57,279 bases of DNA from Candidatus Methylomirabilota bacterium (lineage in GTDB: Bacteria > Methylomirabilota > Methylomirabilia > Methylomirabilales > Methylomirabilaceae). The notes beneath the pieces were generated by a model. It was not told the origin of the DNA. It searched no databases and saw only the letters and a list, made by a program, of their open reading frames with translations. A program made the position numbers and the translations under genes. Of this stretch, positions 1-57,279 are shown piece by piece. The DNA lies in NCBI GenBank assembly GCA_028870115.1, contig JAGWQH010000048.1:1-57279 (forward strand), read 5' to 3'. Numbering within the stretch: position 1 is the first letter of the stretch; the number at the start of each line of letters is the position of its first letter.

Positions 1-797
1 GCGTCCCACAACCGTGTCTCCTGGACGATCTTTCCCCCTTTTTCAAGGACCTGTGTCTGTCGCTGGATCTCATAGGCTAAGGCCTTCTGAACACTCTTAA
101 AGGAGTTCATATTCTTCACCTCAGCCTTGACTCCCAACTCCTCGCTTCCGGCGCGCCGCAGGGAAACATTGGCGTCACAACGCAGGCTGCCTTCCTCCAT
201 GTTGCCGTCGCAGACTTTCAGGTAGACGAGGATTGCCCGAAGCTGGCGGAGATATTCGGCGGCCTCCTCCGGGGTGCGGATGTCGGGCTCGCTGACGATC
301 TCCATCAACGGCACGCCACTGCGGTTAAAGTCCACCAGGCTATAGTCTGCCGCCTGGAGCGTGCCCGCATGCAGCAGCTTGCCGACGTCCTCTTCGAGAT
401 GGAGGCGATGGATCCGGATGCGCCTGGTCGTTCCATCGGCAGGGAAGTCGATGGACCCTCGCCAGGCGAGCGGAAGCTCATACTGCGAGATCTGATAGTT
501 CTTCGGCATGTCGGGGTAGAAGTAATTCTTTCGATGGAAGCGGCACACGGGCGTGATGTCGCACCCCAAGGCGAGTGCAGTCCTGATGGCGAACTCCACT
601 ACCCGTTTGTTCAGGACCGGCAACGCGCCCGGCATCCCAAGGCAGACGGGACAGGTCTGGCTATTCGGCGGGGCGCCGAAGGCGGTGCTGCAGCCGCAGA
701 AGATCTTTGATCTGGTCAGGAGCTGGGCATGCACTTCGAGCCCGATGACCGCCTCAAATCGAGTGTTGAGTGTTGAGTGTTGAGTGTTGAGTATCAT
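1..797 (-). CDS. gatB: Asp/Glu-tRNA amidotransferase subunit B, 3' end outside window
   Basis: GatB is the kinase/amidotransfer subunit of GatCAB, which turns misacylated Asp-tRNA(Asn) or Glu-tRNA(Gln) into Asn-/Gln-tRNA. The minus-strand translation has the family signature near the N-terminus ([12 protein letters not shown]), the zinc-site cysteines (KIFCGCS and [10 protein letters not shown]) and [20 protein letters not shown] further on. About 265 codons are visible and the C-terminal half lies beyond base 1. I place the start at ATG 797 because an AAGGGA ribosome site lies about 8 nt upstream. The first ~12 residues are encoded by a heptanucleotide tandem repeat and are not part of the normal family N-terminus. 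It is the last gene of a minus-strand cluster with gatA and gatC, separated from gatA by two other genes. Confidence 0.96.
761..792. repeat. Heptanucleotide tandem repeat at the gatB start
   Basis: Four full copies plus a partial copy of gagtgtt (plus strand) lie between the gatB start codon and the conserved domain. A change in copy number would shift the frame, because seven is not a multiple of three. Confidence 0.95.
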
Positions 798-811
798 GTT
801 TCGATCCCTTG

Positions 812-1255
812 CTATGTCAGAGGGCGGATCGACTCGAGAAAGTCGATGTACTCGTCGGACAGTCCGTGTTCCTCGGCACCGCTGATCAGCAACTGCTTAT
901 ACCGTTTTGAAGGCGGCATCTCTCTGGCCGGATTCTCCATGATGTATGCGAACGCCGCGATCACCTTGCCTGTGCGGCTCCGTACTTGAATCTCCTTATG
1001 AAGGTAGAGATCGGGGTACCCTTCGTATTCGTCCAACACCTTTCGTTCCGCTTCGCTGATCTCCCACACCACGCCTTCAACCGTTTTCCCGGACCGCTCG
1101 CGAATATCCGCGATCCCGCCGCCCCACATCGGGGTATTCCCGGAGAAGATCAGCTCGTAGTCCGTAAGGGTCGCCGCTGCGGCAAACTTTGCCTTCGGGC
1201 AGAGCCGCTTGAGCTGGAATCGCTCCATGTTCGAGCCGTAGGCGAAGTAGAACAT
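812..1255 (-). CDS. Gamma-glutamylcyclotransferase-fold protein
   Basis: 147 aa. The N-terminal FYFAYGSNM matches the substrate-binding loop of the gamma-glutamylcyclotransferase (GGCT/AIG2-like) fold. The segment [12 protein letters not shown] holds the glutamate that acts as general base in this family. Members release 5-oxoproline from gamma-glutamyl amines or dipeptides, or act in glutathione turnover; the exact substrate cannot be read here. A GGAGGG site lies about 9 nt upstream of the ATG. The gene sits 14 bp before gatB and 4 bp after the FxLYD gene, so it is probably co-transcribed with gatCAB, a link with no obvious pathway meaning. Confidence 0.85.
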
Positions 1256-1259
1256 CCGG

Positions 1260-1670
1260 CTAGCGCCCTCCGGAGCGAGCCCGACTCATCGCGCGCCAGA
1301 TGGCGTGGGGTTCGAACTTGAACGATGTTGCGCTGCGGTGCTGCTCGGTGATCTCGACCTCGAAGGGCGCTTCCTGGCCGGAGTCAAGTGGAGGGAGTTT
1401 GACCGTCTGCCGGCCCAACTCCTGCCGCGTGGTATGCTTCCGCCTGTACGGCCGGGCGGGGGCGGCTGTCCCGTCGAAGAACCGGACGACAATGACGACC
1501 TCTTCCGCCCGATTGGCGCTCATATTCTTGATTGTACCCTTGAGGGTATCGATCCAGCGCTCCGATTTGAGGATCACCAGGTCGTTATTTGCGGCCGATA
1601 CCTGGTACGGCAGCAGACTGACCGCCAGGAGAAGCGCTATGAAGAGTTGGCCTGCCGCCGTTCGCATCAT
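1260..1670 (-). CDS. Secreted FxLYD-domain protein
   Basis: 136 aa from ATG 1670. A longer frame opens inside gatA, but 1670 is preferred because the ATG follows the gatA stop by 1 nt and starts a clean signal peptide (MMRTAAGQLFIALLLAV... cleaved near VSA-AN). The mature part has the FxLYD pattern: a GTIKNMS-type turn, a VVRFFDG strand and PLDSGQEAPFEVEI. FxLYD domains are small beta-sandwich modules of exported proteins, with no enzyme activity known to me. Position inside the gatCAB operon is the only functional hint. The C-terminus is basic (RARSGGR). Confidence 0.75.
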   Translation of the reverse strand: MMRTAAGQLFIALLLAVSLLPYQVSAANNDLVILKSERWIDTLKGTIKNMSANRAEEVVIVVRFFDGTAAPARPYRRKHTTRQELGRQTVKLPPLDSGQEAPFEVEITEQHRSATSFKFEPHAIWRAMSRARSGGR

Positions 1671-1671
1671 C

Positions 1672-3132
1672 TTACACCGGAGGCGTCCGGCGGTGCCAGT
1701 CGGTCGCCTGCTCATAGGCGTGTGCCACCTTCAGGATTGTCGCCTCATCGAACGGCTTGCCGATCAGTTGAAGCCCAATCGGCAGTCCCGCCTTGGTAAA
1801 CCCGCACGGAATCGAGATGCCGGGCAGACCTGCCAGGTTGACCGAGATCGTGAAGATGTCCGACAAGTACATCTGGAGCGGATCATCCATCTTCTCGCCG
1901 AACTTGAACGGCGGCGTCGGCGAGGTGGGCGTCGCGATCACCTCGCACGTGTCAAAGGCCCGCTCAAAGTCACGACGAATCAATGTCCGGACCTTCTGGG
2001 CCTTGAGGTAGTAGGCATCGTAGTAACCGGCTGACAGGGCATAGGTCCCAAGCATAATCCGGCGCTTGACCTCAGGCCCGAAGCCCTCTCGCCGGCTCCG
2101 CTGGTACATCTCCAACAGGTCGGCCGGCTTCGAGGTCCGATAGCCGTACCTGACCCCGTCGTATCGGGCGAGGTTGCTGCTGGCCTCGGCGGTTGCCACC
2201 AGGTAATAGGTCGCGATGGCGTACGGGGTGCTGGGGAGCGAGACCTTTTCCTGCCTTCCGCCTAGTTCCTCCAGTGTTCGGATCGCCGTCCAGACGGCCG
2301 CCTCAACTTCCGGGTCCATTCCCTCGACGAAATACTCGTCGGGAATCCCGATACGTACCCCCTGAACGTCTCCGGTCAGAGCAGCGCAGTAATCGGGAAC
2401 CGGCAAGTCCGCTGAGGTCGAATCGTAGTGGTCGTGCCCGGCGATCGTGTGCAGCATGATGGCGCAATCGCGAATATCTTTCGTAAAGGGGCCGATCTGA
2501 TCGAGAGATGAGGCGAAGGCCACCAGGCCGTATCGGGAGACCCGGCCGTAGGTCGGCTTGAGACCCGCGATGCCGCAGAAACTCGCCGGCTGCCGGATCG
2601 AGCCGCCTGTGTCGCTCCCGAGCGCAGCGGCGCAGAGATCCGCCGCCACGGCGGCCGCAGAGCCGCCTGAAGAGCCGCCTGGGACATAGTCGAGCGCCCA
2701 GGGATTGCGCGTCTGGAAGAAGGCCGAGTTCTCCGTCGAGGAGCCCATGGCGAACTCGTCCATGTTCGTTTTCCCGAGCAAGATCGCCTCCTGCGCCTTG
2801 AGCCGCCGGATGACCGTGGCATCGTAGGGCGGCACGTACGGTTCCAGGATCTTGGAAGCGCAGGCGGTTCGCACCCCTTGTGTGCAGATGACATCTTTGA
2901 TCGCCAGCGGAATGCCGGCTAATGGCGGGAGAGATGTTCCGGCAGCGCGCAACCGATCGACGGCCTCAGCCTGCTTCAGGGCCGTCTCCTCAGTCAGGGT
3001 GGTGTACGCCATGACCTGTCCATCGAGGCGCCTGATCCGATCCAGCACCGAGCGGACAAGTTCAACAGCGCTGACCTCGCGCCTCGCGAGCAGTTCCTGC
3101 ATCTCGTGGATAGTGAGTCGGGAGAGGTCCAC
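1672..3132 (-). CDS. gatA: Asp/Glu-tRNA amidotransferase subunit A
   Basis: 486 aa, the usual GatA length. This is the amidase-signature glutaminase that feeds ammonia to GatB. Visible motifs: the catalytic Lys segment ([12 protein letters not shown]), the Gly/Ser-rich loop [15 protein letters not shown] with the cis-Ser, and [16 protein letters not shown] with the nucleophile. The start is GTG 3132: a GGAGGAG site lies 8 nt upstream and the protein then begins directly at the conserved [14 protein letters not shown] longer frame opens upstream, but its 20 extra residues come from the end of gatC. It is 4 bp downstream of gatC. Confidence 0.97.
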
Positions 3133-3136
3133 GGCG

Positions 3137-3427
3137 TTACTCCTCCAGGATTCTCGGGACCCGGAAGAAGAGGTCGTGGCGGTCCGGCCCATTCGCCAGA
3201 GCCGCCTCCTGAGAGAGCGCGGGCGTGACCTGATCCTCGCGGAAGACGTTCGTCATCGGCAGAACGTGGGAGGTCGGCTCGACGGCCGACGTATCCAGCT
3301 CATTGAGCTTATCGATGTAGCTCAGAATCGAGTCGAGTTGAGCCCGCATCCGCTCCTTCTCCTCCGCGGTCAGCTCCAAGCGGGCCAGCCTGGCCACATG
3401 CTCGACCTCTTTAAGCGTGATTTTCAC
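3137..3427 (-). CDS. gatC: Asp/Glu-tRNA amidotransferase subunit C
   Basis: 96 aa from GTG 3427. GatC is the small clamp that stabilises the GatA-GatB interface. The sequence shows the family pattern [13 protein letters not shown]...[31 protein letters not shown] and ends with the typical [10 protein letters not shown]. An AAGGAA site lies upstream of the GTG. The longer frame would add residues that only reflect the end of the upstream CDF gene. The start overlaps the CDF stop by 4 bp, which suggests translational coupling. Confidence 0.95.
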
Positions 3428-4440
3428 GGTATGTTCCTTTTCGTTGTTGACGGGATCCGAGAATCCGGTTGATGGTCGGCCGTCAGGGCGTGGTATGGAT
3501 CGGCCCCTTCCCACGCGGGGTTGACGTGCACGAGGGCGTCGGCCAGCCGGGGGATGTGATGGAACAGTTCGTGCCGCACGGTCTCAGCGATCTGGTGTCC
3601 TTCGGCGACGGTCAAGCGTGGGCCGACCTCGATTGACAGCTCGATCATCACCTGGTGTCCGATCCAGCGGGCTCGCACCTCATCGACCCGGTACACGCCG
3701 GCGACGGCGCCGGCTATCCGCTCGATCTGATTGACCGTTTCCGGCTCGATGGCATCCATGATGCGCGCGAATACCTCATGGCCGGCCTCCCAGGTGATAT
3801 ACAGGATAGCTGCGCTGATCAGGAGGCCCATGAGCGGGTCTGCCCAGGGAAACCCCCAAAACACTCCAAGGATGCCGAAAAAGGCCCCGACAGAGGTCAG
3901 CGCATCGGCGCGGGAGTGTTGGCCGTCAGCCACCAACGCCGCGCTGCCAATCGCTTTCCCTACCCGGATCTTATACACGGCAACCAGCTCATTGCCGATA
4001 GCCCCGGCCAAGGCTGCCGCCATCCCAAGCCCAAGGTGAGTTGTTGGCGCCCCGCTCGACCACTTGTACAGTGCGGCATAGCCGGCCAGTACGGCGCTGG
4101 CCGCGATAAACAGAATGATGGTCACCCCGGCGATGTCCTCGGCGCGGGCGTAGCCGTACGTAAACCGTCGATTCGCCAAACGGCGGGAGAGGGCGAATGC
4201 GATCCCGAGCGGAATCGATGTAAAGACATCGACCAGGTTGTGAAGGGCATCGGCCAGGAGCGCCGCACTTTGTCCAACCCATACCACCGCAATCTGTATG
4301 ATACAGGTCGCCATCAGGCCCACACTGGAGATCACCAGCGCCCTGATCCCGGCATCGAGCGTGGCCGGATCCGTCCACCGGTGACCGGTAGGGCGGCTGC
4401 CGGCTTCTACTGAATGTGCGCCGATCATGGCCGGACTCAC
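3424..4440 (-). CDS. Cation diffusion facilitator (CDF) metal exporter
   Basis: 338 aa from GTG 4440 (ATG 4428 is an alternative). CDF proteins are proton-coupled exporters of Zn, Fe, Co, Mn or similar ions in the inner membrane. Six membrane segments are predicted; the metal-site motifs DALHNLVD in TM2 and DGQHSRAD in TM5 supply the His/Asp ligands. A cytoplasmic C-terminal domain follows (residues about 215-310). Ligands H/D at TM2 and H/D at TM5 are compatible with zinc, but metal choice is not settled by sequence. The gene abuts pcrA/uvrD and overlaps gatC. Confidence 0.92.
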   Translation of the reverse strand: MSPAMIGAHSVEAGSRPTGHRWTDPATLDAGIRALVISSVGLMATCIIQIAVVWVGQSAALLADALHNLVDVFTSIPLGIAFALSRRLANRRFTYGYARAEDIAGVTIILFIAASAVLAGYAALYKWSSGAPTTHLGLGMAAALAGAIGNELVAVYKIRVGKAIGSAALVADGQHSRADALTSVGAFFGILGVFWGFPWADPLMGLLISAAILYITWEAGHEVFARIMDAIEPETVNQIERIAGAVAGVYRVDEVRARWIGHQVMIELSIEVGPRLTVAEGHQIAETVRHELFHHIPRLADALVHVNPAWEGADPYHALTADHQPDSRIPSTTKRNIP

Positions 4441-6672
4441 TTACGCCTGCTCGAGTTGGGCATACTTAACCATGAGCTTCTTTTCACCGGCGCCATTGAA
4501 CCTCACGACCACCTTCAGATCGTCCCCACTGCCGCTCCGTTCCCGGATCACTCCGATGCCGAAGTCGGGATGCCGGATGCGGGCTCCCGGATACAGGCGA
4601 TCGACGAACGGCTCGTCATCGTGGCGCTCTGGAAAGGTGGAGAGTGATGCGCTCCTGGCCCCGGATTCCCACGGATCGCGGACCTGCACGACTTCGGACG
4701 GGATTTCATCCAGGAACCGTGACGGCAGGTTAAAACTCCTATTACCGTACAGGCGTCGCTGTCGCGCCGATGCAAGATAGAGCCGTCGCCTGGCCCTGGT
4801 CATACCGACATAACAGAGCCGGCGTTCCTCCTCCAGCTCCCGCTCGTCGGGCATCGCAAAGGCGTGCGGGAAGATTCCTTCCTCCAGCCCGACCATGAAG
4901 ACGGTGTCAAACTCCAGGCCCTTGGCCGTATGGAGCGTCATGAGCGTGACCGCGCCACGGCCTTCGGCGTACTCGTCGAGGTCACTGATCAGGGCGACGG
5001 AGTCGAGGAACGCCGGCAGCCCACCGTCCGCATTACGCTCCGCAAACTCCTGGGCGGCGGTCACAAGCTCCTTCAAGTTTTCCAGACGGCTCTCGGCCTC
5101 CGGCGTTCGCTCGTGTTCCAACTCTGCAGCATACCCGGATCCGGTAATCAGCTCCGCGATCAGGTCTGAAATCGGGATGAAGCCGGATTTTGCCCTCACC
5201 TCTTCAATAAGGTGCAGCAATCCCTCCATGGCCGCCTGTTGCTTGGTATTGAACAGCTTCTTTTGCGCAGCGCGTCGGCACGCCTCCCAGATTGTCGTCT
5301 TCTCTTGCATCGCCAACAGTTCGAGCTTGGCGATCGTGGCCGGTCCGATCCCGCGTACCGGCGCATTCACAAGCCGCTTAAAGCTGACGCTGTCGGCGGG
5401 ATTAACTACCCAGCGCAAATAGGCCAAAAGATCCTTGATCTCTTTCCGTTCATAGAAGCGGAGCCCGCCCACAATGACATATGGGATCAAGGCGTGCCGT
5501 AGCGACTCCTCCAGGACTCGGGACTGCGCGTTCGTCCGATAGAAGATTGCGTAGTTGTCGTACCCTGTCTCCTCGGCGGCCACCCGACCTTGGATGGTCC
5601 GGGCGGCGAAGAGCGCTTCATCGTTTTCGTCGAGGGCTCGGTACAGCACGATCGGATCTCCGACCTCGTTCTCGGTCCACAGGGTCTTTCCCTTCCGACC
5701 GTAGTTGTGAGCTACTACCCCCCCCGCGCCTTGGAGGATCTGCTGTGTCGATCGATAGTTCTGTTCCAGCCGGATCACGGCGCAGCCGGGATGATCCCGC
5801 TCGAAGTCCAGGATATTGTTCAGGTCGGCGCCGCGCCACCGATAGATCGACTGGTCGTCGTCGCCTACCACGCAGAGGTTCCCGTATTGGCTCGCCAGTA
5901 GATGGATCAGGCGGTACTGGGCGTGGTTCGTATCCTGATACTCGTCCACCAGGATGTAGCGCCAGAGATCCTGGTAGGCCGCCAGCACCTCGGGATGTTG
6001 CTCGAAGAGGCGCACCGTCGCCATGAGCAGATCGTCAAAGTCGAGCGCCTGCAGGCCATCCAGGCGCTCCTGGTATAAGAGGTATAACTTGGAGGTCCGT
6101 TCCTCCATCCGGTCATTGGCCTGCAACGCATACTCCTCGGCGGAGAGCAGCTCGTTCTTCGCGCGGCTGATGCGGGAAAGGATCGCGCGAGGGTTGGTCG
6201 CGCGCTCGGACAGGCCCGACGCTCGCAGGCAATCCCGCATCAGGCTCATCTGATCGCCCTCGTCATAGATGACGAAGGAACTCTTCAGGCCCAGCGCCGC
6301 GCCATGCTTCCGCAGAATCCGGACGCAGGTGGAATGAAACGTCCCCACCCAGACCCCTTCGACACCCCAGCCGTTCGTCCTGAGCTTGTCGAAGGATGCG
6401 GCTGGAGTGCTCAGGGCAGGGCTGATGTCAGCTTGCCTCAGCAGATCCGCCACCCGCCGCTTCATTTCACCGGCGGCCTTGTTGGTGAACGTGACCGCCA
6501 GGATGTTCCAGGGCGGGACCCCGCAGTGGTCGATCAGGTAGGCGATCCGCCTGGTGATCACCCGGGTCTTCCCCGATCCGGCCCCCGCCAGCACCAGGAG
6601 CGACCCCTCGGTGTGCAGGACCGCCTCCGCTTGTCGGGGGTTCAGATCGGCAACTATCGCGTCAGATCTCAC
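4441..6672 (-). CDS. pcrA: UvrD/PcrA-type 3'-5' DNA helicase
   Basis: 743 aa SF1A helicase for nucleotide-excision and mismatch repair and for removal of proteins from DNA. Motifs in order: LNPRQAEAV (Q motif), AGAGSGKT (Walker A, residues about 29-36), TFTNKAAGEM (Ia), GTFHS, VDEYQDTN (Walker B), GDDDQSIYRWRGA (III), LEQNYRS (IV), LMTLHTAKGLEFD (V) and VGMTRARRRLYL (VI). The C-terminus has the PcrA-like tail (GIGVIRERSG...). The start is GTG 6672 with GGAGGGAC about 9 nt upstream. Odd point: about 20 residues (around 85-105), between motif Ia and the TFHS motif, come from an inserted interspersed repeat, in frame and without a stop. Confidence 0.97.
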   Translation of the reverse strand: MRSDAIVADLNPRQAEAVLHTEGSLLVLAGAGSGKTRVITRRIAYLIDHCGVPPWNILAVTFTNKAAGEMKRRVADLLRQADISPALSTPAASFDKLRTNGWGVEGVWVGTFHSTCVRILRKHGAALGLKSSFVIYDEGDQMSLMRDCLRASGLSERATNPRAILSRISRAKNELLSAEEYALQANDRMEERTSKLYLLYQERLDGLQALDFDDLLMATVRLFEQHPEVLAAYQDLWRYILVDEYQDTNHAQYRLIHLLASQYGNLCVVGDDDQSIYRWRGADLNNILDFERDHPGCAVIRLEQNYRSTQQILQGAGGVVAHNYGRKGKTLWTENEVGDPIVLYRALDENDEALFAARTIQGRVAAEETGYDNYAIFYRTNAQSRVLEESLRHALIPYVIVGGLRFYERKEIKDLLAYLRWVVNPADSVSFKRLVNAPVRGIGPATIAKLELLAMQEKTTIWEACRRAAQKKLFNTKQQAAMEGLLHLIEEVRAKSGFIPISDLIAELITGSGYAAELEHERTPEAESRLENLKELVTAAQEFAERNADGGLPAFLDSVALISDLDEYAEGRGAVTLMTLHTAKGLEFDTVFMVGLEEGIFPHAFAMPDERELEEERRLCYVGMTRARRRLYLASARQRRLYGNRSFNLPSRFLDEIPSEVVQVRDPWESGARSASLSTFPERHDDEPFVDRLYPGARIRHPDFGIGVIRERSGSGDDLKVVVRFNGAGEKKLMVKYAQLEQA
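6371..6398. repeat. Interspersed repeat inserted in pcrA
   Basis: The stretch reads as SFDKLRTNG on the coding strand, a peptide typical of a short repeat found between genes in many bacterial genomes. In standard PcrA/UvrD proteins the flanking motifs are joined by a much shorter loop, so this is an in-frame insertion. Confidence 0.75.
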
Positions 6673-6946
6673 TGCAGTGCGTCCCTCCGTCGGTTAGCTG
6701 ATATACGTCAATAATCTCGCCTTCATCATAGGCGAACCCGCCCCATGCGACAAGCGATATTTCGCGGTTGAAAATCTTGACAAGCCATTGGAAACGCCGG
6801 AAAATCGCCGCAACTGCTTAAGGCTACTGCGAGCGAGATGCAAGGCTGGTGCTGGTATGGTTGAGCAAAGCGAAGGCGTCGCAAGTGAACCAAATGGTAG
6901 GCTGGACCGGAACGGGTGCTTCCCGAGAAAAGTGCCATGAGGAATC
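6673..6946. other. Intergenic stretch with a possible gene remnant
   Basis: No complete gene is evident. On the minus strand an open stretch without a start codon (about 6663-6816) encodes FNREISLVAWGGFAYDEGEI and ends at a TGA that overlaps the pcrA start. It could be the tail of a lost gene, but I do not recognise it. Confidence 0.4.
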
Positions 6947-6976
6947 TTGACGCTACCCGGTAGATGACGCTAGAAT
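6947..6976 (+). promoter_or_regulatory. Sigma-70 promoter of the orphan antitoxin
   Basis: TTGACG (6947-6952), an 18-nt spacer and TAGAAT (6971-6976). The same arrangement with the same spacer recurs at 10648-10677. Confidence 0.7.
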
Positions 6977-6993
6977 TGCATCATAATGATGCA
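6977..6993. promoter_or_regulatory. Palindromic operator candidate
   Basis: TGCATCA-taa-TGATGCA starts right after the -10 box. It is a perfect 7-bp inverted repeat around three bases, placed where an autoregulating ribbon-helix-helix antitoxin would bind. Confidence 0.6.
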
Positions 6994-7020
6994 TCATTTG
7001 CAACGGTACAGGAGACGCCA

Positions 7021-7281
7021 ATGAAGGCAATCACATTGCGCAACCTTCCGCCTGAGCTCACTCGGATCATCCGCCAGAAGGCCGACGAGCAGCACGCGAG
7101 TATCAACAAGGTGGTTATCGGACTACTGGAGAAAAGCGTGGGAGTGCGAGGCAAGAAGAGCGAAATGGTCCTGTACCACGATCTGGATACGCTGGTCGGA
7201 TCATGGACGCGGGAAGAGACAGCAGCTTTCAATAAAGCGCTGGCCAAGCAGCGTGCCATCGATCCGGATTTGTGGCGATGA
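7021..7281 (+). CDS. Orphan FitA-like ribbon-helix-helix antitoxin
   Basis: 86 aa. I start it at ATG 7021 (AGGAGA just upstream); the longer frame from 6964 overlaps the promoter. The N-terminus AITLRNLPPELTRIIRQKAD is the DNA-binding strand and first helix of FitA/VapB-type antitoxins. The C-terminal part (YHDLDTLVGSWTREET...AIDPDLWR) is the usual toxin-wrapping tail. The partner PIN toxin normally follows directly, but here the next gene is on the other strand, so the antitoxin is orphaned. It may act on other toxins or as an immunity relic. A 5' fragment of a paralogue lies at 10720. Confidence 0.8.
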   Translation: MKAITLRNLPPELTRIIRQKADEQHASINKVVIGLLEKSVGVRGKKSEMVLYHDLDTLVGSWTREETAAFNKALAKQRAIDPDLWR

Positions 7282-7312
7282 CGCGGGCGACGGGGGTCAC
7301 GTCCACGTAACG

Positions 7313-10300
7313 TTAGCGTGATTGGATCAGGTACTCAAGGAGTACCAGTCCCCCAGATCCCCCGAGGAAGAACAGGAGAGTCCTGACGACGGGCTGCTCG
7401 CTGATGGGGCAGAAGGCTCCGTCGCGGTTCGCCTCGACCTCTTTAATGAGCAACCGGATCCGCTCGATTTGATCTGCCTCACTTCCCAGCAACTGAAACA
7501 CCTTCCGGTTCAATGTATCAAGTACCCGCCGCCGACTCTTTTCGGCCCTATTCCGGAGTGCGATAGCGCAGCCTATAACCCAGGCAGCATTGAGCCCAAA
7601 TACCAAGAGAAGAAACCACGGCTGACTCCATCGATCAAGCAGGGGGCTGCGGGCCACGATCATGAGCAACAGCACGATGAACGGATAATAGACAAGACGC
7701 CCGACCACCCGGGTCCGTCCGGCAATCAGTTGGATGTCCAGCCACTCGCGTAGATCATCCGGGTGCGCGCTCATACCATGTTGATCGGCGAACTTCCTCA
7801 GAGTCTGCGGAGGCCACTCGCATGGCTTTCCGACCAACCGCTCAATGAACCCGCGACACAGACGTGTCGCATCCACCACAAAGAATATCAACACAATCAA
7901 GCTGGATACGGCAAGTCGTACAATCACTCGGTCGCTCCAAAAACTGACCTCGCCACGACCCGGCGGCACGGGAAAGTCACTTGCAAAGATTAGAAAAATT
8001 GTCACAATCAAGCACCAATACAGCACAGAGGAAACCAGGACACGTTTGGGCCAACCTCTACTATCCTCTCGGTACCATGCCCACAACTGCTGCACGCTGA
8101 GCTCTTCCGACCGCTGGTCGTCGACAGCTTTTCGGCTCACTGGAGGCTCGCTCTTTATATCTAGGTCGTACCGTTCAGAGAGTTGCTTATTACTATTCCG
8201 AAGCGAGCAGATGCCTCGCACTATAAACCCCACAGCCAGGAACAGGGCATACAGGCGGATGGCCTCAGACGGCCAAAGGCTGATCCCCTCCCACAGATCC
8301 AATGGCTCGCCTTTTTGGGCATCCTGCCAGGTCACTAGCGCGCTGATCAAGGCGATGGGGGTTACAACGACGATACCTGACCGAATGAGGCGACTTTTGC
8401 CCAGCCGGCTGACCATCCAAAGCAACAGGAGGGCCAGCACGAAGATGGAACCGACAATCTGAATGATGAATCTCACACTTTTCTGCCCTGTGAGTACTGC
8501 CGGATGGACAAGATTAGGATCCTTGTGATCCTGGGGATCCTGATCTACGCTCAGGTCGAACGGCTGCCGTCTGCCGATCTCAAAGAGCCTTGGTGTTAAG
8601 CGGTCAGCCTGTGCCTGTGAAGGTTTCTCAAGCGCTACCTGGACGGCGTAGAACACTGCAGTCTGATAACTGTCTCGAAACGGCGGTATTCCACGCTGGT
8701 GGCCTGGAGCGAGTTCCAGCCCGAAACCCGAGCCCACGATCAAATTCCTGGTCCATTTGGATTGGGCTTGATGCGTATAGCGGGCATCGAGGTCGGTAGT
8801 GAAAAACAGCGCCGATGGAAAGCGGTCGTGCAGCGCCTGCAGGATGAGAAGCTTATCGTACACGTCGCTCCCCAGTACTCCGATGGCCTGCACATTCCCG
8901 TTCATGTCTTCCATCTCTCGCTCAATACGTGAGCCAAGACGGCGGAGGTAGTCGAATTGGCTGTTACCAATAGCCCTTTCCAGCGTCTGTGAATCCCTCT
9001 TGACCTCGCCCGCCTCCTTACTTGTTTTGGCCGCCTCTTTCTCCTGGAGCGGCGTCTCGCCGTCAAGTCCACGCATATAGCTGTACCGACAGATACCGTA
9101 CTTGTAGCAGGCGTCTTCCCAGGTTATGTCATTCTGGCCGGTGAAGGCTCTGAAAAACGTCGCAGGCAGGCTGCGGCCATAAAATGTGTCCCATTCCGCG
9201 ATCAGGGCGATATAATTCTTGGGTTTCTCCTCTGGACCCTTTGGTTTTTCCCACTTAACGCGGCGTCGGGCGAGCTCCTCTTTCAGAGAGCATGCGAGAT
9301 CGTTATCGGTTGGGATGGTGCGTTGGAACGTTATTTTGAGCTTTTTAAATGCCTCGGCAATGGTTTCTCCCGCAATATCCTTGACCTTGTCCTGCTTGCC
9401 TCTTACCTCATCGTCTACCGAAAGACAGCGTAAGAACTGTTTCGGAGTGTCGTTCTCTGGAATCAGCAGCGTGTTGGGGACAGTGGCATTGGGGGAGTAA
9501 ATCTCGCTTGACTTTAACGACGTGAGCGCTGGGGGTACCTTCTTAAACTTAAACGCCTCTTGTACCATCGCATGGAGCGTGGTGGAGCCGGCAGGACCGA
9601 TGATCTTAATGCTGAGTGTGTCCTTTGAACCTTTGTCAATGGCCTGCTTAATCAAGTGCTCCAATCGCAACAATGGCTGATCGTCGAACAGGTTGTTATC
9701 AAGCCACAACAGTAATACTGCCCCGTGCTGTTCAGAAACGCTACCTGGAGATCTTAACTTCTTATCCTTAGGCAGCAGCCACTCATAGGGTATGACCAGA
9801 CACCCTTTCGGGGAACGAGACCTAGGCGAGGATGGATTAAGATGACAGCGGTGAGCGTTGTCAGCTTGTTTATTCGAATTCAAGGGCCAGGGATCCCAAG
9901 GGATTTGCACATAGTCGATGTGCTCACCGTCGACCGGCTCATAGTCGGATACGGCTAGAGCGGACAGCACGGCATAGCGTTTGCGACGACGGTCTTCAAT
10001 CTGCTCCGCATACGGGCCGCCAAAGACCATGACCGGCATGATCGTGACTTTGCCATGCTCTTTAGCCTGTTTCTTGATCTGCTTCTTCAAATGATCCGCG
10101 AAGTGATCTGGAGCGTACTGAAACATCCCCATCGGCCCTTTTTGGTCAGGTTGTTGCCCGAACTTCTTGGAAACTGCACTGAAGGGGTCCTCCCACAGCC
10201 GTGCGGGAACGAATTGGGGGCCGAGGGTAGACGACGTTTCGATCACGCCCTCGCGGGGTCGGAAACTTTCAAATGGTTTTCCATAAAAATAGACCCCGCC

Positions 10301-10369
10301 TACCGTCGCTGCCAGCAGGACCACACCTATCAGGGGGAGGTTTGGTTTCTGTTCCTTCGGGTCCGGCAT
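7313..10369 (-). CDS. 1018-aa membrane protein with periplasmic-binding-like domain and 8 C-terminal TM helices
   Basis: I do not recognise a characterised family. One membrane segment lies at residues about 12-30, then a soluble region to about 640, then about eight hydrophobic helices (around 645-1015) separated by charged loops. The soluble part reads like a type-1 periplasmic-binding (ABC/receptor) fold: alternating strands such as VTIMPVMVFGGPYAE, LLLWLDNN, IKIIGPAGSTTLHAM, YIALIAEWDTFYG and AIGVLGSDVYDKLLILQAL, ending with FFTTDLDARYTH...PPFRDSYQTAVFYAVQVAL. The topology suggests a sensor or receptor whose ligand domain faces the periplasm and whose helices span the inner membrane. No kinase, cyclase or GGDEF domain follows. 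The gene is alone on its strand, convergent with the antitoxin and bracketed by two copies of the antitoxin promoter. Confidence 0.7.
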   Translation of the reverse strand: MPDPKEQKPNLPLIGVVLLAATVGGVYFYGKPFESFRPREGVIETSSTLGPQFVPARLWEDPFSAVSKKFGQQPDQKGPMGMFQYAPDHFADHLKKQIKKQAKEHGKVTIMPVMVFGGPYAEQIEDRRRKRYAVLSALAVSDYEPVDGEHIDYVQIPWDPWPLNSNKQADNAHRCHLNPSSPRSRSPKGCLVIPYEWLLPKDKKLRSPGSVSEQHGAVLLLWLDNNLFDDQPLLRLEHLIKQAIDKGSKDTLSIKIIGPAGSTTLHAMVQEAFKFKKVPPALTSLKSSEIYSPNATVPNTLLIPENDTPKQFLRCLSVDDEVRGKQDKVKDIAGETIAEAFKKLKITFQRTIPTDNDLACSLKEELARRRVKWEKPKGPEEKPKNYIALIAEWDTFYGRSLPATFFRAFTGQNDITWEDACYKYGICRYSYMRGLDGETPLQEKEAAKTSKEAGEVKRDSQTLERAIGNSQFDYLRRLGSRIEREMEDMNGNVQAIGVLGSDVYDKLLILQALHDRFPSALFFTTDLDARYTHQAQSKWTRNLIVGSGFGLELAPGHQRGIPPFRDSYQTAVFYAVQVALEKPSQAQADRLTPRLFEIGRRQPFDLSVDQDPQDHKDPNLVHPAVLTGQKSVRFIIQIVGSIFVLALLLLWMVSRLGKSRLIRSGIVVVTPIALISALVTWQDAQKGEPLDLWEGISLWPSEAIRLYALFLAVGFIVRGICSLRNSNKQLSERYDLDIKSEPPVSRKAVDDQRSEELSVQQLWAWYREDSRGWPKRVLVSSVLYWCLIVTIFLIFASDFPVPPGRGEVSFWSDRVIVRLAVSSLIVLIFFVVDATRLCRGFIERLVGKPCEWPPQTLRKFADQHGMSAHPDDLREWLDIQLIAGRTRVVGRLVYYPFIVLLLMIVARSPLLDRWSQPWFLLLVFGLNAAWVIGCAIALRNRAEKSRRRVLDTLNRKVFQLLGSEADQIERIRLLIKEVEANRDGAFCPISEQPVVRTLLFFLGGSGGLVLLEYLIQSR

Positions 10370-10647
10370 GATACCTCGCTTATGACTTTGAGGTGTCTTC
10401 TCACCAGGAAATCCGGGGCAGTCACCCGCTCAGGGCTCCTGGGATTGCCGTGCCAGGGTGGAACTCCATCCACTACTCAGGTGCCCGTTACCTGGTGGTC
10501 TCTTCTTAATGGGCGGGGAATTTTCAGTCGCCACACCAGAGGAATTTATCATCGGTAATGACAGGTGTCCAATCGAAATCTACCATCAGCAGGATGAGTG
10601 CAACGATTATGATCGCACACGGTCAAAGCCTGCCGGAGATAGATACC
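10370..10647. other. Intergenic region, nothing definite
   Basis: This is the upstream region of the 1018-aa gene. Short open frames on the plus strand have no recognisable product, and I see no convincing promoter or terminator in it. Confidence 0.5.
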
Positions 10648-10677
10648 TTGACGTCATCCGACGGATGACGCTAGAGT
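10648..10677 (+). promoter_or_regulatory. Second copy of the antitoxin promoter
   Basis: TTGACG (10648-10653), an 18-nt spacer and TAGAGT (10672-10677), flanked by gatgacgctaga as at 6964. The palindromic operator next to it is degraded in this copy. Confidence 0.6.
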
Positions 10678-10719
10678 GTGCACAACAATAATGCAGAATC
10701 GGCAACGCTGCGGGGGTCG

Positions 10720-10854
10720 ATGAAGGCAATCAGATTACGAAACCTTTCGTCTGGACTCAGCCGAATCGTCCGTCGGTGGCCTCAGGCTGGTGCTGTACAG
10801 ATCAGCGAAACCACAGTGAGGCATCTGGGCGGCTGCAAAGGAACGCGTCAGTGA
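10720..10854 (+). pseudogene. 5' fragment of the FitA-like antitoxin
   Basis: The first 17 codons (MKAIRLRNLSSGLSRIVR) are clearly homologous to the antitoxin at 7021 (MKAITLRNLPPELTRIIR), also at the nucleotide level and including the promoter. Homology then ends abruptly; the frame runs on as unrelated sequence to a TGA at 10852-10854. That stop overlaps the GTG start of the next gene. It is best read as a truncated duplicate. Confidence 0.75.
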
Positions 10855-11462
10855 ATCCCGAATCTTCGAACTCCGCGCAGAAACACCGGCGCCGAATGAT
10901 GGTGGTCCACATTGCTGTGGTCGTTTCCCTGATTGCGGCAGGGGCTGCACTTGCGACCGTACCGGCGGTCAGGGATCATCTGTGTTATGAGCATCACATG
11001 AACACGTTCTGCTCGATAGGCCAAATCGGCGAATCCGAAGTGAGGGTATTTGCATGGTATCCGGGGGCGAAGCCGTTTGATCGGAACACGTGGACCCCTC
11101 GCACAATTCGGGGCGAGATTCCACCTTACGAAAACCGCTCATACGGCAGCAGCTTTCCGCGCGGAAAACAACTCTGGCTGTACTGGGAAGCGCGACTGAA
11201 GTCTCGTGTACCTCCAGGCCGCTCAATCAGGTTCGTAGTCCATGGGACGACTTATGATGCAGGTGGTAATTCTGTCGCGGGTGGTGTCGTTGAGGCCACG
11301 TGGGGTGCTGATGACCCGGCAGCCCTTGTTATTGGCCCTGTCGACACCGTTCCAATTGGAACCGGCGGTCAATTCCCGCCGGGGCACTATGAGATCGTTC
11401 TGAAGGCATATGGCAATCAACTGGCTGAGTCAGAGGTTCGCGGCGGCTTCGATATTTACTGA
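10851..11462 (+). CDS. Membrane-anchored or secreted protein of unknown function
   Basis: 203 aa from GTG 10851, chosen for AAAGGAA 7 nt upstream; ATG 10896 would begin just before the membrane segment. After a basic stretch (KHRRRMM) comes one hydrophobic helix (VVHIAVVVSLIAAGAALATV). A beta-rich exported region follows with SIGQIGESEVRVFAWYPGAK and WLYWEARLKSRVPPGRSIRF. Two cysteines (LCYEHH, TFCSIG) close to the membrane could pair. The late strands (PPGHYEIVLKAYGNQLAESE) suggest an immunoglobulin-like or jelly-roll fold. I do not recognise a family. It is convergent with the next gene. Confidence 0.6.
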   Translation: MNPESSNSAQKHRRRMMVVHIAVVVSLIAAGAALATVPAVRDHLCYEHHMNTFCSIGQIGESEVRVFAWYPGAKPFDRNTWTPRTIRGEIPPYENRSYGSSFPRGKQLWLYWEARLKSRVPPGRSIRFVVHGTTYDAGGNSVAGGVVEATWGADDPAALVIGPVDTVPIGTGGQFPPGHYEIVLKAYGNQLAESEVRGGFDIY

Positions 11463-11510
11463 TGCTTATACATTCTTTGTTCTATTTGCACACCGTTTGA
11501 ATTCCGGGAC

Positions 11511-11975
11511 TTACTTCTCTTCTCCTAAGAGCTTCTTTTCGGCCTTCTCGATCTCCCGTGAGGTCTTTGTTTCGGCTTTCTCTACGTGCCCCGTGGCCGT
11601 ATCGAGCGCCTTCTCTGTTTGTTCCTTGACTTTCCCCTGCATCTGGATCGCCTTGGTCTCTGCTTTACGCTTCTGCTGCTCGGCCTTCGCCGCGGCCTTC
11701 TCCCTCTCCTGCTGGGCTTTTTTCTGCGCCTGCTCAATTTTCGCGGCCGCCTTGTCTGCGGTTTTCTTCGTTTTCTCGGCCGCCTTCTCCATGGCCTCTC
11801 TGACCTTCCCTTCCGCTTTCCCCTGTTCCTCCGCCGCCTTTTGCTCAACCCCCCTCTGGATGTCCGAGATCGTCGGCACCGTCGGGATGATGGGCGTTGG
11901 GTATTGGGCAAAGGCCCATGTGCTGAACAGCAGCGCGCTCGTGACGGTACCGGTGAATGTGAGAATCTGTTTCAT
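11511..11975 (-). CDS. Secreted Ala/Lys/Glu-rich coiled-coil protein
   Basis: 154 aa from ATG 11975, with a near-ideal AAGGAGG site; the longer frame to 12017 lacks one. A signal peptide (MKQILTFTGTVTSALLFSTWAFA) is followed by a short proline-rich linker. From there to the end the protein is a continuous charged helix of A, K, E and Q (AAEKTKKTADKAAAKIEQ and similar). It may be a periplasmic spacer or membrane-to-wall tether, but composition alone does not show function. Such low-complexity helices give many false database matches. Confidence 0.6.
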   Translation of the reverse strand: MKQILTFTGTVTSALLFSTWAFAQYPTPIIPTVPTISDIQRGVEQKAAEEQGKAEGKVREAMEKAAEKTKKTADKAAAKIEQAQKKAQQEREKAAAKAEQQKRKAETKAIQMQGKVKEQTEKALDTATGHVEKAETKTSREIEKAEKKLLGEEK

Positions 11976-12019
11976 CTGCGAGTCCTCCTTGGTTAGAATT
12001 CTGTTGATGAACGACAAGC

Positions 12020-12072
12020 CGACTTTGGGCGGCTGCCCAGAGCATCACGTGGGTGTCAAGGAGCAGGCGCAC
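12020..12072 (-). pseudogene. VapC (PIN toxin) N-terminal fragment
   Basis: GTG 12072 opens VRLLLDTHVMLWAAAQS, the classic first strand of a PIN toxin with its catalytic Asp. After about 17 residues the homology stops and the frame runs into the upstream region of the coiled-coil gene. The remaining acidic residues are missing, so no active toxin is made. Confidence 0.75.
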
Positions 12073-12310
12073 GACTCGATCCCTCAAATTCGCCGATCAC
12101 GTCCTCGGGCAGCGGGGCGTCGAAGTCCTCCGGTACCAGGAGCTTGCCGGCCAGAAAGCCGAGCGTCCGCGTCTTTCGCGTTTTCTTTGCCGGAACCAAC
12201 CGCGCAGCCGGCTTTCCCGCCTTGGCGATCACTACCTCGTGGCCCTCTACGGCTTGCTCAACGAGCCGGGACAAGTGGGTCTTGGCTTCATGAATGTTGA
12301 CTGTGCGCGC
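12056..12310 (-). pseudogene. Phd/VapB antitoxin with lost start codon
   Basis: The frame encodes RTVNIHEAKTHLSRLVEQAV followed by GHEVVIAKAGKPAARLVP, a normal Phd/YefM-type antitoxin that usually starts as MRTVNIHEAK. At the expected start position (12308-12310) the codon is GCG, and a stop lies a few codons further upstream. Translation could begin only at TTG 12274, losing the first DNA-binding strand. The 3' end overlaps the VapC remnant by about 17 bp, as in intact pairs. Confidence 0.75.
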
Positions 12311-12423
12311 GTCTAGTCCTCTACATGACTACGCTTAGCCTAGCTCACAACATGGATCCCGTCAACACCTGCAGCCCGATTGGGACAACTTACCTTCGCG
12401 GCGCAGCGGCCCTCGTGGATATA

Positions 12424-12588
12424 TTACTGGGTACGGTTGGCGACGGAGATCTTTCGACTACACAGCCTTTGCATCGGCTCTGTCGTGAGGCCAAAGACCG
12501 CCATATCCGCAAGGCCAAGCTGAGCAACCACGTCGCGAATGACCTCGAGGTCGGCTTCATCGAACTTGCCTTCATTTTTCGCCTTCGC
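12424..12588 (-). pseudogene. Fragment of the 88-aa orphan family
   Basis: The frame NEGKFDEADLEVIRDVVAQL...GLADMAVFGLT matches the centre of the intact 88-aa protein at 16023 (NEGEFDAADIEIIRDAVARLGLADVTAFGLT). The 5' part is missing (in-frame TGA at 12589) and the C-terminus differs. Confidence 0.7.
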
Positions 12589-12700
12589 TCATTTATCGTT
12601 ATAGGCACTGATCAGAGGTTAACCGATGTCGATGGGGTACAGAGCCTCAGCCCGTAGATCATTGCCGCTGCTCCTCCCACTCTTCCCGGAAGGCGATGTG

Positions 12701-12754
12701 GATCACGGTGAGATAGGATCGCGTTACGACAATGGACACTTGTCACTATTCATG
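12701..12754 (+). repeat. Copy of the region upstream of higB
   Basis: 54 bp align without gaps to 40545-40598 with 8 mismatches (about 85% identity). At 40.5 kb the segment contains the higB promoter -35 box; here no higB follows. Confidence 0.75.
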
Positions 12755-12801
12755 GCGAATGGCTCTGCTGCCCAGGAGAGTAGTAAGGTCCATGCTGGCT
12801 T

Positions 12802-12921
12802 ATGGCAATCGAGCAGGGGAGCAGACCAGGGTGGATCATTCACATCAACATGGACGCTTTCTACGCCGCTGTGGAGCAGCGCGATCACCCTGCCTATCCG
12901 GGCTGCCCCGTGTCATCTTGA
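12802..12921 (+). pseudogene. DNA polymerase IV (DinB) N-terminal fragment
   Basis: ATG 12802 encodes 39 residues containing WIIHINMDAFYAAVEQRDHP, the start of a Y-family polymerase. The first catalytic Asp of the usual HxDMD motif is Asn here, and a TGA follows after PGCPVSS. The rest of dinB is absent. Confidence 0.8.
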
Positions 12922-12946
12922 CAACCCTCTTGACTCAACCTATTAT
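12918..12946 (+). promoter_or_regulatory. Promoter of the AbrB/PIN toxin-antitoxin pair
   Basis: TTGACA (12918-12923), a 17-nt spacer and TATTAT (12941-12946). This is close to the sigma-70 consensus. Confidence 0.75.
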
Positions 12947-12959
12947 ATGGTCAGATCAT

Positions 12960-12978
12960 CTGAATATCAGATAATCAG
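12960..12978. promoter_or_regulatory. Operator candidate for the AbrB-type antitoxin
   Basis: An imperfect palindrome (ctgaatatcagataatcag) between the -10 box and the ribosome site, in the position used for autorepression by AbrB/MazE antitoxins. Confidence 0.5.
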
Positions 12979-12992
12979 GCAAGGAGACACTC

Positions 12993-13289
12993 GTGATCGC
13001 AGAGACGAGCAGGGTGGGAAAGCGGGGAACCATCGTCATCCCGGCGGCGATCCGCCGTCGTCTCAGAATCGAAGAAGGCGCATTCGTCATTGTCGAAGAA
13101 CGAGAGGACGGAGTCCTGATCCGTCCAGCCGCCGTCATGCCGATTGAGATGTACACGGCTAAACGTCGGGCGGAGTTCCTCCTCTCGAACGCGATTGACG
13201 CTGAGGACTACGCGAAGGCGCGCGAAGAGGTCAGGCGTATGGGGCTAGATCCTGATGCTATCCCCCACTATGTGGTGGCCGGGGATTGA
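12993..13289 (+). CDS. AbrB/MazE-type antitoxin
   Basis: 98 aa from GTG 12993 with AAGGAGA upstream. The N-terminus (RVGKRGTIVIPAAIRRRLRI...GAFVIVEEREDGVLIRP) is a SpoVT/AbrB swapped-hairpin DNA-binding domain. The C-terminal 40 residues (AKRRAEFLLSNAIDAEDYAK...) should wrap and inhibit the toxin. The PIN gene starts 3 nt after its stop. A consensus promoter and a palindrome lie just upstream, consistent with autoregulation. Confidence 0.88.
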   Translation: MIAETSRVGKRGTIVIPAAIRRRLRIEEGAFVIVEEREDGVLIRPAAVMPIEMYTAKRRAEFLLSNAIDAEDYAKAREEVRRMGLDPDAIPHYVVAGD

Positions 13290-13292
13290 TGG

Positions 13293-13691
13293 GTGGACCG
13301 GCTCTTCCTGGATGCCAATGTCCTGTTTTCCGCAGCCTATCGATCCGATGCCGGCCTCCGGCGCTTGTGGGAGATTGTCGGTATACAGCTCCTCACGTCG
13401 GTATACGCGGAGGAAGAGGCCCGTCGTAACCTGAATACCCCTGTTCAGTACGCTACCCTGGACGAGCTGCTTCGTCATGTAAAGGTGCTGATCTTCCAAC
13501 CCGAGTCCTCTCATCTACCTTACGGTCTCGAGCTTCCGGACAACGACCGACCAATCCTGGAAGCTGCCATCTTCAGTCAAGCCACGCATCTACTCACCGG
13601 CGACATGAAAGCCTTTGGGCCGTATTATGGTTGCACGCTCGCAGGAGTTCTCATCTTGCCGCCCGCCGAGTATCTCCGCGAGCATCGATAA
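13293..13691 (+). CDS. PIN-domain toxin
   Basis: 132 aa from GTG 13293. PIN toxins are Mg-dependent RNases that cut tRNA, rRNA or mRNA. The acidic residues are visible: Asp in LFLDANVLFSAA, Glu in VYAEEEARR, Asp in LPDNDRPILEAA and Asp in HLLTGDMKAFG. All four catalytic positions appear intact, so this is probably the only functional toxin-antitoxin pair in the 7-16 kb zone. It forms an operon with the AbrB-type antitoxin. Confidence 0.87.
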   Translation: MDRLFLDANVLFSAAYRSDAGLRRLWEIVGIQLLTSVYAEEEARRNLNTPVQYATLDELLRHVKVLIFQPESSHLPYGLELPDNDRPILEAAIFSQATHLLTGDMKAFGPYYGCTLAGVLILPPAEYLREHR

Positions 13692-13714
13692 TTCGGTACT
13701 CATAGCGCCATGTA

Positions 13715-14152
13715 TCAGCCCTCGCAAGAGTCGTCAGATTCGCCATCCCCGAAGGCTTCCTTGGTGGTGTGGCGACGTAGCGGGGCGATGTCGAAATAGC
13801 GCTGCACGGTGTCCTCCATGATACCGGTGCGGAGGGTGTCGTCGCGACTGAACAGACACTCACCGCGCAAGACGTACAGGCGAAAGGAAATCGGCGCCGT
13901 ATTAAGGGTGCGGACATCGACCGGCAGTTTGACCTTGGCGCTCAGATGGGCCGACAGATTCGCAGCCAGGGCGTTGTTAAAGTGGCTGCTGGAGAGGTAG
14001 ACGCCGATATCTACGTTGGAAAATGCTTCAGATTTGAGGAATGAGCCGTAGACGTAGGCGAAGAGCACGTCGGGCTCATGTAAAAGCCCGGCGGCGATCT
14101 GATCCCGAATCGCGCCGCGTTCAGCAAGGCTCAGTCGGTAGAGCTGTTTCAT
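13715..14152 (-). CDS. MNT-type nucleotidyltransferase (MntA-like)
   Basis: 145 aa. The N-terminus MKQLYRLSLAERGAIRDQ is followed by the nucleotidyltransferase motif YVYGSFLKSEAFSNVDIGVYL and a later Asp in LPVDVRTLN. In the usual DxD pair the second residue is Gly here (DIG), a variant whose activity is uncertain. MntA proteins AMPylate and silence HEPN toxins (HepT); no HEPN gene is adjacent. The last ~12 residues after KEAFG (DGESDDSCEG) extend beyond the paralogous copies, so the 3' end may be altered. Fragments of close relatives lie at 14178, 15961 and 41355. Confidence 0.75.
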   Translation of the reverse strand: MKQLYRLSLAERGAIRDQIAAGLLHEPDVLFAYVYGSFLKSEAFSNVDIGVYLSSSHFNNALAANLSAHLSAKVKLPVDVRTLNTAPISFRLYVLRGECLFSRDDTLRTGIMEDTVQRYFDIAPLRRHTTKEAFGDGESDDSCEG

Positions 14153-14177
14153 GCGCGGATAAGGTCAGGGTTCAGAG

Positions 14178-14450
14178 TCATGTGCCGAAGGCCTCTCTGG
14201 TGGCGTGGCGAAGCACCGGGGCGATGTCGAAATAGCGCCGCATCGTATTCTCCATGATATCGGTGCGGAGGTCGTCGTCGCGACTGAACAGACACTCGCC
14301 GCGCAAAACGTGGAAGCGAAAGGCGACCGGCATCGCGTTGAGGATGCGGACATCGATCGGGAATTTGACCGTGCGGCTCAGGTAGGCCGACAGATGAGCA
14401 GTAATGCCGCCGTTGGTCTGGTCGGTGGACAGGTAGACGCCAATATCGAC
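14178..14450 (-). pseudogene. MNT nucleotidyltransferase, 5'-truncated copy
   Basis: The minus-strand frame from 14450 reads VDIGVYLSTDQTNGGITAHL, then ILNAMPVAFRFHVLRGECLF and ...MRRYFDIAPVLRHATREAFG. It is colinear with the intact gene at 13715 but lacks the GS motif and everything before it. The break at 14450 joins it directly to an Uma2-like 5' fragment. Confidence 0.8.
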
Positions 14451-14526
14451 CGATCAGCTCACGTCGTCGGCCGTCATCGGAGAACAGCAGGTAATCTTCA
14501 TAGCTGAACGTGATCTGAGCAGTCAC
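14451..14526 (-). pseudogene. Uma2-family nuclease N-terminal fragment
   Basis: GTG 14526 encodes TAQITFSYEDYLLFSDDGRR then ELI, the typical start of Uma2 (DUF820) PD-(D/E)XK proteins. It is cut at the junction with the MNT fragment. The GTG overlaps the stop of the DUF4143 ATPase (GTGA), so it was once a coupled partner of that gene. Confidence 0.65.
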
Positions 14527-15704
14527 CGTCTCTTCATCGGCTTGCTCCTGTCCGGAAACAAGGCATCCGCGTTGCCCTGAGCCAGGGCCGCCAGCGGCAC
14601 CACATCGACCCGTTCGGCCAGCGCATACCGTCTTGCGCCAGGATATAGAACAGTGAGGTGGTCGAGCTGCAGATCGTGAAGCGCGATACGCATGGACGGC
14701 GTCAGGGTGGGTGCGTCGGCCCGCTTCACCTCCACGCCAAGTCGCCGCCTGTCCTTGAACAGGAGAAGATCCAGTTCGGCGCCGGTATGTGTCGCCCAGA
14801 AGTACGCCTCGTCCGGCTGCACGGCCTTGAGAGTTTCTTCGATGGCATACCCTTCCCACGATGCGCCGCACTTGGGGTGCGTAAATAGGTCCCTTTCCGT
14901 CCTGATGCCGAGAAGCTGGTGCAGCAAGCCGCTGTCCCGCAGATAGACCTTCGGCGCCTTGACCTGGCGCTTCTTGAGGTTTGCATGCCAGGGGTGCAGT
15001 TGCCTCACCATGAACAACCCCGTGAGCAGATCGAGATAGCGTCTGACGGTCGGTTCGCTTACCCCAAGCGATCTGGCCGGCTCGGCCGCATTCCAGCGCT
15101 GACCGTGGTAATGCGCGAGCATGGTCCAACACCGCCGTAACGCGGGCGCGGGGATGGTCACGCCAAGTTGCGGGAGATCCCGCTCAAGAAACGTCTGGAT
15201 GAATTGACGTCGCCACGCCAGGCTGTCCGCGTGCGAACGGGCGAGATACGAGCGCGGAAAGCCGCCCCGCTGCCAGTGACGTGTCAGCGCGTTGACCCCG
15301 ACCTCGGCGAGACTGAAGCCTGAAAGCGGGACCGTCTCGATCCTTCCCGCGAGCGATTCGGAAGATTGACGAAGCAGCACCGGTGAGGCGCTGCCGAGAA
15401 TAAGAAATCTGGCGGGCAGCGGCCTCCGGTCGGCCAGCACCCGCAAGACCGGAAAGAGATCCGGTCGACGCTGCACCTCGTCAATTACCACCACCCCGCG
15501 CAGATCGGCCAGCGCTGTGATCGGCTCAGCCAGACGCGCAAGGCTTGCCGGGTCTTCGAGGTCGAAATAGTTGAGCGAATCCGAGGGAACGATCTGCCGG
15601 GCCAGCGTGGTCTTCCCGCACTGGCGCGGCCCGATGAGCGTCACCACACGGCTGCGCGACAGGGCGTGCCGGATCTGCGAGAGGATGTGAAACCGTTGGA
15701 CCAT
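14523..15704 (-). CDS. DUF4143 AAA ATPase
   Basis: 393 aa. Walker A is VTLIGPRQCGKTTLARQI (residues about 21-38) and Walker B is GVVVIDEVQRRPDL. A sensor-type ILGSASPVLL and arginine-rich GRIETVPLSGFSLAE follow. The C-terminal DUF4143 part ends with a nuclease-like fold (YAIEETLKAV...GAELDLLLFKDRRRLGVEVKR), where E-D-ExK residues resemble PD-(D/E)XK enzymes. These proteins are common in accessory regions and often sit with toxin-antitoxin genes; their cellular role is not established. It appears complete. Confidence 0.85.
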   Translation of the reverse strand: MVQRFHILSQIRHALSRSRVVTLIGPRQCGKTTLARQIVPSDSLNYFDLEDPASLARLAEPITALADLRGVVVIDEVQRRPDLFPVLRVLADRRPLPARFLILGSASPVLLRQSSESLAGRIETVPLSGFSLAEVGVNALTRHWQRGGFPRSYLARSHADSLAWRRQFIQTFLERDLPQLGVTIPAPALRRCWTMLAHYHGQRWNAAEPARSLGVSEPTVRRYLDLLTGLFMVRQLHPWHANLKKRQVKAPKVYLRDSGLLHQLLGIRTERDLFTHPKCGASWEGYAIEETLKAVQPDEAYFWATHTGAELDLLLFKDRRRLGVEVKRADAPTLTPSMRIALHDLQLDHLTVLYPGARRYALAERVDVVPLAALAQGNADALFPDRSKPMKRR

Positions 15705-15718
15705 GGAAGGACTATACT

Positions 15719-16036
15719 ATGAAAATCAAATACCTGGTATTCCTTTTTCATGGTACACCGGACGACTTACAAATGGAGATGAAGTTCGGGTCAAAGTTCG
15801 GCATAGTGTCTGCGAGCCAAACTGTGACCAGTCGCTACGATGTGCCCGAGCACCTTCGAACCCCCGAGGAAATGGCGGCTTACCTTTGGAGCCATCTGTC
15901 GTCAGCAGAGGACCGAACGAAACCGTTCGTGCGAAGGTCGAAGCCTTGCCAGAGGAGATGCGAACATGGCGCCGCGTTCCTCCTGGCTCAGTCGGTAGAG
16001 TCGTTCTTCCATCAGGCTTGTCTCAAGCTCTCGTAG
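15719..16036 (+). CDS. Doubtful ORF, divergent from the DUF4143 gene
   Basis: 105 aa from ATG 15719, with a GGAAGGA site 8 nt upstream. The first ~65 residues (MKIKYLVFLFHGTPDDLQ..., LRTPEEMAAYLWSHLSS) have protein-like composition. The last third is antisense to an MNT fragment, so the natural 3' end has probably been replaced. Only 14 bp separate it from the divergent ATPase start, which leaves no room for an ordinary promoter. I do not recognise it, and it may be a chance or broken frame. Confidence 0.3.
   Translation: MKIKYLVFLFHGTPDDLQMEMKFGSKFGIVSASQTVTSRYDVPEHLRTPEEMAAYLWSHLSSAEDRTKPFVRRSKPCQRRCEHGAAFLLAQSVESFFHQACLKLS
15961..16012 (-). pseudogene. MNT nucleotidyltransferase N-terminal fragment
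   Basis: ATG 16012 encodes MEERLYRLSQEERGAMF, matching MKQLYRLSLAERGAI of the gene at 13715, with two identical DNA blocks (16 and 11 bp). Homology ends after about 17 codons. It starts 10 nt after the stop of the 88-aa gene, as an operon partner would. Confidence 0.6.
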
Positions 16037-16289
16037 GTTGAATATCGACGCTTGTCCGATAGCCAAGGCGGCCCAGCCTTGCGACGGCATCCTCCCACGT
16101 GAGACCAAATGCCGTCACGTCTGCAAGGCCAAGTCGAGCAACTGCGTCGCGAATGATCTCGATGTCTGCCGCGTCGAACTCGCCCTCATTAAAGGCATCA
16201 TGGGCCCAGGACACGACCTCGGCCAGGGTCCGACGACCCTGAAGATAGGCTGCAAGCTGCTCCGCTACTGTTTCCCAAGTAATCAGCAT
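16023..16289 (-). CDS. 88-aa acidic protein of an unnamed orphan family
   Basis: The protein (VAEQLAAYLQGRRTLAEVVS...FNEGEFDAADIEIIRDAVAR...FGLTWEDAVARLGRLGYR) is acidic and mostly helical. I know no function for it. Two things point to a toxin-antitoxin-like setting. A fragment of an MNT nucleotidyltransferase starts 10 nt downstream, and a broken paralogue lies in the toxin-antitoxin debris at 12424. It could be a partner or regulator of the MNT proteins. Confidence 0.65.
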   Translation of the reverse strand: MLITWETVAEQLAAYLQGRRTLAEVVSWAHDAFNEGEFDAADIEIIRDAVARLGLADVTAFGLTWEDAVARLGRLGYRTSVDIQPTRA

Positions 16290-16363
16290 CTTCTTATTCC
16301 TCTAGTCGTTCATGGCCTGCATCTACAGGGTACTTGATATGACGCTCGACGGCAACTCCCCGT

Positions 16364-18412
16364 TCATTCGAGAATCGCCTTCATAAAGGCGTCTGCCTGG
16401 TCCGCGTAGAATACGATATTCACCTTCGTCGCCATTTCGTCCGGCAAGTCCAGCAGTTGCCGTCGCGCCGAAATCGGCATGAGAAGTTGGGCTGCGCCCT
16501 TCTCGACCGCTAACTCGGCGACGGCCACCGGATTGGGAATCATCTCTACCGAGCCGCCGAGGTTGAGCGAGCCGACCACGATCAGGCCGCCCTTTGTGCT
16601 TCGCTCCATCAGGCTTCCGCATAGCGCCACCAGTACCGGCAGCCCAAGGCCGTGGCCGGATCGATCCGTATCCATTGCTCGCAACTGCACTGAAAACTCG
16701 TGACTGCGAGGGTCGCGCTCCCCAACCAGTTCCTTGGCCTGCGCATACAGGTTCTGCTCGCCGTAGCGGACGCTCTCGCGGAACGGCGGCGGGACCGGGG
16801 CATTGAGAATCTTCACGCCGCTTCCCGGCCCGCTTGTCGCTTCAATGCGGTAGAGCGAAGCAGGCGCGTCTTGGCCGCCAGGGCTGATAGCCCAGACTTG
16901 CCCGGGCGGTAGCGGGTCGGTTTCGATAGCTTCGTCGCTGTGCAACTCCGGCGTCGAAACGAATTGCTCCACACCATTCACGCCCATGAAATAGCTGAAA
17001 TGGGTGTTGCGGAACTCCGTCTTGAGGCATCGCTTCTGCTGCTCTTTCACCCGCCGGCGCGCCTCCAAAGCAATCCGCACAACGGAGTTAAGCTCTTCAT
17101 CGGGGATTGGCATCTCCGGGTCGGGAAAGAGCAGTTTGAGCAGTCCGCTGACGGTCTTGTTCACTGCTTCGATATCCCGACCGCTCAACGCCCCGCCCCA
17201 GTGCGCTCGGCCTTGCAGCTTTGATATCCGCGTCCCTTCGCGCAACTTCGCCCAGCACTCGGACAGGTAATCGGTCACCAGGCCGAAGTGGTCTGTCAGG
17301 TGGTCATCCGCCTTGAGCTTTGGGAAGTCCCAGCCGGGCGCGTAGGCGTGGATCCGGTCCATGAACGCCGTGTCGTTGCGCATCTCCGGCGGCAACGGGC
17401 TGAGCAAATGGCCGATTCGCTGTTGCTGCGCCACGTCCACGTCGAAGTTACCGACCATCACGATGCCACCCGACGCCCGGATGCTTTCCTTGCCGCGCGA
17501 GAACTCGCCCGCGGCCATGTAGCCTTTGAGGATGTTCACGCCATCCTTCTGGTCGAACGAGATGCCCGACACCTCATCGAAGCACACTACGTCATAGAGA
17601 CATACCAACCCCCGCTGCCCGCTGGACATATTCACGAACATCTTCGCGACCGTTGCCTTCCCGCCCGATATCAGGTGGGAGTATGGCGAAATCTGCTGGT
17701 ATAGATGGCTCTTGCCCGTACCGCGGGGGCCAAGTTCGACGAGGTTGTAGTTCCGCTCGACGAATGGAACCATCCGCAGGAGCACCACCATTTTAGCCCG
17801 ATCCGACATCGCCGCCGGCTCCAGACCGACCGAGCGAAGGAGGAAGTCCTTCCACTCCGACGTGGTGAACCGCTCGCGGCCTTTCCCGAGCGTTACCAGT
17901 ACGTCCGACTTTGAGAGCTGGATCGCCCGCAGGCTCTCGATGGCGAATGGCCGGCCGTGCCGTTCCTCCGCAATAGCCGCATCGTACGTCAGCGTTACTT
18001 CGGCGTAGAAACCGTCGCTGAGCATTCGCTCGTGTTCGTGGACGAGGGTATCGGCGATCCGCACATCCTTCAATCCAAGGCTCGAAAGCTCCACAAGGAA
18101 CGAGTCGGTCTTGGCGTCCAAACGGGCCTTCACCAGGTCGATGAGCTTTACCGCGCCTTTCTTGCGTGCGTTGGCTTTGAAAAGCTCCTGGTCACTGGTG
18201 CGGACGGTCCGGTCCTGTAGCTGCCGCTCCACGATCTTCAAACCTTCCTCGATCTCTTGCTCGTTCACCGTCGCGCAGTATCGCCCGAGTAGAAACTCTA
18301 CGACGTAGGTCGGCACAGGATACTGCCGGCTGTACCGCCGTACGAGGTCTTTGCGGACGAGGTAGCCGTCGAAGACCGATGCCGCGAGCTGGTCCAGATG
18401 GTCGAGTTCCAT
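16364..18412 (-). CDS. brxL: BREX Lon-like ATPase BrxL
   Basis: 682 aa from ATG 18412, which lies 1 nt after the pglZ stop. BrxL is the Lon-related AAA+ protein of type 1 BREX phage defence; relatives form ring-shaped DNA-binding motors. Visible parts: an N-terminal region (MELDHLDQLAASVFDGYLVR), Walker A in GPRGTGKSHLYQ (about residue 228), CFDEVSGISFDQKDG (Walker B), GNFDVDVAQQQRIGHLLSPLP, and a C-terminal Lon-protease-like domain (DRSGHGLGLPVLVAL...GSLNLGGSVEMI). Length and motifs look complete. It is the last gene of the BREX operon. Confidence 0.95.
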   Translation of the reverse strand: MELDHLDQLAASVFDGYLVRKDLVRRYSRQYPVPTYVVEFLLGRYCATVNEQEIEEGLKIVERQLQDRTVRTSDQELFKANARKKGAVKLIDLVKARLDAKTDSFLVELSSLGLKDVRIADTLVHEHERMLSDGFYAEVTLTYDAAIAEERHGRPFAIESLRAIQLSKSDVLVTLGKGRERFTTSEWKDFLLRSVGLEPAAMSDRAKMVVLLRMVPFVERNYNLVELGPRGTGKSHLYQQISPYSHLISGGKATVAKMFVNMSSGQRGLVCLYDVVCFDEVSGISFDQKDGVNILKGYMAAGEFSRGKESIRASGGIVMVGNFDVDVAQQQRIGHLLSPLPPEMRNDTAFMDRIHAYAPGWDFPKLKADDHLTDHFGLVTDYLSECWAKLREGTRISKLQGRAHWGGALSGRDIEAVNKTVSGLLKLLFPDPEMPIPDEELNSVVRIALEARRRVKEQQKRCLKTEFRNTHFSYFMGVNGVEQFVSTPELHSDEAIETDPLPPGQVWAISPGGQDAPASLYRIEATSGPGSGVKILNAPVPPPFRESVRYGEQNLYAQAKELVGERDPRSHEFSVQLRAMDTDRSGHGLGLPVLVALCGSLMERSTKGGLIVVGSLNLGGSVEMIPNPVAVAELAVEKGAAQLLMPISARRQLLDLPDEMATKVNIVFYADQADAFMKAILE

Positions 18413-18413
18413 G

Positions 18414-20798
18414 TTAGTCGTCACCTCCAACGGTAGTGGCTTCCTTGCAGAGCACGCGCCCGGACGCATCGACAATCACGAGGCTGGCCACTGTCCCTTT
18501 AAGGGAATCGTCGTCGACCAACAGCGCAACCTTTCCGTCGGCGCCCAGGGTCTTGGGTTTCTTGGGTTGCATAACGCTTGAGTCCGGGACGTTGGGCTTT
18601 GTCCGAAGGTCGGCCAGTAGTCCTTCGACTGCCGGCTGGACGCTCACCCGGCACCGCAGGCCTACCCACCGGACCTCACTGATCGTGACCACCACATCGG
18701 CTGGGGCATCCGTCGAAGCAAACGTCAGGACCGGAACCAGGCACTCCTGCAAGCTCGCGCCGCCGTGGGCGTACTCCTGTCCGGCGACGAAGCAATACAC
18801 ACCCGGCGCATAGGCAAATCGCTCGTGTGGGTTCCACGACCAGCCTGCGATGGGTACCTCCACATGAGAGCTGTCTTTGATCGATGCACACCGGGACCAT
18901 CGGCTCTCCGCCAGGTACTTTGGCAGTTGCACCTTCGGCATCCCGCCGGGCACCAGCAGCCAGCCGTGGTCGGTTACGACGCGCACTCGCTTCCAGCCCG
19001 CCTCCAGCAGCCCCTGGACGCGCTCCAGCAAGAGTTCCAACTGGTCTTCGATCTGCGCCGTCATTTTCCCCTGGAGGTTGTGCCCGAGCTTGTCGAACTC
19101 GCCATACTCCACCCAACCGCGAGCATTAGTGGCCCGCGGGTCACCCGACTCTCCCGGCCCGACCATCTGAAATCCCTCGTCGGAAAGCAGTCGGCGGAAG
19201 CGGTCGATGGTCAGCCGGCCGCCGCCATCGGCTATCTCCGGGGAGAAATCGGCCTCTAAACGCCCCCCGTAAAGCTTGCCGGAAACCGGCGACGCCGCCG
19301 GCTTGGCCGTTGCCGTCACCGTGGGCAGCGCGGCCCAACGCCACCCGGCGGACACCTCTAACCGCCGCTCTCCGGCCATTGCCGTGAGCCGCTGGCCGAT
19401 ATCAAACCGCAATCCATCGGCGAACAGGATGCATTCGCCAGTGTCGGCTGCGACACGCTCCCGCTGCGCCACTGCGGGCAGGGCCTTCGACGCCAGGCAT
19501 TGTTGGAAATGCCTCGCGGTATCTTCCAGCCACGGCAGGTACACGCATCGCACCGCTTGCTGGACGGCCGCAGTGTCTTCCGCAGTCTTCACGCAGGCCA
19601 GCGTCCGCATCGCGCTGTCGTCGGCCAGATACCCACCCTCAGCATAGAGCGTGGCCATTGCGTCGGCATTATCGCCGCCGAGCGCCATCGTCGTCCGCTT
19701 GGCAAGCATCGCCAGGTACTCCAAGGCGTTGGCCAGTGGGCACATGCCTAGCCGCGCCCAGACCGATTTGCGTCGTGGCCCGTGTTCGGTCTCCAACTGC
19801 TGCAGGCGCTGCCGCGCTTCGGTCGGCTTCATCGAACCAACGTTCATCAACTCCACCAGAAGCGCATTCTCCATCGACTCGTTTTCATCCGGCCAGGGGT
19901 CCTTTTCGAAGATCAGCGTTCCCCTCGGCTTGGCCCGCCGCAGAAGGTTCGATATACCTGGGTACAGTGCCGGCGACTCTGCGAACCGCTCCCACACACC
20001 ACACCAGGCCTCCTGGCGCTGTCCGAGCTTCTCGCCGCCGATAATCTCGCCGTCGGTCTCCGGATCAAAGCCGTAGTCCTGCCGGCAACGGCTGCGAAAC
20101 GCCGACCACTTACCTCTATCCCACCGCCCGCGGGTACCGTCCAGATCGCCCAGCCACAGCAGCAGATCGCGTGGCGTATCACCGATCATCAGCCGGTCGA
20201 AGTCCTCGGCCTCCAGCCGCTTGCCCTCCAACCGTGTCACCGGCGTCACCGCCAGTGCCGACAGTGCCCCCTGCATCGCCTGAAGGGTAAGCTTGTCTTC
20301 GGCCACGTCCAGGCCCAGCCCGCCGTCGTCGCTCACCAGGAACGCGCGAATGGTCCAGTCTTTCCCGTTCTTCTGGGTCCAGACCGTCCCTCGGTACTGA
20401 AGTTCGACCAGCGGCTTGAGCTTATCGGGGCATTCCTCTGCCGCCCGGAGCATCTGCCGGATCACGCCCGGCATGTAGATCACGGGCACGGTGTCTGCCG
20501 GCCAGGCAAGGTCAGGGAACTTCTCCGCCCGCACCGCCGGCTCGATGACGCATCGCAGCCAGATTGCGGGTCCCGTCCGCGTCTTGGCATCATAGTCTCC
20601 AAGTGTCAGCAGTGCGGGCATCAGCTCGCGCAGTTGCTCGACCACCGGCCGCCACTGGCCATCGGCGTCGGTCCACAATACCGTCACAGGCGCAACCACG
20701 TCGCCGGGGTTGTATCGCGCGACCTGCGCCAGTGAGGCTCGCACTGCCTCAAGCAGCGTGGCGGAAGGCGGACGGCGGAAGGATGAAGGCGGAGTCAT
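18414..20798 (-). CDS. pglZ: BREX phosphatase-like protein PglZ
   Basis: 794 aa from ATG 20798, overlapping the preceding stop as ATGA. PglZ belongs to the alkaline-phosphatase superfamily and is the hallmark of BREX. The metal-site blocks can be seen in the second half: ILFADGLRFDIGQRL, GGRLTIDRF..., and VVTDHGWLLVPGG. The long N-terminal half (residues 1-450) is typical of the variant that travels with brxL. There is no frameshift or internal stop. Confidence 0.93.
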   Translation of the reverse strand: MTPPSSFRRPPSATLLEAVRASLAQVARYNPGDVVAPVTVLWTDADGQWRPVVEQLRELMPALLTLGDYDAKTRTGPAIWLRCVIEPAVRAEKFPDLAWPADTVPVIYMPGVIRQMLRAAEECPDKLKPLVELQYRGTVWTQKNGKDWTIRAFLVSDDGGLGLDVAEDKLTLQAMQGALSALAVTPVTRLEGKRLEAEDFDRLMIGDTPRDLLLWLGDLDGTRGRWDRGKWSAFRSRCRQDYGFDPETDGEIIGGEKLGQRQEAWCGVWERFAESPALYPGISNLLRRAKPRGTLIFEKDPWPDENESMENALLVELMNVGSMKPTEARQRLQQLETEHGPRRKSVWARLGMCPLANALEYLAMLAKRTTMALGGDNADAMATLYAEGGYLADDSAMRTLACVKTAEDTAAVQQAVRCVYLPWLEDTARHFQQCLASKALPAVAQRERVAADTGECILFADGLRFDIGQRLTAMAGERRLEVSAGWRWAALPTVTATAKPAASPVSGKLYGGRLEADFSPEIADGGGRLTIDRFRRLLSDEGFQMVGPGESGDPRATNARGWVEYGEFDKLGHNLQGKMTAQIEDQLELLLERVQGLLEAGWKRVRVVTDHGWLLVPGGMPKVQLPKYLAESRWSRCASIKDSSHVEVPIAGWSWNPHERFAYAPGVYCFVAGQEYAHGGASLQECLVPVLTFASTDAPADVVVTISEVRWVGLRCRVSVQPAVEGLLADLRTKPNVPDSSVMQPKKPKTLGADGKVALLVDDDSLKGTVASLVIVDASGRVLCKEATTVGGDD

Positions 20799-21166
20799 AC
20801 GTCGGTCCGCCGGTTCTTGGCGTTGCGAGCGCACGTTGTCAGGATGGCCATCAACTGGTCAGCTTCATCAAGCAGTTGGGCCAGGTCCATTTTCGTCTGC
20901 CCGGAATCCCGAAGCAGTTCGAGCCAGTACATCGTCTCCTCAAGCTCCTGCCGGCCGCCGTCCACCTTGCTCACGAACTCAGCCGTGCTCCGCGGCCGTA
21001 TCGCTTCGCGGTAGTGTGCTCCGACTGATGTTCCTGCCCGGAGTAACTGCTTCCCGATGACCTGTGCTTCCGTGGCCTTCGGGAGTGCCGAGTAAAGTCG
21101 GATTGCAGCCAAGGCGAACTGGCGCGTCCGAGTCGTCAGGTCTATCTTTCCGCCTTCCGCCTTCAT
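20795..21166 (-). CDS. Four-helix-bundle protein inside the BREX operon
   Basis: 123 aa. The pattern FALAAIRLYSALPK...VIGKQLLRAGTSVGAHYREA...EFVSKVDGGRQELEETMYWL...LLDEADQLMAIL is the four-helix-bundle family first seen as 23S rRNA intervening-sequence proteins. Its role is unclear; many members pentamerise. The start overlaps the pglX stop (ATGA) and its own stop overlaps the pglZ start (ATGA), so it is translated as part of the BREX operon and may be a recent hitchhiker or an accessory subunit. Confidence 0.85.
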   Translation of the reverse strand: MKAEGGKIDLTTRTRQFALAAIRLYSALPKATEAQVIGKQLLRAGTSVGAHYREAIRPRSTAEFVSKVDGGRQELEETMYWLELLRDSGQTKMDLAQLLDEADQLMAILTTCARNAKNRRTDV

Positions 21167-24100
21167 CTTTCCGCCTTTCCCTCGCAGGCTGCATGCTTCA
21201 CCTTATTGGTGTAGTGACAGTCGTTCCAGCGGTTGCCGTCGAACGTCTTGCCGCCCAGGAAATCCTCGGTTTTCTCATCCCAGCCCCAGAACCACGGGTA
21301 CTCAGCCTTGGGGCGCTCTGGTTCCTTGCCGCGGTCTTTGGTCCACTTGATGTTGGGCTTGCACCGCAGCACACCCGCGCCCTTCTTACCACCGGGCAGA
21401 TCCGACGCCAGGAACGGGCGGATGTTCATCCGCACGCCGTCGTTGATGTCCGGCTCCCAGCCGATAGGCTGCCCAGCCAGCGGCTTCCAGCGGACGAACA
21501 AATCGAATGGCGGCTCGCCCTCGATGATCAATTGCAGGCGCTTCTGGAGTTCCAGCGCCGCGGCCAAACGGTCTTCCGCGCCGCCTTCCCCGCGCTTCAC
21601 GCCGTCCGTCTGGCGAGTGATCCACTCGCCCAGGTAGGAGTAGGTGAGCGATTCGAGCAGCTTGCGGCCCTTGCCGTTGCCTTCGCAGAGCTTGTGGTAG
21701 TTGATAAGGGCGTGGAAACCGTCGCGCTTACGGCCGTCCCAGATGTGCCAGACGAACGGCCGGTCATGAAATAGCTTGCAGTGTTCCTCGAAAAAGCCAT
21801 TGCGGAGCCAGTCCTCCAGGTCGGCCCCGCCGGCCAGTTCGCGTACCTTCGCCGGCTTGATCCCCGCCGCGGCCAGCAGCGCCTCCAGCCGGTCTCCCGC
21901 GGGTTCCTCGCCGCGCACGGACGGGATGCAGACGATGCCATCATCGTCCGCGAACTTGACCAGCTCGTCGCACCGCTTGGCCAGCGCCCGCGACCGCTTG
22001 CTCAAGCGCATCTTGTTGTCGAGTTCCGCCGGCCAGCGGTAGCCTAGCAACCGTGCCACGGCGACCTGGAGCGGGGGGATCGATTCCTCTGGCCAGCCGT
22101 GGAAGAGCCACTGCGTCGGGTCACCGCTCTCCGGCTCGGGCAGGCCGTCTGGATACTTCTCCATTCGCCCTGCCCATTCCTTGAGCGAGAAGGGGAGTTT
22201 TGCGAACGTAGCATTCGTAACGTTCATCTTCGGCTCAAGCTCTCGCACGGCGGCGATGAAATCAGGGGACGTGCAAAATACCCAAATCGCCGGGAGAGTC
22301 TTCTCGTCGAAAGGTGATACCACGGCGACGTTCGAGTCGTATTTGTGGCCAATGTAGAGCGCGACGGGGCAATTGCTCATCTGGGTGATGGCAACGCCAC
22401 GTCGGCCCCACACCTGATTACCCCTTTCATCTGAGTTATGGAGCTTGACACGTCGGATAGTTGCGTCCTCCCGCAGATGACCTTCTACCTCATCAAAGAA
22501 CACCAGATTCCTCATGCCTCCGTAGAGTCGAGTCGATTCTACGGTGGTTTGCTGGTATGCCCACAGGTCGCTCTTTCGAGGTAATTCCCAGAACAACCGC
22601 AGGAACTTTGGCGAATCGCCGTTCATTATTCCCGCGAGACACCAAGCATAGTTGCCGAGGGTTTCGGTCGAGCTTTGGAACCCGAAGACAACTCGAGCAT
22701 CTGGATTCGCGAGGATGGACTCCTGCGTGTCGAATACAGGTTGCTGCGTACGGATTGTTACACTCTTTGCTTCCGGTGTGCTGCTGGTTGAGATATCCAG
22801 CGAAAAAGGCATGTTGCGGAGCACCGGAGCCTGTTCATTTAGAACAATTAGGACCGGCTGCACCACATGGCCAGTTATGGTACCGAAGGCTCCTGGTCCA
22901 AGCTTGACGACAGCGTGCCAGCTTTTCATCTTGAGGAGTCGTGTCCTGAGCTTCCCATAGGTAGTCAAATACAGCCAGTTCTGAGGGGTTACCAGGACAG
23001 CCGTGCCCCCTTGCACAAGAAGGCTGAAGCATCTGTCCACAAAGACCGAAGCAAGATCACCCTTTGCTTGTGAGTAGGTCTTCTGACAGAAAGCGCGGAG
23101 TTCGGTTGATTGCTTGCGTTGTTCCAAGTACGGCACGTTTGTAATGATGAGCGTGTACTTGCTGGCGAGCAGTTCAGCGGCCTTGGCCATGCCAGCAGCG
23201 GCGATGGCTCGTTCGCGGGTTTCGTCGTCGGCCTTCTCAACGGAAAGGATTGCTGCCAGCAGCGGCGCAACCGTGTGGTAATCAGCGTGGAAAAGGTCTT
23301 CAGGGAGATTCGAGGGGTCTATCAGTGAGCCGAGAATGGGGGCCTGAGCGAATAGCTCATAGAGCGCCTCCAACGAATTGCGCAGTGGGGCCGAGAGCAG
23401 CGATTCCTCAGTGCGGAAGAGGTCTCGCTTTGCTGGCATGCCGCCTCGTGCCGCAGCCTCTTCTGCCAGACGCAGCCATTGCTCCTTCGAGCATTGCGGC
23501 CCGATACCCGTGCAGGCGATGTGCAGGTCAGGCAGCGGCCGGTAGCCGCCGGCGTCGGGGTACGTCCATGCGGCAAACGCCAGGGCGAACGCAGCGATCT
23601 GGCAGCAGCGCTCATCGATCTCCAGGCCGTGCAGGTTGTCGCGGAGGACAGCATCGACGGCTTGAGCGGCCGATAAGCTCTCCTCGGCCATACGGATCGG
23701 CACCAGGTGATGCAGACCTGCGACCAGGAAATGTCCGGACCCATTGCACGGGTCAAGCAGTTTCAACTCCGCCGCGGTCCTGGGCCAGCCGTCGAACGTA
23801 CCGGCTGCCGGGCGCCACGAACCGTCGCCCTCACCCCGACCCTCTCCCTTCGAGGGCGAGGGGGAAGACCGGACGAAGCGCAGGTACTCCCAGTTGACCC
23901 CTGGCAGGGCGATCTTCTTCCGCAGTTCCTCTTCCGTCTTGGCGCTGGCGGCGTCTGTGGCGCCGAGCCTCTTACCCGCCCACCATGCGCCCAGCGTGTT
24001 GTGCAGCAGAAATTCCACCATGTACGGCTCGGTGAAGAGCTGCGTGACCGCCGCGATCTCATCAGCGCCGATCTTGACCTCGGAGCGGTTGATCTCATCC

Positions 24101-24690
24101 TTCTTCTTGCTCTGCCAGAACTGATAGACCCACCCCAGCGCATCGGAGGCGGTGAAGACAGCCTCCGGCAACGACGCCAAGAGCTTTTCCAGCTTCAGCA
24201 TGTGCTCAGTCGCGAAGGATACCTGGAGCAGCGGATCATCGGGTCGGAAGATTTGTGGCAGCATCCGCTGGGCGCAGCGGGAGGCGAAGACCCACACATC
24301 TACGCCGTCCTCCTTGGCCAGTTCCTCGGCTTCGGCCAGGCTGATGGCCATGTTCTCCTGGGGTTCGATCAGCAGACCGTTCTCGGCCAGGAACCGGGCG
24401 AACAGCATCCGGTGCCAGTGCTCGTAGGCACACTCGCTGACCAGATGGTCGATCTCGTGGTCTTTCCCGTTGCTGTCCGGCCTGGGCAGTTTTCGGTCTC
24501 CGAGTTGCCGCGCACGAGCGCGAAGATGGTTACGCAACTCGCGCTGGGCAGGCTTCATATGCGGGTACGGCTCGTGGTGATGAACGGCCAGCGCCTCCAG
24601 GGCGGCGCGCGCGCCAGCCTCAGCCACGTCGCGGGCCTCGATGACCACGCGCTCCAGCCGATTCCGCAGGCCTGTTGAGAGGGAAGGCAT
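21163..24690 (-). CDS. pglX: BREX adenine-specific methyltransferase PglX
   Basis: 1175 aa from ATG 24690, with GAGGAGGT upstream. PglX marks host DNA at a non-palindromic site. The SAM motif is LDPCNGSGHF (about residue 310) and motif IV is TNVPYL (about residue 518), which differs from the usual NPPY by Val in place of the first Pro. A recognition region follows (about 600-900), then a C-terminal part ending KHAACEGKAER. Odd point: residues about 276-289 (SPSPSKGEGRGEG) come from a common interspersed repeat inserted in frame before motif I. The rest is uninterrupted. Confidence 0.93.
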   Translation of the reverse strand: MPSLSTGLRNRLERVVIEARDVAEAGARAALEALAVHHHEPYPHMKPAQRELRNHLRARARQLGDRKLPRPDSNGKDHEIDHLVSECAYEHWHRMLFARFLAENGLLIEPQENMAISLAEAEELAKEDGVDVWVFASRCAQRMLPQIFRPDDPLLQVSFATEHMLKLEKLLASLPEAVFTASDALGWVYQFWQSKKKDEINRSEVKIGADEIAAVTQLFTEPYMVEFLLHNTLGAWWAGKRLGATDAASAKTEEELRKKIALPGVNWEYLRFVRSSPSPSKGEGRGEGDGSWRPAAGTFDGWPRTAAELKLLDPCNGSGHFLVAGLHHLVPIRMAEESLSAAQAVDAVLRDNLHGLEIDERCCQIAAFALAFAAWTYPDAGGYRPLPDLHIACTGIGPQCSKEQWLRLAEEAAARGGMPAKRDLFRTEESLLSAPLRNSLEALYELFAQAPILGSLIDPSNLPEDLFHADYHTVAPLLAAILSVEKADDETRERAIAAAGMAKAAELLASKYTLIITNVPYLEQRKQSTELRAFCQKTYSQAKGDLASVFVDRCFSLLVQGGTAVLVTPQNWLYLTTYGKLRTRLLKMKSWHAVVKLGPGAFGTITGHVVQPVLIVLNEQAPVLRNMPFSLDISTSSTPEAKSVTIRTQQPVFDTQESILANPDARVVFGFQSSTETLGNYAWCLAGIMNGDSPKFLRLFWELPRKSDLWAYQQTTVESTRLYGGMRNLVFFDEVEGHLREDATIRRVKLHNSDERGNQVWGRRGVAITQMSNCPVALYIGHKYDSNVAVVSPFDEKTLPAIWVFCTSPDFIAAVRELEPKMNVTNATFAKLPFSLKEWAGRMEKYPDGLPEPESGDPTQWLFHGWPEESIPPLQVAVARLLGYRWPAELDNKMRLSKRSRALAKRCDELVKFADDDGIVCIPSVRGEEPAGDRLEALLAAAGIKPAKVRELAGGADLEDWLRNGFFEEHCKLFHDRPFVWHIWDGRKRDGFHALINYHKLCEGNGKGRKLLESLTYSYLGEWITRQTDGVKRGEGGAEDRLAAALELQKRLQLIIEGEPPFDLFVRWKPLAGQPIGWEPDINDGVRMNIRPFLASDLPGGKKGAGVLRCKPNIKWTKDRGKEPERPKAEYPWFWGWDEKTEDFLGGKTFDGNRWNDCHYTNKVKHAACEGKAER
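23826..23863. repeat. Interspersed repeat inserted in pglX
   Basis: The CT/GA-rich stretch (ccctcaccccgaccctct then cccttcgagggcgagggg) has the form of a repeat usually found between genes. Here it reads in frame as SPSPSKGEGRGEG. Confidence 0.75.
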
Positions 24691-24888
24691 AGGATTAAGA
24701 CCTCCTCGGCAACGGGCGGCTGGTTACATGGTGTGGAGCATTTCCGGGAGATGTCGCGGAACCCTGATTGGGGCTGTCTCGCCAAGATCTCGCCACAAAG
24801 TCGATGCCTACGTGGCGAGATTCAAGACACTTACGATCGTTACGTGCTGGTAATGAACGCCTTATGGCTAGGGATCGAGCCGGGGCTA

Positions 24889-24915
24889 CCTCGCCACATC
24901 TCGCCACATCTCGCC
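24889..24915. repeat. Short tandem repeat between the AlbA_2 ATPase gene and pglX
   Basis: Three near-copies of ctcgccacat lie just downstream of the 24919 gene, in a 228-bp gap that otherwise shows no gene or clear signal. Confidence 0.6.
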
Positions 24916-24918
24916 AAC

Positions 24919-26295
24919 TCATACGCCACCGCCCTTCGGCTCACCGGTTGCCAGAACGTACTTGGATTGCGGGCCGGTCCCACGCGGAGATAAAACGCCC
25001 TTCTTGACAAGGTCCTTCAAATCTCTGTTCGCCGTGCGCGACGAGACACCCAGCTCTTTCTCGTACTGGGTTCGGGTGATTTGGCCCCGTTGCTGCACGT
25101 AGAGCATCACTCTCATTTGCCGGTCGTTAAGCTGCACCGCCTTGACCTCGCCCGGTGAGAAGACTGCCCGGAAGGTATGGCCTTGCACTTCGAAGTTCGG
25201 CTCAGGCAAATGCTGGGCGTGGCAGTCGTCCAGAATGCGTTGGATGCCCGTGCCGAATTGCTCGATGTATTTGATAAGGAAGAAGGCATTCGCAATGAGC
25301 TTGTTGCGCGGCTTGGACTCGTGCTGGCGGCGGAGATCCTCGACCGTCATGCCCTCCGGCAACTCGCCCGGGTTCCAGACCTCCAACCGGTCATCAAAGA
25401 TTCGGATCTGCACATTGGCCGAGCTGGCGTAATCTCGATGACAGATGGCATTGACGACGGCCTCGCGCAGACCCTCCAGTGGGTACTCCCATTGTTCATC
25501 GCGGCGGAGCCCCTTGATCTCCACCGCCATGCGGATATTCCGCTTTATAAACGCCACGGCTTCCTCGACCTGCTCGATGATGCTGCCTTGGATGACCTTC
25601 ATGTCGAGGAAATGGACTTCCGTGGTCCCTTTGAATCGGGCGCAGCGAACCATCGCCTGGGTCAGCAGGCGCTGAGGGTTCCGGCCGAAGAGCAGCACGG
25701 CAGCTACGGTCAGCTTGCCATCCTGGATAAATCCGAGCTGGCGTAAGACGTGGTCCACCGAGGTCTCATCAGGAACTTCCCAGCGACGCTCGGTCCGAGC
25801 GACGAGAAGGAAACGACGAACCAGCGCAGTATCAATGTCCGCATCGACGGTGGCATCGGTCAGCGTCGATTGGTCCCACGTGACCCCGCGACTTGTCATG
25901 AACAGGCACAAAGCTTCCTCTTGGGACAGCCGTTGGTTCGTTCGCCCAGACCGACGGTAGGGTCGGTCGAAAGCGCAGACTGGCTTCGGCGTGCTCTCTG
26001 ACACGGACACAACGACAATCGTCTTACCGTCCCGTTCGATGCTTGAGATGGACGGTGTTACCCGAGGACTTGTGCCCTGCGCGATTTTGTTGGCGAGATC
26101 CTCCAAGGTGCCCTTGCCAAGTTGGACACCACAGACTTCGCCCGCCGGTGTAATGCCAATACAGATCCGGCCGCCGCGGAGGGACGCCATTGCTGCAGAG
26201 GCCACAACGATCTCTTTCCACTCGCCACAGGATCGCTTCCACTCGACGGTTTCGCTCTCTGAATGGAGCAGGTGATCAAGGTCTTCTTTCAGCAT
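24919..26295 (-). CDS. AlbA_2/GHKL ATPase with winged helix in the BREX operon
   Basis: 458 aa from ATG 26295; an upstream TTG (26328) would overlap brxC. The N-terminal AlbA_2 (Schlafen AAA_4) domain shows ESETVEWKRS and RGGRICIGITPAGEVCG. A GHKL-like ATPase-type C-terminal domain follows (LREAVVNAICHRDYA...IFDDRLEVWNPGELPEG...IEQFGTGIQRI). The last 70 residues are a winged helix (RTQYEKELGVSSRTANRDLKDL). Proteins of this design are recurrent BREX passengers and are thought to be regulators; that is an association, not proof. The stop lies 228 bp before pglX. Confidence 0.85.
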   Translation of the reverse strand: MLKEDLDHLLHSESETVEWKRSCGEWKEIVVASAAMASLRGGRICIGITPAGEVCGVQLGKGTLEDLANKIAQGTSPRVTPSISSIERDGKTIVVVSVSESTPKPVCAFDRPYRRSGRTNQRLSQEEALCLFMTSRGVTWDQSTLTDATVDADIDTALVRRFLLVARTERRWEVPDETSVDHVLRQLGFIQDGKLTVAAVLLFGRNPQRLLTQAMVRCARFKGTTEVHFLDMKVIQGSIIEQVEEAVAFIKRNIRMAVEIKGLRRDEQWEYPLEGLREAVVNAICHRDYASSANVQIRIFDDRLEVWNPGELPEGMTVEDLRRQHESKPRNKLIANAFFLIKYIEQFGTGIQRILDDCHAQHLPEPNFEVQGHTFRAVFSPGEVKAVQLNDRQMRVMLYVQQRGQITRTQYEKELGVSSRTANRDLKDLVKKGVLSPRGTGPQSKYVLATGEPKGGGV

Positions 26296-26314
26296 CCCAC
26301 TTCTTCCGTCTGAT

Positions 26315-28255
26315 TCAGGCAATGACAATGGGGCCGTCGTTCAGCTTCTCCAGAAGTTTCCGTTCTGTTTCGGTGAGCCATTTGCTCACTTCGTTTTTTG
26401 TTCTCAATGTTCCACTCGTTAAGCGGATGTTTTGCGTCTTCGGTTCAAGCAGCTTGGCCGCCGCCATCGTCGCGCGGGCGAACTGTTGGGGCAGCGCGTC
26501 GGTCCGGGTCTTCCACGCCGGTAGCGCGGTCTCTCCAAGCGTGCGGATGAGGTCGGCCTCAGAGCCGATGGCCAGCGCAGGGAGGATGTCTATGCCTTCG
26601 TCGGCGAGTATCTGTGTGCGCTGGTCGGCCTTGAGCTTCTTCCAGTTATCGCTGGTGGTGAGGGCGGCCATCTGCGCCTTGTAGGTCTTTTCATACTCGG
26701 CATGGGCCGCGATCACGGCAGCGCGGAGCGCATCGACGGCGGCTTTGCGGATGTCGGGCACAGGGTCGCTCGCGTCGAGCAGCCGGCGCTCGGACTTCAC
26801 GGCGTCGGTCTGCTTGCGGAGTTCGTCGGCTCCCGGCATGGCATCGGCGTGCTTGAGCAGCGTGCAGAGCGTTTCCCATGCCGGTTTGCGCTTGCCGGCG
26901 AGTTCGGCCAGCTTGCCCCAATCCTCAGCTTGCTGGGCCACCATGTCGTGCTGTTTGAGGAGTTCGGCCAGTTGCTCGGCCCCGCCGAAGCCACAGAGCC
27001 TGTCGAGGTGGACCGTGGCAGGCCGAGCGGGCATAGGCGACTCGCCGCCCGCGTGATCGGCCAGTTCCGCCAGACGGGCTAGATAGGCGGGAGCCTTGGC
27101 GACTTCCTCGTTGGGTTTGCAGTCCACGCCGGCGTCGTGGAAGAGCTTGCGAAGCTTCATCTTCTCGCGGGCATTGAGCCTGGCCGTCTCAGCACGGAAG
27201 TCCGTCGCGGAAATCTTCGCCTGGTCAAGCTGGCCCTGCGAGAGCGTCATGCCCTTGTGAGTAGCGCGGAGATGGCCGGTCGTGTGTAGCGTGATAAGCG
27301 CCGCATCTACGGCGTCGCGCGGCCAACCGTAAAGGCTGGCCTCAAAGGTATCGCGCACCTCCTTGCCGCGTTTGCCCGAACCGACCTCAGAGAGTACGGC
27401 CGCGCAGACAGGGTGTTTTTCGGGCGCGTCCTTCCAGTCCACCGCGGACAGTGCCGCTTCGTCGCCGTCCTTGGCGCGGTTGATAACTTTGGGCCAACGA
27501 TTATCGTCGGCGTCCTTGAAGCTGGGGAACAGGCGGTCGAGCGACGCCTGCGTGGCCGCTTCGACCTTGACCACGAGGTTCAGTTCGTACCGTTCGCCGC
27601 CGCCGCCCTGGAAGACCTTTGCGCCGTCGATTACATCGTTGACGATCTGGTTGCGGGTGGCTTCGGCCGTCCCCATCCGCGTGGCCATCGCATCGCGGGC
27701 TTCTCGCCCTTCGGGCGTGGTGGGCGTGCCCTTGAAGTCGAGCGTGGACTTGGCGGCCTCGTACTCGACGATGGCTTTCTGGAGATCATCGGCACTGGCC
27801 TTGGGGACGTAGACGTAGATGATCGCACTATCGCTGCCAGCGGCTCGGGCGTCGTTGACAACGGTGCTTTCCTTTTCACCCCAGCCGTCGCGGACCCATA
27901 CGGGAATGTCGCTGCTGCCGGTCGGCGGGGCTTCGGTGCCAAAGTGAACCAACAGTTTCCGCGGCTCCTTGCACTTGCCCTGCGCGAACTTGATTCCCTT
28001 GAGCGCGTCGCCACAGGCGGCACTGATGAGCGAGCCGCGCTTGCTCGACAGGGAGGTCAGGTCGCCGTTCAGTCTGGTCTGACGGTTGCGGAACTCGCGG
28101 TCCCACTCGCTGCCCTCGCGAGTTCGGAGACTGTATTCCTCGTCCAGCTTGATAAGCGTGCCGGCGTCCACCAGCTTTTTGAGGATTCGGGGGATGTCCT
28201 TCCGAAGCTGTGTGCCGTCACTCGACAGATCGGACACAAGCAGGTCGGCCAGCAT
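26315..28255 (-). pseudogene. brxC: BrxC P-loop protein, C-terminal half only
   Basis: The 646-residue frame begins MLADLLVSDLSSDGTQLRKD, a winged-helix segment that lies near the middle of BrxC (usual length about 1100-1200 aa). It continues through the long alpha-helical C-terminal region to PIVIA. The AAA+ ATPase half with its Walker motifs is missing. The break is at about 28247-28258, where brxC sequence joins a fragment of a type III methyltransferase; both share a block like ctggccgac. The remaining frame is open and might still be translated from ATG 28255, but a BrxC without its ATPase is unlikely to support BREX. Confidence 0.85.
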
Positions 28256-28451
28256 GTAGTGAGGTACTTCGCGGCCATCAGGCGCGTCCTCGCCAGCGAC
28301 AAGGCGACACGGCTGGTGTCGCAGGTGATCAGCAGCGGCCCTACTATTCGGCCACAGAAGCTGTGGTGCCGCTGCCGTACATTGGGTCGAGCACTGGATC
28401 GCCCGGATCGGTGGTCATCAGGCGGCAGCGCTCGATGACCTCCGCTGCCGT
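28256..28451 (-). pseudogene. Type III restriction-modification methyltransferase (Mod) fragment
   Basis: From 28451 the minus strand encodes [20 protein letters not shown] then [13 protein letters not shown], which is the DPxxGSGTT SAM motif of Mod-type N6-adenine methyltransferases. Two stop codons (TAG TAG) and a 1-base deletion follow. In the next frame TCDTSRVALSLARTRLMAAK matches the expected continuation. The copy is therefore decayed. It is fused at its end to the truncated brxC. Confidence 0.8.
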
Positions 28452-28510
28452 CTACGCGCACTTATTCCTGGCAAGTTAGTCTCAGTGTTGGAGCAGACGC
28501 TTGGTGCCGT

Positions 28511-28531
28511 AGTAAACATGATGGGTTTACT
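28511..28531. repeat. Short perfect inverted repeat
   Basis: AGTAAAC-atgatgg-GTTTACT: 7-bp arms around a 7-nt centre, between the Mod fragment and the recombinase remnant. Confidence 0.6.
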
Positions 28532-28655
28532 CCTTCATCACTCTCCAGATTGAGCCCCGTCAAGCCATTTGAAAATCTAACCGAACGGCTACCGTACATG
28601 GGTTCGCATTGCCTGTTGTTGCCGCTTAAGCCTTTTGCTGAATACCCAGCCTCGC

Positions 28656-28785
28656 CAGGAGGACGGATGTGGCATCTGGACAATTCAAGAGCTGCTAGAC
28701 CACAAGGACGTGAGCACGACGATGATCTGCGCTACGTGTTAAACTGAGGCAGCAGGGGAGTCTACAGCCCGGCTGATCGCCTCGG
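28656..28785 (+). pseudogene. Tyrosine recombinase/integrase C-terminal remnant
   Basis: The frame reads GIWTIQELLDHKDVSTTMI, matching the catalytic His region of tyrosine recombinases (DIRTIQELLGHKDVSTTMIY). The next segment should carry the catalytic Tyr (YTHVLNRGG). Here ATC TGC GCT ACG TGT TAA shows a 1-base deletion and a stop, and the other frame continues VLN*GSRGVYSPADRL. The THVLNRGGRGV ending is typical of integron-type and related integrases. The gene is dead and only the last ~45 codons remain. Confidence 0.7.
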
Positions 28786-28818
28786 ATTGGAGGTAGGGAG
28801 TCCCGCTGATCAGCCGGG
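28768..28818. repeat. 11-bp perfect inverted repeat beside the recombinase remnant
   Basis: cccggctgatc (28768-28778) and gatcagccggg (28808-28818) around a 29-nt centre. It could be a recombination site, a terminator stem or a regulatory hairpin; the sequence does not decide. Confidence 0.6.
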
Positions 28819-29020
28819 ATAGGCTGATAAGACGTGCGGTGATTACCATGCTCCAGAAAGGTGAAAATGGCTTGCTAACTATTGAAAAAGCTAATAGGAT
28901 TTGCCGCAACTACAAAACTCATCAGTGGAGATAAGCTGATCGGTCCACTTATAGTTCGCTGTATGGAGACAACAGTAAGATCGCGTTCTCCAATTCGCCG
29001 ACATTTGGGATGATAGCCTG

Positions 29021-29611
29021 ATGAACAAGAAACGCAGAATACCCGTTCGATACGGTAGACTGTCGGACAACGAATCGGTCTATCGCGTAAGACAGAAAGA
29101 CCTACTGCGCGAGACCGGCCGGACATATGCACTTATAGATCTCTTTGCCGGTGCGGGGGGCTTAACGCTCGGCTTCACGGAATCGCTCGGTCAGGTGTTC
29201 GTCCCTGTCTGGGCCAACGATTTCAACTCCGACGCGACCAGGACATACAACGCGAATTTCGGCGAACATTGCACAACCGACGACATTTTGAGTCTGGTCG
29301 AAAACCGAATCGACGAAATACCGAAGGCCGATGTCGTTATCGGCGGCCCACCGTGCCAAGGATTCAGCCTGCTGAACAAGCAACGGGACGGCGATCCTCG
29401 GAAGCAATTGTGGGGGCCGTACCTGCGGATCGTCGAGCATTCTGGCGCAGAAATCTTTGTGATGGAGAATGTTCCGCAACTCCTCGGGTCGGCGGAACAC
29501 GAAGAAATCGCCGAGGTCGCGCACTCGATGGGCTTCAAGATGGCTTTCGCCAAACTGTGCGCAGCCGACTACGGCGTAACACTATCCACAGGAGGTTGCA
29601 ATCATGGCTAG
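29021..29611 (+). pseudogene. C5-cytosine methyltransferase lacking its C-terminal part
   Basis: 196 residues. Present are motif I (LIDLFAGAGGLTLGF), the catalytic motif IV (GGPPCQGFSLL) and ENV motif VI (FVMENVPQLLG). After CAADYGV, where motif VIII should read ADYGVPQxRRR, the sequence switches to TLSTGGCNHG and stops. The target-recognition domain and motifs IX-X are gone, so it cannot methylate a specific site. The break at about 29577 joins it to the ribosome site of the next gene. Without a methyltransferase the neighbouring nucleases would be harmful if active. Confidence 0.88.
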
Positions 29612-29879
29612 GAAACGGTTGGTGATTGCCAGTTCAGATGGAGATACAATCTCCGTTCCTATGCAATCGGAGGGGCCGAGACAAGTCGGCAGTGTTTTGG
29701 TTGACGACGTAAAATATCACGTCGAGAGGATACGAGCGGCGGAGTATTTCTCCAAGTACAAGGTCGATGCTGATCCGGAGTACGAGCCGCAAACCGACCA
29801 GAATGGCTATTGCGTGATTTTTGCGCCTTTCTCCAAGAGGTTAGATCATGGTGCAGTCAAATCCAAAGTACGGCGTTGA
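29604..29879 (+). CDS. 91-aa protein in the restriction-modification unit
   Basis: ATG 29604 has CAGGAGGTT upstream. The sequence (MARKRLVIASSDGDTISVPM...SVLVDDVKYHVERIRAAEYFSKYKVD) is beta-rich at the start and charged at the end, with no motif I recognise. It overlaps the HNH gene by 32 bp in another frame, so the two are probably translated together. It may be a subunit or controller of the restriction enzyme, inferred only from position. Confidence 0.55.
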   Translation: MARKRLVIASSDGDTISVPMQSEGPRQVGSVLVDDVKYHVERIRAAEYFSKYKVDADPEYEPQTDQNGYCVIFAPFSKRLDHGAVKSKVRR

Positions 29880-30633
29880 CTGGAGCCGGGACGAGTTGAT
29901 TCTGGCACTCTATTACTATTGCCAGATTCCATTCGCTAGGACTAAGGCCAACAATCCAGAAGTCGTGAAGTTGGCCGATATTCTGGGACGGTCGCCGAGT
30001 TCTGTCGCGCGAAAACTCGGCAATTTCGGGGCGTTCGACCCTATTCTCGCCAAAAAAGGCATAAGCGGACTTACACACTACAGCAAAGCAGACAAAATGG
30101 TTTGGCTGGAGTTCGCTGACAAGTGGGATGCATTGGTGCGAGAAAGTCAGCGACTACTTGCTTCACTTGGAATCACATCCCAAGATGAGCAGACACACGA
30201 TGAACCCGAATTTCTTCTGCCGACCGGGACAACCGAACGCCCGGTTGTTGGCGTTCAACGGGTCTATCAGGATTTCTTCCGGCGTGCCATCCTTGCCAGT
30301 TACGATTTCACATGCTGCGTTTGCGGCGCAGATCTCCCGATGTTGTTGATTGCGAGTCATATCATACCGTGGTCGGTGGATAAACAAAACAGAGTGAATC
30401 CTGAAAATGGCCTGTGCCTCTGTGTTCTGCATGATCGGGCTTATGATCGCGGCCTGTTGGCTGTTAACGACCAGATGGTTATCGTCATTTCGCGCGAAGC
30501 GCGGAAAAGTCGGAGCGAGTTTGTACGGCGCACCATCGTCGAGTTCTCGGACAAGTCGCTACATACTCCGCGACGATTCTTCCCTCGTCCGGAATTCCTG
30601 AAGTGGCATTTCGAAAACGTGTTTACGCAATAG
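29848..30633 (+). CDS. HNH restriction endonuclease
   Basis: 261 aa from ATG 29848. The N-terminal part (WSRDELILALYYYCQIPFAR...LGRSPSSVARKLGNFGAFDP) is a putative DNA-binding region seen in HNH restriction enzymes of this type. The HNH_2 nuclease core is CCVCGADLPMLLIASHIIPW followed by NRVNPENGLCLCVLHDRAYDRG, giving the His, Asn and His plus zinc cysteines. It looks complete. Its cognate methyltransferase upstream is truncated. It probably cuts a specific DNA site; the site is unknown. Confidence 0.85.
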   Translation: MVQSNPKYGVDWSRDELILALYYYCQIPFARTKANNPEVVKLADILGRSPSSVARKLGNFGAFDPILAKKGISGLTHYSKADKMVWLEFADKWDALVRESQRLLASLGITSQDEQTHDEPEFLLPTGTTERPVVGVQRVYQDFFRRAILASYDFTCCVCGADLPMLLIASHIIPWSVDKQNRVNPENGLCLCVLHDRAYDRGLLAVNDQMVIVISREARKSRSEFVRRTIVEFSDKSLHTPRRFFPRPEFLKWHFENVFTQ

Positions 30634-30639
30634 GCGAAC

Positions 30640-31172
30640 ATGGACTTCTTCATTGCGAATGTCGGGAAAGTCATTACAATACAGAGGATTCGAAGGGTCG
30701 GCGGGATCAGCGAGTACGCTCGCCGAATTCGGGAACTGCGAGACGAGGAAGGCTACCAGATCAAGAGCCATGTAGACCGAGCCGACCTCAGCCCGGCCAG
30801 TACATCCTCCAAACTCTGGAGCAAAAACCGGTGATTGCCCGAGCGATTTCGCCTCAGTTGCGAAACGAGATTCTTGAGCGCAACGGATTCACCTGTCAAT
30901 TGTGCGGTACCGGAGCCGGCGACCCTGATCCGTTCAATCCCAACCGCAAGGTTCGGCTCCATATCGATCACATCAAGCCGATCAGCCAGGGTGGAACGGA
31001 TGACAAGGACAATCTCCGCGTTCTGTGTTCGGCATGCAATCAGGGCCGAGCGAATATCCAGCCACCTTCGGATACGGCACTGAATCTCCTTGCGAGGATC
31101 AGGAAGCTTCCTAAGGCGGAGCAACAGGAAATATTCAACTTCCTGAAGCGCAAGTTCCAAGAAAAAGATTAA
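30640..31172 (+). pseudogene. Second HNH endonuclease, frameshifted
   Basis: ATG 30640 opens MDFFIANVGKVITIQRIRRV and runs to SHVDRADL. The continuation (GQYILQTLEQKPVIARAISP...NGFTCQLCGTGAGDPDPFNP...LHIDHIKPISQGGTDDKDNL...SACNQGR) is in the +2 frame. One base, probably a G in cccgggccag, is missing at about 30795. The HNH core itself (CxxC, HIDH, DNLRVLCSACN) is intact. A sequencing error is possible. Confidence 0.8.
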
Positions 31173-31232
31173 GAGCCAGCAAACAACCGTTACAGCAGAC
31201 GGTCCGCTGTGCGACCCGCCGCTGAACCAGAG

Positions 31233-31264
31233 CGATGGCGCGGACGCCTCGCGCCGCGCCATCG
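31233..31264. repeat. GC-rich hairpin
   Basis: cgatggcgcgg and ccgcgccatcg form a perfect 11-bp stem around 10 nt, just past the HNH gene and before the truncated 31333 ORF. It could terminate transcription from both sides, although no T-run follows, or be a scar of the insertion. Confidence 0.55.
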
Positions 31265-31332
31265 GAGTTGCAGATTGCCACCCGCTTTCTGTACGGTGCT
31301 TCGCACCGGCGATCACGCGGCTCCAGCGGGGG

Positions 31333-31713
31333 TCATCCGCGCGAGTCGGTTCGCCTTGCTCGCTTGCCCAAGCAGTTATCCTCTCGGATCGCCGAGACGT
31401 AGCTATCGCGCGTCGCGTCGGGCCGACAGGTGGCCATCACCGCCCGAAGTTCTTCGAGCATGATTGTGCGGCTGGTGTGCGTGCCCTTTGGCCCCCACCG
31501 AAAGCCGGCGTCTCGTAAGCGCGCTTCGTCGGCCTTGGTGCCGGGTCGCAACCAGTCTGCTGAAAGTATCGCGTCCATTGGGGGAATACTATACCATTTC
31601 GCCGGCCAGTCAGCCGGCGAAAATCGATAACTTCCTTTACCAGCCGTGCATGAGACATACTCTTTTATCCACACCCGCTCGACGCTCGCACCAATGTCCT
31701 TAAGTCTTAGCAA
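31333..31713 (-). pseudogene. Truncated ORF of an unrecognised family downstream of the AddA-like gene
   Basis: The frame can start at TTG 31713, which overlaps the AddA-like stop region by a few bases. It reads LLRLKDIGASVERVWIKEYV, then RFSPADWPAKWYSIPPMDAI, WLRPGTKADEARLRDAGFRW and AIREDNCLGKR, before ending at a TGA beside the insertion break. The break seems to cut it in the middle, because the last residues (ARRTDSRG) look out of register. I do not recognise the family. Position suggests it was the next gene of the WYL-AddB-AddA operon and perhaps a link to the BREX genes. Confidence 0.5.
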
Positions 31714-34700
31714 TTTCCCGGGTTGGTGCGGCACAACGGCTCGCACCACCGAATGATGCCGTCAGCGGTGAAGAGAAGCCCGCATCGAAGACGACGGCTG
31801 GCAGTCACGCCGGTATTCTCTAATAGTCGGCCGTACATCCGTACCTGAGATACATATTCGGGGTAGGTTACATCAACAGATCCCTGAGGTGGAGCATCCG
31901 TCTTCAGGTCGATCACATCAAGCCGGTCTGCTGTCGCGCCAACAAGGTCGATATAGCCATTGAGTAATTGTCCATCCCCCCAGACGCCGGCGACCGGATA
32001 CTCAATCTGCAGGTCTGGACCAATCGGGCGGAGGATGTCCTCCGACCGAAGCGCATCGAGCGCCCTTGATACGTCGCCCACGGCCTCATCCAGATGTTCA
32101 GTCAGCCCGAAGCGTTGTGCTGCACACCGGACCGCCTCCTCAACGGTCAGATTGCGATCGCGAAGCAGTTGGCCGAGGGCCTGATGAACTGTGCTGCCAA
32201 AGACGCTACCGAACCGCCCCTTGCGCGGCTTGCGGGTGGCAGGTTCGATCTGCTGCCACGCCTCGTCAAGCGCAACTGCGCGGGCCTGATCTGAAACGCT
32301 CACCGGCCGGTAGTGCGGGCGTACGGCCTCTGCACAGGCGACACTCCACCTGCTTGCCACCTGTTGTTCAATAGTCGTGGCGTCCCCACAGGAGCGTGAG
32401 GCGGGCTCTCCGACTGCCCTCGCCCACGCCGCCGCGGAGCCTTCCCTATACGTCTCCATCTCATGAGTCAGGGCGGAGTTAGGGTTATCGAGGAGGTCGC
32501 CGCATACGGATTTTCCTGGGGCGACGCTTCCGGCCCTCGGGACGACGACCAGGTCACGCGCCCGGGTGGCGGCCACATAGATGACCCGCCGCCGCTCCGC
32601 CTGAAGGTACGCGTCCTCGGTACCCTTAAGACCAAGCCCCTGAGGTTCCTCCCATGAGAGCGTCTTCAGGTTCATGATCCAACCTCGTGCGGTACGCTCC
32701 ATGCGCCAGGCACTATTGCCGAGCTGCGTACTCCACTGGAGCTTACCGTCCCAGAGGATGACAACCGGAAACTCGAGCCCTTTGGCCTGGTGGACGGTCA
32801 GGACCTGCACCGCCTCAGATCCGACCGGGGACGGCGGATCGAGCTGGACCGGGGCGTCTACCCACTTGCGCAACTGGGCCGTCGCCGCGTCATAGTCCAG
32901 CCCTTCCGAAGCGGCGGTTTGCTCCAGCAGTACGCACAGCTCGCGAACCCGGGCCAACCGTTGGGCGCCATTCGGACTAAGGGCCACAGCGCGCGCGAAG
33001 GCGGTGCGGTCCAAGAGATCACGTGCCGTAGCTCCAACGGGTCGCTGGAAACGTAGCCGCCGGAGCTCGCGCACGAGTTCTCGCGCCTCTCGGACCCGGC
33101 CGACCCGTTCATCGTGAGAATCCTCCCCGCGAGCGGCCCTTTCCTGCAGGAGGTCCAAAAGGTCCACGGCAAAGAACGGGGGTCTGAGCAGTGCGGCCTC
33201 GGCGACCCCATCGTCGCGGTCGGCGAGCGCCCGTAGTCCTAGCAGGAACTGCCGGTTGAGCGGGTCCTCCAGGAACAGCATGCCCCCACGCGAAGCATAG
33301 GGAATCCCCTCGTCGTCCAGCCACTTGAAGAGGAGCGACAGGTTCCAGGTTGAAACGGCCAGAACCGCTATGTCGCCGTATCGCGTACGCCGTGGCCGAC
33401 CATCCAACGGATCAGTAATCTGACGGTCGCTCGCCTCGACAAGCCATCGCAGGTACCGGGCCAGCACCCGCCCCTCGAGCTCCCGGTATTCGTCGGCAGC
33501 GTGACGAGTGGTATCCGAGAAGTCAAACGGCAGGATCTGCACGGCTGACTCTGATCCCCCCTCCCGTGCAGGGACGAGCGGCTGCTGGAACGTCCGTCCT
33601 GTGTCGGGATCGAAGGGACGTCCATCCGGCGAGGTGCCCAGCACGTGATCGAAGCGGTCGTTGAGCCAATTAATCAAAGGCGGTACAGTTCGGAAGTTTG
33701 CGGAAAGAGTTACCTCAAGGCAGCCTCCATGCTTGACAATCTGACGGGTCCGGTCGTACATGGCGATATCGGCCCGCCGGAACCGGTAAATCGATTGCTT
33801 CGGGTCGCCGACAAGCGTGAGGGCACTATCACGCAGGATCACCTCTTCCCACCGGTCGGCCGCCGGCTCACGCTCGCACAGGAAAAGAACGATCTCAGCC
33901 TGGAGCGGGTCGGTATCCTGGAACTCATCAACAAAAATGTGGTCGAACATGCGTTGAAACTCGGCGCGGACGCTGCGGTCGTGCACCAGGAGATCACGGA
34001 GCTTGATCAGGAGGTCGAGTTGGTCCAGTGCCCGGTTCCTGGCCTTCACCTTCTCGTAGAGCGTGACTACGACAGGGAACAGGCGGGCGAGGCGAGTTGC
34101 CATCCAGCGATGTAGGGGTGCGCAAAGGACATCCAGGAGCGGCGTCGAACGAGACCGGTCGGCCTCCGTGAGTCTCTTCCACACCTTCCATGCCGCCTCG
34201 TCGTTCTGGAACGTGTCCCGTTTGGTAACGTCATGCGGACGACGCTCCAACTGCTGCCGCAGCATCTGCAAAAGCCGAGCTGGATCGTCGAGGCTCCGCA
34301 GACTTTGAAGGCGTTCAGCCATCCTTATGATCCATGCAGTGCCCTGCGACGTCTCCTGGAGTGGCGTTGCCAGGTGGATATACTCGTCAGCGGCGGCCCG
34401 AAACGCAGCCAGGTCGAAGAAGGCGGGAGCCTTTTCCGGCGGTGGGATATCCCGCTCGCCAATGAAGCCAGCGACGAGCGCGTCCAGGCCATGCAGAGGC
34501 TGCCAGCCTGTTTCCTGCGAGTCGGCTGGGATTCCAACATTAAGGGCGTCGAGAATCGTCGAGGTGGCCTCTTGCGCGCGGGCTGCCGCCTCGGTGCCGG
34601 CGAGCTCCACATTGAGCGTCCCACTCTGGACGGCGTCCAGCAGGATCTCGGATGTGTCCCTTACAAGGCCACTGTTGTCCTCTGCAATCTCGTATGATGG

Positions 34701-35099
34701 ACTGAGCTGCGCCTCCACCGGTCGCAAGCGCAGCAGCCGATCGGCAAAGCTATGGATTGTCCCCACATAGGCCGTATCGAGACCGGCCAGGGCGTCCTTT
34801 AAGCGTATTCCACGCTCGGCACTCAGCCGGGTCGTCGCCAGCTCCTCCAGGAGGCGCTGGCGGATCCGCAAACGGAGCTCGCCGGCTGCTTTCCGCGTAA
34901 AGGTGATAGCGGCCAGCCGATCGATGGCGATCGCCGGTACACTGTTGGTCGGGGCGAGCATCTCCACCAGACGATCCACAAGGGTCGTCGTCTTCCCGGT
35001 CCCGGCCCCGGCGTCGATCAGAACGTTCCGCGTGCGCTCGCAAACGGCCGCATCGCGCTGAGCCTGATCAGGTGCCGGCTTGCGTGACGTGCGGGCCAT
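31707..35099 (-). CDS. AddA/RecB-like helicase-nuclease
   Basis: 1130 aa from ATG 35099, 1 nt after the AddB-like stop. It is a UvrD-type SF1A helicase: DAGAGTGKTTTL (Walker A, about residue 35), TFTRKAAGEL, VDEFQDTDPLQAE (Walker B, about 388), GDPKQSIYRFRRADI, LTVHQAKGLEFPVVIL and VAATRARDL. The C-terminal ~160 residues form a RecB-type PD-(D/E)XK nuclease with LNGYIDLVGA and LDVIDLKTD (about 1061), so nuclease residues are intact. Such enzymes resect double-strand ends and degrade foreign DNA. It pairs with the AddB-like protein. It may be the cell's recombination enzyme or part of the defence locus. Confidence 0.9.
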   Translation of the reverse strand: MARTSRKPAPDQAQRDAAVCERTRNVLIDAGAGTGKTTTLVDRLVEMLAPTNSVPAIAIDRLAAITFTRKAAGELRLRIRQRLLEELATTRLSAERGIRLKDALAGLDTAYVGTIHSFADRLLRLRPVEAQLSPSYEIAEDNSGLVRDTSEILLDAVQSGTLNVELAGTEAAARAQEATSTILDALNVGIPADSQETGWQPLHGLDALVAGFIGERDIPPPEKAPAFFDLAAFRAAADEYIHLATPLQETSQGTAWIIRMAERLQSLRSLDDPARLLQMLRQQLERRPHDVTKRDTFQNDEAAWKVWKRLTEADRSRSTPLLDVLCAPLHRWMATRLARLFPVVVTLYEKVKARNRALDQLDLLIKLRDLLVHDRSVRAEFQRMFDHIFVDEFQDTDPLQAEIVLFLCEREPAADRWEEVILRDSALTLVGDPKQSIYRFRRADIAMYDRTRQIVKHGGCLEVTLSANFRTVPPLINWLNDRFDHVLGTSPDGRPFDPDTGRTFQQPLVPAREGGSESAVQILPFDFSDTTRHAADEYRELEGRVLARYLRWLVEASDRQITDPLDGRPRRTRYGDIAVLAVSTWNLSLLFKWLDDEGIPYASRGGMLFLEDPLNRQFLLGLRALADRDDGVAEAALLRPPFFAVDLLDLLQERAARGEDSHDERVGRVREARELVRELRRLRFQRPVGATARDLLDRTAFARAVALSPNGAQRLARVRELCVLLEQTAASEGLDYDAATAQLRKWVDAPVQLDPPSPVGSEAVQVLTVHQAKGLEFPVVILWDGKLQWSTQLGNSAWRMERTARGWIMNLKTLSWEEPQGLGLKGTEDAYLQAERRRVIYVAATRARDLVVVPRAGSVAPGKSVCGDLLDNPNSALTHEMETYREGSAAAWARAVGEPASRSCGDATTIEQQVASRWSVACAEAVRPHYRPVSVSDQARAVALDEAWQQIEPATRKPRKGRFGSVFGSTVHQALGQLLRDRNLTVEEAVRCAAQRFGLTEHLDEAVGDVSRALDALRSEDILRPIGPDLQIEYPVAGVWGDGQLLNGYIDLVGATADRLDVIDLKTDAPPQGSVDVTYPEYVSQVRMYGRLLENTGVTASRRLRCGLLFTADGIIRWCEPLCRTNPGNC

Positions 35100-35100
35100 G

Positions 35101-38100
35101 TCAGTTCTCCGCCTCAAGGCCCTTCATTGTGGCAAATCCTGCGAGCGGCTTGCCGCCATTGGCAAGGACAAGAGCAGCCCGCTCGTAGGCCTTATTTCCG
35201 CACACAGGACGGAATGAGCAGTAGGTGCAGTCATCTGCATTCGGCGTGCGTGGAAACAGGCGTCCTTCAAGTAAGGTGGCTGCCACCTCCAGCCACGCCT
35301 GAGCGGCCGGCTCCAGGGTTTGGTGGAAGTCGTCGTGGAAGGAGCGCTCTTCGGCCCCTCGACCAATGTAGACATAGGCAGCGCTGATCCGGCTCGGGAT
35401 CTGCCACTGATCGGCGAGGAGGTGCGTGACGAGACCATAGACGGCCAGTTGAATGTCCAGGATGGGTTTCGGATCGGTCTCCTTACCCAAGCGGGGATGA
35501 GGACGACCAGACTTGAGGTCGCGCACGACCGCTCGTCCTTGTTCGACGTCAAGGCGATCAATCCGGCCGCGCACGAAAAGTGAGCGACGACCGAGCGGCA
35601 GCTCCACCGGGGTCGGTCGCCCAAAGGTGCGCTCGACGGCCACAAATTGGCGCGAACCAGCCTTGCCCCAATCGTACTTGAGGAAATCGTGGATATCGCC
35701 TTGCAGCCGGTCATGCTGCCGGCTTTGGACTGCTCCACCCATAAGGGGGTATTGCCGTAAGAACTCTTCAAATAGACGCTTCACAACCTTATTCGCCTGC
35801 GGAAGCCAAGCTTTCAGGGTACCCTGGTGGGCCGAGAAGGCGGACCCGTGGATTCGATAAAACTCTTCAGCAACGTGGTGCAGAAGACCCCCATATATGG
35901 GCTGGCCAATGTCCCGTAGAGGGGGCGCCGATGCTGGTTCCTCGAGGCCGAGCAGGGTACTCAACGCGAACCGATAGGGACATTGGAGGAGCGTCTGGAG
36001 GGCTGAGGGCGAGAGCGGCCGGTCGGGGTGCAGTCCGGGAACGGCGACAGGTGTCCCTTGGATGCCGAGGATTCCATCCTGTGGCCCGGCCTCCTCAGCG
36101 TTGCAGAGTGCTGTGATGCGCCCGAGGTCAAGCGCTTGCGACCCGTTCCAGCATGCCGGCATGCCGATCGCGCCCATAGCCACGCCATCTTGCCAAGCCG
36201 ATTCCCCCAGCGGTGTGTGCTCTCGGAATGCGCGCGCCGCGCGCCTGGCAGGGAGAAACGCATCGCGCTGAAGAGCTACGAAATCGGGAATGACGGCGCC
36301 GCGTGCACCGGTCGCAGAGTTGGGGCGCCCAAGCGCTGCAGCGGCTTCCAACAGCGCAGACGAGGGCTCACGCTGCGACCGCGCGACATCCAGCCGGGGA
36401 GTGGAGAGGGCGATTCGACCACCAGCACTGCGCATGACGATGTCGAAGGCATGGAGGGCTTCGAGGGCTCTGTCGGCTGCCGTCGGTGGGAGGGTGGTTC
36501 TGCCCTCCACCGCCGGGACCGTCAGCCTCGCTCGCAGTGAATCCGAAATGACAGGGTCCTCACCCGTCTGCGGAGGAAGGTGTCCTTCTGCGAGACCAAT
36601 TACGCGTACCGCCCGGAAGACGAGTCCAGTGGTTTCGAGAACACTTCCTATGTAAACCGCCGGCTCACCGAAGCGACCGACCGGTATCCGAATCGATCTG
36701 AGTGATTCCTCAATAAGCCGCAGCGCCTCCTCACCTGTGAGAGCGCGGCAATCGGCCTCCGCCGTAATCGCGGCGAGCTGTTCATTCAAAAGTGCATGAG
36801 CTGGTGGGCCTTCGCCCGGCTGGAGCAACCACTCATCGAGGAATGTATGCAGAGTGGGCCACAGGACGTCGAGTGGGGCGTTCTCGACAAGGAGTGTGGC
36901 GACGCCAACCATCGCCTCCAGCGCTGGGCGCACGGCTCGCAGGTCAACAAGGAGCCGCTCGAGATCGCGCGCAGTCCTCGCAAGACTTGAACCTTCTGGA
37001 TCATCGGCAGCCTCACGAGCCGACACAAGTTGGGCTTCGAGTTCCGCCTCGCGCTCGATGGCGCGTGTGCCCCACTCGAGCGCCCCCGAGGGACGTGCGG
37101 GGCTCCCTCCAACCGTACCCAGCGACCAGACGAGATCCGTCGCCGCTCCGCGCGAAAGGTGGCGGGCATCCGGAGAAGTCGTTCGGAGGGCAGGTAAGAC
37201 ATCAGAAAGCGCAGCGCCAGAGAGATGAGCACGAAGTGCGCGGATGATAGCGAGTACGCGGGCACCGTTTGCGGTATTTGTAAGGGGGAGCCCCCCTGCG
37301 ACATGCACGGGAAGGGACCCGTCATGCCATGGGAGACGCTGGAGCCGCTCCGCGACGAAGCCGACAAGCGGGTCTGGCGCCGGTACCAGCACGGCGATCT
37401 CCTCGAGCGGTGTCCCGCCCAGGATTTGCCGGGCCACCCAGTCTGCCGTGGCCTCAATCTCCTCCTCGACGCCAGCGTGCTCCTCGAGGCAGACGGTCCC
37501 GTCCGGCCCGGCGCTTCGGGGACGTGTGGGGTCGGCCAGCACCGCAGGGGGCTCGAACAGATACGATACGAGGAGGTCACGCTCACTGCTGCTCGACCGA
37601 GGTGCGATTGTTGACCTGAGCGCGTCGCCCACCGGACTTCCGAAAAGCGCCTCAAGTCGTTCCAGGTAGTGTGGGCGGACCGGTCGCGCGACGAGCAGAC
37701 CCAGCGCGATCTGTGGAATTGCTCGGAGGAATCGGCCCTCAACTGCGGTCACGTGTCCGGTGACGGGCGCCAGCGTCGGTCCGCAAAACGGCCAAAGGCC
37801 TGGATTGCGCTCGAGCGCGACGGCGGCTTCCAGATATATCCGCGCGTCCGTCCAAGACTGACCAGCCGACGCGTCCAAAGCACGCCAAACGGCTGCAACA
37901 TCCCGGAATCTGGGGATTGCCCCAGGCCCTTCGAGATCTTCCGGTCTCAGGCCAGTACCCTCGAGATCCGAGACGGTCCGCGCGAACGCCTCATCCCAAC
38001 CCGGCTTTGAGCGGAGAAGGTCCAGCGAAAAGTGCTCGAGTTGGAGTCCGCCCCGGAACAGCGCCAGCAGCCGGGCCTTCCGGAGAGCTTCTTCTTCCGC

Positions 38101-38355
38101 CCTGAACGTGATCCCCGCGCCACAGAGGACCTCGACCGCCGCGATGACAGGGGTCAGAAATCGCGTTCCGGCGAGCGCGTCGGGATGTCCGGCGCACAGG
38201 AGCTCGCGTCGAAGTGAATGCGCCACGCGCTCGTTCGGCACCAGCACGGTTCGAGAGGCCAGCGGGCCCTCGACTGGTAGTTCGGCGATTGCCTCTATCC
38301 AGTCACGAGTGCTCCAGAAGACCTCAGCACTCACCTGTCGCGTTGGCGCTATCAT
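35101..38355 (-). CDS. AddB-like PD-(D/E)XK nuclease with Fe-S cluster
   Basis: 1084 aa from ATG 38355 (GGGGGA upstream). It has the AddB design: a degenerate N-terminal helicase-like part without a Walker A motif (RTVLVPNERVAHSLRRELL), inactive helicase domains in the middle, then a C-terminal nuclease. The nuclease shows VRGRIDRLDVEQGRAVVRDL followed by KSG (about residue 945). The cysteines for a 4Fe-4S staple are one at LLQCPYRF (about 793) and three at CTYCSFRPVCG (about 1042). The overlap-like spacing with the AddA-like gene shows co-translation. Together they form a helicase-nuclease for double-strand ends. Confidence 0.88.
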   Translation of the reverse strand: MIAPTRQVSAEVFWSTRDWIEAIAELPVEGPLASRTVLVPNERVAHSLRRELLCAGHPDALAGTRFLTPVIAAVEVLCGAGITFRAEEEALRKARLLALFRGGLQLEHFSLDLLRSKPGWDEAFARTVSDLEGTGLRPEDLEGPGAIPRFRDVAAVWRALDASAGQSWTDARIYLEAAVALERNPGLWPFCGPTLAPVTGHVTAVEGRFLRAIPQIALGLLVARPVRPHYLERLEALFGSPVGDALRSTIAPRSSSSERDLLVSYLFEPPAVLADPTRPRSAGPDGTVCLEEHAGVEEEIEATADWVARQILGGTPLEEIAVLVPAPDPLVGFVAERLQRLPWHDGSLPVHVAGGLPLTNTANGARVLAIIRALRAHLSGAALSDVLPALRTTSPDARHLSRGAATDLVWSLGTVGGSPARPSGALEWGTRAIEREAELEAQLVSAREAADDPEGSSLARTARDLERLLVDLRAVRPALEAMVGVATLLVENAPLDVLWPTLHTFLDEWLLQPGEGPPAHALLNEQLAAITAEADCRALTGEEALRLIEESLRSIRIPVGRFGEPAVYIGSVLETTGLVFRAVRVIGLAEGHLPPQTGEDPVISDSLRARLTVPAVEGRTTLPPTAADRALEALHAFDIVMRSAGGRIALSTPRLDVARSQREPSSALLEAAAALGRPNSATGARGAVIPDFVALQRDAFLPARRAARAFREHTPLGESAWQDGVAMGAIGMPACWNGSQALDLGRITALCNAEEAGPQDGILGIQGTPVAVPGLHPDRPLSPSALQTLLQCPYRFALSTLLGLEEPASAPPLRDIGQPIYGGLLHHVAEEFYRIHGSAFSAHQGTLKAWLPQANKVVKRLFEEFLRQYPLMGGAVQSRQHDRLQGDIHDFLKYDWGKAGSRQFVAVERTFGRPTPVELPLGRRSLFVRGRIDRLDVEQGRAVVRDLKSGRPHPRLGKETDPKPILDIQLAVYGLVTHLLADQWQIPSRISAAYVYIGRGAEERSFHDDFHQTLEPAAQAWLEVAATLLEGRLFPRTPNADDCTYCSFRPVCGNKAYERAALVLANGGKPLAGFATMKGLEAEN

Positions 38356-38363
38356 CTATCCCC

Positions 38364-38537
38364 CTACACGGTCTGCCGCCAGCGCTGGCCAGTGCGACTG
38401 CACACGATCCACGCTAGGCCTCTGCTGCAACCGTACTTTCTGGCTATGGCCTCCAAAGTCAAGCCACCGGCAGCGTAATCTTGCTGCATCTGCTCCCGCT
38501 GCTTGCCAGTGAGTCGGGCTTTGCCCTTCTGCTCCAT
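38364..38537 (-). CDS. Small HTH protein preceding addB
   Basis: 57 aa from ATG 38537, with AAGGAGA upstream; a longer frame reaches 38600. After a basic start (MEQKGKARLTGKQREQMQQD) comes a helix-turn-helix of the resolvase/Hin type (YAAGGLTLEAIARKYGCSRGLAWIV). It lies 8 bp before the AddB-like gene and 99 bp after the WYL gene, so it is probably an operon regulator or DNA-binding accessory. Too short for an enzyme. Confidence 0.7.
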   Translation of the reverse strand: MEQKGKARLTGKQREQMQQDYAAGGLTLEAIARKYGCSRGLAWIVCSRTGQRWRQTV

Positions 38538-38636
38538 TTTCGTCTCCTTCACAATCACCCCGCGGAAGGTTCTGACCACTGGGTCGTCCACGTACGGCAA
38601 GTGTACACGTTTCCTGTGGCAGCTAAGGTCACACTA

Positions 38637-39614
38637 TTAGCGATACAGTGTGCCTGCGGTCCGGAGTTCTTCAGCCACCAACTGGCGCAGGGCCTTCGGC
38701 TGAAGGACTGTTGCGGCGCTGCCCCAGCTCAGGATCCAGCGGATAATCTCGATCTTTCCACCGGCCCGAAAGCTGAGACGCAGGTCGCCATTGCGAAGCT
38801 CGGTGAGATTTTGGGTCGGGTGCCAGATCCGCTCGCGGATGTAGGGAGCTTGATCCTTCCGGAAGCGGAGGACGACGTTCATTGGCTCCTCCGACGTGAC
38901 TCCGAACGCCTTATCCCGAAGCGCCTCAAAGGAGAAGCCTTTGATGATGGTGAAGGGGTCGTCGGTTGGAGTGAGGTTCTTGATCCGTTCCACTGCCAGG
39001 GTGATGACAGCCCGGTGGGCTGGGACAAAGGCGAACAGGTAAAGCCCGCCGTGAAACTCAAACAACCGGTAGGGGTCAAGCTGGAACCGGGACGGCGCAT
39101 CCCGTTGGGGCGATTGATACTCTACGAGGCAGCGGCGTCGCTCCAGCATCGCCTGGCATAATGTCGCGATCGTGGTACGGTGAGACTGGTACGACTTGGC
39201 GCCTTTCTGATAGGGGCTGAAAAGGGGACTGGTGAGCGCAAGGCGATCCAGCTCGCGTCCCGGGATGTGTGTCTTGACCTTGGCCACGGCTGTCTGCAGG
39301 TCGTCGTGGAGTTGGGTGCCCCCGAAGGAGTCCGTGGCCGACGCGGCGAAGGCAAACGCGAGCAACTCTCCAATGGTGAAGGGAATGCTGACGGTGGTTA
39401 TGGATGAGCCGGCCAGCAGGCGGGGGTGGCTCTTGACGCCGTGGGCGTCGCCCGAGATGGGAAAGCCGACCTCCTCCAGGACCCGGAGGTCGCGGTAGAT
39501 GGTCTCGCGGCGCACATTGAAGCGGGCGGCGAGATGCTCGACGTGCGGATGCTCGCCCTCCTGGAGAGCCTTCAGGAGACCCTGAAGTCGAATGGCCTGG
39601 CGGCTGCGTCGCAT
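38637..39614 (-). CDS. WYL-domain transcriptional regulator (BrxR/CapW type)
   Basis: 325 aa. The N-terminal winged helix is LQGLLKALQEGEHPHVEHLA then RRETIYRDLRVLEEVGFPI. The middle WYL domain contains RRCLVEYQSPQRDAPSRFQL...DPYRLFEFHGGLYLFAF, where the usual WYL triad is degenerate. A C-terminal WCX-like extension follows (VVLRFRKDQAPYIRERIWHP). Regulators of this layout stand at the head of BREX, CBASS and other defence loci and repress them until infection. Here it heads the AddAB-like operon and, across the break, the BREX genes. Palindromes at 39665-39695 are operator candidates. Confidence 0.88.
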   Translation of the reverse strand: MRRSRQAIRLQGLLKALQEGEHPHVEHLAARFNVRRETIYRDLRVLEEVGFPISGDAHGVKSHPRLLAGSSITTVSIPFTIGELLAFAFAASATDSFGGTQLHDDLQTAVAKVKTHIPGRELDRLALTSPLFSPYQKGAKSYQSHRTTIATLCQAMLERRRCLVEYQSPQRDAPSRFQLDPYRLFEFHGGLYLFAFVPAHRAVITLAVERIKNLTPTDDPFTIIKGFSFEALRDKAFGVTSEEPMNVVLRFRKDQAPYIRERIWHPTQNLTELRNGDLRLSFRAGGKIEIIRWILSWGSAATVLQPKALRQLVAEELRTAGTLYR

Positions 39615-39664
39615 CGCTCTCCCCCGACGATTACACTGCTACAAACGAGACTCTCAGAGGCTCC

Positions 39665-39695
39665 TTAAGCAGCTTAGGGAACTTAAAGCAGCTTA
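39665..39695. promoter_or_regulatory. Repeated palindromic operator candidates of the WYL regulator
   Basis: TTAAGCAGCTTA (39665-39676), whose TAAGC-a-GCTTA core is a palindrome, and TTAAAGCAGCTTA (39683-39695), two centres about 18-19 bp apart. They lie 50-80 bp upstream of the WYL start. Confidence 0.6.
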
Positions 39696-39874
39696 CTCTA
39701 TCTTAGAGCTGAGAAAGACGTCAAGAGCAAAGCTTGGCATGACAATAATAGTAAATCATTTACTGCGTGCAGAATTTCCTGTGGCCGAAGGTGCCACAGG
39801 GCTGGTGTAGACTGAAACTATCAGTGAGGCGCGAAGCTCTTGTTATTTCATACCACCGAAAGGATGGGACGACG

Positions 39875-40363
39875 ATGAGCGATGTACGGATTGCGGTACC
39901 GAAGTCGCCGAAGCGGATCAGGATCACCGACAGCGATGCCTTGATGGAGCACGCACAGATATTGCAACTCAGGTCGCAAGCCCACGATCTGCTTGACCAG
40001 CAACTGAGGCTGGCCCAACAGCGGGTGGAGGAGGCCAGGCTCAAGCTTCGGGAAGCGGAGATCGCGGCGAAGCAGGTGGAACTGGCGCTGAACGCCATCG
40101 CGCTGCAGGAGCGGAAGGCGCTGGAACGGTTCTTCGCCACTGTCCGGCGAGCACACCCCCAGGTCCGGGCGATAGCGGAGCGGTATGACAGCGCCGTCTC
40201 CTTCATCTTCGATTCCGATGGGCGGTCCGTGTGGGTGGTAGCGCTGTTCAGCAAATCAGCGCCCCCGGCACTGAGAACGGTTCCGGATGATGCGGTATCC
40301 TGGTCCTCTGAGTATGAGGATCAAGAGGAGAGCAGCGACGACGAAGAGGACGACGAATCGTAA
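39875..40363 (+). CDS. Coiled-coil protein of unknown function
   Basis: 162 aa from ATG 39875, with AAAGGATGGGA upstream (a longer frame starts at 39767). Residues about 25-100 form a long helix rich in Q, E, A and L (AHDLLDQQLRLAQQRVEEARLK...), with heptad-like spacing. A small alpha/beta part follows (RAIAERYDSAVSFIFDSDGRSVWVVAL). The C-terminus is strongly acidic (EDQEESSDDEEDDES). I do not recognise a family. It is divergent from the WYL gene, and the intergenic operators could serve both. Confidence 0.5.
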   Translation: MSDVRIAVPKSPKRIRITDSDALMEHAQILQLRSQAHDLLDQQLRLAQQRVEEARLKLREAEIAAKQVELALNAIALQERKALERFFATVRRAHPQVRAIAERYDSAVSFIFDSDGRSVWVVALFSKSAPPALRTVPDDAVSWSSEYEDQEESSDDEEDDES

Positions 40364-40576
40364 GCCCTGCTCGCATGAGTGAGATCGCACCGCTTATCTT
40401 CAGCCTCGTGGGCGGGACGTTTTAACGGGGCCTCAGCCTTGGTCCTGGCACCGGGCAGATGTGGTACGCAGCGCCGGTGGGTTCCTTCGACTTCCAGATA
40501 CAGGTAGCCTTAGACAGTGGGTCCAGCGATCAGAAAGAAATGCCGATCACGGTGAAATGGGCTTTCGTGACGACAA

Positions 40577-40605
40577 TCGACACTTATCACTATTCATGCT
40601 ATATT
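40577..40605 (+). promoter_or_regulatory. higBA promoter
   Basis: TCGACA (40577-40582), a 17-nt spacer and TATATT (40600-40605). Transcription would start about at the higB ATG (40611), giving a leaderless mRNA. Confidence 0.6.
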
Positions 40606-40610
40606 GAATT

Positions 40611-40889
40611 ATGATTCGACGGTTGAGGCATAAGGGGTTGAGACGGCTGTTTCAACATGGTGATGTCAGGGGTATCTCCCCGGACCTGATCGAGAAAATC
40701 GAAAATATCCTGTTCGTGTTGAACCGCGCCAGAAGATTCGAAGATATGAACCTGCCAGGGTTCAGACTGCACCGGCTTAAGGGTAACCTCGCAGGCTTCT
40801 GTAGCGTGAGTGTCCGGGCAAACTGGCGCGTTATCTTTCGCTTTGAGGAAGGCGACGTATACGATGTAGATCTGATCGACTACCATTAG
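40611..40889 (+). CDS. higB: HigB/RelE-family toxin
   Basis: 92 aa. This is a ribosome-dependent mRNA interferase of the RelE fold. The pattern FQHGDVRGISPDLIEKIENI, ...DMNLPGFRLHRLKGNLAGFC and VSVRANWRVIFRFEEGDVYD with final VDLIDYH is typical of HigB, including the C-terminal catalytic region. There is no Shine-Dalgarno sequence before the ATG, and the promoter -10 box ends 5 nt upstream. higA follows closely; toxin first is the usual order for higBA. Confidence 0.92.
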   Translation: MIRRLRHKGLRRLFQHGDVRGISPDLIEKIENILFVLNRARRFEDMNLPGFRLHRLKGNLAGFCSVSVRANWRVIFRFEEGDVYDVDLIDYH

Positions 40890-40912
40890 AAATGAAAAAA
40901 GGAGAACACGGC

Positions 40913-41215
40913 ATGCGCATGAAGAATCCCCCCCATCCTGGAAGGATTGTCCGCCAGGAGTGCATCGAGTCACTTGGCGTGACAGTGACAGAGGTAGCGA
41001 AACGCCTTGGCGTGACGCGGCAGGCCCTTAACAACCTGGTGAACGAGAAAGCCGGGATATCTCCGGAGATGGCGATCCGGCTTTCTAAGGCCTTCGGCAG
41101 CAGCCCCGAGGTATGGCTCGGTCTACAGATGGAGTATGACCTTGCTCAGGCAGAACGACACGATGCGAAGATCAAGGTGAATCGAATTACCGTCACGCAT
41201 TCTGCCACGCACTAG
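40913..41215 (+). CDS. higA: HigA antitoxin (XRE family)
   Basis: 100 aa. ATG 40913 is preferred because AAGGAG lies 8 nt before it; ATG 40892, 3 bases after the higB stop, would put that site inside the gene. The HTH is TVTEVAKRLGVTRQALNNLV with the family hallmark NPPHPGRIVRQECIESLGV at the N-terminus and SSPEVWLGLQMEYDLAQAE after it. HigA binds HigB and its own promoter. The pair appears intact. Confidence 0.92.
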   Translation: MRMKNPPHPGRIVRQECIESLGVTVTEVAKRLGVTRQALNNLVNEKAGISPEMAIRLSKAFGSSPEVWLGLQMEYDLAQAERHDAKIKVNRITVTHSATH

Positions 41216-41354
41216 GGGATGCCGATTTCTGTCATTGGTCGGGCGGCGCTTTAGCGGCGCAAGAGGCCTGACGGCTAAGATGGCGCTGGACCAATCCAAC
41301 AAAGGCCCCCTCATCCGTTTACGCGGCTTCTTCTTCGAGTGAAATGACCAGGCA

Positions 41355-41474
41355 TTATCCGAACGCCTCCTTAGTGGTGTGACGATGCTGGGAGGCGTTG
41401 TTTAGATAGCGCCGCATGGTGTCCTCCATGATACCGGTGCGGAGGTCGTCGTCGCGACTGAACAGACACTCACC
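41355..41474 (-). pseudogene. MNT nucleotidyltransferase C-terminal fragment
   Basis: The frame GECLFSRDDDLRTGIMEDTM then RRYLNNASQHRHTTKEAFG is the tail of the family at 13715 and 14178. Its first codons overlap the stop of the DksA-like gene (GGTGAG), so the junction lies exactly at that stop. Nothing upstream of the tail remains. Confidence 0.8.
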
Positions 41475-41859
41475 GTTGTTCCTCCCACTCTTCCTGGCAG
41501 GCTGCGCAACGCTGGGCGAAGGGGAGGGCCTGCAGGCGAGGTAGCGGAATCTCCTCGCTGCAGCCGGCGCAGCGGCCGTAGGTCCCTGTCTTGTGGCGCT
41601 GGATCGCCGCGTCGATCTGGGCCAGGAGCTGCTGCTGTTGTGCCACCATGGCCAGGCTGATGTTACCTTCCGGGGCCGCCCCCCAGCCGTGAGAGCCCGG
41701 CGCATCCCGCATCTGCGACTCCTCCCGCCGCTCGTGGAGCGCCTGGCGGATCCGCGCGGCAAGTCGCTCGCGCCGTTCGGTCAGCAGCGCCAGGATCTGC
41801 GCACCTCTGGTCTCTTCGTCGATATCCGCATGATTGTGCGCGTTCACCGATGACCTCAT
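41470..41859 (-). CDS. DksA/TraR-type zinc-finger protein
   Basis: 129 aa from ATG 41859, overlapping the recD2 stop (ATGA). After a helical coiled-coil stretch (ALLTERRERLAARIRQALHE) comes the zinc finger YGRCAGCSEEIPLPRLQALP then FAQRCAACQEEWEEQR. The four cysteines and the Arg-Leu-x-Ala-xPxA pattern fit DksA-like regulators that enter the RNA polymerase secondary channel. The protein ends at the junction with an MNT fragment, so the C-terminus could be slightly altered. Confidence 0.85.
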   Translation of the reverse strand: MRSSVNAHNHADIDEETRGAQILALLTERRERLAARIRQALHERREESQMRDAPGSHGWGAAPEGNISLAMVAQQQQLLAQIDAAIQRHKTGTYGRCAGCSEEIPLPRLQALPFAQRCAACQEEWEEQR

Positions 41860-44108
41860 TCGGAAGGCAGGGGCGACCGACCGGTCGCCCCTACAGGGCA
41901 GACACACAGACCGTTTTGCAGTCGCGCCACGAGGCCCGTGTAGCGCTGCTGGATCTTCTGGTTTTTTACGGCGATGGCGATGGCCTTTTTGGTGCCTACC
42001 AGGACGACCAGGCGCCTGCCTCGCGTGATCGCCGTGTATAGCAGATTGCGCTGCAGCATGACGTAGTGCGCGGTGTGAACCGGGATGATGACCACCGGAT
42101 ACTCGCTGCCCTGGCTCTTGTGGATCGTGACGGCGTAGGCGAGCACCAGTTCATCCAGCTCATTGAAATCGTATGTGACCGGGCGGTCGTCAAACCGGAC
42201 GGTGACCTCGCGATCCTCGAGATCAAGCTTGATAATCCGGCCAATGTCGCCGTTATAGACGTCCTTCTCATAATTATTCCTGATCTGCATCACGCGGTCC
42301 CCGCGACGGTAGAGGCGACCGGCGCGAAGTAACTCCGGCCCTGACGGGTTCAGGAGCGCTTGCAGCACCTGATTCAGTTGCATGGCGCCGATCGGTCCTT
42401 TCTGCATCGGGCTCAGGATCTGCAACTCCTCCAGCGGATCCACGCGATGCCGCGTTGGCAGACCGCTCGACGCCAGCTCCAGGATTGCCGCCTGGACCTC
42501 CAGAGCTTCTTGTTTGGCGAGCAGGTAACAGTCACCTCGCTCCTGCGCCTCCCAATCAGCGCAGAACGGCATCTCCCCACGATTGATCCGGTGGGCATTG
42601 ACCACAATCTGGCTCTCCCGGGCCTGCCGGAAGATCTCGGACAGCCGGATCACCGGTACGAGGCTCGACGCGATGATGTCGCGCAGCACGGCGCCAGGCC
42701 CCACCGATGGGAGCTGGTCCACGTCACCCACCAGAATCAGACCGGCATCCGGAGGGATGGCCTTCAGGAGGGAGTTCATCAGCACCACGTCGATCATCGA
42801 GGCCTCGTCCACGATCACCAGATCGGCTTCCAGTGGTCTGTGGTGGTCCCGCTTGAACCGGCCGTCCTTGGGGCTGAACTCCAGGAGGCGATGGATGGTC
42901 TTGGCCTCCCGCCCCGTGGCCTCACTCATCCGTTTCGCCGCTCGCCCAGTGGGAGAGCAGAGGAGCATTCGGCGATGTTTCTTTTCCAGGATCTGCAGGA
43001 TGCATCTCAGGATGGTCGTCTTGCCGGTGCCGGGACCGCCGGTGATGACCAGTAGCTTACGTATGAGGGCCTCACGAATGGCCTCTTTCTGTTGCTCCGC
43101 CAGGCTCAGCCTATTGACCTGTTCCGACCAGAGAATGGCGCGTTCGATATCGATGTCCGTAGGGAGCGCGCCGCCTTCAGCCAAGGTCTGCAGGCGTCGA
43201 GCGACCCCTTCCTCCGCTGCGTACAGCGAGGCGAGATAGACCGCCACCCCTTGCGGCCCCGGCTCACCTGTCTGCGTGCGGTCACGCACAGGCAGGCAGA
43301 TGACCCGCTCCTCGTGTCGAAGCCGCTCAACCGCCTGGGTCACCAGATCCTCGTCCACCTCCAGAATGCTGACGCTCGCTTTCGTCAGGGCATCGAGCGG
43401 GTAGTAGACGTGGCCCTCTCCGGCCAGCTCGTTCAGGACATGGATCACGCCAGCCTCTACCCGGAGGGGCGAATGCGGCTCAATCCCAATCGCCTGGGCG
43501 ATTCGGTCCGCGGTTTTGAATCCGATTCCGTAAATATCCTTAGCCAGCCGGTAGGGGTTCTCCTGGACAATGGTGATGGAGGATTTTCCGTAGGTCTTGA
43601 AGATCTTGGCGGCATAGGCGGAGGAGACGCCGTGGCCCTGCAGGAAGATCATCACCTCCCGGATCTCTTTCTGCTCCTCCCAGGCGGTGCGGATTCGGTG
43701 AAGTCGGACCTCGCCGATCCCATCCACCGTCAGCAGGCGGGAAGGCTCCTCCTCAATGATGCGCAGGGTGTCAATGCCGAAGGCCTCCACCAGCCTTCTG
43801 GCGAAGACCGGGCCGATTCCTTTGATGAGGCCGGAGCCCAGGTACTTTTCGATTCCGGCCACGGTGGCGGGGGTGATGGTTTCGAACGCCTCGACCTTGA
43901 ACTGTTCGCCGTACCTGGTGTGCTGGACCCACTCACCGGTCAGCTTGAGGGTCTCGCCCGGCGTGACGGTTGGCAGGTTACCGACAATGGTGGCCAGGTC
44001 GCGACGCCCCGACACCTGGAGCCTGGCCACCACATAGTGGTTCTCTTCATTGACATAGGTGATTCGCTCCAGCGTCCCCTGGAGCGTGTCGTATGACTGG
44101 GCAGGCAT
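41856..44108 (-). CDS. recD2: RecD2 5'-3' helicase
   Basis: 750 aa SF1B helicase without RecBC partners, involved in repair and replication-fork stability. The N-terminus has an OB-like part (LQGTLERITYVNEENHYVVA) and HhH elements (GLIKGIGPVFARRLV, LLTVDGIGEVRLHRI). The helicase core starts with VITGGPGTGKTTILR (Walker A, about residue 356), then VDEASMIDVVLMNSLL, LVGDVDQLPSVGPG and YAVTIHKSQGSEYPVVIIP. The C-terminal CPVGATGRSPLPSE is encoded by a palindromic interspersed repeat rather than by RecD2 sequence. Confidence 0.95.
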   Translation of the reverse strand: MPAQSYDTLQGTLERITYVNEENHYVVARLQVSGRRDLATIVGNLPTVTPGETLKLTGEWVQHTRYGEQFKVEAFETITPATVAGIEKYLGSGLIKGIGPVFARRLVEAFGIDTLRIIEEEPSRLLTVDGIGEVRLHRIRTAWEEQKEIREVMIFLQGHGVSSAYAAKIFKTYGKSSITIVQENPYRLAKDIYGIGFKTADRIAQAIGIEPHSPLRVEAGVIHVLNELAGEGHVYYPLDALTKASVSILEVDEDLVTQAVERLRHEERVICLPVRDRTQTGEPGPQGVAVYLASLYAAEEGVARRLQTLAEGGALPTDIDIERAILWSEQVNRLSLAEQQKEAIREALIRKLLVITGGPGTGKTTILRCILQILEKKHRRMLLCSPTGRAAKRMSEATGREAKTIHRLLEFSPKDGRFKRDHHRPLEADLVIVDEASMIDVVLMNSLLKAIPPDAGLILVGDVDQLPSVGPGAVLRDIIASSLVPVIRLSEIFRQARESQIVVNAHRINRGEMPFCADWEAQERGDCYLLAKQEALEVQAAILELASSGLPTRHRVDPLEELQILSPMQKGPIGAMQLNQVLQALLNPSGPELLRAGRLYRRGDRVMQIRNNYEKDVYNGDIGRIIKLDLEDREVTVRFDDRPVTYDFNELDELVLAYAVTIHKSQGSEYPVVIIPVHTAHYVMLQRNLLYTAITRGRRLVVLVGTKKAIAIAVKNQKIQQRYTGLVARLQNGLCVCPVGATGRSPLPSE
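41869..41892. repeat. Palindromic repeat at the recD2 3' end
   Basis: aggggcgacc and ggtcgcccct form 10-bp arms around gacc. The unit matches a type of palindromic interspersed repeat and encodes the last residues of RecD2 (GATGRSPL). Confidence 0.75.
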
Positions 44109-44133
44109 CAGGGCGCCACTCCGACGTGAGAGT

Positions 44134-44337
44134 TTAGCCTGTCACCTCCTCGTACCAGGCCATCTGAACCGCCTCCAGCTTGGCCTCCGAGACGCCGTTG
44201 GGGTCGTCGTCGAAATCCGCGAGTTCAGTGATCCACCTGTGCAGAGTGGTAAACGGGACCTCCAGCGGATCCTGCTCAGGATGCGACTGAATCAGGGCCT
44301 GGGCAATTTCGTACGTGTCGTCCCAGTACAGGCTCAT
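44134..44337 (-). CDS. iscX: Fe-S assembly adaptor IscX
   Basis: 67 aa. The family signature is clear: LYWDDTYEIAQALIQSHPEQ, then VPFTTLHRWITELADFDDDP and EAKLEAVQMAWYEE. IscX binds the cysteine desulfurase IscS and iron and tunes cluster assembly. It is 15 bp after the superoxide dismutase stop and may be co-transcribed with it. The rest of the isc operon is not here. Confidence 0.93.
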   Translation of the reverse strand: MSLYWDDTYEIAQALIQSHPEQDPLEVPFTTLHRWITELADFDDDPNGVSEAKLEAVQMAWYEEVTG

Positions 44338-44352
44338 CTTTCTCAGTCTGCT

Positions 44353-44955
44353 TTATAGGGCCGCCTTCGGCGCATTGGCGTACCGCCGTGCCACAGCAGA
44401 CCAATCGATGCCCTTGAAGAAGGCTTCGATGTAATCAGCCCGCTTGAGCCCGTAGTCGATCATAAAGGCGTGTTCAAACACGTCCATAATCAGCAGCGGG
44501 ACGCCCCCGGCCAGGTGACCGGTGTCGTGCTCATTAATCCAGACATTGCACATTCGATTGGCGACCGGGTCCAGGTACAAGACGACCCAGCCGATCCCCC
44601 TCATAGTTCCCGTTCCCTTGAAGTCTTTCTGCCAGTTGTCGTAGGATCCAAAGTCGGCTGCGAGCTTCTGATATAGCTCTGAGGCCGAATCCAGACCCTT
44701 TCCACCTTTGACCATATTCCCAAAATAGTACTCATGCAAGCGCATTCCATTAAATTCCCAGCCAAACCGCCGCTTCAACTCTGCGTACTCCGGCGCGGCG
44801 GTCTTCCCTTCTTTCAGCATCTGACTCAACGCATCAGCCAGCTTATTGGTATTGGCGACATACCCCTGGTAGAGTGTAAAATGATTTTTCATGAGCGGAT
44901 CGCTCAATCCCTCGATTCCCAGCAACTGCTCATAATTTCTTGCCTCGTACGCCAT
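44353..44955 (-). CDS. Fe/Mn superoxide dismutase
   Basis: 200 aa from ATG 44955, with a strong AAGGAGGAG site; the longer frame to 45135 only adds the leader region. Superoxide dismutases turn superoxide into peroxide and oxygen. The metal ligands are His in NHFTLYQGYV, His in RLHEYYFGNM, and Asp and His in MDVFEHAFMIDYG. No signal peptide is present, so it is cytoplasmic. Whether Fe or Mn is used cannot be told. The neighbours iscX and nfuA suggest a link to Fe-S repair under oxidative stress. Confidence 0.93.
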   Translation of the reverse strand: MAYEARNYEQLLGIEGLSDPLMKNHFTLYQGYVANTNKLADALSQMLKEGKTAAPEYAELKRRFGWEFNGMRLHEYYFGNMVKGGKGLDSASELYQKLAADFGSYDNWQKDFKGTGTMRGIGWVVLYLDPVANRMCNVWINEHDTGHLAGGVPLLIMDVFEHAFMIDYGLKRADYIEAFFKGIDWSAVARRYANAPKAAL

Positions 44956-45242
44956 TGAGTGCTCCTCCTTAGATAAATTGATACGAGTTGACCTGTCTGT
45001 CACCACGAGACGTCGCTGGGCTGCCAGCGCGCGGGTGAAGTCACGAAACGCCTCACTGAAAACGTACTGACATTCAGGATGCCGGAGTTGGTTCGGATCA
45101 GACCACATATTGCCAAGGTCGATATAGTATCGCAAAAGAGAAAAAAACGAAAGGGCGCAAGGCTACTGATCGCGCCATGCTGAATAGGCTCTTCGAGTTG
45201 ACGTGAAGGGACCTTTGCGTCTACCATAAAAGTGATCCGACT

Positions 45243-45271
45243 TTGACATGACACCGAGATTGAACCAATAT
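45243..45271 (+). promoter_or_regulatory. nfuA promoter
   Basis: TTGACA (45243-45248), a 17-nt spacer and CAATAT (45266-45271), about 30 bp before the start codon. Confidence 0.5.
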
Positions 45272-45303
45272 GTATGGGCGTTAAGCCCCGGAGGAAGGAA
45301 CAG

Positions 45304-45897
45304 ATGCTCACGATCACTGAATCGGCAAAAAAGAAGATCCTCGAACTTATGGAGGCGGAGAGCCAGCCGGATATAGGGGTGCGTGTGGTGGTGACAGGGG
45401 GAGGCCCTGGAAGCTTTCGCTACGGGCTTGGGTTTATGGCCGAGAGGGATAAAGGGGCCGACGACACGGTGATCGACGCCGGCGGCTTCAAGGTCTATGT
45501 CGATGCCGAGAGCGCGCCGAAGCTCCAGGGCGCCACCGTGGACTTTATCGAGGGGATCAACCAGAGCGGCTTCAAGATCGACAACCCGAACTCCGGATGG
45601 AAGGATCCTGTAGCGGCGGCTGTCCAGCGGGTGATAGACACCAGGATCAATCCGGGCGTGGCGTCGCATGGCGGATACGTGACGCTGCTCGACGTCAAGG
45701 ATGGTATCGCCTACATCACCTTCGGAGGCGGGTGTCACGGTTGCGGGATGGCCGATATGACACTCAAGCAGGGGGTTGCTGTGGCGATCCAGGAGGCGGT
45801 TCCGGAGATCCGCCAGGTCCTCGATACGACCGACCATGCGGGCGGTACCAATCCGTACTACCAGCCGTCCGCGCACGGCGTCTCTCCTGAGGTCTAA
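45304..45897 (+). CDS. nfuA: NfuA-type Fe-S carrier
   Basis: 197 aa from ATG 45304 (GGAGGAAGGAA upstream). An N-terminal A-type/HesB-like domain (residues 1-95, ITESAKKKILELMEAESQPD...) lacks the three HesB cysteines, as in NfuA. A C-terminal NifU domain carries the CxxC at C144/C147 (GGGCHGCGMADMTLKQGV). NfuA holds a 4Fe-4S cluster between two subunits and passes it to targets. It is divergent from the superoxide dismutase/iscX pair, so Fe-S maintenance genes cluster here. Confidence 0.93.
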   Translation: MLTITESAKKKILELMEAESQPDIGVRVVVTGGGPGSFRYGLGFMAERDKGADDTVIDAGGFKVYVDAESAPKLQGATVDFIEGINQSGFKIDNPNSGWKDPVAAAVQRVIDTRINPGVASHGGYVTLLDVKDGIAYITFGGGCHGCGMADMTLKQGVAVAIQEAVPEIRQVLDTTDHAGGTNPYYQPSAHGVSPEV

Positions 45898-45973
45898 CTA
45901 TCTATCTACCGCTTCCCCGAAATGTCGGCGGAGGCGATAAAGCAGGTTGCAGGCGGATAAGGAAGCCGAGTCG

Positions 45974-46294
45974 ATGAAGGCCGACGTAAAGACACTCATA
46001 GCGGAGTTGAAGGATGGGCTGCAGGTGCTCTACGGCAATCGTCTGAAGGGCCTGTACCTGTTCGGCTCCTATGCCCGGGGAGAGGCGGACGAGGAATCGG
46101 ACGTTGACGTACTGGTCGTTCTCGACGATTACGAGAGCTACGGCGCGCAGATCGATCGCGCCGGGGTGCTGGGTGCGGAGCTGTCATTGCGGTATGGGGT
46201 GAGCATCAGCAAGGTGTTTCTCCGGGAGCGGGAGTGGCGCCAGGGAGATACACCGTTCCTGACCAACGTCAGGGGCGAGGCGGTCGCCGCGTGA
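45974..46294 (+). CDS. MNT-domain nucleotidyltransferase
   Basis: 106 aa from ATG 45974 with AAGGAAG upstream. The motif is complete: LYLFGSYARGEADEESDVDV then LVVLDD, with GS and the DxD pair. This is the minimal nucleotidyltransferase of HEPN-MNT toxin-antitoxin modules, in which it AMPylates a tyrosine of the HEPN partner. The HEPN gene starts within its stop codon (GTGA), so the two are coupled. Unlike the 13715 gene the catalytic residues are canonical. Confidence 0.9.
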   Translation: MKADVKTLIAELKDGLQVLYGNRLKGLYLFGSYARGEADEESDVDVLVVLDDYESYGAQIDRAGVLGAELSLRYGVSISKVFLREREWRQGDTPFLTNVRGEAVAA

Positions 46295-46674
46295 AGGAAG
46301 CGACGGGGAAGCTTCTCGATAAATCCGCGCGCGCCATCGAGACAGCGCGCAGGACCCTTGCGATCCCGGACACGGAAGCGGCGATGGCCCGCGCCTACTA
46401 CGCGAGGTTCTACGCCGCTGAGGCGCTGCTGTTCGAACGAGGGCTGACATTCAGGAAGCACGCCGGTGTCCATGCCGCCTTCGGTGAGCACCTCGCCAAG
46501 CCCGGAATTGTGGACGCGAAATATCACCAGTGGCTCTTGCTCGCGTTTGAAAAGCGGATCATTGCGGACTACGAGGTCGATAAGGCGATCCGGCCCGAGG
46601 AAGTCGAAGAGGTGATTCGGCGCGCAAGCGAGTTCCTCGAAGTAGCCCGGCGGTGCTTGGAAGAGAGCACATGA
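46291..46674 (+). CDS. HEPN-domain protein, partner of the MNT gene
   Basis: 127 aa from GTG 46291. The HEPN fold is seen as KLLDKSARAIETARRTLAIP...AAMARAYYARFYAAEALLFE, HAGVHAAFGEHL and ADYEVDKAIRPEEVEEVIRR. This subgroup has AYYARFYAAEALL, where the RX4-6H catalytic motif of RNase HEPNs is not evident, so RNase activity is uncertain. Known roles are antitoxin/toxin pairs or substrate recruitment to the nucleotidyltransferase. It ends with an ATGA overlap to a truncated downstream frame. Confidence 0.87.
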   Translation: MKEATGKLLDKSARAIETARRTLAIPDTEAAMARAYYARFYAAEALLFERGLTFRKHAGVHAAFGEHLAKPGIVDAKYHQWLLLAFEKRIIADYEVDKAIRPEEVEEVIRRASEFLEVARRCLEEST

Positions 46675-46781
46675 CCAGCAACCGCAGGCTGATCGAAGAT
46701 TTCCTGCCGACAAGGGCGGAGCGGAATGCGCTGCGAGCGGTTAAGGCCGTCGGACCGGGATTCACTCCATCCTCTCTGACC
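46671..46781 (+). pseudogene. Short remnant after the HEPN gene
   Basis: ATG 46671 overlaps the HEPN stop and encodes TSNRRLIEDFLP, which resembles the start of DUF1156 defence proteins (NRRLIE-x-LP). From there the sequence does not match and the frame runs antisense into the SCO gene. This is a weak call based on 12 residues. Confidence 0.35.
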
Positions 46782-46785
46782 TGGC

Positions 46786-47679
46786 TTACCTGGCTTCCCG
46801 CTGATCGGCGGTCTTGGCGGCCAGCACCGTCTTGATGTCGTTGACCATGACCTGGGGAACCAGGGAGCCCGCGCTGTAGATGTTGCGGACCTGCCCCTCC
46901 TGGTCCACGAGGAACACCTTGAGGACATGACGGTATCGGCCGGTGAAGCGACCCTCCTCGTCATAGACCCTCGCTCGATCCTGCCCATAACTCTCCAGCG
47001 TCATCTTGAGAACCTTATCTGAGGGGGCCGTCAGCAGATGCCACAATGACGGCTTCGCCCCAAAGATGCGTCCGTAATCGGTAAGCTGCTTCGGGGTATC
47101 GTGTTCAGGGTCCAGGCTGATGGACAGGAGCACGGCCCGGTCCTGGAGACCCTCGCGCAGCAGTTGAGCCTGAAGCTCCCGGAGCGCAAGGCTGGCCAGA
47201 GGACAGCCAAGCCGGTCGGTGCAGGCCGTGTAGATGAAGCTGACGACCGCCACCTTGCCGTGCATGAGGGTCGCGGTGTTGACGCGGCGACCGGCGGCAT
47301 TGATCAGGAGGACCGGCGGGACGCGCTTGATCGCGGGAAGGTCGTAGCTCCCGGCCGCAGGCGGGATGAACTTGGGCGAGAAGACGCCCTGCATATAGGT
47401 CTCTTCCAATTCCGGGATCTCGTGGGCATTGACCGTCCGGAAATCGGGCGCGAGAAGAGTCGCCGCAATCCAGATACCAGTCGGTATCAACCAGTACCGC
47501 CTCCGCGCCCGTGAGCATGAAAGTCCGATGCGAGGACTCCCGCGCCGTGAGTTGTCATTGCGAGCGACCGAAGGGAGCGCGGTAATCTCACCGTAGTTGC
47601 ACTGCGAGATTGCTTCGGTCCCCTTCGCTTCGCTCTGGGTCCCTCGCAATGACCTCGAGGAACTTTCCGGGCAACGCAT
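46786..47679 (-). CDS. SCO/SenC-family protein, paired with mtoX
   Basis: 297 aa from ATG 47679, 2 nt after the mtoX stop. SCO proteins are thioredoxin-like copper chaperones in the periplasm. After a membrane/signal segment (WLIPTGIWIAATLLAPDF) come VPPVLLINAAGRRVNTATLM, VVSFIYTACTDRLGCPLASL, ISLDPEHDTPKQLTDYGRIF and a late His in YRHVLKVFLVD. The cysteines are spaced CX5C rather than CX3C. The first ~47 residues are encoded by an inserted repeat and probably add nothing. Position suggests it loads copper into the neighbouring methanethiol oxidase. Confidence 0.85.
   Translation of the reverse strand: MRCPESSSRSLRGTQSEAKGTEAISQCNYGEITALPSVARNDNSRRGSPRIGLSCSRARRRYWLIPTGIWIAATLLAPDFRTVNAHEIPELEETYMQGVFSPKFIPPAAGSYDLPAIKRVPPVLLINAAGRRVNTATLMHGKVAVVSFIYTACTDRLGCPLASLALRELQAQLLREGLQDRAVLLSISLDPEHDTPKQLTDYGRIFGAKPSLWHLLTAPSDKVLKMTLESYGQDRARVYDEEGRFTGRYRHVLKVFLVDQEGQVRNIYSAGSLVPQVMVNDIKTVLAAKTADQREAR
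47554..47653. mobile_element. 100-bp MITE-like palindromic repeat in the SCO gene
   Basis: GTCATTGCGAG (47554-47564) and CTCGCAATGAC (47643-47653) are perfect 11-bp terminal inverted repeats; sub-palindromes lie inside. It resembles miniature elements scattered in some genomes. It is read in frame as SLRGTQSEAKGTEAISQ. Confidence 0.8.
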
Positions 47680-47681
47680 GG

Positions 47682-48932
47682 CTACTCAGGCCCGGCGCGC
47701 AGAGCCTTGCTCCCGAAGTTCATCAGGTGAGCCCGTCCCACCGAGTTGAAGTCCGTGGTGAACTTGTGTACGAGCTTTCCGTTCTCCCACGCATAGGCCT
47801 TGAGCCAATAGTCGCCGGGCTTATCCCATTTCGACAGCAGCGAGTTGGTGACGTAGATTCGCGTGCCATCCCACGATTCGGACACCATGTTGGCCGTCTC
47901 GCCCAGCTTCACCTGCCCGATCAGCTTGGCTTCGAATGGGTTCGAAATATCGTACACTCTCAACATTCCGTCCATGAATGATGCGACGTAGAGCTTGCTA
48001 TCGTCCGGCGCGATGCTGATATCGACCGGGAGCGTGTCGCCGAGGTCGGCGATAGACTTTGCAGCCCAGGTGCCGTCCTCCTTCTGGTGAATGAGGACAA
48101 GCTGGTGAGCAAGTGCCGTTGCCGTAAAGGCATAGTAGTGGTTCGGCAGCAGCGCCCAGCGAAGCTCAAGCGGCGCGCCGGGGACTTGCAGGATCTGCAG
48201 CGGTTTGCGGGCATGGAAATCCCACACGACCACCGTATCGCCGAACTCCTTCATGGCCTCTGCATCCTTGACCAGCTCACCGAGCGGTCGCATGTAGTTC
48301 TTCTTGCCGGCAAAGGCGGAAGTCAGCATGCGGTTCAGATTGATGTTGACCCGCACGTCATAGCCATAAGGCGCCTCCTTCGGCATCCAGATCGTCCGGA
48401 TGAAACGCCCTTCGTTGGAGTATTCCGCCAGCCCTGTCCGGCCTGAGCTGTCTTTCGCGTTGGAGAGCGCCGAGATCAACATCCGTCCCGGCAGGGCGTA
48501 GAACGTGTGGGGGCCGACCAGGCCGCCCGTATCCTTGACGAAGCTCTTGATGGTCTTGACGAGCTTAGGCTTGGCCGGATCTGAGGCGACATCGAAGATG
48601 AAGATGTAGCTGTCGTCCAGACCTCCGGCCCACAAGTATCGCCGGTCGTCGGTGAAGCCGGCGTGGTGGGCCTCGTGCTGCCCTGGGACGGAGACCCGAT
48701 GGATAATCTGCCCGTAGGTCTTGGACTTGGGGTTCGTGTCAACGGTGACGAGGCTGTCGTTGCCGTCGGCGACGCCCTCAACCCCCAGCGTCCAGACGTA
48801 GACATAGTCTTCCTGTCCGGTGACCTTGGGCAGGAACGGTGACTGGCAGGTTTCATCGGCTAGAGCAGGGCTACCCATCAGCAGAACAGCCACGAGCCAC
48901 AGCATTCCTGTCAGGCGATATCGCTTTTTCAT
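47682..48932 (-). CDS. mtoX: Methanethiol oxidase (selenium-binding-protein family)
   Basis: 416 aa from ATG 48932 (GAGAGGGG upstream). MtoX, of the SBP56 family, oxidises methanethiol to formaldehyde, hydrogen peroxide and sulfide with copper. A signal peptide (MKKRYRLTGMLWLVAVLLMG...ALA) sends it to the periplasm. The beta-propeller body contains PGQHEAHHAGFTDDRRYLWA, GLVGPHTFYALPGRML, PKEAPYGYDVRVNINLNRML, VVWDFHARKPLQ and LPVDISIAPDDSKLYVASFM. The His-rich blocks are the probable copper ligands. Bacterial mtoX is known to neighbour SCO genes, as here. It suggests one-carbon sulfur metabolism. Confidence 0.87.
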   Translation of the reverse strand: MKKRYRLTGMLWLVAVLLMGSPALADETCQSPFLPKVTGQEDYVYVWTLGVEGVADGNDSLVTVDTNPKSKTYGQIIHRVSVPGQHEAHHAGFTDDRRYLWAGGLDDSYIFIFDVASDPAKPKLVKTIKSFVKDTGGLVGPHTFYALPGRMLISALSNAKDSSGRTGLAEYSNEGRFIRTIWMPKEAPYGYDVRVNINLNRMLTSAFAGKKNYMRPLGELVKDAEAMKEFGDTVVVWDFHARKPLQILQVPGAPLELRWALLPNHYYAFTATALAHQLVLIHQKEDGTWAAKSIADLGDTLPVDISIAPDDSKLYVASFMDGMLRVYDISNPFEAKLIGQVKLGETANMVSESWDGTRIYVTNSLLSKWDKPGDYWLKAYAWENGKLVHKFTTDFNSVGRAHLMNFGSKALRAGPE

Positions 48933-49109
48933 GCTCGTTCCCCTCTCTCTGGGCGCTTTTGGATTCTCACACCTCAAGTGCATTCTTTCATACCCCCTCA
49001 ACTCGGGTCAAGGCCACGCTTCCACCATCGTTACTGCAAGTCAGCTTACCGATCATCTTTATTTACAACTCCTTGATACTCCGGGCGTCGATCTTAACGG
49101 CCTTTTGAT

Positions 49110-49139
49110 TTGACCGGACGCGTCCCCCGATCCTAAGTT
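49110..49139 (+). promoter_or_regulatory. Possible promoter of the kimA-kdp block
   Basis: TTGACC (49110-49115), an 18-nt spacer and TAAGTT (49134-49139). A weak match, noted for its position. Confidence 0.3.
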
Positions 49140-49170
49140 GATTAAGGGACGGGGAGAGCGACGGGAGGAG

Positions 49171-49257
49171 ATGATGCTGGATCTCGTACATCTGGGTATG
49201 GCGTTCGCCGGTTTTGCGCTTCCGTGGGCGCTGATCAGGCTGTGTGCGCACCTGTAG
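49171..49257 (+). CDS. 28-aa membrane peptide upstream of kimA
   Basis: ATG 49171 (or 49174) with GGGAGGAG directly upstream. The product MMLDLVHLGMAFAGFALPWA then LIRLCAHL is one hydrophobic helix with a basic end. It is closely related to the 28-aa peptide at 51235, and both resemble KdpF-type single-span subunits in size and layout. It lies 15 bp before the KimA-like gene. Too short for domain methods; conservation of the pair is the main evidence that it is real. Confidence 0.65.
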   Translation: MMLDLVHLGMAFAGFALPWALIRLCAHL

Positions 49258-49272
49258 AGATGGAGTGATACG

Positions 49273-51213
49273 ATGCCTATGCTCGACGAAGAGACTGAAC
49301 TCAAGGTATTCGAGCGTGTCGTAGAGTACCGACCGCCCTCCTCGTGGCGTACATGGCTCTTTGGCCGTCCGCTTGCCAGTGCGGACGCGCCTCACCAGAC
49401 CATCGGCAAGACGATCGGTCTGGCCGTGTTCGCCTCCGACGCGCTGTCATCGACCGCCTATGCCACCGAGGAGATTCTGCTCGTCCTGGCCGCGGTGGGT
49501 GCAGCCGCCTTCGTCTACGCCTTTCCGATCGCCATCGCGATTGTGGCGTTACTGACGATCCTCACCCTCTCGTATGAACAGACCATCCACGCCTATCCGG
49601 GCGGCGGGGGCGCGTATATCGTCGCGCGGGACAATCTTGGCGAGCTCCCTGCCCAGACGGCGGGCGCGGCGCTCCTGACCGATTACATCCTCACGGTATC
49701 CGTCTCTGTCGCGTCGGGTGTGGCCCAGCTTACCTCTGCCTACCCATCCCTCTTCCCCTATCGGGTCATCCTGTCCGTTGTGCTGGTCCTGCTCATCATG
49801 GTGATCAACCTGCGGGGTGTCAAAGAATCCGGCGTAACCTTTTCCATCCCCACCTACTTCTTCCTCGCGATGATATTCTTGACTATCGGGATCGGCTTCT
49901 ACCGCTACATGACGGGGAGCCTTGATGCGGTCGTCAATCCGCCGTCCCTGCGAGCCCCGGAGATGGCCTCGGTGACGCTCTTCTTGATCCTCCATGCCTT
50001 TTCGAACGGCACCACTGCCGTCACGGGGGTGGAGGCCATCTCGAACGGCATCACGGCATTTAAGGAGCCCAGAAGCCACAACGCGGGGATTACGCTGATC
50101 TGGATGTCAGCCGTCCTGGGTACGCTCTTCTTGGGCATCACCTTCCTGGCGGTCAAGGTTGGCACCATCCCCGGGGAGGAGGAGACGGTAATCTCGCAAC
50201 TGGCCCGCACAGTATTCCATGGGCAGGGACTGCTTTATCTGACCACCATCGCAGGCACGACCCTCATCCTGGTCATGGCCGCCAACACGGCCTTTGCCGA
50301 CTTTCCCCGGTTGTGTGCCCTGCATGCCGGCGACGGCTTCCTGCCCCGCCAACTCACCTACCGAGGCAGCCGGCTCGTTTTTTCGCGTGGCATCGTGGTC
50401 CTCGCCCTCATTGCCTCGCTCCTGATCGTGCTGTTCCAGGCCAGCGTGACCGCCCTGATCCCACTGTACGCCATCGGGGTATTCCTCTCCTTCACGCTCT
50501 CGCAGGCCGGCATGGCCCGTCGCTGGCGGAAGGTTGGCCGCCTCGCGCCTGGCCAGGAGGTGCAGGAGCGCGGCTCGACGCTCCGCCATGATCCACGCTG
50601 GGCGTTCAAGATGGGGATTAACGGATTCGGCTCGTTCTGCACGGCAGTCGTGATGCTGGTCTTTACCGTCACCAAGTTCCGCGACGGCGCGTGGATCGTC
50701 GTCCTCCTTGTGCCTGCGATGGTCGTGGTGTTCTTCGCCATCCACCACCACTACCGGGACCTGGCCGCGCACCTGTCGTTGGAGGACTTCGGCGCGCCCC
50801 AGCGCATGTCGCGACATCGGGTGATCATGCCCATCAGCGGCGTCCATCGCGGCACCGTCGCCGCGCTCCGCTACGCCCGATCGCTCTCCGACGACATCAC
50901 GGCGGTCTACGTCTCCATGGATCCGACTGATACCGAGCGGGTGCGTAACAAGTGGGAATGGTGGGGAGAGGGGGTCCGCCTCATCGTCCTGCATTCCCCT
51001 TACCGGCTGTTCCTCGAACCTCTGGTTGGCTACATCGAGGAGATCGCGGCTCAGCGTCAACCCAATGAGACCATCACCATTGTCGTGCCGCAGTTCGTGC
51101 CCCGCCGCCGGTGGCATAACCTCATGCACACTCAAGCCGCCATGTGGTTGCGGATGGCCTTACTCTTTAAACGCGGGGTTGTGGTAACCAACGTCCCCTA
51201 CCAACTCGATTAA
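49273..51213 (+). CDS. KimA-like APC-superfamily potassium importer
   Basis: 646 aa. The N-terminal region (RTWLFGRPL...TIGKTIGLAVFASDALSSTA then YATEEIL) is characteristic of the KimA/YdaO branch of APC permeases, which import K+ with protons. About 12 membrane helices follow up to residue ~475, including YEQTIHAYPGGGGAYIVARD and INLRGVKESG. A cytosolic C-terminal domain follows (HRVIMPISGVHRGTVAALRY...ITIVVPQFVPRRRWHNLMHT); in KimA this part binds c-di-AMP. The adjacent kdp operon supports a potassium role. Other APC substrates are not excluded. Confidence 0.82.
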   Translation: MPMLDEETELKVFERVVEYRPPSSWRTWLFGRPLASADAPHQTIGKTIGLAVFASDALSSTAYATEEILLVLAAVGAAAFVYAFPIAIAIVALLTILTLSYEQTIHAYPGGGGAYIVARDNLGELPAQTAGAALLTDYILTVSVSVASGVAQLTSAYPSLFPYRVILSVVLVLLIMVINLRGVKESGVTFSIPTYFFLAMIFLTIGIGFYRYMTGSLDAVVNPPSLRAPEMASVTLFLILHAFSNGTTAVTGVEAISNGITAFKEPRSHNAGITLIWMSAVLGTLFLGITFLAVKVGTIPGEEETVISQLARTVFHGQGLLYLTTIAGTTLILVMAANTAFADFPRLCALHAGDGFLPRQLTYRGSRLVFSRGIVVLALIASLLIVLFQASVTALIPLYAIGVFLSFTLSQAGMARRWRKVGRLAPGQEVQERGSTLRHDPRWAFKMGINGFGSFCTAVVMLVFTVTKFRDGAWIVVLLVPAMVVVFFAIHHHYRDLAAHLSLEDFGAPQRMSRHRVIMPISGVHRGTVAALRYARSLSDDITAVYVSMDPTDTERVRNKWEWWGEGVRLIVLHSPYRLFLEPLVGYIEEIAAQRQPNETITIVVPQFVPRRRWHNLMHTQAAMWLRMALLFKRGVVVTNVPYQLD

Positions 51214-51234
51214 TCACGATGAGTCAGGAGGACC

Positions 51235-51321
51235 ATGATGCTGGATCTCATCTATGTGAGCTTGGCCCTCGCCTGCTTCGCGCTTTCGTGGGTGCTGATC
51301 AGGCTGTGTGAGCGTCTTTAG
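51235..51321 (+). CDS. 28-aa membrane peptide upstream of kdpF
   Basis: ATG 51235, with CAGGAGG upstream. The product [20 protein letters not shown] then LIRLCERL is a single membrane helix. 17 of 28 residues match the peptide at 49171, with the same M-M-L-D-L start and L-I-R-L-C end. It lies 9 bp before kdpF. It may be a regulatory or assembly peptide of the potassium transporters. Confidence 0.7.
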
Positions 51322-51330
51322 GAGAGACCT

Positions 51331-51423
51331 ATGACTGGGCTGTATCTGCTCGGTGGGATTGTGGCGCTTGGCCTGTTGATCTACCTGGTCGTCGCGCTGC
51401 TCAAGCCGGAGGTCTTCTCGTGA
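51331..51423 (+). CDS. kdpF: Potassium-transporting ATPase subunit F
   Basis: 30 aa: [20 protein letters not shown] then [10 protein letters not shown]. This is the single-span KdpF peptide that stabilises the KdpABC complex. AGGAGAG lies upstream. The stop overlaps the kdpA start (GTGA). Confidence 0.92.
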
Positions 51424-53225
51424 CCGCGAACGGTTACGCGCAGTTGGGTCTGTACCTCATGATTCTGGCCGCCCTCGCCGTACCCCTCGGCGCCTACATG
51501 GCCCGCGTCTATGAGGGCCGACCGTTCGGCCTCAATCAACTCCTTGGCCCGCTTGAGCGGTGGATCTATCGCCTCTCTGGGGTCCGGGCTGACGACGAGA
51601 TGCGGTGGCAGACATACGCATGGGCAATGATGCTCTTTAACCTCGCGGGTTTGCTGGTGGTCTATGCCCTCCAGCGGATGCAGGGTCTGCTTCCGCTGAA
51701 TCCGCAGTCGCTTGGAGCCGTTTCGCCCGACTCCGCGTTCAACACCGCCGTCAGCTTTGCTACGAACACCAACTGGCAGGGCTACGGAGGCGAGACCACG
51801 ATGAGCTATCTGACCCAGATGCTCGCGCTCACCGTCCAGAACTTCGTGTCAGCCGCAACCGGCATGGCGGTGCTGGCGGCGTTGATCCGTGGGCTGGCGC
51901 GTCGCTCCACCCAGACGGTCGGGAGCTTTTGGATCGACCTCACCCGTACCATCCTCTACATCCTCCTGCCGCTCTCGATCGTTCTCGCCCTGGCGCTGGC
52001 GTCGCAGGGGGTCGTGCAGACGTTTGGGCCATACGCCAAGGCGAGCGTCGTTCAACCGACTACCTATGATGAACCGGTGACGGATAAAGACGGGAAGCCT
52101 GTGCTCGATGACAAGGGCCGACCAGTGACGAAAAAGGCTGTGTTCACAGAGCAGGTGATCGCACTCGGCCCCGTCGCATCCCAGGTCGCCATCAAGCAAC
52201 TTGGGACCAATGGCGGAGGCTTCTTCAATGTCAACTCGGCGCATCCCTACGAGAACCCGACGCCTCTCTCGAACTTCCTCGAGCTGCTGGCCATCCTGTT
52301 GATCCCTATGGCCCTCTGTCACACCTTCGGGGTCATGGTCAAGGATACGCGCCAGGGCTGGGCCGTCCTCGCGGCCATGACCATCATGTTCGTCGGTCTG
52401 CTCGCCCTCTGCGTCGGCGCTGAGCAAGGCGGAAATCCCCTGCTGACCGGACTGGGGATCGACCAGCATGCCAGCGAACTGCACGCGGGCGGCAACATGG
52501 AAGGGAAGGAGGTCCGCTTCGGCATCGTCAACTCAGCGCTCTGGGCCACCGCCACGACGGCCGCCTCAAACGGCTCGGTGAATGCGATGCACGACTCCTT
52601 CACGCCGCTGGGCGGCCTGGTTCCGATATGGCTGATACAGCTTGGGGAGGTTATTTACGGTGGCGCCGGCTCCGGGCTGTACGGCATGCTGGTCTTCGCC
52701 ATCATCGCCGTATTCGTGGCGGGCCTCATGGTAGGGCGCACACCCGAGTATCTGGGGAAGAAGATCGAGGCCTACGAGATGAAGATGGCCTCCCTGGTGA
52801 TCCTGATCCCGCCCGCCCTGGTGTTGCTTGGCACAGCAGTCGCCGTTGTCACCAGTGGCGGCAAGGCCGGGATCTCAAACCCCGGCGCCCACGGCTTCAG
52901 CGAGATCCTGTACGCCTTTTCGTCGGCCGGCAACAACAACGGAAGCGCCTTTGCCGGGCTCAGCGCCAACACGCCCTTTTATAACATCTCGCTGGGGGTG
53001 GCAATGTTCTTTGCTCGCTACTGGCTGGCCATCCCGACCCTGGCGATCGCGGGGTCGCTTGCCGCCAAGAAGCCTGTTCCGCCCGGCGCGGGGACCCTCC
53101 CCACCCACACGCCCCTCTTCGTGGTGCTTCTCATCAGCGTTGTGGTCATCGTCGGGGCGTTGACGTTTTTCCCGGCGCTCGCCCTGGGACCCATCGTGGA
53201 GCATCTGATTATGATGTCGTCATAG
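51420..53225 (+). CDS. kdpA: Potassium-transporting ATPase subunit A
   Basis: 601 aa from GTG 51420. KdpA is the K+-channel-like subunit of the high-affinity KdpFABC pump. Selectivity loops are visible: [51 protein letters not shown] and [18 protein letters not shown]. The N- and C-terminal membrane helices and length agree with the family. It is coupled with kdpF and lies 14 bp before kdpB. Confidence 0.97.
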
Positions 53226-53239
53226 TCAGGAGAGATCTG

Positions 53240-55306
53240 ATGGCCGCTCGAGGCAAGGCTCGCTCATTATTCGATCCCGCCATCGTGCGTCAGGCCGTGG
53301 TCGATGCCTTTCGCAAACTCGCGCCGCAGCGCCAGGTGCGCAACCCGGTTATGTTCGTGGTTTATATCGGCTCCATGCTGACAACAGGACTGTTTATCCA
53401 GGCGCTGTTTGGCAGAGGTGAGGCGCCGGTCGGGTTCATCCTGGCGATTTCGGTCTGGCTCTGGTTCACGGTGCTGTTCGCCAACTTCGCCGAGGCGATG
53501 GCCGAGGGGCGGGGCAAGGCGCAGGCGGCATCGCTGCGGAAGGCGCGGCGGGACGTCCAGGCCAAGCTTCTCACGCGTCCCGAGCGGGGCGGCGAGCACA
53601 CGATGGTCCCGGTCACGGCATTGCGGAAGGGTGACGTAGTGCTGGTGGAGGCGGGCGATACGATCCCGGCCGATGGCGAGGTGCTCGAAGGGATCGCCTC
53701 GGTGAACGAGGCGGCGATTACCGGCGAGAGCGCGCCGGTCATCCGCGAGAGCGGTGGTGACCGCAATGCGGTGACCGGAGGGACCCAGGTCCTCTCTGAC
53801 TGGCTGATCGTACGGATTGCGGCGAATCCTGGCGAAGCCTTCCTGGATCGGATGATTGCACTGGTTGAGGGGGCCAAACGTCAGAAGACGCCTAACGAGA
53901 TCGCGCTGGACATCCTGTTGGCGGCATTGACCATCATCTTCTTGCTCGCGACCGCCACCGTGCTGCCGTTCTCGATCTACAGCGCCGAAGCCGCCGGGCA
54001 GGGCAGCCCTGTGACGGTGACGGTCCTCGTTGCGCTGCTCGTCTGCCTGATCCCCACGACCATCGGCGGGCTGCTCTCGGCCATCGGCATTGCCGGGATG
54101 GACCGGATGATTCAGAAAAACGTCATCGCCATGTCAGGGCGCGCCGTGGAGGCCGCCGGTGATGTTGATGTCCTGCTGCTCGACAAGACCGGCACCATCA
54201 CACTCGGCAATCGCCAGGCCACCGCTTTCATGCCGTCGCAGGGGGTCGATGAGCGGGCCCTGGCGGATGCGGCCCAGCTCGCCTCGCTTTCTGACGAGAC
54301 GCCTGAGGGCCGCTCGATTGTTATCCTCGCCAAGGAGCGATATGGCCTTCGGGAGCGCGACCTCCAAACCCTCGGAGCTACCTTTGTTCCGTTCACCGCT
54401 CAGACCAGGATGAGCGGGGTGAGCCTCAACGGCCGCGAGATCCGAAAGGGCGCCGCCGACGCTATCGAGGCGTATGTGAAGCGCCTTCGGGGGAAGTTCC
54501 CGGCGGACATTCGCGCCAAAGTGGACACGATCGCCAAGCAAGGTGCCACCCCGCTGGTGGTCGCTGACGGGGCCAACGTACTCGGTGTCGTGCAGCTCAA
54601 GGACATCGTGAAGGGCGGCATTCGAGAGCGGTTCCTTGAGCTGAGGGGCATGGGGATCAAGACAGTGATGATCACCGGCGACAACCCGCTGACGGCGGCC
54701 GCGATTGCGGCGGAGGCAGGCGTGGATGAGTTTCTGGCTGAGGCGACGCCTGAGGCGAAGCTTACGCTGATCCGCGACTTGCAGGCGCAGGGCCGCCTGG
54801 TGGCGATGACGGGCGATGGGACCAACGATGCCCCGGCGCTCGCCCAGGCGGATGTCGCGGTAGCGATGAATACCGGGACGCAGGCGGCGAAAGAGGCCGG
54901 CAACATGGTGGACCTGGATTCGAACCCGACGAAGCTCCTGGAGGTGGTCGAGACGGGGAAGCAGATGCTCATGACGCGGGGGGCCCTCACGACCTTCAGC
55001 ATCGCCAACGACGTGGCCAAGTACTTCGCGATCATCCCGGCGGCCTTTGCGACCACCTACCCGGCGTTGGGCGCGTTGAACATCATGCGGCTCGCCACGC
55101 CAGCCAGCGCCATCCTCTCGGCCGTCATCTTCAACGCGCTGATCATCGTCGCGCTGATCCCGCTGTCGCTCCGCGGGGTCCGCTATCGGGCGGTCGGCGC
55201 GGCTGCGCTGTTGCGACGCCACCTGTGGATCTACGGGGCTGGGGGGCTCGTGGCGCCGTTCATCGGAATCAAGCTCATCGATCTCTTGCTCCTGGCCTTT
55301 CCCTAA
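53240..55306 (+). CDS. kdpB: Potassium-transporting ATPase ATP-binding subunit B
   Basis: 688 aa P-type ATPase. The phosphorylation motif is [14 protein letters not shown] (Asp about 315). Other motifs: [12 protein letters not shown] (TGES actuator loop), [20 protein letters not shown] (membrane helix with PTTIGG) and [20 protein letters not shown] (hinge). It hydrolyses ATP to drive K+ through KdpA. Complete and without oddities. Confidence 0.98.
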
Positions 55307-55345
55307 GTCCAGTCAACGATATTACCAGACAGGGGAGTAGATGGT

Positions 55346-55918
55346 ATGCGTGCGCATTGGCGACCGGCGATCGTCTTGCTGGCGCTCTTCACGATCCTCA
55401 CGGGGCTCGTCTATCCGCTCATCGTCACGGGCGTGGCCCAACAGCTCTTCCCGAGTCAGGCCAATGGCAGCCTCATCGTTCAGTCAGGCCAAACCGTGGG
55501 CTCCGCCCTCATCGGGCAGCCGTTTGACGACCCTAGGTACTTCTGGGGACGGCCCTCGGCCACAGCGCCGTTCCCATACAATGCCGGGGCCTCCTCAGGT
55601 TCCAACCTCGGCCCAACGAATGAGACGTTACGGAAGGCTATCCAGTTGCGCGTTGAGACCCTGCGCGCGGCCGACCAAAACAACCAGACCCCTATCCCCG
55701 TAGATCTGGTCACGGCGTCAGCCAGTGGACTGGACCCGCACATCAGTCCGGCTAGCGCACTCTATCAGGTCCGGCGGGTCGCCAGGGCGCGCGGACGAGA
55801 CGAAGCCACGGTGCGCCGCCTCGTCGAGCAGCATATCGAAGGGCGCCAGCTCGGCATCTTGGGCGAGCCGCGAGTCAACGTGCTACAATTAAATGTGGCG
55901 TTGGATACCATGCGATAG
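55346..55918 (+). CDS. kdpC: Potassium-transporting ATPase subunit C
   Basis: 190 aa. One N-terminal membrane helix ([20 protein letters not shown]) is followed by a periplasmic domain with [57 protein letters not shown] and [20 protein letters not shown]. KdpC helps ATP binding and K+ affinity. It follows kdpB by 39 bp. Confidence 0.96.
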
Positions 55919-55946
55919 CACGGATGACCTGTGAGTCGTGACTGTC

Positions 55947-57279
55947 ATGCCCGAACATCGACCAGACCCGGATGCTCTGCTGGCTCGCGTAAAGGAAGAA
56001 GCGGCGCGTGAGAAGCGCGGGAGATTGAAGGTCTTCCTGGGCGCAGCCGCGGGTGTCGGCAAGACTTACGCCATGCTTGAAGCCGCTCGCGAACAGCGCG
56101 TTGAGGGCGTGGATGTCGTGGCCGGCTGGGTGGAAACCCACGGCCGACCCGAGACCGAGGCGCTCCTTGAGGGGCTCAAGGTGCTGCCGCCTCGCCGCCT
56201 CGAGTACCGCGACGCCACGCTTGTGGAGTTCGACCTGGATGGCGCGCTCGCCCGCCGCCCCACGGTAATCCTGGTCGATGAGCTGGCGCATACCAACGCA
56301 CCGGGCACCCGACACGCGAAGCGCTGGCAGGACGTTATGGAACTGCTCGACGCCGGGATCCACGTCTACACCACGCTGAATGTCCAACACCTCGAGAGCC
56401 TCAACGACGTCGTCACCAAGATTACTGGGACAGTCGTGCGCGAAACGATTCCCGACTCGGTCATCGAGCAGGCCGATGAAATCGAGTTGATCGACCTGCC
56501 CCCCGACGACCTGCTCCAGCGTCTCAAGGAAGGCAAGGTCTACGTCCCGGAGTTGGCGAAGGAGGCGATCGACAACTTCTTCCGGAAAGGCAATCTGACC
56601 GCGCTTCGGGAACTGGCCCTCCGGCGCACGGCCGACCGAGTGGACGCGCAGATGCGCGCCTATATGAGTGATCAGGCCATCCCCACGACTTGGCCCGTCA
56701 CGGAGCGGCTGATGGTCCTGGTCAGTCCGAGTCCCCATGCGGCCCAGACCGTCCGGGCCGCCAAGCGGATGGCGGCGGCGCTGCGAGCGGAATGGATCGC
56801 GGTGTATGTTGAGACGTCCGCGCATGCGCGGCTCAACGAGGCGGACCGCAGGCGTGTCGGCGAGACGCTCCGGCTGGCTGAGGCGCTTGGGGCGGAGGCG
56901 GTGACCTTAAGCGGGGTGCGGGCCAATGAGAGTGAGGAGGTCCTGCGGTACGCCAAAGCGCGTAACGTCACCAAGATCATCCTGGGGAAGCCGAGCCGCT
57001 CCCTGTGGAGGCGGATCACGGCAGGTTCCATCGTGGACGCCCTGATGCGCGGCAGTGGCGACATCGATATCTATGTTATCAGTCGGGTGGGGGCTCCGCT
57101 CGTGCCGGTTGCCAGGGTGGAGCGAGCCCATGAGATGGACTGGTCAACCTACGGCCGCGCCACGGCCGTCGTCGCATTCTGCACGGCGGTGGCGTGGCTG
57201 ATGTTTCCGTATTTCGGACTCTCCAATTTGATCATGGTGTACCTGCTCGGGGTGACCGGCGTCGCCGCCCGCTCCGGCC
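55947..57279 (+). CDS. kdpD: Potassium sensor histidine kinase KdpD, 3' end outside window
   Basis: The first 444 residues are visible from ATG 55947 (an in-frame GTG lies 9 nt earlier). The KdpD domain has Walker A GAAAGVGKTYAML (about residue 31) and ILVDELAHTNAPGTRHAKRW. A USP-like domain follows (LMVLVSPSPHAAQTVRAAKR), then the first membrane helices begin (TAVVAFCTAVAWLMFPYFGL). The kinase half and kdpE lie beyond the window. It responds to K+ limitation and turns on kdpFABC through KdpE. Confidence 0.95.
   Translation, partial: MPEHRPDPDALLARVKEEAAREKRGRLKVFLGAAAGVGKTYAMLEAAREQRVEGVDVVAGWVETHGRPETEALLEGLKVLPPRRLEYRDATLVEFDLDGALARRPTVILVDELAHTNAPGTRHAKRWQDVMELLDAGIHVYTTLNVQHLESLNDVVTKITGTVVRETIPDSVIEQADEIELIDLPPDDLLQRLKEGKVYVPELAKEAIDNFFRKGNLTALRELALRRTADRVDAQMRAYMSDQAIPTTWPVTERLMVLVSPSPHAAQTVRAAKRMAAALRAEWIAVYVETSAHARLNEADRRRVGETLRLAEALGAEAVTLSGVRANESEEVLRYAKARNVTKIILGKPSRSLWRRITAGSIVDALMRGSGDIDIYVISRVGAPLVPVARVERAHEMDWSTYGRATAVVAFCTAVAWLMFPYFGLSNLIMVYLLGVTGVAARSG

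Follow-up and report, generated by a model that had tools for sequence, protein, structure and literature searches.

The minus-strand gene at positions 7313 to 10369 of the window, i.e., the whole 57,279-nt stretch of DNA analyzed here, encodes a 1018-aa membrane protein that, by sequence comparison, is a member of a previously unnamed family (PBP1-8TM). Members are mostly longer than 1000 aa and are found in at least three phyla. The most economical reading of these proteins is as membrane receptors that are gated by a ligand and act through separate output proteins. It comes close to an even call, falling just short of it, that they form an undescribed family of inner-membrane flytrap receptors that sense an outside ligand and govern lytic effectors. 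The reading frame, the family, the topology, the conservation pattern and the insertion described below are results of computation. The parts of the gene are as follows.

7313 to 10369, minus strand: PBP1-8TM membrane protein gene, 1018 aa (stop-free frame; end-to-end homologues)
10283 to 10339, minus strand: signal anchor, N-in, residues 11-29 (hydropathy and positive-inside rule; 11 of 11 aligned members)
8570 to 10072, minus strand: type-1 binding-protein-like periplasmic domain, residues ~100-600 (hhalign; Foldseek)
7325 to 8467, minus strand: eight-helix membrane block, residues 635-1015 (eight hydrophobic segments, as in most members)

The frame of 1018 codons reported in an earlier note, which named no strand, is indeed open, and it lies on the minus strand. 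Because the translated aa sequence aligns end to end with homologues of 1049 and 1107 aa, at about 29% BLAST identity, 7313-10369 is coding. Searches of the window protein against Pfam, NCBIfam, PADLOC and PDB sequences found no match above chance. No chain of the PDB was matched by a profile of 11 members, and the Pfam matches of these members were isolated, each in a single member. No PADLOC defense-system model matches the window protein or its homologue at locus L091, and among the neighboring genes tested the sole PADLOC match is a weak and partial one, BovA, to the CHAT part of a lipase fusion at locus L027. The literature on PBP receptors with CHAT domains or lipases contained no description of the family. 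The earlier remark that no described system has this form thus agrees with the absence of a named family in the database searches.

Hydropathy displays nine segments, one N-terminal (11-29) and eight C-terminal (635-1015), and this layout is common to most of the 11 members examined, so that the eight C-terminal helices first counted in the window protein hold for the family also. The numbers of K+R per loop, in order along the chain, are 2, 85 (over 605 aa), 3, 1, 11, 2, 9, 2, 13 and 1. Since these charges alternate according to the positive-inside rule, the ~600-aa domain is placed in the periplasm, and the N-terminus, like the larger bundle loops, on the inner side. The soluble domain had been termed exported; it is outside the inner membrane, but it should be considered anchored rather than exported, because there is no obvious cleavage site and conserved residues are found beyond the N-terminal segment. 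By Pfam scan and loop length there is no cytoplasmic output domain (kinase, cyclase, phosphodiesterase) in the window protein, the cytoplasmic loops of which span 7-58 aa, and the earlier assertion that an output enzyme is missing therefore stands.

Homology of the soluble domain to known binding proteins was assayed with hhalign against 30 Peripla_BP_6 proteins, these being Leu/Ile/Val-type binding proteins from the class of the window genome. With lineage-specific stretches dropped, which was our choice and raises the score, the probability is 83% (P 9e-6); with these stretches kept it is 39% (P 3e-4). A reversed-profile control is negative (P 0.5). The soluble part is colinear with the Leu/Ile/Val-type proteins. 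Pfam PBP1 models show no match by hmmscan, either to the window protein at E<=1 or to the 11 members at E<=0.1. Two AF2 models, each built from 3 sequences only, are poor (pLDDT 44 and 46). With the model of the soluble part (pLDDT 46), the best Foldseek matches are the GluK2/GluK3 ATD, GanP, XylFII and GluN1, all of the PBP1 fold, with a best E of 2e-3 and low TM-scores; the fold search with the full-length model gave mostly noise except for mGlu and glutamate-receptor entries. The hhalign score with its negative control and the PBP1 structures that top the search with a low-confidence model both point to the PBP1-like domain that the earlier note had proposed. Fold and topology are supported, although for the flytrap fold the support does not amount to proof. 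Some relatives carry additional helical, coiled-coil-like insertions, which are ~300 aa long and situated between the binding-domain halves in the Verrucomicrobia genes at L023, L025 and L026, and near the N-terminus in the gene at L041.

Important is the distribution of conservation in the membrane part. The periplasmic loops of the bundle have mean conservation values of 2.13, 1.73 and 2.45, vs 0.30, 1.19, 1.31 and 1.54 for the variable cytoplasmic loops. Conserved residues of the periplasmic loops are E688, G695, S697, W699 and P700 in the first, P803, R805 and G806 in the second, and R907 and D912 in the third. TM6 and the C-terminal tail are conserved as well, and the TM cores are without a charged residue that is conserved in the family alignment. 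We read this pattern as a probable conserved contact between flytrap and bundle, together with a variable inner face.

Homologues are intact and mostly full-length, at about 980-1370 aa and 25-36% identity. The first scan of genome contigs used an alignment with one artificial probe row, not a natural sequence, that steered the choice of pattern. Two Verrucomicrobia contigs were found in this way, and both relatives held up in tblastn and in a subsequent full alignment; one of the contigs encodes the 1049-aa homologue, which covers the whole length. Carriers were then counted with profiles built from real members, and are 7 of 388 genomes in Verrucomicrobiota, 5 of 398 in Pseudomonadota and 12 of 250 in one pseudomonadotal order (that around genome G586). 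More than one family copy is present in each of genomes G095, G957, G1046 and G905. In the class of the window genome the gene is found in one of 95 genomes, with no second copy, and the 14 congeners searched have no homologue. No relative was detected in viral contigs, by a single-sequence scan or with the 11-member profile, or in plasmids and phages by tblastn with the window protein. The window branch is unplaced in the family tree. This sporadic distribution, with lineages mixed, is as expected of a gene that may be mobile and accessory. On plasmid pMSC49b of Methylosinus sp. C49 (L009:12001-14176), an N-terminal fragment of a family gene is followed by transposase-like sequence.

A survey of gene neighborhoods, proposed in the earlier note as a check, shows hydrolases close by in about a third of ~27 loci, the remainder being situated among ordinary genes. 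Those with a hydrolase neighbor are listed, with strands and distances relative to the family gene.

L024 and L025, same strand: LCAT-like lipase, with a lipoprotein gene between
L027:5274-8477, same strand: LCAT-CHAT fusion, joining an LCAT-like hydrolase to a CHAT protease domain, 66 bp downstream
L094, same strand: patatin, 40 bp upstream
L091, same strand: patatin, 151 bp upstream, with a papain-like protease
L096: patatin-like protein, by motif only, without a Pfam match
L095, same strand: Amidase_2, 84 bp upstream
L092: Amidase_2, 2.8 kb away
L041, same strand: PG_binding/GH19 protein 23 bp upstream, PhoD 115 bp downstream, and a Tle1-like lipase further up
L098, opposite strand: DUF900 hydrolase

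The count has no matched background, and L024 and L025, as well as L092 and L095, are close relatives; hence the hydrolase neighbors are a lead, albeit a strong one, and not a statistic. Locus L027 also has, at 14713-18483, a methionine synthase open reading frame whose activation domain is split in two by an in-frame Y1 (IS200-like) transposase domain.

A second association is with extracellular contractile injection systems (eCIS). In the order around G586, the eCIS marker Pvc16_N is present in 6 of 12 carriers vs 26 of 238 non-carriers (Fisher P 0.0015, uncorrected for phylogeny or genome size). Physical linkage is found in two relatives only: a Pvc16_N gene is ~7 kb from the receptor gene at L091, and the gene order at L094 is DUF6519, patatin, receptor. 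DUF6519 is an eCIS tail-fiber anchor domain (PMC12923769).

These associations can also be accommodated by a flytrap-gated pore. Ligand would open the bundle and let co-encoded enzymes without signal peptides reach the periplasm, as holins do for phage endolysins, or the bundle would dock a contractile injection system at the membrane in the manner of CisA (PMC12237407), a precedent that speaks for this account, as do the eCIS enrichment and linkage among carriers. Simple hydropathy displays no apparent signal peptide in the PG_binding/GH19 and Tle1 proteins of L041 or in the patatins of L091 and L094, the true start of the L095 amidase being uncertain. However the LCAT, LCAT-CHAT and patatin enzymes might need no release, since they could work from the cytoplasm; most loci lack eCIS neighbors, Pvc16_N is missing from the window genome, and CisA has one TM segment where the family has nine. 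A gated pore or docking site is unlikely.

A self-contained solute importer, in which the fused binding domain would pass its ligand to an eight-helix permease, should also be considered. PBP1 domains are the usual feeders of ABC permeases, large membrane blocks are common in transporters, and the many members that stand alone resemble a possible housekeeping transporter. But no member matches a Pfam transporter family, and the window protein matches none in Pfam or NCBIfam; the fusion contains no ATPase or energizing subunit and no ATPase gene is adjacent in the window; the TM cores are devoid of the conserved charge that a coupled transporter might need; and presence in a single genome of the class is sporadic for such a role. 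The combination of conserved periplasmic loops, variable cytoplasmic loops and TM cores without conserved charge favors a receptor over a transporter, short of proof, and we regard an importer as quite unlikely.

The close and often co-directional linkage with antibacterial-type enzymes, and the large periplasmic domain, would also suit an immunity or guard protein that shields the cell from the adjoining hydrolases in the periplasm. An immunity protein normally matches a single effector and is typically far smaller than 1000 aa, whereas here a single conserved family of about that size is paired with unrelated enzyme folds, and an adjoining enzyme is lacking for more than half of the copies. 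Such a role is improbable.

The window copy itself is situated in a disrupted toxin-antitoxin locus.

7021 to 7281, plus strand: ribbon-helix-helix antitoxin (FitA-like), convergent with the receptor gene (FitA-like_RHH E 1.3e-4, under the curated cut-off)
7278 to 7310, plus strand: PIN toxin remnant, 10 codons and then a stop, at the left insertion edge (matches the first PIN codons of four congeners)
10647 to 10772, plus strand: second, degenerate antitoxin promoter with the first 18 codons, near the right insertion edge (repeats D2 and D4)
10854 to 11462, plus strand: 202-aa exported protein, a native flanking gene outside the insert (congener DNA match)

In four congeners uvrD is followed by the ribbon-helix-helix antitoxin, and the antitoxin by a PIN toxin gene (135-136 aa) that overlaps it; in three of the four a ~203-aa exported protein comes after the toxin. 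The antitoxin start at 7021 was set by comparison with these congeners, in which the antitoxin overlaps the intact toxin gene. The DNA of 10854-11462 is 75-83% identical to sequence beside the locus in three of the four congeners examined. In the window, an insert of ~3.4 kb contains the receptor gene and the second antitoxin start, after which synteny resumes; its G+C is 54% vs 60% for the window, and tblastn did not reveal further toxin sequence in the window. The two copies of the antitoxin promoter noted earlier are at 6946-7073 and 10647-10772, and align in two ungapped blocks, about 79% identical, with a spacing of about 3700; a separate comparison gave a 73% match for the second copy. 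Position within the toxin-antitoxin locus and native flanks together indicate a true chromosomal insertion and an orphan receptor gene. The earlier note had also placed the gene alone in an accessory zone, and in this it was right: the genes around it are native to the genus, no partner lies next to it, and the insertion has replaced a PIN toxin that is intact in the four congeners checked. As a candidate partner, the gene at 10854-11462 was discarded, since it belongs to the genus and occurs there in genomes that lack the receptor. Synteny of the two flanks with congeners led to the rejection of a binning error. The stretch 6964-7310 holds an orphan antitoxin next to a PIN toxin cut to 10 codons by an insertion, the pair being kept in the four congeners. 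Elsewhere in the window, at 13749-14450, are two 266-nt direct repeats, 79% identical and 436 nt apart. That the gene is a non-functional, recently acquired passenger in the window genome, whatever the role of the family elsewhere, would fit the orphan copy, the broken toxin gene, the lower G+C and the absence from all 14 congeners searched, but the 1018 codons, the start and the N-terminal anchor are intact and the family motifs persist up to the final residues, which leaves it very improbable.

In the receptor model that we prefer, a short N-terminal anchor would hold a periplasmic flytrap of the type-1 binding-protein fold, which would close on a small ligand. Closure would be passed via the conserved periplasmic loops to the eight-helix bundle, the variable cytoplasmic face of which may act on a partner encoded by another gene. 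For many relatives this is likely to be a neighboring hydrolase that attacks lipids, peptidoglycan or proteins, and the usual function may be to release or activate a lytic effector in response to a stimulus. Ligand sensing, signaling and the link to effectors are what we infer, with lytic or degradative enzymes as the visible partners in relatives. The window copy would be an orphan gained via insertion into the toxin-antitoxin locus. It should be noted that more than half of the loci, that of the window included, have no adjoining hydrolase, and several are among housekeeping genes, which counts against a receptor-effector pairing. Possible, though doubtful, is the more general proposal of a bacterial class of flytrap-plus-helix-bundle receptors, similar in build to class C GPCRs with an unrelated membrane part, that respond to an external ligand by triggering lipases, amidases or contractile injection systems encoded by other genes. 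If the protein is a receptor, bacterial signaling gains a design in which flytrap and bundle form one chain and an output enzyme is missing, and its targets, as predicted from the neighboring genes, would be lipases, amidases or contractile injection systems. The locus in the window also illustrates gene movement, a cargo of one gene having taken the place of the toxin in a toxin-antitoxin locus.

As a kind, membrane receptors that include a binding-protein domain are already known. With the Leu/Ile/Val-type binding proteins (Peripla_BP_6, PF13458) the family shares lobe and motif order over ~225 aligned profile columns (GP..S, SP.AT, D..A..L, D..YGR), but it is permanently anchored, has long insertions and eight fused TM helices, and is below Pfam detection. 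The bacterial 7TMR-DISM and 7TMR-HD receptors also have an extracytoplasmic sensor followed by a helix bundle; theirs is of seven helices with cytoplasmic output domains, and it is in the eight-helix block and the missing output domain that PBP1-8TM differs from known bacterial receptors. Class C GPCRs (mGluR, CaSR, GABA-B) are similar in that an outer PBP1 flytrap is followed by a multi-helix block in one chain without an enzymatic domain. However the PBP1-8TM proteins are bacterial, have an N-terminal anchor and nine TM segments, eight C-terminal and one N-terminal, instead of seven, and match no 7TM family in Pfam, so that the likeness to a 7TM receptor seen in the earlier note holds as an analogy only. 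CisA of Streptomyces is a membrane protein with an extracytoplasmic domain that resembles solute-binding domains, and is needed for cell death driven by a contractile injection system (PMC12237407). Like the PBP1-8TM proteins it is N-in with a solute-binding-like outer domain, and the family is enriched in eCIS genomes of one order and eCIS-linked in two loci. CisA has one TM segment and a C-terminal domain of ~160 aa, as opposed to nine TM segments in proteins mostly of more than 1000 aa; by analogy, it offers a functional precedent for the family rather than an established relative.
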